34,029 nt of DNA, from positions 1 through 34,029 of the forward strand of contig JAJPJP010000204.1 in assembly GCA_021324175.1 (NCBI GenBank). Reading direction: 5' to 3'. Origin of the DNA: Chitinophagia bacterium. Lineage in GTDB: Bacteria > Bacteroidota > Bacteroidia > Chitinophagales > Chitinophagaceae. Below, in pieces: positions 1-34,029 of the stretch. A program made the position numbers and the translations under genes. The notes under the pieces were generated by a model. The model was not told the DNA's origin, made no database searches, and saw only the letters and a list, made by a program, of their open reading frames with translations. Each line of letters starts with the position of its first letter. Positions within the stretch are counted from its first letter, which is position 1.

Positions 1-454
1 AGGGAAAAATATCCATTTTTATTAGCGGATTGGTTGGATCGAGTTGCAGCAAGGTCGGCATCTCGGTATTAGGAAACGCGGCGGGAATCAGCGAAGAGGG
101 CAACGCATTGGGAATGATATGATAGCTCAATATCTCCTGCAACTGTGCTGCGCTCAACCCCTGAACAGTAACTGGTGTTATGCCTGAAAGGGCGAACGCA
201 TTGTCGTCGGGGGCGAACAACGTCAGGCTGTTGCCAGCAGTATTGAGCACAGAATCAAGTCCCGCTTTCAAGATCGCAGTTTTAAGCGTAGTATAGCTGC
301 CGCCGCTGTCGATTATTTGCCATATTGTTGGTCCGGCATTTCCCGATGGAGGTGCCGACGGCTGCTGATAGTCCTTATTGCAGCCCGCGCTTATAAAGAA
401 AACGAATCCAGCCAGTACCGGTTTCAATATTGAATTAATGTTGAAATACCTCAT
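1..454 (-). CDS. FAS1 (fasciclin) domain lipoprotein, C-terminus cut off by window edge
   Basis: Reading the minus strand from the ATG at 454 gives 151 codons open to the window edge, so the C-terminus is missing. Residues 1-25 form a lipoprotein signal ending FISAGC, with Cys25 as the predicted lipidated residue. A FAS1-like domain follows, with the family's recognisable pieces: a Y-x-T-L-K-x-A-I segment near residue 54, LTLFAPDDNAFA near 77-88, and the SYHIIP core strand near 109-114. FAS1 domains are extracellular adhesion or ligand-binding modules; the ligand here is unknown. The gene starts 36 bases after the stop of the TonB-dependent receptor on the same strand, so the two are probably co-transcribed and the lipoprotein may be the receptor's surface partner (inference). 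Domain call is strong; function is not known. Confidence 0.8.
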   Translation of the reverse strand, partial: MRYFNINSILKPVLAGFVFFISAGCNKDYQQPSAPPSGNAGPTIWQIIDSGGSYTTLKTAILKAGLDSVLNTAGNSLTLFAPDDNAFALSGITPVTVQGLSAAQLQEILSYHIIPNALPSSLIPAAFPNTEMPTLLQLDPTNPLIKMDIFP

Positions 455-490
455 AGTTTAGTCCTTGATTTTTTGATGGGTAACAGTCCA

Positions 491-3217
491 TTAAAACACG
501 TTGTATGCAAATCCGACATAATACAGTCCTCCAACGTCCGAATTGCCAACACCATCCGTGTAGTATTGATTTAAAAGATTTGTTGCACCGATCTTTATTA
601 CAGATTTAATATTGGGAATTTTATAGCTGATTTGCGCGTCCAACGTTCTAATTGACGGCAAGCTTCCATTGGCGAAGTCAGCCTCGTAATTTGGTATTGC
701 ATCTTGCCAGCGTAAAACAATATCGAAGCTCCACAGCCTTTTACGCCCAAACCCCGTGTTTCCAAACGAGGCGTTCGCCCGGTACTTCGGAGCATCAAAA
801 TAGGTGACGAAATTGGGGGGCTGTTTCTGAAGAACGTCGGAGGAACCATTGACACCTATGACAAAGTTGGAAGGTAACCGATAGTCAAGGCTCAGGCCAT
901 AGCCATAGGAGTTTATTACGCCGGGTGCATTGACCGAAACCGAAAAAATAGTCCAATTTGCTGAATTACTTAGCCCGCTGCGGTCACCGGTCTTTGACTG
1001 TATTACTGTGGTTCTTGACAGCAGGTCATGGTTTTGAGCATAGTAACCATACAAATCGATAAGTAACCTTCCGTCTGCTGCCAAAGACTTATAGCCGGCC
1101 TCATAGGAAACAACTGATTCAGGTTTATATGTCCCGAATAATTGGATTTGAGGATTGCCGGACAATACGCTTGATTCTGAATAAACAGGGTTGTTGTTAA
1201 AATCATAAAAATTCCTCAACGCAGGAATGCCCCCGATCAAAATCTCATTGCCACCAACTACAAGATTAATCCATTGGTTCTGATTTGTCGGGAATCGGTA
1301 AGCCGTCTGAAACGACAGGCGGATATTATTGTTCTCGTTTAGCCTGACGACGGCTGTTGCCCGAGGCGTGAAATGTCCCTGAAAATTTTGGTTCTTGTCA
1401 TATCGACCGGAAACTGTAAGTCTCAAAAAGTCATCAAAAAATTTCTTTGATACTTGCGCGTAAGCACCAAATTCGTTTGTCCCGATCTTTCCGGCCGAAT
1501 CTGCAAACAAGGTTCCTTCTGAGTTTAATTCATAACGCTTAAAGTTTGCACCAACCAACACCTCTGCAAAATCGCCAGTGAACTGGGTGAGATTATATTG
1601 TCCTTCAGCGCTGTATAAATCTGTCTTGTCGATAAATCTTCCGCCTCCATCTTTTATAGGCCGCGACCTGACTGAATCAAGTATTTCGTTGAATTGCGCG
1701 CTGCCTTGCACGGGCCTACCAACATCCGCAACAGAACGCGCGTAGTTATGGGCATTAATATTCGATTGGCCAGCTTCAAGGGCACCAAGATAAGCTTCCG
1801 CGTACTGCTCATACCAAATCTCGGAAGGTTTCCATGCCTCGTTGAACAGACGGGTGGTAACTGTTGCATCATATGAATTCCCCGCGTTTTCCTGGGTCGT
1901 ATATGCTCTGAGGAACCAGTTTTTGTTTGTCAGTTCCACTTTGTATTGTGCCATTTTCAAATTCCTCAGCGAATACCGGTCGGCCCCCGTGTAAACCGTA
2001 TTGCCAGTTCCCAGGTATCCCTCCAGCACGGCCTCAGTATTTGGCGTCAGCTTGTAATGGAGTGCTCCCGAAACTTTAAAATTGACCGTATTGGGGCTCA
2101 CCACATATTTCTCGTTATAGCCTGTCCGGGATACATTTATCGGCTTGGTCGTGTCCATTGAATAAATGTATGGAGCCAAAAACGGAGCGAGTTTCGAAAT
2201 TGGCAAAAGAACATTCCTCATAATGTCAATTGTCGTCTCATCTCCATAGACATTTATTCCGTCATAATTCGGATCAGAGTTACGATTACCATAAACTATT
2301 TGGCCGGTTGCCCGGTTATAATCGCGAGTATCGTCGCCGAGCCAATCCTTAGCCTGCGTAAACTCCGCGCCAACTTTGAAAGCAAGTCTGTCAGAAGTTT
2401 TAAATGCCCAGCGGAACGAAACATTGTTATATGGCGAAATTGATCTTTCTCTGCCATCCACGTTCATTGCGCCTTCTTTTGCCTGAAATGAGAACCCCTG
2501 ATATTTAAATGGGTTTTTGCTGGTTATTAATAAAGTCCCGTTCATACCTCCAGAACCATAAAGTGCCGACGATGCCCCAGGCAATAGCTCCATATTGTCT
2601 ACGTCAAGTTCCGTAAGTCCAATTACACTTCCAACCGAAAAGTTCAATCCTGGTGCCTGATTATCCATTCCATCAACTAGTTGGTTCAGTCGTTCATTTC
2701 CACTTGTATTAAAGCCCCTGGTACTGGGAGTCTTAAACGTTAATGAAGACGTGGTCATGTCAACTCCTTTCAAATTCGTCAGTACATCGTAGTAGGAAGA
2801 GGCAGGGGCCGATCTAATGGCTGACGCGCTAACTCGCTCGATTGAGACCGGTGATTCAAGTATACGCTGCGCAATGCGTGATGCGGAGACTACGATTTCC
2901 TGGCCCAAGGTGCTTGCGGGTTTGACTTCTATTTGCAGAAACGCTGAATTGCCGACCGAGACGTCCTGGGTCTCATATCCGATGGAGCTGACGACCAATA
3001 TTATTGGGAAGCTCTTTGAAGTACTCAATCTAAAATTGCCCCGATCGTCTGTGAAAGTGCCTCCGGGAAATCCTTTTATTATAACAGAAACTGCTGGAAC
3101 CGCTTCTTTATTAATGACATTCTGAACGTTACCAGAAATAGTAACCGTTTGAGCAACAGCGTTCAACGTAACAAAAAATATTACCAAGAAAGATATCGGC
3201 ATTAGGTATCTTCTCAT
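491..3217 (-). CDS. TonB-dependent outer-membrane receptor with carboxypeptidase-regulatory-like N-terminal domain
   Basis: 908 residues. A signal peptide (about 1-22, ending NAVAQ) is followed by a CarboxypepD_reg-like beta-sandwich (about 25-95, with GNVQNV and TDDRGNFRLS). The plug domain (about 115-240) has the typical RGFN, DGMDNQAPG and LPGASSALYGSGGMNG segments. The rest is a long beta-barrel ending in a terminal phenylalanine (YNVF), as expected for an outer-membrane barrel. It should import a substrate too large for porins, powered by TonB/ExbBD. The substrate is not evident: it is shorter than most SusC proteins and no SusD gene follows. Instead the next gene downstream encodes a FAS1 lipoprotein. 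The ATG at 3217 places the signal peptide correctly. Its promoter must lie in the 132-base divergent gap shared with purC. Confidence 0.93.
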   Translation of the reverse strand: MRRYLMPISFLVIFFVTLNAVAQTVTISGNVQNVINKEAVPAVSVIIKGFPGGTFTDDRGNFRLSTSKSFPIILVVSSIGYETQDVSVGNSAFLQIEVKPASTLGQEIVVSASRIAQRILESPVSIERVSASAIRSAPASSYYDVLTNLKGVDMTTSSLTFKTPSTRGFNTSGNERLNQLVDGMDNQAPGLNFSVGSVIGLTELDVDNMELLPGASSALYGSGGMNGTLLITSKNPFKYQGFSFQAKEGAMNVDGRERSISPYNNVSFRWAFKTSDRLAFKVGAEFTQAKDWLGDDTRDYNRATGQIVYGNRNSDPNYDGINVYGDETTIDIMRNVLLPISKLAPFLAPYIYSMDTTKPINVSRTGYNEKYVVSPNTVNFKVSGALHYKLTPNTEAVLEGYLGTGNTVYTGADRYSLRNLKMAQYKVELTNKNWFLRAYTTQENAGNSYDATVTTRLFNEAWKPSEIWYEQYAEAYLGALEAGQSNINAHNYARSVADVGRPVQGSAQFNEILDSVRSRPIKDGGGRFIDKTDLYSAEGQYNLTQFTGDFAEVLVGANFKRYELNSEGTLFADSAGKIGTNEFGAYAQVSKKFFDDFLRLTVSGRYDKNQNFQGHFTPRATAVVRLNENNNIRLSFQTAYRFPTNQNQWINLVVGGNEILIGGIPALRNFYDFNNNPVYSESSVLSGNPQIQLFGTYKPESVVSYEAGYKSLAADGRLLIDLYGYYAQNHDLLSRTTVIQSKTGDRSGLSNSANWTIFSVSVNAPGVINSYGYGLSLDYRLPSNFVIGVNGSSDVLQKQPPNFVTYFDAPKYRANASFGNTGFGRKRLWSFDIVLRWQDAIPNYEADFANGSLPSIRTLDAQISYKIPNIKSVIKIGATNLLNQYYTDGVGNSDVGGLYYVGFAYNVF

Positions 3218-3314
3218 AATGCAAGTTTTTGTTAAGATTTGATAGCAAAGTACATATTGTAAATGTTCCTAAAAATTTTTTGTTTCATTCATGCCCCGCA
3301 CCTGTTTATTGAGG

Positions 3315-3345
3315 TTTGGAATTCCGTCGGCCCCTTGTATATTCG
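3315..3345 (+). promoter_or_regulatory. Bacteroidota-type promoter of purC, apparently leaderless
   Basis: TTTG at 3315-3318 is followed after exactly 19 bases by TATATTCG at 3338-3345. This fits the Bacteroidota sigma factor pattern TTTG-N19-TAnnTTTG with seven of eight matches in the -7 box. Transcription would begin only a few bases after 3345, at or next to the purC ATG (3350), so the message would have almost no 5' leader. Not experimentally supported. Confidence 0.5.
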
Positions 3346-3349
3346 ATGA

Positions 3350-4282
3350 ATGAAACAGCTACAATTTCCGAAGCAAAGTGGCTTTTACAGAGGCAAAGTG
3401 CGGGATGTTTATACGATCGCAAACAATTGGCTCGTAATGATTGCTTCAGACCGAATATCTGCCTTTGACGTTGTCCTGCCGCGAACTATTCCCTTCAAGG
3501 GCCAGGTGCTGAATCAAGTCGCCGCATACATGCTTAAGGCGTCTGCCGATATTTGCCCGAATTGGCTTATCGAAGTCCCCGCCCCAAATGCCGCAATTGG
3601 TCGAAAATGCGAACCTTATTTAATTGAAATGGTTGTTCGTGGAAACCTTTCAGGCCATGCGTGGAGGACGTACGCGAGTGGTAAGCGCGAAATTTGCGGC
3701 GAAAAGTTACCAGAAGGACTTAAGGAAAATGATTTCCTGCCATCCCCGATTATAACTCCGTCGACTAAGGCAACTGTCGGCCACGATGAAGATATTTCCA
3801 GAAATGACATAATTGGACGCCGGCTTGTCGGTGAAAATGAATATTTCCAAATCGAACGATTTGCGCTTTCGTTATTTGCCCGTGGGAACGAAATTGCCGC
3901 AAAGAGAGGTTTGATCCTCGCTGACACCAAGTATGAATTCGGCCGGATGAACGGAGAAATTTATTTAATAGATGAGATCCATACTCCTGATTCTTCCCGC
4001 TATTTTTATTCGGAAGGGTTCGCTGAACGTCAACGCAATAATGAAAAGCAAAAACAACTGAGCAAAGAATTTGTGCGAGAATGGCTCATAGCCAACGAAT
4101 TTATGGGTAAAGATGGTCAAAAATTGCCCGAAATGACGGACGAATGGATTTCAGCCATCACTAACCGTTATATTGAGCTTTACGAAAGAATTATTGGTGA
4201 AAGATTTGTTCCAGTCAAAATGAGTGATGAAGAAATCTTCCAACACATTCTATACTCGCTTGCAAACATAAACCCCCAGTGA
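3350..4282 (+). CDS. purC: Phosphoribosylaminoimidazole-succinocarboxamide synthase (SAICAR synthetase)
   Basis: 310 residues, full length for the long form of the family. It catalyses the ATP-dependent joining of CAIR and aspartate to SAICAR in de novo purine synthesis, in the cytoplasm. Visible family signatures are FYRGKVRDVY near the start (glycine-rich nucleotide loop), IASDRISAFDVVLP at about 31-44, VVRGNLSGHAW at about 95-105, ADTKYEFG at about 190-197, and the IDEIHTPDSSRY segment at about 207-218. No other purine gene is nearby, so it is transcribed alone, divergently from the TonB-dependent receptor. The ATG at 3350 starts immediately before the conserved N-terminal strand. An overlapping ATG at 3346 is out of frame. 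Confidence 0.97.
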   Translation: MKQLQFPKQSGFYRGKVRDVYTIANNWLVMIASDRISAFDVVLPRTIPFKGQVLNQVAAYMLKASADICPNWLIEVPAPNAAIGRKCEPYLIEMVVRGNLSGHAWRTYASGKREICGEKLPEGLKENDFLPSPIITPSTKATVGHDEDISRNDIIGRRLVGENEYFQIERFALSLFARGNEIAAKRGLILADTKYEFGRMNGEIYLIDEIHTPDSSRYFYSEGFAERQRNNEKQKQLSKEFVREWLIANEFMGKDGQKLPEMTDEWISAITNRYIELYERIIGERFVPVKMSDEEIFQHILYSLANINPQ

Positions 4283-4308
4283 CCCCATAGACGCCCTTCG
4301 TTTTATCA

Positions 4309-4350
4309 TCACTAAACCTAATTCAGGCGGCTTTTTGATCGCTTTAGTGA
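4309..4350. repeat. 8-base inverted repeat between purC and the DUF2911 gene
   Basis: TCACTAAA (4309-4316) and TTTAGTGA (4343-4350) are perfect inverted copies separated by 26 bases. It lies just after purC and could be a weak terminator stem or a binding site. There is no T-run after it, so a role as an intrinsic terminator is doubtful. Confidence 0.25.
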
Positions 4351-4443
4351 CCTAAAATACCGGTTGGGTATAGTTCATTACCGTGGGATAATGCATTTCG
4401 TAAATTGATTGTGCTCAATAATTCATTGATAAAATCTACTCAC

Positions 4444-5529
4444 ATGCGTAAATTATTTGCAAGCGTTGCATCTATTCCTCTTATTTTGATGTTTTGTCAA
4501 TTCGCGGCAGCACAGGGAATAACTGCTCCACGCGTTCCAAGCCCTTCGGCAGTAGTTTCACAAACAATCGGAATTTCAACCGTAGAAGTTAATTATTCCC
4601 GGCCGTCAGTGAAAGGGCGCGCAATTTGGGGTGGCCTAGTTTCGTATGGTTATAATGTCCAGGCGGTAGGCGCGGGGAATTCCGCTCCCTGGCGTGCTGG
4701 GGCGAATGAAAATACTGTCATCAAATTTTCTGATGACGCGACTGTCGAAGGGCACCTGGTGCCTGCCGGAAGCTATGGTCTTTTCTTTGTCATTAATCAG
4801 GACAACACAGGCGAAGTAATTCTTTCCAAGGATTACAAGTCTTGGGGAAGTTTTTACTATGATCCAAAGAATGACCTCATTCGATCAAAGATTGACCTTC
4901 GTGAAATTCCTCACACGGAAATGCTCACTTATGATTTCATCAATTTGACAAAAAATTCTGGCGAACTGGTTCTGAATTGGGAAAAGAAGCAATTCCCGGT
5001 GAAAATTGAATTTGCCGTTGACGAAATCGTAATGAAGAATGCTGAGGCGGAATTAAAGGGCCAAAGATTTTTCAACTGGACAGGATTCGCTTCTGCCGCT
5101 GCATATGCCCTGCAAAACAAAACTCACTACGACGAAGGATTGGTTTGGATTGATAAAGCAATTGGGATGAATCGAAACTTTACGACCTTAAATACGAAAA
5201 CGGGACTACTCCGCGAGCTTAACCGTACTGCCGAAGCCGACAAAACCTATAACGAAGCGTTATCTGTTGCCACAGAAATCGAGCTCAACAATTTTGGATA
5301 CCAGCTATTAGCTGAAGGCCAACAAGATAAAGCTATCGAGGTATTTATTGTGAATACTCAAAAAAACCCAAAAAGCGCTAATGTTTGGGACAGTCTGGGT
5401 GAATGCTATGCGCTTATAGGTGACAAAAAAAACGCGATAAGCAATTTTAAGAAATCACTTAGCCTAAATCCCCCTCCAGCGACCAAGGCTAATTCTGAGA
5501 AATATTTGAAACAACTTGGTGCAATGTAA
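4444..5529 (+). CDS. Secreted DUF2911 protein with C-terminal TPR repeats
   Basis: 361 residues from the ATG at 4444. An in-frame TTG 39 bases upstream only adds residues ahead of a clear signal peptide, so I prefer the ATG. The signal peptide (1 to about 24) ends FAAAQ. The DUF2911 domain spans about 25-195, with VNYSRPSVKGRAIWGGL near the start, the W-R-x-G-A-N-E-N-T motif, VPAGSYGLFF and DYKSWGSFYY. Its biochemical role is unknown. From about 220 to the end are tetratricopeptide-like helices, including NVWDSLGECYALIGDKKNAI, typical of protein-protein interaction. The protein is probably periplasmic. It stands alone, 161 bases after purC, with a long non-coding stretch behind it. Confidence 0.88.
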   Translation: MRKLFASVASIPLILMFCQFAAAQGITAPRVPSPSAVVSQTIGISTVEVNYSRPSVKGRAIWGGLVSYGYNVQAVGAGNSAPWRAGANENTVIKFSDDATVEGHLVPAGSYGLFFVINQDNTGEVILSKDYKSWGSFYYDPKNDLIRSKIDLREIPHTEMLTYDFINLTKNSGELVLNWEKKQFPVKIEFAVDEIVMKNAEAELKGQRFFNWTGFASAAAYALQNKTHYDEGLVWIDKAIGMNRNFTTLNTKTGLLRELNRTAEADKTYNEALSVATEIELNNFGYQLLAEGQQDKAIEVFIVNTQKNPKSANVWDSLGECYALIGDKKNAISNFKKSLSLNPPPATKANSEKYLKQLGAM

Positions 5530-5950
5530 AGACATATTCTTTTCCGAAGGCCTATAACAATGGGCCGGTTTGGTGTTGTTGCCTGTTTGGTCAACAATGA
5601 ATGATGCCAAAGTCAGGGTTTTTTCTGCTTTAATCAAAAAAGACCAGTCAGCGATTTTAAATTCCAGACTAATCACAAAGCGTGATTCAGGTCTACCCAC
5701 ATTCTTCTGAAATAAGAATCCCGAAAGGCGTTTTTCAATCAGTTTAGGTTCATTTTTTTTCCTTCTAAGTGAGGTGGAAGTTGCATGCAGGGTAAATAAC
5801 CATACTTACACATAATTCATTGATTCAAGCGGCTGTAAAACAAAATGCTCAGTCACGATCCCCGGAAAAGGCTACTGATAACAACTTAACATGCTCTGAC
5901 GTTAGTAAAAATCTTACGATTTTTGTAGTTCACTAAATATCGGATTAAAT
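5530..5950. other. 421-base intergenic stretch without a recognisable gene
   Basis: No reading frame here shows protein-like composition or a recognisable family, and no tRNA cloverleaf was found. The stretch is A/T-rich and contains small inverted repeats, including TTGTTG/CAACAA near 5575-5595 and the 7-base stem described separately at 5907-5924. It separates the DUF2911 gene from the 154-residue orphan and may hold the orphan's promoter, but no clear TAnnTTTG element was seen close to that gene's start. Confidence 0.5.
5907..5924. repeat. Small A/T hairpin upstream of the 154-residue orphan
   Basis: AAAAATC (5907-5913), loop TTAC, GATTTTT (5918-5924): a perfect 7-base stem with a 4-base loop, ending 26 bases before the ATG at 5951. 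It could act as an RNA hairpin in the leader or as a weak terminator. Only one G-C pair supports it. Confidence 0.3.
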
Positions 5951-6415
5951 ATGTCAGAGAGAACTAATTCGTTGTTGGCCTTCGCTGGTATTGCAGTTGC
6001 CGCTTTCCCGATTTTTGTCGGATTGTATGAGTACAAAGCAAACAATGAAAGAGAGTTTGAGAAGAATTTCTTAAGCCAGCAAAGTATTGTATATGATGAA
6101 TTGTTAGGAGATCTGGGTGGGATTTCGACGTCAATTAGCAATCCTTATGATTCTACCTCGCAGGCAAATTACAATTTGGCAAAATTCAATTTCAATCAGC
6201 TATACTATGGTAAACTCAACCTGTACCAGAATCCGACCATCGAGTTGCTCACTGATTCACTATATAATTTGATAAATAGTTACGATAGCATCCGATCGTC
6301 AAATTCGCTTCGTCGGGAGATCCTGGACAGACTAATTGATACAATTCAAACCAAAGTATATAATTTATCTGTTGAGTGTAAAAAGTCTCTGAAGAAAACG
6401 TACAACCTTCAATAA
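5951..6415 (+). CDS. Small membrane-anchored protein of unknown function
   Basis: 154 residues. I do not recognise the family. Residues about 8-27 (LLAFAGIAVAAFPIFVGLYE) form one hydrophobic segment, likely an N-terminal membrane anchor. The rest is predicted soluble and largely helical, rich in Asn, Ser, Tyr and Leu. The C-terminal part (REILDRLIDTIQTKVYNL) looks amphipathic or coiled-coil-like. The layout, one membrane helix followed by a helical region, recalls small accessory proteins annotated as hypothetical in many Bacteroidota. The gene is isolated: 421 bases of non-coding sequence lie before it and trhO converges on it from the right. Codon use looks protein-like, so I think it is real. 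Confidence 0.6.
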   Translation: MSERTNSLLAFAGIAVAAFPIFVGLYEYKANNEREFEKNFLSQQSIVYDELLGDLGGISTSISNPYDSTSQANYNLAKFNFNQLYYGKLNLYQNPTIELLTDSLYNLINSYDSIRSSNSLRREILDRLIDTIQTKVYNLSVECKKSLKKTYNLQ

Positions 6416-6447
6416 AAAGAACATTCATACTGATCATCAAATGGTCC

Positions 6448-6476
6448 GGGTGACACTACCTGAAGATGGTGCACCC
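6448..6476. terminator. Possible bidirectional hairpin between convergent genes
   Basis: GGGTG-A-CAC (6448-6456) can pair with GTGCACCC (6469-6476), giving an 8-base-pair stem with one bulged A, in the 71-base gap between the orphan gene (ending 6415, plus) and trhO (ending 6487, minus). The position fits a shared terminator. There is no good T-run on either side. Confidence 0.3.
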
Positions 6477-6486
6477 TGATATTCCC

Positions 6487-7575
6487 TCAAGTCTCTGGCA
6501 AATGCTTATTTCCAGCAGGTGTCAACATTTCATCGTGATTTTCGTTCAAGGTTGACGAGGTTAGCCGTTTTCTTGATTTGTTGAATACGTTTCGTCCTTT
6601 GTTAATGCCTTTTCGGAATATGCCTCTTTCTTTTTCAGGCAATTGTATAAATTTCTGGCACTCGACCGAACAACAACCTTCAAATTTGATTGCGCATTTG
6701 TCACATTGAATAAACAGCAAATGGCACCCTTCATTGCGACAATTGGTATGATTATCGGCGGGCTGACCACATTGGTGACACCGTGAAATTACCTCTCTGG
6801 TTATTTTTTCGCCCAGACGGTCGTCGAACACAAAATTTTTTCCATGGAACTTGTTGGGCAATGACAGTTCTCTAACAGTGTTGCAATAATGAATAATTCC
6901 GCCATCCAAGTGAAAAACGTTTTTAAAACCATGATGTTTTAGATATGCACTAGCTTTTTCGCATCGGATTCCACCTGTACAGTACAAGACGATATTTTTC
7001 TCCTTCTTTTCTTTTAGCATGTCAACCGCCATTGGCAGCTGTTCCCTAAACGTGTCAGATGGGATTTCCGTCGCATTTTCAAAATGCCCTACTTCATACT
7101 CATAATGATTCCGCATATCAACGATGACAGTGCCATCTTCGTCGGACAGTCGGTTGAATGTGGCAGCATCCACGTAAGTCCCGATTTTTTCTAAACTGAA
7201 TGACGGATCGCTTATGCCATCCGCCACTATTTTTTCTCGTATTTTTATTTTGAGGACCCAAAACGACTTGCCGTTATCGTTGATCGCCTGGTTTAACCTA
7301 ATCCCCGACAGCGAATCCACGGACCGTAAATACTTTTCTACGTTATCTAATTCAGGCAAAGGAACACTGATCTGGGCATTGATCCCTTCAGGTGCAATAT
7401 AGATTCTCCCGAACACGCCAAAACTTTGCAACGAGTGGTACAACTCGTCACGAAATTTAGTGGTGTCGCTTACCGGGAAATACTTGTAAAATGATAGTGT
7501 AATGCGAGAATGAATTTCTTCCCGTAGTCTGCGTTTTAACTCTTTCTGTGAAATGCGATTATGTCGTACGGCCAT
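6487..7575 (-). CDS. trhO: tRNA uridine(34) hydroxylase TrhO (rhodanese-domain protein, UPF0176)
   Basis: 362 residues from the ATG at 7575; an in-frame GTG at 7596 would add seven unconserved residues. The family carries out oxygen-dependent 5-hydroxylation of U34 in tRNA. An N-terminal UPF0176 domain (about 25-125, with GRIYIAPEGINAQIS) precedes a rhodanese domain (about 145-235), with the active-site loop CTGGIRCEK and the catalytic cysteine at about 199. A cysteine-rich C-terminal region follows (about 265-310, CHQC then paired cysteines), likely a metal-binding knuckle, and then a basic tail. Length and domain order fit the family. A perfect -7 element lies 47 bases upstream of the ATG, and the gene is probably transcribed on its own. 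Confidence 0.92.
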   Translation of the reverse strand: MAVRHNRISQKELKRRLREEIHSRITLSFYKYFPVSDTTKFRDELYHSLQSFGVFGRIYIAPEGINAQISVPLPELDNVEKYLRSVDSLSGIRLNQAINDNGKSFWVLKIKIREKIVADGISDPSFSLEKIGTYVDAATFNRLSDEDGTVIVDMRNHYEYEVGHFENATEIPSDTFREQLPMAVDMLKEKKEKNIVLYCTGGIRCEKASAYLKHHGFKNVFHLDGGIIHYCNTVRELSLPNKFHGKNFVFDDRLGEKITREVISRCHQCGQPADNHTNCRNEGCHLLFIQCDKCAIKFEGCCSVECQKFIQLPEKERGIFRKGINKGRNVFNKSRKRLTSSTLNENHDEMLTPAGNKHLPET

Positions 7576-7621
7576 AGGTGGAAATTTGCAGTACACTTTT
7601 CTGATGAAAAAATTTCGTGTG

Positions 7622-7629
7622 CAAAATTA
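7622..7629 (-). promoter_or_regulatory. -7 promoter element upstream of trhO
   Basis: The minus strand reads TAATTTTG from 7629 to 7622, a full match to TAnnTTTG, about 47 bases before the trhO ATG. No convincing TTTG -33 element sits 19 bases further upstream. Confidence 0.4.
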
Positions 7630-7711
7630 CGCCAAATTCAGGATTTGCGGGTAATTCCGGCTGATTCCTGTGAAACAAATAATTACATAATTGCAAGCCA
7701 GACCGAGTTTA

Positions 7712-8059
7712 TTATTTTGACGCAGGTCGTAAATAGCTTGCCGCAAGTGCTGAAAGGCCGCCAACGATCCCGCCAATAATTGCCGTAGTAAAGATTAGCA
7801 AATATGATGAACCACCCAATGGAAGTATTTGTGCAATCTTTTGCGATAATATGCTGTTGTTCTTGAAATCAATCCACCAGGACAGGATTCCCCATTCTAA
7901 AAAGATACCAACAAAGCCGGCGAAGAAACATTTCCGCGAGTTCTGAGGGATGATTACGCTGACTATGAATGATGCACCAGCAATTTCCCACCAAGGCAAC
8001 CATAAGCCACCGACAAAGCTCAAAAGAGCGGTCAACAATAGAGCGATCAAAAACTTCAT
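7712..8059 (-). CDS. Small integral membrane protein coupled to the penicillin-acylase gene
   Basis: 115 residues, mostly hydrophobic. Three or four membrane segments are visible: about 3-22 (LIALLLTALLSFVGGLWLPW), 24-38, 44-62 and 84-108 (glycine-rich, AIIGGIVGGLSALAASYL). I do not recognise a named family, and function is unknown. Its ATG overlaps the TGA stop of the upstream acylase gene in the sequence ATGA (8056-8059), which suggests translational coupling and a shared transcript. The partner's nature hints at an envelope role, but that is inference. It lies 136 bases before the trhO start on the same strand, with a separate promoter for trhO in between. Confidence 0.75.
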   Translation of the reverse strand: MKFLIALLLTALLSFVGGLWLPWWEIAGASFIVSVIIPQNSRKCFFAGFVGIFLEWGILSWWIDFKNNSILSQKIAQILPLGGSSYLLIFTTAIIGGIVGGLSALAASYLRPASK

Positions 8060-10491
8060 TTACCGAATGACATTTTATATTTGACCTTAAAATCGTTGAA
8101 ATCACTTTTATTCATGACCCATAACTTGTAATATTTCCCTTTCGACCAGTCGTCAACGAAATCATCATAATATCGACTTCCGGGATTTCCACTTTGACCT
8201 CCGGGATAAATTCCAAATGCGTTGGTTGTGTCTGTTAATTCAACGATCATTCGCCAACTCGGGCCATGATCGGCCGTAGCAGCATTAATACAATTAAGCC
8301 CACCTCCCACGTTCAAATGCATACTGCTGAATGGAGCCAAGCGCGCCAAATGGCTAATTCTGGTGTCTTTGAATTTTTCCCAGCTTAGTTTTTTTTCAAT
8401 GTCCAGGCTTTTGAGCGACACGGTGCTTTTTCTGAAAGCAGCCAATATGTCGTCTCTGAGTGTCTCTTTTTTCGGTGTATTGATATTATCGAGAAATTCA
8501 AAGGTGGAATCTTTTAATATCGATTCAAGCAATGTACTCGATTCCGGGAAAGTAGTCGGACCTTTACATTTTCCCAACTCATCCGACCAAACGACATTTT
8601 CAAAGCTTTCCCACGTGAGTACAAAAACAGTGGCTCCAGCTTCGTTCGCGTCGTTGAAAAAATTCCATTTTTTTAGCGTGTCTAAATAGTCTCTTTCATT
8701 GGCATCGAGTGAATCAGGATCAAGATTTCTTAAAATTAACGGTACTGCCATCGCAGCAAACTCGTTAAAATTATTTGTCTGAAGCCTTTCCATTGAATCA
8801 ATAGTGATGTTCACCATATTGGAAAGAACCTTGTTTATTATAAGCCCGCGATATGGCGGGAAGTAGCCGCCGAGGTAATATGGATATTTTTTGGGATCGG
8901 CCGGAAATTGATTCGCGCTACTCACGTATCCGCGGTCAGGATTGACCAGATGCGGGTTCTCTTGTTGGGGTATAGTGCCTTGCCATGCATAACTACTGTC
9001 TAGCCCAGGCATGATAAAATCTCCTTGCCTGCGCCATTTGGCAGGAAATTCGCCCTGATCCCAAATTGCGATATCACCCATTTTCGATGCAAATATGCAA
9101 TTTTGACCAGGCGTGTGGAGGTTTTGAATCGCAGCGTAATAATCATCATAGTTTTTGGCGTGGTCGAGAAGGTAAAATGTTTTTAATTCATTGCTTGCAT
9201 CATGGGCCTTCCATCGCACTGCATAATATTTCGTGCCTGCAGTTCGGTTTCCTGTAAATTTCCGATCATACATTACTGGTCCAAATAAAGTGTAGGCAAC
9301 TGTGTCGATGAAATCAGAACCTCCCTTAACCTTTATTGTGTCGTACCTGAAGCTCGTTTCGATCCATTTTCCGTTGAATAGATATTCTTTCATCGTCGAG
9401 TCACGAAATCGAATTTCATAATAATCGCGAACGTCTCTTTCAGCGTTTGTAAAGCCAAAGGCGCAGCTATCGTTGAACCCGATAACTATTCCAGGAGCTG
9501 CAGGAAACGATGCTCCATAAGCATTGAATTTTGGAGTGTGGATCTGCATTTCAAACCACAATGAAGGCAGGTTCAAACCAAGATGGGGATCGTTGCATAG
9601 AATCGGTTTTCCGCTCCGGGTCTTTTTGCCGCTTACTGCCCAGTTATTACTTCCGTTTTCCCTATCGGGTTTATTTTCCAAGATCGCTTCCGATGAATCA
9701 GTCTTCATAAAATAAACCGAGTCAACATTTGAGGGAAATTTGACATTCATCCCGGGGGGCGGGAATTCAGTTCCTTCGGGAACGATTGGATCGAGCGAAT
9801 CTTGGCCATACGGGTACATTTTTTCGAATGTTGAAATGCCAAGGAAATTCCGAACGTTGGTATACTCAAAATCGTTTTCATGCCCTGCAAGATCAAGTGA
9901 CATGTACTTAAGGAAAAGGGCAGTTTTCAGATTTGTCCAGTGTTCTGGTTTATAGCTTAACAATTTATACTCAATAGGTAGTTCACTTTCTTTCAAATTA
10001 TCGATGTACGCATTTACGCCGGCAGTATATGCATCGGCTTCGTTTTTAGTAACCGGATCCTTTTCCATCTCAGCAACAGATTTTTCTGCCGCATAGACCA
10101 TTCCAAGCCGCCGTTTTTCTCTGTCAAAATTTACTGCTTTCTCGCCGATCAATTCGCTAATTCTGCCACCCGCCGCATAAACTTCAAATTCCATTTGCCA
10201 TAGCCTGAATTTAGCGTGGACGTAACCCTGGATAAAATATGCATCGTGATCATTTGTTGCAAAAACGTGGGGAACCATCCGCTCATCTGTGTAGACGTTT
10301 ACCGAGTCCAATAGCTGTGGAAATTTTAAATCTCCTCCAAAATCCTTGTCATACGGATCAGCGTTTTGCCAAAAACCATGCTGCGGACTCAAGAATTTTC
10401 CAATTGAGGGAATACTGCCCCATTGCTTGTCGAGACCAATAATTATTGCGACAGTCAGGATTAACCAACTAAAGAAAGGAATAACCCGCAT
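8056..10491 (-). CDS. Penicillin acylase (penicillin amidase) family N-terminal-nucleophile hydrolase
   Basis: 811 residues. This is a peptidase S45-type enzyme that hydrolyses amide bonds of acylated substrates; known members act on penicillins, acyl-homoserine lactones or lipopeptides. The hydrophobic N-terminus (about 4-20) acts as a signal peptide or anchor, so the enzyme is periplasmic or membrane-attached. The alpha-chain part (about 60-215) has FATNDHDAYFIQGYVHAKFRLWQME, interrupted here only by normal family variation. The key junction is ENGSNNWAVSG, placing the catalytic N-terminal serine of the beta chain at Ser281. The beta chain continues with DPHLGL, SFPAAPGIVIGFND and the C-terminal GGQSGNPGSRYYDD. 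Natural substrate cannot be predicted. It overlaps the following small membrane gene by four bases. bioF lies 72 bases upstream. Confidence 0.93.
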   Translation of the reverse strand: MRVIPFFSWLILTVAIIIGLDKQWGSIPSIGKFLSPQHGFWQNADPYDKDFGGDLKFPQLLDSVNVYTDERMVPHVFATNDHDAYFIQGYVHAKFRLWQMEFEVYAAGGRISELIGEKAVNFDREKRRLGMVYAAEKSVAEMEKDPVTKNEADAYTAGVNAYIDNLKESELPIEYKLLSYKPEHWTNLKTALFLKYMSLDLAGHENDFEYTNVRNFLGISTFEKMYPYGQDSLDPIVPEGTEFPPPGMNVKFPSNVDSVYFMKTDSSEAILENKPDRENGSNNWAVSGKKTRSGKPILCNDPHLGLNLPSLWFEMQIHTPKFNAYGASFPAAPGIVIGFNDSCAFGFTNAERDVRDYYEIRFRDSTMKEYLFNGKWIETSFRYDTIKVKGGSDFIDTVAYTLFGPVMYDRKFTGNRTAGTKYYAVRWKAHDASNELKTFYLLDHAKNYDDYYAAIQNLHTPGQNCIFASKMGDIAIWDQGEFPAKWRRQGDFIMPGLDSSYAWQGTIPQQENPHLVNPDRGYVSSANQFPADPKKYPYYLGGYFPPYRGLIINKVLSNMVNITIDSMERLQTNNFNEFAAMAVPLILRNLDPDSLDANERDYLDTLKKWNFFNDANEAGATVFVLTWESFENVVWSDELGKCKGPTTFPESSTLLESILKDSTFEFLDNINTPKKETLRDDILAAFRKSTVSLKSLDIEKKLSWEKFKDTRISHLARLAPFSSMHLNVGGGLNCINAATADHGPSWRMIVELTDTTNAFGIYPGGQSGNPGSRYYDDFVDDWSKGKYYKLWVMNKSDFNDFKVKYKMSFGK

Positions 10492-10563
10492 ATCTCTTTT
10501 CGATTACCTTACCGCTAAAAATAGAACTTTTTTTATTGTTCGAACTTCAAAACCCCTTAGCCA

Positions 10564-11667
10564 TCACAATTCTCCGGCCAGTCGGATTAAGTTGTCGGCG
10601 AGACTTTCGAGCTCAGAATTTGTATTGAAACTATGCAAAGTAATTCGTAATCTTTCTCTTTGTTTAGGCACCGAAGGATAGGAAATGGGACGAATGTCAA
10701 ACCCGCGCGCTTGCAGGAGAGATGCAATTAACCTGACTTTTTCATTTCCCGGGATTATAATCCCCTGAATAGGCGTTGGGCTGGACAATTTTTCAAAAGG
10801 TATATTTGCTTCGCGAAAATGGCGAGCCTGTTCCATTAAATATCTGCGTTCATCGTCAAGTTTAGGGAACAGTTCGTAAGATTTCTTAATTGCGTCGATA
10901 GCTAGCGGTGGCAAGGAAGTCGTATAAATAAAAGCTCTGGAAAAATTGATCAGGAAATCCCGGAGTGTAGATGTTCCCAAAACAATGGCGCCGTGGCAGC
11001 CGACTGCTTTTCCGAATGTATGTATTCTTGCTAAGCATAATGCTTCGCAACCCAAAAACTGGACAAGGCCCTCCCCATGGTCACCAATAACACCCGTTGC
11101 ATGGGCTTCATCGACGATCAGATGAGCACCGAACTCGGAACATGTGCGGGCAATTTCCAAAAGTGGTGCCAGTTCTCCGTCCATAGAGAAGACCGATTCG
11201 GTAATTACAAAAGTGTTACCGGAGGAATGCCTGATCTTGCTGCGAAGGTCATCAATATCATTGTGTGCAAATGCTCGTGACTGAGCCAGGCTGAGCCGGA
11301 TGCCATCTCTAATTGATGCATGACTCAGTCTGTCGAATAAAATAGTATCGCCTCTTTTCGGCAAGCAACTCAGCAACCCAATATTGGCATCGTACCCGGA
11401 ATTGTAAATGAGTCCTGCCGGTGAATTATGAAATTCTGCTACAAGCTGCTCGGTCTCCAACAGCAATTCATAGTTTCCTGAAATTAGCCTTGAACCGGTC
11501 GAACCGGTAGTGTGCTTTGCAGCCTCAATGGGCAATCGCTTTTGAGAGGCTATTCCTAAATAATCGTTAGAGCAGAAATCGATTTGGTGGGCATTAATCT
11601 GCAGTTGCCTGAAATTATGTTGGCTCTTTCTATCTTTCAGCCGATCGGAGAGAAAATCCTGGTTCAT
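10564..11667 (-). CDS. bioF: 8-amino-7-oxononanoate synthase (alpha-oxoamine synthase family)
   Basis: 367 residues. This PLP-dependent enzyme condenses pimeloyl-ACP/CoA with alanine in biotin synthesis. Seen: the N-terminal NDYLGIA motif (about 34-40), GSTGSRLISGN (about 55-65), the PLP-binding DEAHATG (186-192) and the catalytic lysine in HTFGKAVG (Lys220). The closest alternatives in the same family are 2-amino-3-ketobutyrate CoA ligase and serine palmitoyltransferase. The short length, the CSNDYLG start and the GEGLVQFLG segment favour BioF. No other biotin gene is in the window, so the assignment rests on sequence alone. The start codon at 11667 overlaps the -7 element proposed for the divergent miaE gene. 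Confidence 0.88.
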   Translation of the reverse strand: MNQDFLSDRLKDRKSQHNFRQLQINAHQIDFCSNDYLGIASQKRLPIEAAKHTTGSTGSRLISGNYELLLETEQLVAEFHNSPAGLIYNSGYDANIGLLSCLPKRGDTILFDRLSHASIRDGIRLSLAQSRAFAHNDIDDLRSKIRHSSGNTFVITESVFSMDGELAPLLEIARTCSEFGAHLIVDEAHATGVIGDHGEGLVQFLGCEALCLARIHTFGKAVGCHGAIVLGTSTLRDFLINFSRAFIYTTSLPPLAIDAIKKSYELFPKLDDERRYLMEQARHFREANIPFEKLSSPTPIQGIIIPGNEKVRLIASLLQARGFDIRPISYPSVPKQRERLRITLHSFNTNSELESLADNLIRLAGEL

Positions 11668-11674
11668 ATCTTTG
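11667..11674 (+). promoter_or_regulatory. -7 promoter element for miaE, overlapping the bioF start codon
   Basis: TATCTTTG on the plus strand is a full TAnnTTTG match, 47 bases before the miaE ATG. Its first base is the A of the bioF ATG on the opposite strand. No clear TTTG is found 19 bases upstream, where the sequence is bioF coding. Confidence 0.35.
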
Positions 11675-11721
11675 AAAGCTAAAGGTCAGGTTAATATCGA
11701 AAATGCCAAAACAACCAGTAA

Positions 11722-12324
11722 ATGGCAAATAAGTATAAGAACATTCTGGGACTGCACTTACCGACCGATCCCAGATGGACCGATTTGGCAGGCATGTCAA
11801 TTCAGGAAATTTTGTCCGACCACGCTTATTGCGAGCAGAAGGCTGCTGTTAGCTGTATTTCGTTAATCCAGCGTTATCCAGCCTATACTAAGCTTGTTAA
11901 TGACTTGGCCCCCATTGTAACCGAGGAATGGGGACACTTCCGCAAGGTACTTTTCGAAATAGAGAAACGAGATCTGCAATTGGAACGCCAGCGAAAGGAC
12001 GAATATGTAAATAAATTGATGGCCTTTCAAAAAAAAGGCGGAAGCGAAGAAGAGCGCCTACTGGATCAACTACTTACCATGGCTATGATCGAAGCGCGCA
12101 GTTGCGAAAGGTTCAAACGCCTTAGTGAAGGATTGAATGACGACTATTTACGAGAATTTTATAGGTTCTTTATGGAAAGTGAGGCAGGGCATTACCATCT
12201 ATTTATTGATCTCGCCGACACCTATTTCGCACACGCGACGGTTCGCAAACGCTGGGGTGAATGGTTGATTTTCGAATCAGACATAATCAGGAATTTGGTA
12301 ATTCGCGGAGACAGAATTCATTGA
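11722..12324 (+). CDS. miaE: tRNA-(ms2io6A37) hydroxylase MiaE
   Basis: 200 residues. MiaE is a ferritin-like non-haem diiron monooxygenase that hydroxylates the isopentenyl group of ms2i6A at tRNA position 37. The expected carboxylate/histidine set is present in a four-helix arrangement: Glu38 (AYCEQKAA), Glu69-x-x-His72 (EEWGHF), Glu124 (MIEARSCERF) and Glu154-x-x-His157 (SEAGHYHLF). The C-terminal WGEWLIFE segment is also typical. Length is normal. The gene is single and divergent from bioF, with 122 bases before the next gene, so it probably ends its own transcript. Together with trhO it makes two oxygen-dependent tRNA anticodon-loop hydroxylases in this window. Confidence 0.93.
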   Translation: MANKYKNILGLHLPTDPRWTDLAGMSIQEILSDHAYCEQKAAVSCISLIQRYPAYTKLVNDLAPIVTEEWGHFRKVLFEIEKRDLQLERQRKDEYVNKLMAFQKKGGSEEERLLDQLLTMAMIEARSCERFKRLSEGLNDDYLREFYRFFMESEAGHYHLFIDLADTYFAHATVRKRWGEWLIFESDIIRNLVIRGDRIH

Positions 12325-12446
12325 TGCCGCGCAAGTTTTTAAGAATTGTAAAGGGCAGTAATTTCGATTTATTTTGATATAGGTAACTTTCGGGAATCGA
12401 TTATTCATTTTGCCCTACTTTTCCATCATAAATCAAACAACCTTTC

Positions 12447-13796
12447 ATGAATCGCAGAAACTTTGTAAAAAATTCCGCCCTGACAGCAGGTGGCATAGCT
12501 ATTCTCCCTTCGGGTAGCCTATTTACAGATGGCCAAAAGGTTCGACTTGCAATAATTGGTACTGGCCTCCGCGGCCAGAATCATTTAGACAACGCCCTGC
12601 GCCGAAACGACGTCGATGTTGTTGCAATTTGTGATGTCGATGACCGGATGCTGGGTATGGCGACCGATATTTTAAAAAAGTCAGGTAAACCAATGCCGCA
12701 GGTTTTCAGTGGCGACAATTTCGCGTATAGGAGACTCTTAGAATTGAAGAATTTGGACGCTGTATTGATAGCTACTCCTTGGGAATGGCATTGTCCTATG
12801 GTCATCGATAGTTTGCAGTCAGGCTTAAAATATATTGCTACTGAAGTTATCCTGGGAATTACGTTGGAAGATCATTGGCGCGTTGTCCAGGAAGCTGACA
12901 AACAAAAAGCAAATGTCATGATGTTGGAGAACGTGTGCTATCGTCGAGATGTTATTGCTATTCTTAATATGGTTCGACAGGGCATGTTTGGAGAACTATT
13001 GCATTTGCAGGCAGGTTATCAGCATGATCTCAGAGACGTAAAATTTAATAACGGCATCGACCCTTATGGCCATGGTGTCGAATTTGGCGAAAAAGGATTT
13101 TCTGAAGCGCGATGGAGGACAAACCACTCAGTTCATCGAAATGGGGACCTCTACCCTACTCACGGAATTGGACCTGTTGCCCAAATGGTCGACATTAACC
13201 ATGGGAACCGCTTTTTGTCGTTATCATCGTTTTCGACAAAAACGCGAGGCCTGCATAAATACATTGTTGATCACGGCACCGAAAATCACCCCAATGCCAA
13301 AGTAGAATTTAAGCTTGGTGATATAGTTACAACGCATCTCAAATGTGCCAATGGCGAAACTATTTTTCTGCAGCATGACACGAATAATCCGCGCCCTTAT
13401 TCGCTGGGGTTTCGTGTTCAAGGAACTAAGGGTTTATGGATGGATGTAAATAAATCAATTTATATTGAAGGCACAAGTAAGAAAGAGGATGAGTGGGAGG
13501 CGGCGCAACCCTATCTGGATAAGTACGACCATCCTCTTTGGCAGAAGTGGGGCAAGGATACGGAAGGCGCCGGCCATGGCGGAATGGACTTTTTTGTACT
13601 CCATGCTTTTATCGAGTCAGCTAAGAGAAAGACCCGAACTCCGATGGATGTTTACGATGCAGCTTCTTGGAGCGCCATTACGCCGTTGAGCGAGAAAAGC
13701 ATTGAACTTGGAAATCAGACAGTAGACTTCCCCGATTTTACCAGCGGACAATGGATGTACAGAAAAAACATTTTTGCAATAACAGACGATTTCTAA
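12447..13796 (+). CDS. GH109-type NAD-dependent glycosidase (Gfo/Idh/MocA fold)
   Basis: 449 residues. A twin-arginine-like signal (RRNFVK at 3-8, hydrophobic run to about 25) indicates export in folded form. A Rossmann motif GTGLRG (38-43) begins the NAD-binding domain, with TPWEWH at 110-115. The second domain carries the pattern that separates GH109 from ordinary Gfo/Idh/MocA dehydrogenases: MMLENVCY (158-165), RNGDLYPTHGIGP (231-243), HDTNNPRPYS (310-319), YDHPLWQ (360-366) and GHGGMDF (376-382). Characterised GH109 members are alpha-N-acetylgalactosaminidases that use NAD+ in an elimination/addition mechanism. The exact substrate here is not proven. The next gene, three bases downstream, is a NahK-like kinase, which would suit handling of the released amino sugar. 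Confidence 0.85.
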   Translation: MNRRNFVKNSALTAGGIAILPSGSLFTDGQKVRLAIIGTGLRGQNHLDNALRRNDVDVVAICDVDDRMLGMATDILKKSGKPMPQVFSGDNFAYRRLLELKNLDAVLIATPWEWHCPMVIDSLQSGLKYIATEVILGITLEDHWRVVQEADKQKANVMMLENVCYRRDVIAILNMVRQGMFGELLHLQAGYQHDLRDVKFNNGIDPYGHGVEFGEKGFSEARWRTNHSVHRNGDLYPTHGIGPVAQMVDINHGNRFLSLSSFSTKTRGLHKYIVDHGTENHPNAKVEFKLGDIVTTHLKCANGETIFLQHDTNNPRPYSLGFRVQGTKGLWMDVNKSIYIEGTSKKEDEWEAAQPYLDKYDHPLWQKWGKDTEGAGHGGMDFFVLHAFIESAKRKTRTPMDVYDAASWSAITPLSEKSIELGNQTVDFPDFTSGQWMYRKNIFAITDDF

Positions 13797-13799
13797 CGT

Positions 13800-14888
13800 T
13801 TGCCTGCACCAACTGATAAATTAGTTAGAAGGGCTGCCGCGAGATTTTCTCGGATACCGGCGGAAAACCTGGCGATCGAAGTCCTCGGAGATGGTTTGAT
13901 CAATCATACATACCAGGTTTCCGGGAGTTTTGATGGATCGTCATTTGTACTTCAGGCAATTAACTCCACGGTATTTAATCAACCATACGATATCCTGTAT
14001 AACTATGCCTTGGTTCAACAGCACCTGACCAAGCAGGATAATGCAGTCAATATTCCGGCAATGGTGTTAACAAGAGATGGCCGTGGAATGTGGGTCGATC
14101 TGGAAAGGAATTATTGGAGAGCGACAAATTATTTGCCAAATTCTTTTTCGAAAAGGACTGTAGCGAGCGATCACCTGGCTTATTCAGTAGCCAAATGTTT
14201 TGGCAACTTCACCGCTTCTTTAAGTTCGATGGATAGTGATGCGTTGAGGACAGTCATTCCCAATTTTCACGATTTGAAAGACCGGTTCATTGAATTTGAA
14301 AAAGCGGTTAAATCTGCCCAGGCTCAGAATTTGAAGAAATCAGCATACATCATTTCTGAATTACGAAATCGCAGGAAGTTGGTCGATTTCTTCGATCTGG
14401 TGCAGCGCGCGCCGGGATTCCGTTCAAGGGTGATGCATCACGACTGTAAGGTCACAAATGTCCTGTTTGACCGTCAAACCGACGATGCCATATGTCCCGT
14501 CGACCTTGACACCGTAATGCCGGGTAAGTTTTTTTCCGATTTGGGTGACATGATCCGCTCGATGGTGTGTGAAGAAGACGAAAATAGTACCAATTGGCAA
14601 TCGATCAGGGTAAGACCAGATTTTTACCGTGCAATTCTGAATGGATACCTGGAAGAAACAAATAAAATTTTTACGACTGACGAATTAAACCACATTCACT
14701 ATGCTGGATTATTTCTAATTTTTATGCAATCCATACGCTTCCTTACCGATTTTCTGTCTGGCGACTTATATTACAAGACGAATTATAAAGAGCAAAACTG
14801 TGACCGGGCATTTAATCAATTGATTCTGCTGCAGGACTTGGAAAGGGTGCTAAAGGAATTGTATTCATTTGACCCTTATTCATTGTGA
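13800..14888 (+). CDS. Aminoglycoside-phosphotransferase-fold kinase, N-acetylhexosamine 1-kinase-like
   Basis: 362 residues, apparently starting at TTG (13800), three bases after the GH109 stop; there is no early in-frame ATG before the conserved LGDGLINHTYQV glycine loop (about 29-40). VLQAINSTVFNQP (50-62) matches the corresponding VLQRINTNVF region of N-acetylhexosamine 1-kinases (NahK). The catalytic loop is HHDCKVTN (213-220, Asp215 and Asn220), and the metal-binding DLDTVMPG (235-242) is followed by DLGDMIR. Family members phosphorylate GalNAc/GlcNAc at C1, though relatives act on choline or aminoglycosides. Being cytoplasmic, it would act after uptake of sugar freed by the exported GH109 enzyme (inference). 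Its last 13 bases overlap the convergent TPM gene. Confidence 0.8.
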   Translation: MPAPTDKLVRRAAARFSRIPAENLAIEVLGDGLINHTYQVSGSFDGSSFVLQAINSTVFNQPYDILYNYALVQQHLTKQDNAVNIPAMVLTRDGRGMWVDLERNYWRATNYLPNSFSKRTVASDHLAYSVAKCFGNFTASLSSMDSDALRTVIPNFHDLKDRFIEFEKAVKSAQAQNLKKSAYIISELRNRRKLVDFFDLVQRAPGFRSRVMHHDCKVTNVLFDRQTDDAICPVDLDTVMPGKFFSDLGDMIRSMVCEEDENSTNWQSIRVRPDFYRAILNGYLEETNKIFTTDELNHIHYAGLFLIFMQSIRFLTDFLSGDLYYKTNYKEQNCDRAFNQLILLQDLERVLKELYSFDPYSL

Positions 14889-15469
14889 ACGTAACCAAGT
14901 TCTTTCATGATGGACTTCAACCCTTTCAGGGAACCTTCAAATAGTTTTCTTTTCGAGAATAGAGGGATGATTGAGGTGTTGATTATTTTGGCAGCTCGGC
15001 TTGGAAGCAGTTTCCTTTTTTTAGCTAAATCTTCAATTTGAACCATTCGTTTGGCAACGCAGATTTTGAGCACTACATGATGCAGGATTCCGTCATCCTC
15101 TGCCAGCCCGAGATCCACAGAAGGGAAGGTTGTGTGAAGTGAATCAACTTGTATCAACATCGAGGAGTCAAAAGTCACTAGGTAAATCCGGGCGCTTGTT
15201 CCAGACGCTAAATTCGAAATAACCAGACGTAAAACTTCCAATTCCTCATCACTATAGTTATTTTCAAAGTCATTTACACACTCACCACCTTTTAGGATTA
15301 TTTTGGTAGCTGGCAATTCCGTCTGTACCCCAATTTGCACTGGCCCGGGCTCGGTATTTTTTGCCAATAGCTGCGTTTCCGGCTGGCTTTTCGCGTTGTA
15401 GTATGAAAATAGTACGCAAGAAACAGCCGTCACGATGAACATTACAATTGGGCCCAATTTCAATTTCAT
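14876..15469 (-). CDS. Membrane-anchored TPM-domain protein
   Basis: 197 residues. One membrane segment or signal at about 7-24 precedes a spacer. A TPM-type domain (the Psb32/YgcG-related fold) then runs from about 60 to 192. The match rests on the order of features: a CVNDFENNYSDEELEVLRLV opening helix (63-82), the ARIYLVTF strand (93-100), a DDGILHHVVLKIC core strand (125-137), VQIED (143-147), and NTSIIPLFSKRKLFEGSLKGL (about 164-184). In the family these segments surround a Ca2+/phosphate-like site; actual function is uncertain. The domain is divergent (the usual GDYDGG-like loop is changed), so this is a moderate call. It ends inside the convergent kinase gene. Confidence 0.6.
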   Translation of the reverse strand: MKLKLGPIVMFIVTAVSCVLFSYYNAKSQPETQLLAKNTEPGPVQIGVQTELPATKIILKGGECVNDFENNYSDEELEVLRLVISNLASGTSARIYLVTFDSSMLIQVDSLHTTFPSVDLGLAEDDGILHHVVLKICVAKRMVQIEDLAKKRKLLPSRAAKIINTSIIPLFSKRKLFEGSLKGLKSIMKELGYVHNE

Positions 15470-15658
15470 TTGCGCTCAAGATTGCGGGAACGTTCATGAC
15501 TTTACAAAGGGATTGGGAATATTAGCTACGGTTAGGCTTAGCGATGTCGAGTCAAGCAGCTCTTTTCGAAGGAGTGAAAGGCAACGTATTAAAGATAATC
15601 AAATTTTCCGATCAATCAAATTCTTCAATTGGTAAGGATTGGCCGGAAATTCTGCCGT

Positions 15659-16636
15659 TCAGGTGCCCCCAAAGTACTCCAGTTCTCTCTTGAATTCGAG
15701 AAAGTTGTACTTTTCACTCAACCGGGCGACCTTATGGTGGAAAGTTTTAAGAAATTTCTTGTGCGCCTCCGTTTCGGGGTTCGACGGTGTGTGGTTCATT
15801 GCTGCCACAATTTGTGTCACTTCGGCGGCTACACGTTGCGAATCTTCATCGATAAAATTTTTCAAGAATTCTTGAAATACATATTGGGTACATTGATAAT
15901 TAGGATGGACCATGTCAACATCGAAAAAACGATAATCCCTTAAAACATCAATCACGATCTCATAGGCAGGGAAATAATAAATGTGGCCAAATTTGGCACA
16001 TAGGTTATGCACACTTTCAATTAATCTTGCTTTACTCCTATTATTCTCTGTGACCCCGTCCCTGATGTGTCTTACCGGGCTTATCGTCAAGACGATATTT
16101 AACGAGGGGTTGAAATGAAAAAGTTGATGGATGCAATTATCAAGTTTGGCTTGAATCTCTTCGACCGATAAAAGATGCTTATTAAACCACTGTGCAGGGG
16201 CGCGATGGCAATTTGCTACTGCTTTGCCTGATTGTCTTAATTGGTACGAAAAGGAGGAACCAAGAGTAATTATCAGCCACCTTGCCTTTCCAAGATAATC
16301 AGCGGCATGAGCCATAGATCGGTTAATCTGATGAAGGCATGTTTCGATGTTGGTATGAGAAAACACGCTATGATGGTTCCAGGAATGCCACAGCTCGTTA
16401 ACGCAGATTAAGTCCTCGATCTTATAAACCTTGTTTTTTATGTAGGAAATCAGTGAAGCGGACACACTTTCAGGATCAAATAGAATTCCGTTAGGATTTT
16501 GTAAAATGTTGAATTTCAGACGATTTAATCCATCACCAATATGTTCAGTGAAGCATGACCCAATTAGCATGATGGGGTCATTATAATTGATTTTCTGCGC
16601 CGGAGTATCAATAGCTAAATCCAGCATGAACTTCAT
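15659..16636 (-). CDS. GSCFA-domain protein (SGNH-hydrolase-like)
   Basis: 325 residues from the ATG at 16636. This start begins MKF as in family members; a longer TTG start at 16675 would overlap the upstream gene. The signature GSCFT lies at 26-30 in MLIGSCFTEHIGDGL, which names the family. Further conserved parts are NPNGILFDP (about 47-55), the LIITLGSSFSY block, and ISPVRHIRDG (about 195-204). The end of the domain has DVDMVHPN. These proteins resemble SGNH/GDSL esterases, with the serine in GSCF replaced in context; the substrate is unknown. It follows the HMG-CoA-lyase-like gene by 31 bases and is probably the last gene of the Nudix-rlmB-lyase-GSCFA run. Confidence 0.88.
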   Translation of the reverse strand: MKFMLDLAIDTPAQKINYNDPIMLIGSCFTEHIGDGLNRLKFNILQNPNGILFDPESVSASLISYIKNKVYKIEDLICVNELWHSWNHHSVFSHTNIETCLHQINRSMAHAADYLGKARWLIITLGSSFSYQLRQSGKAVANCHRAPAQWFNKHLLSVEEIQAKLDNCIHQLFHFNPSLNIVLTISPVRHIRDGVTENNRSKARLIESVHNLCAKFGHIYYFPAYEIVIDVLRDYRFFDVDMVHPNYQCTQYVFQEFLKNFIDEDSQRVAAEVTQIVAAMNHTPSNPETEAHKKFLKTFHHKVARLSEKYNFLEFKRELEYFGGT

Positions 16637-16667
16637 AACGCCTAATTTAATTTGTATGGGTAAGGCC

Positions 16668-17525
16668 CTACTCAAAAATTTTCATTGCCAAGTCAATTGA
16701 TTCAGCCAGGGCCTCTCGATTTAAAGTGTCTGTCAGAATCCCCAACGATTCAAAATAGGGAATTAGCAGTTCAGTATCCATGTTTCCGACGAGATTATCA
16801 CCTGCCATTGGGCAACCACCAACCCCCCTCAAAGCGCCATCAATTCTTGTGCAACCTGCAGTTAAAGCAGCGTCAATTTTTGGGCGCCAGCCCCCGGGCG
16901 AAGAATGAAGATGAGCGCCGACTTCAATTCCAGGGGACTGAGTGATTACACTTTTGGCGACCGTGGATATCTGTTCTGCCGTCGCGATGCCAACTGTATC
17001 CGCCAGGGAAATGATTCCGATTCCCAATGCGGCCATGCGTTGTACCCATTCCAAAACCACATCTTCAGAATATGGGTCATCATAAGGGTTTCCGAAAGCC
17101 ATGGAAATATAGATCACAAGCTTTTTCCCCTTTGTTACGCAAATGTCCCTGATATCTCTTACTCGAGAATAGGATTCCGTTATCGTACTTCGAGTGTTCC
17201 GGAATTGAAATGTCTCCGAAATCGAGAACGGGAACCCCAGGTGCGTAATTTCGTCGCGTAAAGCTGCTTCCCTTGCACCTCGAGCATTGGCGACTATTGC
17301 CAACAATTTGGTTTTCGTAGTCCCAATTTCCAATCCATCGAGTACTCTTTGCGTATCAGCCATTTGCGGAACAGATTTCGGAGATACAAAGCTTCCAAAG
17401 TCAATCGTATCAAATCCAACTCGAAGGAGAGAATTAATGTATTCGATTTTCTGGGAAGTCGGAATCATTTTACTCCAGCCTTGCATCGCGTCACGCGGGC
17501 ATTCAATTAACTTTACCTTTTTCAT
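16668..17525 (-). CDS. Hydroxymethylglutaryl-CoA lyase (HMGL-like TIM barrel)
   Basis: 285 residues. HMG-CoA lyase splits HMG-CoA into acetoacetate and acetyl-CoA, the last step of leucine breakdown. Seen: IECPRDAMQG (7-16, the catalytic arginine at 11 and metal-binding aspartate at 12), DFGSFVSPK (42-50), LADTVG (174-179), the metal histidines in GAHLHSSPGG (203-212, His205 and His207), and the mobile catalytic loop GVGGCPMAGDN (234-244) with Cys238. All expected active-site residues are present. The same fold includes citramalyl-CoA lyases, so the specificity is likely but not certain. It starts 52 bases after rlmB and belongs to the same minus-strand run; a link with those RNA/nucleotide genes is probably only positional. 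Confidence 0.9.
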   Translation of the reverse strand: MKKVKLIECPRDAMQGWSKMIPTSQKIEYINSLLRVGFDTIDFGSFVSPKSVPQMADTQRVLDGLEIGTTKTKLLAIVANARGAREAALRDEITHLGFPFSISETFQFRNTRSTITESYSRVRDIRDICVTKGKKLVIYISMAFGNPYDDPYSEDVVLEWVQRMAALGIGIISLADTVGIATAEQISTVAKSVITQSPGIEVGAHLHSSPGGWRPKIDAALTAGCTRIDGALRGVGGCPMAGDNLVGNMDTELLIPYFESLGILTDTLNREALAESIDLAMKIFE

Positions 17526-17577
17526 TCTTTATTCCAATTTGCATCTTACAAGGCGATTGGTGATTTTCCGGCGCCGT

Positions 17578-18321
17578 TTATTTGGTCCTCATCCGTTGTT
17601 TCATTCCTTCAAACATAATTATTCCTGCAGCCACTGAGACATTTAACGAATTGAAGTCTCCTGCCATCGGAATTGAAAAGCTTTTATCTGCAACCCGTAA
17701 CAGATGAGGCGATATGCCGCTTCCTTCACTGCCGAGTATGATGCAACTTGGATCAACCAAATTCAGGTCGAAAACCTTTTCTGGCGAATTTACGTCGCTG
17801 GCATAAACATTTATTCCATTTAGATGAAGTGTTTCAACAGCTCTCAACAAGCTTCCTGTCCGGCAAATATTTATCCGGTCTAAGGCACCTGCAGACGATT
17901 TAATAGCCTCTTCGTTCATAGAGCCGACGCCTTTATCTGGTATCACGATGGCCTGAACGCCACAACAAAGGCAGGTGCGTGCAATAGCACCAATGTTTCG
18001 AGTATCTGTGACGCCGTCTAGAATGAGAAAAAACGGAATATTTCCGTTGGATACAATATGATCAATGACTTCCTGTAAACCCAAGTATTGTACCTGCGCC
18101 GCAAAAGCCAAAACGCCCTGGTGATTGACTTTTGTAAATCCCAATAGCTTTTCAGGAGGAACGATTTGAATGGGCACATTTTTTTCCTTAGCCAGCCGCC
18201 TTATATCACCAAGTGACTCGCCACTGGCATTTCTTTGAAAAAGGATTTTGTCGATGGCGCGTCCGGATTCCAAGGCTTCGATTACTGGCATTCTTCCAGC
18301 GATAATAGCATTTTTTTTCAC
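17578..18321 (-). CDS. rlmB: 23S rRNA (guanosine-2'-O-)-methyltransferase RlmB (SpoU/TrmH family)
   Basis: 247 residues, GTG start overlapping the Nudix stop by four bases (GTGA, 18318-18321). The product uses SAM to methylate the ribose of a 23S rRNA guanosine (G2251 in E. coli). The N-terminal substrate-binding domain starts AGRMPVIEAL (8-17). The SPOUT trefoil-knot catalytic domain shows LDGVTDTRNIGAIART, ILGSEGSGIS and IPMAGDFNSLNVSVAAGI, motifs I to III of the SpoU family, with the conserved Asn and Arg of motif I and the N-S-L-N-V-S of motif III. Alternative family members (TrmH, RlmH-like paralogues) are less similar in the N-terminal part. Expression is probably coupled to the Nudix gene. 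Confidence 0.9.
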   Translation of the reverse strand: MKKNAIIAGRMPVIEALESGRAIDKILFQRNASGESLGDIRRLAKEKNVPIQIVPPEKLLGFTKVNHQGVLAFAAQVQYLGLQEVIDHIVSNGNIPFFLILDGVTDTRNIGAIARTCLCCGVQAIVIPDKGVGSMNEEAIKSSAGALDRINICRTGSLLRAVETLHLNGINVYASDVNSPEKVFDLNLVDPSCIILGSEGSGISPHLLRVADKSFSIPMAGDFNSLNVSVAAGIIMFEGMKQRMRTK

Positions 18322-18896
18322 ATCTGTATCTTTTGAATAGCGCCTGAAATCATCATCAGCTTTACCTTTAGAATAGCAGCAACCGACATGGAATCCGTAA
18401 TTGCACCGTGTTCTACCATATCCAAAGCCTCGTCAAAAGGAATCCTTTTAACTTTAATCTCTTCTGTTTCTTCTGGCTGGGCAGCATCTTGATGAAGATC
18501 AGTGGCCAGAAAGATAATTGCCAATTCGTCTGACACAGAATTTGAAAGATGCATGACGAGAATCTTCTGCCATGTGTCAGCCGTTAGTCCTGTTTCTTCG
18601 ACGAGTTCTCTTTTCATTCCGGCCAAGGGTTCTTCGCCTGCTTCCAATCCCCCTTCGGGAATTTCCCAACTATACTTGTCGAGCACAAATCGATATTGTC
18701 CAACAAGGTAAACATTCCAGTCATTATCGAGGGGAAGGGCACCGACCGCAATCTTTCTAAAGTGCACCTTCCCATATATTCCGGCGCCCCCATTTGGATT
18801 TATAACCTGAAATTCGGTCAATACAATCCAGGAATTTTCGTATTTTTTCTCTTCAGAAGTAATTTTCCAAGGATTGGTATTTTCATCCATAACCAT
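18318..18896 (-). CDS. Nudix hydrolase, ADP-ribose pyrophosphatase-like
   Basis: 192 residues from the ATG at 18896. Other possible starts are GTG 18908 and ATG 18890, and the choice is uncertain by a few residues. The Nudix box fits fully: Gly82, Glu88, Arg96-Glu97, Glu100-Glu101, Gly103 (GGLEAGEEPLAGMKRELVEE region). Upstream are the VGQYRF and SWEIPEGG strands typical of ADP-ribose/ADP-sugar pyrophosphatases (NudF-like). Such enzymes cleave ADP-ribose to AMP and ribose 5-phosphate using Mg2+. The stop codon overlaps the start of rlmB, so the two are one transcript. No clear -7 element was found before it. Confidence 0.85.
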   Translation of the reverse strand: MVMDENTNPWKITSEEKKYENSWIVLTEFQVINPNGGAGIYGKVHFRKIAVGALPLDNDWNVYLVGQYRFVLDKYSWEIPEGGLEAGEEPLAGMKRELVEETGLTADTWQKILVMHLSNSVSDELAIIFLATDLHQDAAQPEETEEIKVKRIPFDEALDMVEHGAITDSMSVAAILKVKLMMISGAIQKIQM

Positions 18897-19054
18897 TTTT
18901 TTGAACACCTGAAATAATTCACAACGCGAGGAAGCAGAAAAAATGACCCTTACGCCTTAGCTCATCAAAATTCACGTTGCCACCGTCCGGTTTAAAAAGC
19001 GAATGCCCAATTCTCTTTTCTCAGAGCATTGAGCGACTTTAGGAATCAATTTGA

Positions 19055-20308
19055 TTATTTTAATCCAAAAGCTTTCTTAATTTTCGCGACATGGTCAAGC
19101 TTTTCCCAGGTAAAAAGTTCCACTTTTTTCTTCGCAATTTTGCCATCAGGAGAGACAAATGTTTTTTCAACAATTTCAGGTTTCCGGCCCATATGCCCAT
19201 ACGCAGCTGTTTCACTGTAAATCGGATTGCGCAATTTTAATCTTTGCTCTATGAAATATGGCCGCATGTCAAAAAGCTCTGCAACTTTTCTTGCAATTTC
19301 GCCGTCGGTAAATGGAGTCTTGGACGTTCCAAACGTGTTAACGCAAATGCTCGTCGGTTGTGCAACACCAATTGCATAAGAAACCTGAACAAGCACCTCA
19401 TTGGCAATACCTGCCGCCACAAGGTTCTTTGCGATGTGCCTTGTTGCATATGCGGCAGAACGATCAACTTTGGACGGGTCTTTGCCGCTAAATGCTCCGC
19501 CCCCGTGGGCTCCCTTTCCACCGTAGGTGTCGACAATGATTTTTCTTCCAGTGACCCCAGTGTCACCGTGCGGGCCGCCAATTACAAATTTCCCCGTGGG
19601 ATTGATATGAAATTTGATTTTGTCGTTAAACAGGTGCGCGTATTTTTTATATTTCGACTTAACCCTGGGGATCAGGATATTTAGAATATCTTTTTTGATT
19701 CTCTCCTGCATCTTTTGCTCTGTATCAAAATCATCGTGCTGCGTAGAAACTACGATTGCATCTATTCTCGAAGGCCTATTGTTGTCATCGTATTCCAGGG
19801 TCACCTGGCTTTTCGCATCTGGACGGAGATATTTTATTTGCTTGTTTTCCCTCCTGATGGCTGCAAGTTCGATCAGGATCTTATGCGCCAGGTCCAGCGC
19901 AAGTGGCATAAAATCATCCGTCTCATTGCTTGCATACCCAAACATCATTCCCTGGTCTCCTGCGCCCTGCTCTTCTTTTTTCTTTCTATCGACTCCTTGA
20001 TTAATGTCAGCTGATTGCTCGTGAATAGCCGAAAGTATACCACATGAATTTGCCTCAAACATATACTCGCTTCTCGTATAACCGATTTTTCGAATTACAC
20101 CTCGCGCAATTTCCTGTACGTCAAGATAGGCCTTCGACTTTACTTCACCCGCTAGCACAACCTGCCCGGTTGTAACAAGTGTTTCGCACGCGACTTTTGA
20201 CTGCGGGTCAAAAGCAAGGAAATTATCAATTAATGCATCTGAGATTTGATCTGCAACCTTGTCTGGGTGGCCTTCCGAAACACTTTCCGAAGTAAATAGG
20301 TATGGCAT
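19055..20308 (-). CDS. metK: S-adenosylmethionine synthase
   Basis: 417 residues from the ATG at 20308. A longer in-frame start at 20377 lies upstream of the proposed promoter at 20356-20363 and adds residues the family lacks, so it is rejected. The enzyme makes SAM from methionine and ATP. Seen: [21 protein letters not shown] at the N-terminus (His14, Asp16 and Lys17 of the ATP/phosphate site), [51 protein letters not shown] and the C-terminal RKPEI region. It is slightly longer than E. coli MetK, as usual in this phylum. The 41-base leader is too short for a SAM riboswitch and none was seen. Confidence 0.97.
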
Positions 20309-20355
20309 AAAATTGTGGTGATTTTGATTGACGTGGCTGTCATTGTTTGTTATCG

Positions 20356-20363
20356 CAAATATA
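20356..20363 (-). promoter_or_regulatory. -7 promoter element of metK
   Basis: The minus strand reads TATATTTG from 20363 to 20356, a full TAnnTTTG match, 47 bases before the metK ATG at 20308. It sits between metK and the upstream glycosyltransferase-like gene, so metK has its own transcription start. No TTTG was found at the ideal -33 spacing. Confidence 0.5.
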
Positions 20364-20422
20364 CTCGCAGAATTCATTTATTAGATCTAAGATGGAATTC
20401 AAATCGGTATTTTTCAAAAGCA

Positions 20423-21235
20423 CTATTTTGCCAGCTCCCTATATAAGTGAAGATAGTCTGACAGGTCAGATTCAGCATTGTAGTGCAAAATTCGTTTGCC
20501 CCGGATTTTATCGAATTCCTCCGCCAATTTCTTGTCAGGTTTATCCGTGCCAAAAGTGATTGCTTCGGCGTACGTCGCGCCGCCTCGAAACATTGCAGAA
20601 TTATTTGCCTCTTTGAATACTTCGAGATCCTTGGGTTTCAGGAGAGGACTTATGTTGATCAATTTCAGGAAATCTGTTCCGAGCTTCTCTTTAAAGGTAT
20701 TTTGACCTATCGTGAAAACAACCTTGCTGTGCGAAAAAACTGGTTCCTTTTTATAAACGGTTTTCAAATACATCGGTATTAATCCAGTCATCCAACCGCT
20801 GCAATGTATAATATCAGGAGGCCATCCGAATTTCTTTACGGTTTCGAGCGCACCACGGCAATAAAAACCGGTTCGCAATCCGTTATCTTCGAACCATTTT
20901 TCATTCTCATCATTAAAAACAAATTTTCGTTTGAAAAGATCCTCGTTATCGAGGAAATAGACTTGCAATCGTGCATTTGGCAATGATGCCACCTTTATTT
21001 GCAATGGATAATCATCGCTGCCAATAGAAACATTGATTCCCGAAAGCCTTACCACTTCGTGTAGCCGGTGCCTGCGTTCATTGATAACGCCGAATCTCGG
21101 CATGATGCATCTCACTTCAAATGAAGAATCATTTGCCTTGACAGCTAATTTATTCACCGTTTCAGCAAATTCTGTTAGCTCCAGATACGGTGAAATTTCA
21201 TTGGCAATGAACAAAATTCGTTTTTTTGTAACCAT
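20423..21235 (-). CDS. Half-length glycogen/starch-synthase-like protein (GT5 N-terminal domain only)
   Basis: 270 residues. It aligns by eye with the N-terminal Rossmann half of glycogen synthase: KRILFIANEISPYLELTEFAE at the start, RCIMPRFGVINERRHRL, VYFLDN, and DIIHCSGWMTGLIPMYLK (equivalent to the DVVHAHDWQTGLVPLYLK region). The usual K-x-G-G-L ADP-glucose motif near residue 15 is absent, and the whole C-terminal GT-B half, with the donor-site residues, is missing. It is therefore unlikely to make glycogen; a binding or regulatory role is possible. The frame is intact and starts at a good promoter, so this is a genuine short protein, not a broken gene. It is divergent from panC, an arrangement I recall as common in Bacteroidota. 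Confidence 0.8.
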   Translation of the reverse strand: MVTKKRILFIANEISPYLELTEFAETVNKLAVKANDSSFEVRCIMPRFGVINERRHRLHEVVRLSGINVSIGSDDYPLQIKVASLPNARLQVYFLDNEDLFKRKFVFNDENEKWFEDNGLRTGFYCRGALETVKKFGWPPDIIHCSGWMTGLIPMYLKTVYKKEPVFSHSKVVFTIGQNTFKEKLGTDFLKLINISPLLKPKDLEVFKEANNSAMFRGGATYAEAITFGTDKPDKKLAEEFDKIRGKRILHYNAESDLSDYLHLYRELAK

Positions 21236-21279
21236 TAGTCTTAATTAGTGGAGGAATTAGCTCCTTTCGAATTAGTTTG

Positions 21280-21287
21280 CAAAGGTA
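21280..21287 (-). promoter_or_regulatory. -7 promoter element of the GT5-like gene
   Basis: The minus strand reads TACCTTTG from 21287 to 21280, a full TAnnTTTG match, 44 bases before the ATG at 21235. It lies within the near-palindrome TTTGCAAA (21276-21283) in the divergent gap with panC, so the site could carry promoter elements for both directions. Confidence 0.45.
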
Positions 21288-21343
21288 AGAATAATAATTA
21301 AGACTGGTGCTTTGTTTCACCCTTCCCAGACCAAACCAATGCT

Positions 21344-22201
21344 ATGATTATTGTTAAAAATCATGATCAACTAAAAGAAGTTCTTGCGCACCGCAAGGTC
21401 AATGGAAAGACAATTGGATTTGTGCCAACGATGGGAGCACTTCATTTGGGACATATTGCCCTTCTCGAGCGAGCAAAAATTGAAAATTCATTTGTTGTTT
21501 GTAGCATTTTCATCAATCCGACACAATTCAATAGCCAGGCTGATTTTATCAACTATCCGGTTACGATTGAGAAAGACATTTCGCTTTTAGAAAGCCACCA
21601 TTCGGACCTCCTCTTTTTACCATCTGTAGCAGAAGTTTACCCGGAAGGTTTTGAGCATTTGGAACATTATAATATAGGAACAATTGAGTCTGTTTTAGAA
21701 GGTAAATTCCGACCAGGGCACTTTCAGGGAGTCTGTTTGGTTATGTCTCGTCTCCTGAAACTTATTAGGCCAGATAAGCTTTACATGGGTAAGAAGGACT
21801 ATCAGCAATGCCTGGTTGTTCGACGCTTGATAGACATACTTGAATTATCGTTGGAACTGATTACCGTTGAGACCGTCAGAGAACCTGACGGACTCGCCAT
21901 GAGCAGTCGTAATCTCCGGCTTAACGAACGAGAAAGAAAAAATGCGACCGCGATTTTTGACTGCCTCATGCATCTTAGAAATACTCTCCACCCTGGTAAT
22001 CTCCGCTCCAATTTAGATGAAGCACGGACGATTCTCGAGGCAAATGAATTTAAGATCGATTACATTGCGATTGCTGGTTCAGGCGATTTATCAGAAGTAA
22101 CACACTGGGATGGTGAACAAAAACTCGTCGCACTTGTCGCGGCATTCCAACATGAGATTAGGCTGATTGACAATATACTGCTATTTAATGAACACATCTG
22201 A
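21344..22201 (+). CDS. panC: Pantothenate synthetase
   Basis: 285 residues, normal length. It joins pantoate and beta-alanine with ATP to make pantothenate, the precursor of CoA. Seen: the HxGH-type nucleotidyl-transferase motif in [10 protein letters not shown] (28-37), [10 protein letters not shown] (about 54-63), the [12 protein letters not shown] substrate loop, YMGKKDYQQ, and the KMSKS-equivalent MSSRNLRL near 187-194. panD follows after 43 bases on the same strand, so the beta-alanine-producing and -using steps are adjacent. The ATG at 21344 directly precedes the first conserved strand. Confidence 0.97.
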
Positions 22202-22212
22202 TTTGAGATTGT

Positions 22213-22220
22213 TACTTTTG
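22213..22220 (+). promoter_or_regulatory. Possible internal -7 element before panD
   Basis: TACTTTTG is a full TAnnTTTG match, 24 bases before the panD ATG and 12 bases after the panC stop. It might allow panD and the genes behind it to be transcribed separately from panC. No -33 element was seen, so this may be chance. Confidence 0.3.
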
Positions 22221-22244
22221 TGGCCGATTTTTAATCGCCAAGCT

Positions 22245-22589
22245 ATGGAAATAGAAGTACTTAAGTCAAAGATTCACCGGGCAGTCATAACAGAAGCAAA
22301 TCTTAATTATATCGGAAGTCTCACGTTGGACGAAGACCTTATGGATGCGGTGAACCTTCTCGAAAACGAAAAAATTCAGGTCGTTAACGTCAATAATGGT
22401 TCAAGGATTGAAACTTATGTAATAAAGGGAAAAAGAGGCTCTGGCGTTTGCTGTCTGAATGGTCCGGCGGCGCGTCGAGGAGTAGCCGGGGATGTTGTAA
22501 TAATCATTTCGTACGCGCGTATGGAATTCGAAGAAGCAAAAAAATTTACTCCTAAGATCGTTTTTCCGGGAGAAGGTAATAAAATTTAA
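22245..22589 (+). CDS. panD: Aspartate 1-decarboxylase (pyruvoyl enzyme)
   Basis: 114 residues from the ATG at 22245. A longer in-frame start overlapping panC adds 26 residues without family counterpart and would put the cleavage site at the wrong position. With this start the self-cleavage pair is Gly24-Ser25 in [11 protein letters not shown], exactly where PanD proteins cut to form the pyruvoyl cofactor. [18 protein letters not shown] and [21 protein letters not shown] match the rest of the double-psi beta-barrel. The enzyme makes beta-alanine from aspartate for panC. It lies between panC and a membrane protein gene 41 bases downstream, all on the plus strand. Confidence 0.96.
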
Positions 22590-22630
22590 ATGGATTTGCC
22601 TCAAAGCATGGGGCGATAATGTTTTGACTT

Positions 22631-23626
22631 ATGAACAAAAAAATGCGAAACCTATTGCAATACATTTTGTTTTTGGGTTTTGGTTTTTTTTTGTTTTGGC
22701 TAACGTTGCGCAAATCCAGCTGGCATGAAATCACCCATAATCTGGCAGGTACAAATTTTATATTTTTGATTCCTGCAACCGTCTCTTTACTCTTTGCGCA
22801 TTTTTTCCGAGCAGTCCGATGGAAAATTATGATTGAACCGCTTGGATACAGGCCAAGCACTCAAAACACTTTTCTATCAGTTTTGGTAGGATATTGGGCT
22901 AATCTGGCATTTCCACGACTGGGTGAGGTTCTCAAGTGCACAATCCTGGCCCGCTATGAAAAAGTGCCCGCGGATAAGTTGGTCGGGACGATTTTGGCCG
23001 AACGCGCTTTTGATTTTGTCACACTTTTAATTGTCCTGGGAATCACGATCATAGTCCAATACGACATCGTGGGAATGTACACGCTGGATGAATTTAAGAA
23101 GATATTTCAGTCCCGGACCGGGCATATCTCATACACTCGCATTATTGGCGCTGCTATATTTTTCATCGCGTTGGTTCTCGCTACAAACTATTTCATTAGG
23201 CGGTTTGCTCATCTCTCCTTTATTCAGAAGACAAAACAAATTCTGCTGGGGATCTGGGCAGGGTTAACCAGCGTTCGAAACATTCGGAACAAAGGATGGT
23301 TTTTTTTCCATAGCGTATTAATCTGGCTGTTCTATTTGATAAGCACTTATATGGGCTTTTTCGCCATGCCGGGAATGAGGGTTTATGGAGTAAAAGCGGC
23401 ATTGTCCGCTCTGACATTTGGCGCCATCGGCATGGTTGTTCCTTCGCCGGGAGGAATAGGGTCTTACCAATATGCCGTGCAGCAGGTATTGCTGGTTTAT
23501 GGCATTTCGGAAGCGCAAGGATTATCGTTAGGCATCTTGATATGGTTTTGCCAAACAGCAATCCTGCTTATTTTTGGAACCCTCAGTTTCGTATTATTAC
23601 CAATTCTGAACAAAAAAAAGCCATGA
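22631..23626 (+). CDS. Flippase-like membrane protein (LPG synthase TM / UPF0104 family)
   Basis: 331 residues with about eight hydrophobic segments (10-26, 42-60, 80-95, 126-146, 170-188, 222-245, 255-272 and 296-322). Family marks are FPRLGEVLKCTILARYE (94-110), TILAERAFD (120-128) and VPSPGGIGSYQ (270-280), typical of the transmembrane part of lysylphosphatidylglycerol synthases and the UPF0104/YbhN group. The cytoplasmic aminoacyl-transferase domain of MprF is not present, so lipid lysinylation is unlikely; movement or use of a glycolipid or isoprenoid-linked sugar is more plausible but unproven. Its stop overlaps the rfaE2 start in ATGA (23623-23626), suggesting coupled expression with a heptose-activating enzyme. 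Confidence 0.87.
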   Translation: MNKKMRNLLQYILFLGFGFFLFWLTLRKSSWHEITHNLAGTNFIFLIPATVSLLFAHFFRAVRWKIMIEPLGYRPSTQNTFLSVLVGYWANLAFPRLGEVLKCTILARYEKVPADKLVGTILAERAFDFVTLLIVLGITIIVQYDIVGMYTLDEFKKIFQSRTGHISYTRIIGAAIFFIALVLATNYFIRRFAHLSFIQKTKQILLGIWAGLTSVRNIRNKGWFFFHSVLIWLFYLISTYMGFFAMPGMRVYGVKAALSALTFGAIGMVVPSPGGIGSYQYAVQQVLLVYGISEAQGLSLGILIWFCQTAILLIFGTLSFVLLPILNKKKP

Positions 23627-24114
23627 AGAAATCGGATATAATAAGTCAGAAGATCCTACCACTTTCCGAATTGGCCCGTCAGTCAGAGCGTTGGCGATTT
23701 TTGAATAAGACGGTGGCATTTACAAACGGGTGTTTCGACATTTTGCATCAGGGGCATATATTTTCACTGGCTCAGGCTGCATTGGAAGCTGATTATTTGA
23801 TCGTGGGTCTCAATGATGATTCCTCTGTCCGCAGATTGAAAGGGGCTGGCAGGCCAATTAACCATGTAGAATCAAGGGCGCTGGTTTTGGCCTCTCTATT
23901 CATGGTCGACGCGGTAGTTGTTTTTGAAGAAGATACACCATTGGCTCTGATTAGAGCGCTGACTCCCAACGTTTTGATTAAAGGTGGCGATTATACGGTC
24001 GACGAAATTGTCGGCGCTGGTGACGTAATCGCGAGTGGAGGAAGGGTAGTTATCAATCCTATTTTAGAGGGATTTTCGACAAGTGCCTTAATTGAAAAAA
24101 TCCACCGCCTGTAA
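23623..24114 (+). CDS. rfaE2: D-glycero-beta-D-manno-heptose 1-phosphate adenylyltransferase
   Basis: 163 residues from the ATG at 23623. A longer in-frame start lies deep inside the upstream membrane gene and is rejected because the ATGA overlap start matches the usual length. The cytidylyltransferase-like fold shows TNGCFDILHQGH (34-45, with the HxGH nucleotide motif) and GLNDDSSVRRLKG (62-74), followed by GRPIN, LIKGGDY and the ending EGFSTSALIEKI. It transfers AMP to heptose 1-phosphate in making ADP-heptose. It is the stand-alone form of the HldE C-terminal domain; the matching kinase is not in this window. A few ADP/CDP-glycerol cytidylyltransferase relatives look similar, but the FSTS ending favours RfaE2. 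Confidence 0.93.
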   Translation: MKKSDIISQKILPLSELARQSERWRFLNKTVAFTNGCFDILHQGHIFSLAQAALEADYLIVGLNDDSSVRRLKGAGRPINHVESRALVLASLFMVDAVVVFEEDTPLALIRALTPNVLIKGGDYTVDEIVGAGDVIASGGRVVINPILEGFSTSALIEKIHRL

Positions 24115-24149
24115 GAAATTGAAGCAGACATTTGCGGTTCTGGGCCAGA

Positions 24150-24776
24150 TCAGCTTCGATACATCCGTTCTATTTCCTTAACGATAGTCTCGATTTGCTG
24201 ATCATCTCCTTTTGGATCATATGGCTGCTTCAGGCTTGTACCGAAGAAAAATGCGACTGTTTGCCAAAATCGCGCGGTAAATCCTCCCTTGTATTCCTTG
24301 ATTATGTCGTAGCAATTGTTTCCGGTCTGCCGGTTTATCAGTTTCATCAGGATTTTGCCCTGGTAAACTGAAAGGTTTTCAAGAGGGTCGGCAAATTCTT
24401 TTTTAAGTTCCTTCTCCCTCGATTTTATATAATTTTTCTTCTCGCTTTCTGTAGTCATTGCCGCAAGTTTAACGTTCATTTCATTCATGATCGCGCCCGC
24501 CTTTCTTGCATAAGGATAAGTAACATAAACGGCGTTACGTAACTTGGTCCATTCTGCCATGCGTTTTCTCATCGCTTCGGGCATCCTTGCAGTTATCCAT
24601 ACCATTTCAAGAGTCCGCGAAGGAAGTGTGTCACCATTGTAAACATAAATGGGAACCAGGATCGTATCATTAGGACCGTATCGCGAGGTGACATTCTGAG
24701 CAAATGCCGACTCATTTCCGAACAAAAGGGCGGAAAATAGAAATGGGAAAAATAAGCGCTTCAGATACTTTACCAT
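24150..24776 (-). CDS. Secreted DUF4294-family protein
   Basis: 208 residues. A signal peptide (1 to about 26, ending SAFAQ) is followed by the DUF4294 region: YVYNGDTLPSRTLEMVWI, AEWTKLRNAVYVTYPYARKAG, the long helix with REKELKKEFADPLENLSVYQGKI, and LINRQTGNNCYDIIKEYKGGFTARFWQTVAFFFGTSLKQPYDP. This order is characteristic of the family, which is found in Bacteroidota and has no known function. The end has an acidic, charged helix (QIETIVKEIERMY). The gene converges on rfaE2 with a 35-base gap and lies 96 bases after the ccmF stop, separated by a hairpin. Confidence 0.88.
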   Translation of the reverse strand: MVKYLKRLFFPFLFSALLFGNESAFAQNVTSRYGPNDTILVPIYVYNGDTLPSRTLEMVWITARMPEAMRKRMAEWTKLRNAVYVTYPYARKAGAIMNEMNVKLAAMTTESEKKNYIKSREKELKKEFADPLENLSVYQGKILMKLINRQTGNNCYDIIKEYKGGFTARFWQTVAFFFGTSLKQPYDPKGDDQQIETIVKEIERMYRS

Positions 24777-24850
24777 TCGAACATAAAGTTAATCAATGCC
24801 ATTCGTATTTCATACTTGTTAACAACGAAAGTAACCTGGTAAACTTGTTA

Positions 24851-24869
24851 GGTTTTTATTAAAAAAACC
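24851..24869 (-). terminator. Possible terminator after ccmF
   Basis: On the minus strand, starting four bases after the ccmF stop, GGTTTTT can pair with AAAAACC around a 5-base loop (24851-24869), a perfect 7-base stem made of two G-C and five A-T pairs. T-rich sequence is within the stem itself, not after it. Weak but well placed. Confidence 0.35.
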
Positions 24870-24872
24870 AAG

Positions 24873-27323
24873 TCATATGAGCTTAACTCGTCGAAAGACA
24901 CTTATGGCAAACCCTGCGATCATAATAAACGTTCCAAGCCATAAAATATTAATCTGGGGAAATAAAAGTACTTTAAGCGCAACAAACGGGACCATAGCGG
25001 CAGATTCTTTTACACCGAAAATCAATTTTTTTTCAGACCCGACGCCGTTAAAAGATATGGCAAGGTCTTGCGCAAACACAGTGTCAATAAGGGGAACGAT
25101 CCGATTATTTTTAACATAAAATGCAGGGTTGGCCTTAAAACGCATGCTGTCCTTATCGATGATCGTCATGTTGGCCATCAAAGCTGTGTCATCAGGCGAA
25201 AAATGATATCTCGTATTGTTGGGATTGGGTGTAATCCCGTCCAAAATTATATAACCCTTGGAATAGTAAATTGTATCGTTGATCCCAATGGTGTACTGGC
25301 GGAATGCTGCTGTATCTTCTTGATTTTCCTGCTGAGGGTTATAGGCAGCACTGATGTAAGAAAAGATATCTTTGTCCCAGTAATGATGCATGTCGGGGTT
25401 AAAAACATTATCGTCAGGACTCTTACCCGTGTTTACCATATTTGGATACAGGTCGAATTCGTCCTGATTTTTCTTTTTCTGCAACCGAACGTGGAAATAA
25501 GTGGTCCTGTTTCGTGAATCCACCGAATCATTATTTATAAATGTCGCCCAATATTTGCCCATGTCTGTTCTCAGGTTCTTAATGAGCGTAATATTTTCCA
25601 TAGGGTTTTGCTTCGCTGAAGGAAGAAAATTTATATTTATTCCTGTAGTATTATAAGAAAGAACTTCTTTTTTGGAAGACGAAAGCAGTATTCCAATCAT
25701 CATCAATCCAAATCCCACGTGCGCGATGGAACCGCCGGCGTTTCTAAGGTTTCCTCTTATTGCTGACCAGATGTACATCGCGTTGGCTACAACAGCATAC
25801 ATCGCGCAAAATACGGCAAGGTGAATGGCAGCCAGAAAGCCATTCCCGTATCTGTCGTAATGAATATTTCCAAGTATACTTATGGCAACGGACAGAATTA
25901 CGGCGATGAGAGTAGGTGGCACGACCTTCATCAAATTGCGTGTGCTAGTCATCTTATATTTCAAATACTGCCCGACGGCGGTTAGAACCCCGACAATAAC
26001 GGCAATAAATATTTCAATTCTGTTGTAGGCAAATGTCGCGTCATCTCCAATAGTCAAATTGGTCCCAAATAATTTGTTCGGAACAGGTAATGACGTAGCC
26101 GCTATTACAAATGCAGCTGACAGAAACAACACCAGGGAACCAATAAACATCCAAAACTCGCGAGAATTTATATTCTCCTCTTTCCTGATATGGGGAATGC
26201 TTTTATAGCGCCAAAACAATAGTCCAAACGCAGGGACCAAGAAAACTGTAATTAAAGCAATTAATTGAAAATTCATGCCTGAGTCCACGAAAGAGTGGAC
26301 TGACGTGTCGCCCAATATTCCGCTTCTGGTCAGGAATGTTGAATACAAAATCAGGATAAATCCGAGAAAGATAAATAAATAAGTCGCACGCAAAGAGTGC
26401 CCTGTAGCATTAAAAATCACCATGGTATGTAATCCGGCGAGATACACAAGCCAAGGCACCAACGATGCGTTTTCCACGGGATCCCAGGCCCAATACCCTC
26501 CAAAACTAAGCGATTCATAGGCCCAAGCTGCACCCATCATTATTCCGGTACCTAAGATGCAAGTTGAAAAAAGAGTCCATGGCAGCGCCACTTTCACCCA
26601 ATCGCCGTATTGCTTTTTCCAAAGTCCGGCAAATGCAAAGGCAAAAGGTACAATTGTCGACGCAAAACCAAGGAATAGAATAGGCGGATGGATAACCATC
26701 CAGTAATTTTGAAGTAGGGGAGTCAGCCCTTGGCCATCTTTAATGTAGGTAAGGTAGTCATGTTTCAACATTCCGGTCGAAGCTTCATGAAGAAATGGCG
26801 CAGCATCAAAAAGCTCGGTATGCCGAATCAACATAAATGGATTAATGCCAATTTTTGCTCCCCAAAAATATAGACCCACGATCATCGTTGCCAGGCAAAG
26901 TTGCGCAAAGCTCAATACAGACATCACGGGCGATTCCCATTTTTTACTGGTGAAAATCAAAACTATTCCCAGTACGAAATGCCAAAGCATCCAAAGAAGA
27001 AAACTGCCTTCCTGCGCACTCCAGACGCAGCTCAGCAGGTATTTCAGATCCAGGGTCTTACTGGAATGTTCCCAGGCAAAATTGTACTCAAAATAGTGGG
27101 CCCGGATAATATAATAGATTACCGCAAAAACTCCCATAAGAGCCAAACCATCTATTGTAAAGGTGATTCTGCCCAGCCTTCTCCAAGCCCGCTCATCGTC
27201 GACGGATTTTGAACTCGCAGATTTATAATAGGCAACAGTGGCAATAAAAGATGCGGCAAATGAAACCGTCGCAAAAAAATGTCCTATTCTACCCGGCAAC
27301 AGGTGCTCGCCTAAATAATCCAT
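24873..27323 (-). CDS. ccmF: Cytochrome c biogenesis protein CcmF-type (haem handling/assembly)
   Basis: 816 residues from the ATG at 27323; a TTG two codons upstream would only add two residues. About 15 membrane segments are visible. Family marks are W-S-A-Q-E-G-S-F-L-L-W (101-111), NYWMVIHPPILFLGF (206-220, with a haem-side histidine) and the WWD haem-handling region YESLSFGGYWAWDPVENASLVPW (269-291). A periplasmic soluble insert of about 200 residues lies between the later membrane segments, and the last membrane helix is at about 790-808. It should join haem to apocytochrome c at the outer face of the cytoplasmic membrane. ccmE is immediately upstream (nine bases). The other system I genes (ccmA-D, G, H) are not in this window. 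Confidence 0.93.
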   Translation of the reverse strand: MDYLGEHLLPGRIGHFFATVSFAASFIATVAYYKSASSKSVDDERAWRRLGRITFTIDGLALMGVFAVIYYIIRAHYFEYNFAWEHSSKTLDLKYLLSCVWSAQEGSFLLWMLWHFVLGIVLIFTSKKWESPVMSVLSFAQLCLATMIVGLYFWGAKIGINPFMLIRHTELFDAAPFLHEASTGMLKHDYLTYIKDGQGLTPLLQNYWMVIHPPILFLGFASTIVPFAFAFAGLWKKQYGDWVKVALPWTLFSTCILGTGIMMGAAWAYESLSFGGYWAWDPVENASLVPWLVYLAGLHTMVIFNATGHSLRATYLFIFLGFILILYSTFLTRSGILGDTSVHSFVDSGMNFQLIALITVFLVPAFGLLFWRYKSIPHIRKEENINSREFWMFIGSLVLFLSAAFVIAATSLPVPNKLFGTNLTIGDDATFAYNRIEIFIAVIVGVLTAVGQYLKYKMTSTRNLMKVVPPTLIAVILSVAISILGNIHYDRYGNGFLAAIHLAVFCAMYAVVANAMYIWSAIRGNLRNAGGSIAHVGFGLMMIGILLSSSKKEVLSYNTTGININFLPSAKQNPMENITLIKNLRTDMGKYWATFINNDSVDSRNRTTYFHVRLQKKKNQDEFDLYPNMVNTGKSPDDNVFNPDMHHYWDKDIFSYISAAYNPQQENQEDTAAFRQYTIGINDTIYYSKGYIILDGITPNPNNTRYHFSPDDTALMANMTIIDKDSMRFKANPAFYVKNNRIVPLIDTVFAQDLAISFNGVGSEKKLIFGVKESAAMVPFVALKVLLFPQINILWLGTFIMIAGFAISVFRRVKLI

Positions 27324-27332
27324 TATCAATAA

Positions 27333-27746
27333 TCAATTTTCGGTGAGATTTTTTTTGGCCACATTGGGGTCGTCGGTATATTTTGAAGGACATTTTATTA
27401 GAATACCGTCCTTTTGAGTAATCTGAAAGACGTCACCCATCATTTTTCCCTTTAGCACAATCCTTTCTGCTTTTTCCATATCATAAGGCTTCTCAAAAAA
27501 ATATTCAACTTTTGCTCGGTTACCGAGGGTATCAGAAACATAAAAGCTGCAATAATTGGGGTTTCTGGCCGCGTTATACTCGATCGGTTTTGAGTTATCC
27601 AACCGCGCAATGATTGTCACGCTTTTGCCTTCCTTTTGTTTCGCTGAGGCAATCGTTTCGTAGGTTGAGAGATTTCCCATAAAGCTAATGAGCAAGCCAA
27701 TCGACGTCGCGATAAAAACCAACAAGACAATATGCAACTTTTTCAT
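27333..27746 (-). CDS. ccmE: CcmE-type haem chaperone with CxxxY instead of HxxxY
   Basis: 137 residues. An N-terminal membrane anchor (about 5-23) is followed by the OB-fold domain: NLSTYETIASAKQKEGKSVT, FYVSDTLGN, VEYFFEKPYD and VLKGKMMGDVFQITQ. The haem-binding site is CPSKY with Cys119 and Tyr123. Classical CcmE has His in place of that cysteine. CxxxY forms are known from some archaea, deltaproteobacteria and other organisms (system I*). The protein takes haem from CcmC and passes it to CcmF, whose gene follows directly. The upstream border is a decayed gene, not another ccm gene. A full -7 element sits 17 bases before the ATG. Confidence 0.9.
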   Translation of the reverse strand: MKKLHIVLLVFIATSIGLLISFMGNLSTYETIASAKQKEGKSVTIIARLDNSKPIEYNAARNPNYCSFYVSDTLGNRAKVEYFFEKPYDMEKAERIVLKGKMMGDVFQITQKDGILIKCPSKYTDDPNVAKKNLTEN

Positions 27747-27762
27747 ATCAAAAAAATCTGCG

Positions 27763-27770
27763 CAAAGTTA
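27763..27770 (-). promoter_or_regulatory. -7 promoter element of the ccmE-ccmF unit
   Basis: The minus strand reads TAACTTTG from 27770 to 27763, a full TAnnTTTG match 17 bases before the ccmE ATG and 46 bases after the end of the upstream pseudogene. No good TTTG lies 19 bases upstream. Confidence 0.45.
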
Positions 27771-27815
27771 CTTCAAAATCATTCATTGGCGGCCCAAAAT
27801 ATTTGGCGCTTACGC

Positions 27816-28410
27816 TCAGTTTTCAATCAGGTGGGGCGTGAAGCACCCTAGGTTATTCGTATTCAGTCCAACTGACTCCCGAATGCTAATTCCGGCCGCC
27901 TCCTGGCCGACCACTCAGCTGGCAATATGCGAATGCCTATTTCATGGGTATGCAGGCAGCGCGCAATACTCTTGAAATATAAACCCCTCTCTTCCATAAT
28001 CGCCAGTAGAACTGGCAATTATTTGGCCCTTTCCATATTATCGTAACATCTGCGCCTTCACCCGAAAGGCATTGCTTCACAACAAATTTGTTTAAGCGAC
28101 ACTTTTCAAAAAAGCCGGGAGAAGATTTGGGTGCGCCGGAAATAATTGCCACAATGAGGGAAGAATTGCTTTGTTCGACAAAATCATTTTCCAGGCCGGC
28201 TCGATCCGGTATGATTGGTTATTGTCACTCAGGATATTGTGACTAAAAGGGTCGGGGAAAGTCATTCCCATGGCTACAACTTGAAAATGTTCCTTAATGG
28301 CGCATTTTCCAAGCCCTCAAAAATCTGACGGTCTGGATCCCAGCCGATATCATCAATAATGCGTTCGAAACCAAATATACCTGCGTTCAAATCGCTGATG
28401 TTATAACCAT
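27816..28410 (-). pseudogene. Decayed glutathionylspermidine-synthase-family (ATP-grasp) pseudogene, C-terminal part
   Basis: No single frame is open, but consecutive pieces in different minus-strand frames give one recognisable protein in the right order. Pieces in order: DLNAGIFGFERIIDDIGWD, then LRNIFKL; a TAG at 28276-28274 where the family has Tyr in FKLYPWEW; PWE with a short deletion near 28265; then [17 protein letters not shown] and [15 protein letters not shown]; a TAA at 28094-28092; KFVVK then GEGADVTI; a shift; GDYGREGFIFQEY; a TGA at 27917-27915 where the family has Trp in GSW; and AAGISIRES with TPHLIEN-stop. The N-terminal half is missing. Intact relatives form amide bonds between polyamine-like amines and peptides. 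An agmatinase-family gene lies directly opposite, so a former polyamine locus is possible. Confidence 0.85.
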
Positions 28411-28519
28411 ATGTTAATGGGGTCAATTTTAAAATTGGTTAACAAATGACCAGGTCAGCCCCACATTTTTTGCCGCTAGAAATTCCTGAACTAAATTGCG
28501 TTGTTTTTACCTACTAATT

Positions 28520-29563
28520 ATGACCGATCTTTCTAAGTTTGACGCCAACGGCGTAAGCAATCCAAAAAATAACATCTTCGGATTGCCATTTTCCGAAGAT
28601 GAAGCCCGGTTGATTATTCTGCCTGTACCCTGGGAGGTAACAGTAAGTTATGGCGCGGGAACTTCGAGGGCGCCGGAGCACATCTTTATAGCCAGCATGC
28701 AGGTTGACATTTTCGATGCCGATTGCGGCAATGCATGGAGAAAGGGATTTTATATGCGACCACACGATCGAAAACTTCTGATGAAAAGCGATTACCTCCG
28801 GAAAGAGGCTGAGTTATACATCGATTATATTTCCAAAGATGAGCTAGTTGAGAAAAATACCTTCATGACGAAGTCGCTTAAGGAAATAAATGAAGGAGGC
28901 GCCAACCTGAATGTCTGGGTCTACGAGCAGACCAGGGAATTGCTGAAAAGCGGCAAACTGGTTGGATTGTTGGGAGGTGACCATAGTGTACCCTTTGGGT
29001 TTTACAAAGCCATTGCGGAAACCTATGGAGATTTTGGCATTCTGCACATCGATGCTCACTGCGATCTCAGAAAGTCTTATGCGGATTTTACTTATAGTCA
29101 CGCGAGTGTAATGTACAACGCGCTTAATGAAATCCCGGAGGTAAAAAAAATAGTCCAGGTAGGCGTGAGAGACTACTCGCAGGAAGAGTGGGACTTTATT
29201 TGTAAAAGTGATTACAGGCTGGTTACCTACTTTGACAAGGAAGTAAAAGAGCGAATGTATGACGGACAAACATGGAAACAGATTACAGATGAAATGATCG
29301 GGCATCTTCCGGACCGGGTCTATGTCAGTTTTGATATCGATGGCTTGGATCCCAAGCTTTGTCCCCACACCGGCACACCCGTTCAAGGAGGTTATGAAAC
29401 AGAGCAGGTTTTGTATTTAATAAAAAAGATCTCTGAAAGTGGCCGTCAGTTTATCGGATTTGATTTAGTAGAAGTAGGCACAGGAGAATCGGATTGGGAT
29501 GCAAACGTAGGGGCTCACGTACTTTGGAAATTATGTAATATGTTAGTAGCCGCGAATAGTTAG
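28520..29563 (+). CDS. Agmatinase/arginase-family ureohydrolase
   Basis: 347 residues from the ATG at 28520; a TTG at 28496 is also in frame but adds eight hydrophobic residues without family support. The dimanganese site is complete: GGDHS (His155), DAHCD (Asp178, His180, Asp182) and SFDIDGLDP (Asp272, Asp274). It removes urea or formamide from a guanidino or formimino compound. The long N-terminus and middle insert (about 60-140) differ from canonical SpeB, so agmatinase, formimidoylglutamase or another guanidino-hydrolase are all possible. Agmatinase would be favoured by the polyamine-related pseudogene next door. The next gene follows after 17 bases. Confidence 0.87.
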   Translation: MTDLSKFDANGVSNPKNNIFGLPFSEDEARLIILPVPWEVTVSYGAGTSRAPEHIFIASMQVDIFDADCGNAWRKGFYMRPHDRKLLMKSDYLRKEAELYIDYISKDELVEKNTFMTKSLKEINEGGANLNVWVYEQTRELLKSGKLVGLLGGDHSVPFGFYKAIAETYGDFGILHIDAHCDLRKSYADFTYSHASVMYNALNEIPEVKKIVQVGVRDYSQEEWDFICKSDYRLVTYFDKEVKERMYDGQTWKQITDEMIGHLPDRVYVSFDIDGLDPKLCPHTGTPVQGGYETEQVLYLIKKISESGRQFIGFDLVEVGTGESDWDANVGAHVLWKLCNMLVAANS

Positions 29564-29580
29564 ATTTCCATAATTCTGTC

Positions 29581-30132
29581 ATGCGTTATGATTATGTTGT
29601 TACGCTGAAAAGGAACAACGAAAAATTCATCGATTCAATAAGCATACTGCTGTGCCTGGGGTCCGCAATGGCTTTTTTAACTTTACAGGTAAAACGTCAG
29701 CATTTCGATGTGTTTTTTACTTTGGCATCCCTGACTATTTTGACCGGCCTGGTGACGGGTATTATTCGTCAAAGGGAAAAAGGCCGGATAGTTCGGTATA
29801 GGACATGGCTGGTAGTCGCCGGGATTTTCTGGATTGCGATGCCTCATTTTCAGTGGGCATGTTTGTTGTTTTTTGTTCTCGCCTTTCTCGAGTATCAGGC
29901 AAAGTATCCGCTGGAGATCGGCTTTTCGACAAACCAGATAGTAGTCAATTCCATCTTTCGGAGGAAATTTATATGGTCAGAATTCACCAATATTATGCTT
30001 AAGGATGGGCTTTTAACCCTGGATTTTAAAAATAACCGCGTCATTCAAAAGCAAACTGTGGATGATGAAGATGAATTTGACGCCGACGAAGATGAATTTA
30101 ATGCCTATTGTAAAAAGCAACTTAATCATTAA
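29581..30132 (+). CDS. Membrane protein of unknown function with acidic C-terminal tail
   Basis: 183 residues. I do not recognise a named family with certainty. There are about four hydrophobic segments: 20-37, 43-62, 75-88 and 90-105. They are followed by a soluble part with strand-like segments IGFSTNQIVVNSIFRRKFIWSE and LTLDFKNNRVIQKQT, which resembles a small PH-like/YcxB-type fold often fused to such membrane segments (tentative). The end is strongly acidic, with two near-copies of DEDEF (about 162-173). It begins 17 bases after the agmatinase stop and ends 19 bases before the radical SAM gene, so the three are probably one transcript. The acidic tail could bind cations or a partner. Confidence 0.75.
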   Translation: MRYDYVVTLKRNNEKFIDSISILLCLGSAMAFLTLQVKRQHFDVFFTLASLTILTGLVTGIIRQREKGRIVRYRTWLVVAGIFWIAMPHFQWACLLFFVLAFLEYQAKYPLEIGFSTNQIVVNSIFRRKFIWSEFTNIMLKDGLLTLDFKNNRVIQKQTVDDEDEFDADEDEFNAYCKKQLNH

Positions 30133-30151
30133 TTAAATCCTCGATGATATA

Positions 30152-31444
30152 ATGAACGGACGGCCTTTTTTGCTTTACTCGGATGGCAAAGGAAATATTT
30201 ATGAAGATCAATCGCTGTTTGCGACGGGTAGAAGTGGTTGGGACGCTATGTTAATACCGGATATTGACTGGATAAAATTGCCTCAGGGTGGTTCAATTTA
30301 CGAATTGCCCGGAAGACGGGCGATAGGCGTTGACGTCCAATCGGGAGAAATGCGACTTTGCGAAAAGGGAATCGCCGTTGCGGCCTTCATCCCCCCCGCA
30401 CACACAGGACTTTATCTCGCTGCTTACGAATCAGAACAGGGCGCTCCTACCCTTCCGCTTTTTTGCTATACGGCGACGGGTTGGCTTGATCAACAATTCT
30501 TCGTGCCGGCGGTCCGAATTGAAGAAGATATTCGGCAAGAATCGAAAGGCTACATTGAAGGAGACATTAAAAAAGGAGCCGCTCGTCTTTTGAGTACTTA
30601 CCCGCATAATCGTCTTGTCAGGCATTTAGCTTCCAATTGCTGCCTCACTTACCATTGCCCTGCAGCCCGAAATTTGGCTTTGGGTCGCTGGGAGTGCCCA
30701 GTCCCGGTATCGATGGCCTGTAACGCGAATTGTATCGGCTGCATTTCATTTCAGCCTCAGGAGGAACCCATTGTTTCCACACAGGACCGGTTGACTTTTC
30801 GGCCAAACGTTGAGGAAATAGTCGAATTTACAGTGCCACATTTGGAAAACGCATCCTTTCCCATTATTAGCTTTGGACAGGGATGCGAGGGTGAGCCGTT
30901 ACTAATGTGGGAGACAATTCGAGACGCAATTATTGCAATTAGGAAAAGTACATCCAGAGGCAGCATCAATATGAACACGAACGGATCAAAACCAGACGCC
31001 GTAAAAGCACTTTGCGATGCCGGACTTAATTCTATTCGGGTAAGTATGAATTCCGCGCGCAAAAGCATTTACGAGCGTTATTATCGCCCAAATAATTACG
31101 AATTTGAAGACGTGCTAAAAAGCCTCAAAATAGTCCGCGAGCGTGGGGGCTGGACATCGATAAACTATTTTGTCCTACCTGGAATGACTGACAGTTTCGA
31201 TGAATACGATGCGATCCGGAAACTCATTTCTGAAACCGGCCTAAATATGATTCAATGGAGAAACTTTAATATCGATCCCGATTGGTATTTGGGTAGAATT
31301 GGGGTGGCGGAAACCGGTGAATTTTTGGGAATCAAACAATTAATGGAATTACTTAAAGAAGAGTTTCCCTCCTTGAAACACGGGTATTTTAATCCTCCGT
31401 TCGAGCGTATTCGTGGAAATTTTGAGTCCGATTTTGCCCATTAA
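30152..31444 (+). CDS. Radical SAM protein of unassigned function with extra N-terminal cysteines
   Basis: 430 residues. The radical SAM cluster motif is CNANCIGC (Cys190, Cys194, Cys197), CxxxCxxC. FGQGCEGEPLL near 234-244, the MNTNGSK segment and the SIRVSMNS strand belong to the same TIM-barrel core. Before it is an unusual N-terminal domain of about 180 residues, beta-rich, beginning LYSDGKGNIYEDQSLFATGRSG. Four further cysteines (163, 164, 169, 182) lie just before the SAM motif and could hold a second iron-sulfur cluster. There is no SPASM domain at the C-terminus. No peptide precursor gene was seen nearby. Reaction unknown. It follows the membrane gene by 19 bases and ends 172 bases before the TonB-like gene. 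Confidence 0.88.
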   Translation: MNGRPFLLYSDGKGNIYEDQSLFATGRSGWDAMLIPDIDWIKLPQGGSIYELPGRRAIGVDVQSGEMRLCEKGIAVAAFIPPAHTGLYLAAYESEQGAPTLPLFCYTATGWLDQQFFVPAVRIEEDIRQESKGYIEGDIKKGAARLLSTYPHNRLVRHLASNCCLTYHCPAARNLALGRWECPVPVSMACNANCIGCISFQPQEEPIVSTQDRLTFRPNVEEIVEFTVPHLENASFPIISFGQGCEGEPLLMWETIRDAIIAIRKSTSRGSINMNTNGSKPDAVKALCDAGLNSIRVSMNSARKSIYERYYRPNNYEFEDVLKSLKIVRERGGWTSINYFVLPGMTDSFDEYDAIRKLISETGLNMIQWRNFNIDPDWYLGRIGVAETGEFLGIKQLMELLKEEFPSLKHGYFNPPFERIRGNFESDFAH

Positions 31445-31607
31445 AGCGACCAATTTCAAAGAAGACCCCGACAGAATTTGTATCATTTTTAACAATTTGG
31501 GTGGGAAAGCACAGGCAATGCAAACTATGCTGCCTCGTTTCATTATGAATTTGGAGTCTGACTGTATCGTTTGGGTTATTAAATCGAGAATTGGTCGAGT
31601 ATTTCAA

Positions 31608-31615
31608 TAAATTTG
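31608..31615 (+). promoter_or_regulatory. -7 promoter element of the TonB-like gene
   Basis: TAAATTTG is a full TAnnTTTG match. The in-frame ATG at 31617 lies one base behind it, so transcription should start at or after that ATG. This favours the second ATG (31635) as the translation start. Confidence 0.4.
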
Positions 31616-31634
31616 TATGTCAAACCAGGTGTAC

Positions 31635-32510
31635 ATGACAGATACCTTTGAATCTCAAAAAAATTTCCGTGCTTCTGTATACACGGCGTTAATCTGTGCA
31701 CTGCTGATTGCGCTGCTATTGCTTGTTTCATGGTCGCTACCGGTAATCCAGCCGCCGGTTGCCGATGAGGGAATTGAAGTAAACCTGGGCAATAGTGATA
31801 AAGGCAGCGGAAATAACCAGCCCTTCCTGCCGGGGAAACCTTCCGCGGAAGATAGGGAGCGATACACCCCGCCTAAACAAGCGATCGTTGAAAAAGCGCC
31901 CGCAAAAGATGTCGAAACTAACGACAAAGAAGAAGATGCACCAGTTGTAAAAAAGCCTGCTTTTACAAAACCTGATGCGACACGACTCCCCAAAAAAGAA
32001 ATAGAAAAGAAAATCATTAGGGTAAGGCAACCTGAAACGAGCCCCGTACCCGTTAAGCCAAAACCTAAGGCCGTTTTTCATGGAGTGAACGGAAACGGAA
32101 CCGGCGGTAACGACGCAGATAATTTCAAGCCTGGGGGTAACGAGGGTATAGCAGGTGGCAAGGGCGATCAAGGGAAACCGGGAGGAAATCCTGACTCGAA
32201 AAATTACTCCGGGAACGGCGGAACAGGCACTTCTGGGAGTATACAGCGCACCGGGCAGTTAGCCAACCGGAACGTACTGCATATGCCATCATTCACCGAT
32301 GACTTCAATCAGGATGCAACGGTGGTGATCGACGTTCACGTAGATGGTGCGGGCAATGTGACGAGCGCCGAATTCCATTTGCATGGCTCAAATACTTCCG
32401 AATCATCGTATGTTGATATTGCAAAAAGAAAAGCCATACAGGTAAAATTTATTGCAAATGGCCAGGAATCCTTTGGTTCATTAATCTTCCACTTTAAAGT
32501 CCATTATTAG
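31635..32510 (+). CDS. TonB-like energy transducer protein
   Basis: 291 residues from the ATG at 31635; ATG 31617 is possible, but the promoter element leaves no room for it. One membrane helix at about 14-35 (VYTALICALLIALLLLVSWSL) is followed by a proline/lysine/glutamate-rich stretch (about 65-145) and a Gly/Asn-rich linker (about 150-208). The compact C-terminal domain (about 215-291, with VVIDVHVDGAGNVTSAEF and ending FKVHY) resembles the TonB C-terminal domain. TonB carries energy from the ExbBD complex in the cytoplasmic membrane to outer-membrane receptors such as the one at the left end of this window. ExbB/ExbD genes are not next to it; a radical SAM gene lies upstream instead. folC begins 114 bases downstream. 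Confidence 0.82.
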   Translation: MTDTFESQKNFRASVYTALICALLIALLLLVSWSLPVIQPPVADEGIEVNLGNSDKGSGNNQPFLPGKPSAEDRERYTPPKQAIVEKAPAKDVETNDKEEDAPVVKKPAFTKPDATRLPKKEIEKKIIRVRQPETSPVPVKPKPKAVFHGVNGNGTGGNDADNFKPGGNEGIAGGKGDQGKPGGNPDSKNYSGNGGTGTSGSIQRTGQLANRNVLHMPSFTDDFNQDATVVIDVHVDGAGNVTSAEFHLHGSNTSESSYVDIAKRKAIQVKFIANGQESFGSLIFHFKVHY

Positions 32511-32624
32511 TACTCGATCAAATGCCCGTTGGGCCATCCGCGAGAAAAGTCGTGCAGCAAATGGTCACTTCAGCTTGCATTAAAGGCTTTTCCGTTTAGC
32601 TGCTTTCATTTAATTTGCTCATTT

Positions 32625-33920
32625 ATGGATTACCAGGAGGCTATCGATTACCTGTATAGCCGGCTGCCGATGTTTAGCCGCATCGGCGCTGCGGCCTATA
32701 AAGCAGATTTGGGTAATACGCAAGCTTTGTGTGAGATTCTCGACAACCCGCAGAACAAATTCAAATCAATTCATGTTGGGGGTACCAACGGTAAAGGTTC
32801 AGTCAGCCATATGCTCGCCGCAGTTTTCCAAACTGCAGGATATAAGACGGGCCTTTACACTTCGCCGCATCTAAGAGATTTTCGAGAAAGAATCAAAATT
32901 GACGGTAGAATGATAGACGATGGTTTTGTGACTGAATTCGTGGACCAAATGCAAATGGCGATTGTCGATATCCAACCTTCTTTTTTTGAGTTGACAGTCG
33001 CGATGGCATTTAGCTTCTTTGCCGAACAGAAGGTTGACGTTGCTGTCGTGGAAGTCGGGTTGGGTGGAAGGCTTGATAGCACTAATATCATTCGACCAGA
33101 GCTATCGGTGATTACTAATATTGGATATGATCATATGGACCTTTTAGGCGACACTCTAGAAAAAATTGCGTTTGAAAAAGCTGGTATTATCAAACCGGGT
33201 ATTCCTGTCGTTGTAGGCGAATACGATTCGCGCACCGCCCACATTTTTGAAGAGCGGGCAAATTTGGCTAGAACAGCCGTAAGTTTTGCTGACAGGAATA
33301 GATATGTGTCCGGCTGGTCGGTCGATCACACGGAACTCGTCGCCGAGATCACTTCCATCCACAATAATGAAAAGAATTATTATCATCTCGATTTGACCGG
33401 AATATATCAAAATAAGAACTTGGTAACAGTCCTGGAGGCAGCAAGCATACTCCGAACTTCCGGATGGAATATTCAGGAAAAACAGTGCCGTAAAGCCCTC
33501 CGTGAAGTCAAACGATTAACAGGATTGCACGGGAGATGGGAGATTATAGCTACCAATCCGGCGATTGTCCTGGATGTAGCTCACAACGAGGATGGGATAA
33601 AGCAGATCTCTAAGCAAATTGAGATCACGGACCACGAAGAATTACATATCGTATTTGGGATGGTTAAGGATAAAGATTTTCAAAAAATCCTATCATTGCT
33701 ACCCAAATTGGCTCAATACTATTTTACTAAGGCCCAAATTCCCAGGGCATTGGCCGAGGAGGATCTGGCAGCAGCTGCAGCTAGTCTCGGGATTCGAGGA
33801 AACCACTATCCGGATGTCAATGGAGCGCTTCAGGCCGCGGTCAGTGCAGCCTCGAAAAAGGACCTCATCGTTGTATGTGGAAGCGTATTTGTGGTTGGAG
33901 AAGTTGTCCTTCCATCTTGA
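32625..33920 (+). CDS. folC: Bifunctional dihydrofolate/folylpolyglutamate synthase
   Basis: 431 residues from the ATG at 32625; an upstream in-frame start adds 32 residues with no family match. The Mur-ligase-like fold shows the ATP P-loop GGTNGKGS (52-59), LYTSPHLRDFRERI (about 76-89), VEVGLGGRLDSTN and TNIGYDHMDLLGDTLEKIAFEKAGI (central domain with Mg2+ ligands), and the C-terminal domain starting GRWEII with VLDVAHNEDG. It adds glutamate to folates, and in many bacteria also makes dihydrofolate from dihydropteroate. It follows the TonB-like gene on the same strand with 114 bases between, so co-transcription is possible but not required. Other folate genes are not present. Confidence 0.95.
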   Translation: MDYQEAIDYLYSRLPMFSRIGAAAYKADLGNTQALCEILDNPQNKFKSIHVGGTNGKGSVSHMLAAVFQTAGYKTGLYTSPHLRDFRERIKIDGRMIDDGFVTEFVDQMQMAIVDIQPSFFELTVAMAFSFFAEQKVDVAVVEVGLGGRLDSTNIIRPELSVITNIGYDHMDLLGDTLEKIAFEKAGIIKPGIPVVVGEYDSRTAHIFEERANLARTAVSFADRNRYVSGWSVDHTELVAEITSIHNNEKNYYHLDLTGIYQNKNLVTVLEAASILRTSGWNIQEKQCRKALREVKRLTGLHGRWEIIATNPAIVLDVAHNEDGIKQISKQIEITDHEELHIVFGMVKDKDFQKILSLLPKLAQYYFTKAQIPRALAEEDLAAAAASLGIRGNHYPDVNGALQAAVSAASKKDLIVVCGSVFVVGEVVLPS

Positions 33921-33942
33921 CACTAGTGCATTGACAATTTAA

Positions 33943-34029
33943 TTAAGAAACATAGTGTTTAGATAGCTTTCGATCTGCGTCTTGTCGTGTAAATTTCCAT
34001 TGGATAGTGCATTTTTTCTTGTTTCGTCC
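33943..34029 (-). CDS. C-terminal end of a probable IS630-like transposase, cut off by window edge
   Basis: The minus strand from the window edge stays open for 28 codons and stops at 33945-33943. The encoded end, with TIQWKFTRQDADRKLSKHY, resembles the usual W-x-F-T-x-x-D-A-x-x-K-L ending of IS630-family DDE transposases. Only this tail is visible, so the assignment is tentative and completeness cannot be judged. The 22 bases between this stop and the folC stop would hold the element's end; no inverted repeat can be tested without the other end. Confidence 0.4.
   Translation of the reverse strand, partial: GRNKKKCTIQWKFTRQDADRKLSKHYVS

Follow-up and report, generated by a model that had tools for sequence, protein, structure and literature searches.

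We report that a gene at positions 30152..31444 (+ strand) of a 34,029-nucleotide stretch of DNA from a Chitinophagia bacterium (the whole stretch is referred to as the window) encodes a 430-residue radical SAM enzyme that belongs to a well-defined, uncharacterised family, and that the distinctive part of this family is its N-terminal domain and not, as stated in the first-pass annotation, four cysteines ahead of the SAM motif. The radical SAM core is related to MoaA, NifB and BlsE, with Cys190, Cys194 and Cys197 as cluster ligands and Glu248 in the position of the GGE motif, and it is joined to an N-terminal domain that is specific to the family and whose fold is predicted with confidence. 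The reading that we favour, tentatively, is that of a free-standing 5'-deoxyadenosyl-radical enzyme in a family of its own, in which the N-terminal domain would, more speculatively, be accompanied by a second [4Fe-4S] cluster on Cys163, Cys169 and Cys245.

The radical SAM identity given to the protein earlier agrees with the presence of a CX3CX2C motif at Cys190, Cys194 and Cys197 (30719..30742, + strand; each cysteine in 171/171 aligned sequences), which would carry the SAM-binding [4Fe-4S] cluster, and with a PF04055 match that starts at residue 186 and lies above the gathering score (57.6 bits, cut-off 29.5). The protein was also rightly described as unassigned, PF04055 being the sole family cut-off reached. 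Among the 17 NCBIfam matches at E ≤1 none was near its own cut-off, and the top match, MoaA (TIGR02666), which is the closest NCBIfam relative of the core, stayed far below its cut-off of 284 bits with a score of 31.5 bits. The genome itself has 19 PF04055 matches, 18 of them above cut-off and the enzyme gene among these 18, and it has a single match to the enzyme protein at E 0.001; the gene is thus present as a single copy and, with no NCBIfam cut-off reached, lies outside the radical SAM families that have been named. A search by words of the open-licence literature, in which a paper could be missed, gave nothing on this radical SAM family among the papers listed.

Two segments of the core are of note. 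The first, SFGQGCEGEPLL (residues 240-251; 30869..30904, + strand), corresponds to the GGE SAM-binding motif and contains Cys245 and Glu248, both present in 171/171 sequences, where Glu248 pairs in the alignment with the glutamate of the MoaA GGEP. The second, QWRNFNIDPDWY (residues 368-379; 31253..31288, + strand), is a family signature late in the barrel, with 12/12 positions at least 99% conserved (n=171). In the full-length model, residues 180-412 form a partial TIM barrel that matches radical SAM chains with Z up to 13.3, the motif loop being poorly modelled.

These conservation figures are based on an alignment of 171 distinct sequences, counting that of the window, from 188 fetched loci with a member above 300 bits; the alignment takes in a part of all matches, excludes fragments below 300 bits, and the identity to the window protein goes from 47% (locus L204, the lowest of the 16 shown) up to 79%. 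In an earlier set of 119 mostly close relatives Cys105, 163, 169, 190, 194, 197, 245 and 288 had all been invariant and Cys182 kept in 118; the wider set was needed to tell which cysteines matter. In the wider set the three motif cysteines, Cys163 (30638..30640, + strand), Cys169 (30656..30658, + strand; 21 residues ahead of the first SAM-motif cysteine) and Cys245, three residues before Glu248, are invariant (171/171), as are His158 (30623..30625, + strand; 171/171) and Glu181. Cys288 is less strictly kept (162 Cys, 8 Ala and 1 Ser of 171) and Cys105 is a cysteine in 141/171. The first-pass annotation had singled out the cysteines at 163, 164, 169 and 182, all of which are present in the window sequence, as a candidate set of cluster ligands; conservation holds for Cys163 and Cys169 but not for Cys164 (30641..30643, + strand; 92 Cys, 69 Ala and 10 Val of 171), nor strictly for Cys182 (30695..30697, + strand; 148 Cys and 23 Ala of 171). 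Lack of conservation among homologues, which that annotation had itself named as counting against its proposal, was thus found for half of the set, and the invariant Cys245 was not part of it.

The window protein has no cysteine after residue 288, which excludes a cluster of the SPASM or twitch type, and among the alignment positions beyond it only column 391 has a cysteine in more than 15% of the sequences (44/171). It had been assumed that auxiliary clusters ahead of the SAM motif are unusual. This is a weak premise, since LipA, TYW1 and MiaB/RimO have their second cluster N-terminal to the motif, as proposed here for the enzyme, and N-side auxiliary clusters as such are already known (from the excerpted text of PMC5352715). 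According to the same excerpts the ligand spacings are CX4CX5C in LipA, CX12CX12C in TYW1 and CX35-36CX32-33C, within the UPF0004 domain, in MiaB/RimO. None of the three is kept: for LipA there is Cys164-X4-Cys169, but residue 164 is Ala or Val in 79/171 sequences and residue 175 is Leu; for TYW1 there is Cys169-X12-Cys182 only, with residue 182 being Ala in 23/171 and residue 156 Val; and the MiaB/RimO spacing is absent from the enzyme, in which the UPF0004 domain had no Pfam match at E ≤1. In MoaA the second cluster is C-terminal (PMC5352715, excerpts), whereas the enzyme is devoid of cysteines in that region.

Which known enzyme comes out as the closest relative varies with the method: BlsE for the single sequence, NifB for the profile and MoaA in NCBIfam. 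In the single-sequence search of the PDB, BlsE (cytosylglucuronate decarboxylase) was first with E 8.5e-5 over residues 189-369, a match that leaves the N-terminal domain of the enzyme untouched, and NifB followed at 0.027; in NCBIfam BlsE reached 28.1 bits, short of its cut-off of 400. The profile search of the PDB was led by NifB (6y1x, E 7.1e-4), which is not among the 17 NCBIfam matches at E ≤1 (the TIGR01290 cut-off is 343.65 bits). With hhalign the core gave a probability of 97.5 for MoaA (residues 169-409) and of 77.6 for NifB, scores that are not strictly comparable because the NifB profile consists of 16 sequences from two genera and the MoaA profile of filtered weak hits. NifB tops both structure-comparison lists, with a core fold that is alike (Z 13.3, rmsd 3.7 over 187 residues), and lipoyl synthase ties with it in one; since lipoyl synthase and others lie within 1 Z of NifB, the order of the families in the structure list is not meaningful.

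The comparison with NifB bears on the cluster question. In M. acetivorans NifB, the cysteine ligands are Cys50/54/57 for the SAM cluster and Cys30/63/129 for K1, and the K2 cysteine ligands are near the C-terminus (excerpts of PMC6053413), while the fourth K1 ligand is His43 (excerpts of PMC7145814). The K1 ligand Cys30 is situated 20 residues before Cys50, which is close to the 21 residues that separate Cys169 of the enzyme from its motif, and the loop ahead of the SAM-binding acid is equal in length in NifB and in the enzyme, whereas it is three residues shorter in MoaA. On the other hand, Cys63, Cys129 and the K2 cysteines, as given in the PMC6053413 excerpts, have no counterpart in the enzyme; His43, seven residues before the NifB motif (PMC7145814, excerpts), aligns by spacing with Glu181 and not with His158; and the 135-residue N-terminal domain is without a counterpart in the NifB matches. 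The NifB alignment begins at residue 175, so Cys163 and Cys169 are outside of it.

The protein had also been described as having a distinctive N-terminal domain, and here the fold is predicted with confidence and no counterpart was found in the PDB. When residues 1-180 were folded alone (81 sequences), the best of five models had a pLDDT of 89.9 and a pTM of 0.77, and the other models ranged in pLDDT from 86.8 to 77.0. The predicted structure consists of thirteen strands followed by three helices, and it can be divided into a mostly beta N-terminal domain without detected relative (residues 1-135; 30152..30556, + strand) and a helical linker (residues 136-180; 30557..30691, + strand; predicted helices 136-149, 154-164 and 170-176) that bears His158, Cys163 and Cys169. 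In this predicted fold Cys163 is at the end of helix 154-164 and Cys169 directly precedes helix 170-176. The full-length model, built from 36 sequences, is mediocre (mean pLDDT 66.9, pTM 0.61) and poor just where the cluster question matters, with residues 186-214 and 244-251 below 50.

That the first 180 residues do not resemble known domains is supported by the Pfam and NCBIfam matches at E ≤1, all of which begin at residue 186 or later. Residues 1-180 of the window protein alone matched no Pfam family at E 0.1, and a Pfam scan of 81 members of the N-terminal domain gave three families, with one member each, at E 0.05-0.1. Foldseek comparisons of residues 1-180 at E 0.001 gave no match to the PDB (best E 0.11) or to viral models (best 0.034), and with the profile of the N-terminal domain nothing was found among PDB sequences at E ≤10. 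VIA returned 17 entries for the domain, the best (Z 2.8) on residues 128-180; 16/17 were restricted to residues 124-180 and one (Z 2.2) was on residues 38-128. Absent matches of this kind do not prove that the fold is new. Confidently predicted and with no solved structure found to match it, the N-terminal domain lends itself well to structure determination.

In the reading with two clusters, the N-terminal domain would cover the partial barrel at its open end, where it would bind or shield the substrate. With less certainty, Cys163 and Cys169 of the linker and Cys245 in the loop after strand 2 may bind a further [4Fe-4S] cluster close to SAM. This cluster would broadly resemble NifB K1 or the N-side ones of LipA and TYW1, and its fourth site would be left for the substrate or for His158, the latter as a fourth ligand being a guess. 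The first cluster would cleave SAM, and the radical would abstract a hydrogen from a substrate that the second cluster and the QWRNFNIDPDWY signature keep in place. Taken together, the CX5C pair ahead of the motif and the cysteine at the barrel rim form a plausible, although unproven, site for a second cluster. As to the substrate, the net charge of the family members is on average -14.5 (range -28 to +17; -9 for the window protein), and this acidity renders a nucleic acid slightly less probable and favours a small molecule.

The choice between a second cluster on Cys163, Cys169 and Cys245 and an enzyme with one cluster is, as we see it, about even. An enzyme with a single cluster, in which Cys163 and Cys169 would be structural (a packing or zinc site) and Cys245 close to SAM would be catalytic, for example as a hydrogen-atom donor or thiyl relay, is a real possibility. 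Just two of the invariant extra cysteines adjoin (CX5C), and the place of Cys245, so shortly before the SAM-binding Glu248, fits a catalytic role. Moreover, 105/430 positions are at least 99% conserved, as compared with 3/8 of the non-motif cysteines (n=171); invariant cysteines are thus not clearly commoner than other invariant residues, and with such a high base rate the invariance of a cysteine is by itself no proof of metal binding. The weight of the invariant cysteines lies in their places and not in their number, and it is their placement that argues against the single cluster: the CX5C pair, kept over 171 sequences, stands shortly before the motif, where LipA and TYW1 have ligands (PMC5352715, excerpts). 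A bolder version of the two-cluster reading, in which the N-terminal domain is an unsolved fold and His158, Cys163 and Cys169 of the linker together with Cys245 hold a second [4Fe-4S] cluster at the SAM site, as a novel N-side architecture with a novel reaction, is in our opinion unlikely. The three invariant cysteines provide a sharp test for a further way of holding a second cluster in radical SAM enzymes.

Within its own family, Chitinophagaceae, the gene is widespread, and elsewhere its occurrence is patchy. A scan of genome contigs gave 241 relatives, and the best 80 of these, which were retained, are all from Bacteroidota. Among the nearest relatives 33/58 genomes had a match at E 0.001, including 29/35 of the own family; of the six own-family genomes without the gene in that draw, five have a completeness of 72-87% and the sixth is complete. 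Within the order the gene was present in 86/248 genomes, with 56/60 for the own family, where the 4 own-family genomes lacking it were counted among the nearest 20 of 162 matchless order genomes. The numbers fall to 21/395 genomes for the class (E 1e-10) and 14/395 for the phylum (E 1e-20), and in another class 7/197 genomes, all of one genus, carry the gene, the same seven being found in a smaller draw. A phylum scan at E 0.001 had matches in 52/296 genomes, of which 11 are true members (>700 bits) and the others are at about 32 bits or less; among eight of these weak matches seven are MoaA-like by eye and one (L127) is not. In a midpoint-rooted tree the six other-class members group together in a single clade with support 1.0, next to the remaining members from the order (support 0.7). 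We assume that similar proteins are also present in Geobacter-like bacteria. At E 0.01 neither plasmids nor phages contained a match; viral contigs had no pattern match for the protein and 24 for the alignment, none of them a relative, and in PHROGs there was one generic radical SAM match (E 0.006). The presence of the gene in most of the own-family genomes examined suggests a common product or modification that probably is still unnamed.

Upstream of the enzyme gene in the window are an arginase-family gene (28496..29563, + strand; PF00491, 175.5 bits), the product of which scores 154.2 bits against the agmatinase model TIGR01230 and is below its cut-off of 174.3, and an ORF (29581..30132, + strand) for a small protein that by eye is membrane-like with an acidic tail and has no Pfam or NCBIfam match at E 0.01. 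The gaps are 17 nt from the arginase-family gene to the small membrane-like gene and 19 nt onward to the enzyme gene. A homologue of the small protein is at position -1 on the same strand in 125/170 loci (of 172 submitted, the gene caller dropped 2). In 108/172 loci an arginase-family gene lies upstream on the same strand, no more than 3 kb away; the 172 loci contain repeats of the same genomes, and many are cut short at their ends. Two more arginases were scored as downstream (L177 and L179, among the loci shown) and are placed directly upstream by the gene caller. Of the 172 loci, 88 extend for 2 kb to either side, and 17/88 show none of the neighbours sought.

These figures, together with the short gaps in the window, speak for a joint function of the enzyme and the adjacent arginase-family enzyme in guanidine or polyamine metabolism, as does the presence of the arginase gene alongside in members of the order from beyond the own family (L139, L176, L177, L179, L181 and L182). 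Such a function appears quite improbable to us, for the four own-family genomes tested that are without the enzyme all keep the arginase (53-54% identity; the copy in G540 has an internal stop) and an arginase match at E 1e-20 is missing from 5/12 tested enzyme-carrying genomes. Among 9 order genomes without the enzyme, 5 have an arginase at 46-54% identity (two with an internal stop), 3 a distant one and 1 none. Furthermore, ccmE and ccmF are also kept alongside in 4/6 of the order-mates, and the adjacency therefore looks like inherited gene order. An obligate partnership was rejected, as each gene is found without the other; the arginase-family gene is a frequent neighbour. A conserved operon was likewise rejected: across 46 loci (47 given, with L208 dropped by the gene caller; 8/46 picked from first-round loci), no neighbour cluster of proteins of at least 80 residues occurred in more than 11, the arginase accounting for the 11. 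In the distant families no neighbour (again at least 80 residues) is kept across loci. With the arginase coupling failing and no distant neighbour kept, the gene behaves as free-standing, and neither the proteins of at least 80 residues compared across loci nor the arginase coupling gave a partner gene that hints at the substrate.

Many radical SAM enzymes are maturases of RiPPs, and for this enzyme that role is highly improbable, with no SPASM-type cysteines past residue 288 and no recurrent neighbour over the distant loci, a comparison restricted to ORFs of at least 80 residues. As had been observed earlier, no precursor peptide is evident in the window: the two upstream gaps are short, and the one putative ORF of at least 20 residues on the + strand ahead of the next gene (31413-31610; GTG start, 65 residues) overlaps the end of the enzyme gene.

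Some other genes were observed in or near these loci. In the own family, an EamA transporter (named from one member, L002 7446-8378) and a TauE/SafE transporter (named from one member, L011 8191-8958) are frequent downstream of the enzyme gene, in 52/170 and 31/170 loci, respectively. A DUF4921 protein (named from L195, 5086-6438) is encoded directly upstream of the enzyme in 4/6 of the other-class loci. Elsewhere in the window, the gene at 11722-12324 (+ strand) resembles by eye what we take to be a tRNA-(ms2io6A) hydroxylase (MiaE), and the one at 6487-7596 (- strand) is, also by eye, presumably a rhodanese-type tRNA uridine hydroxylase, TrhO.
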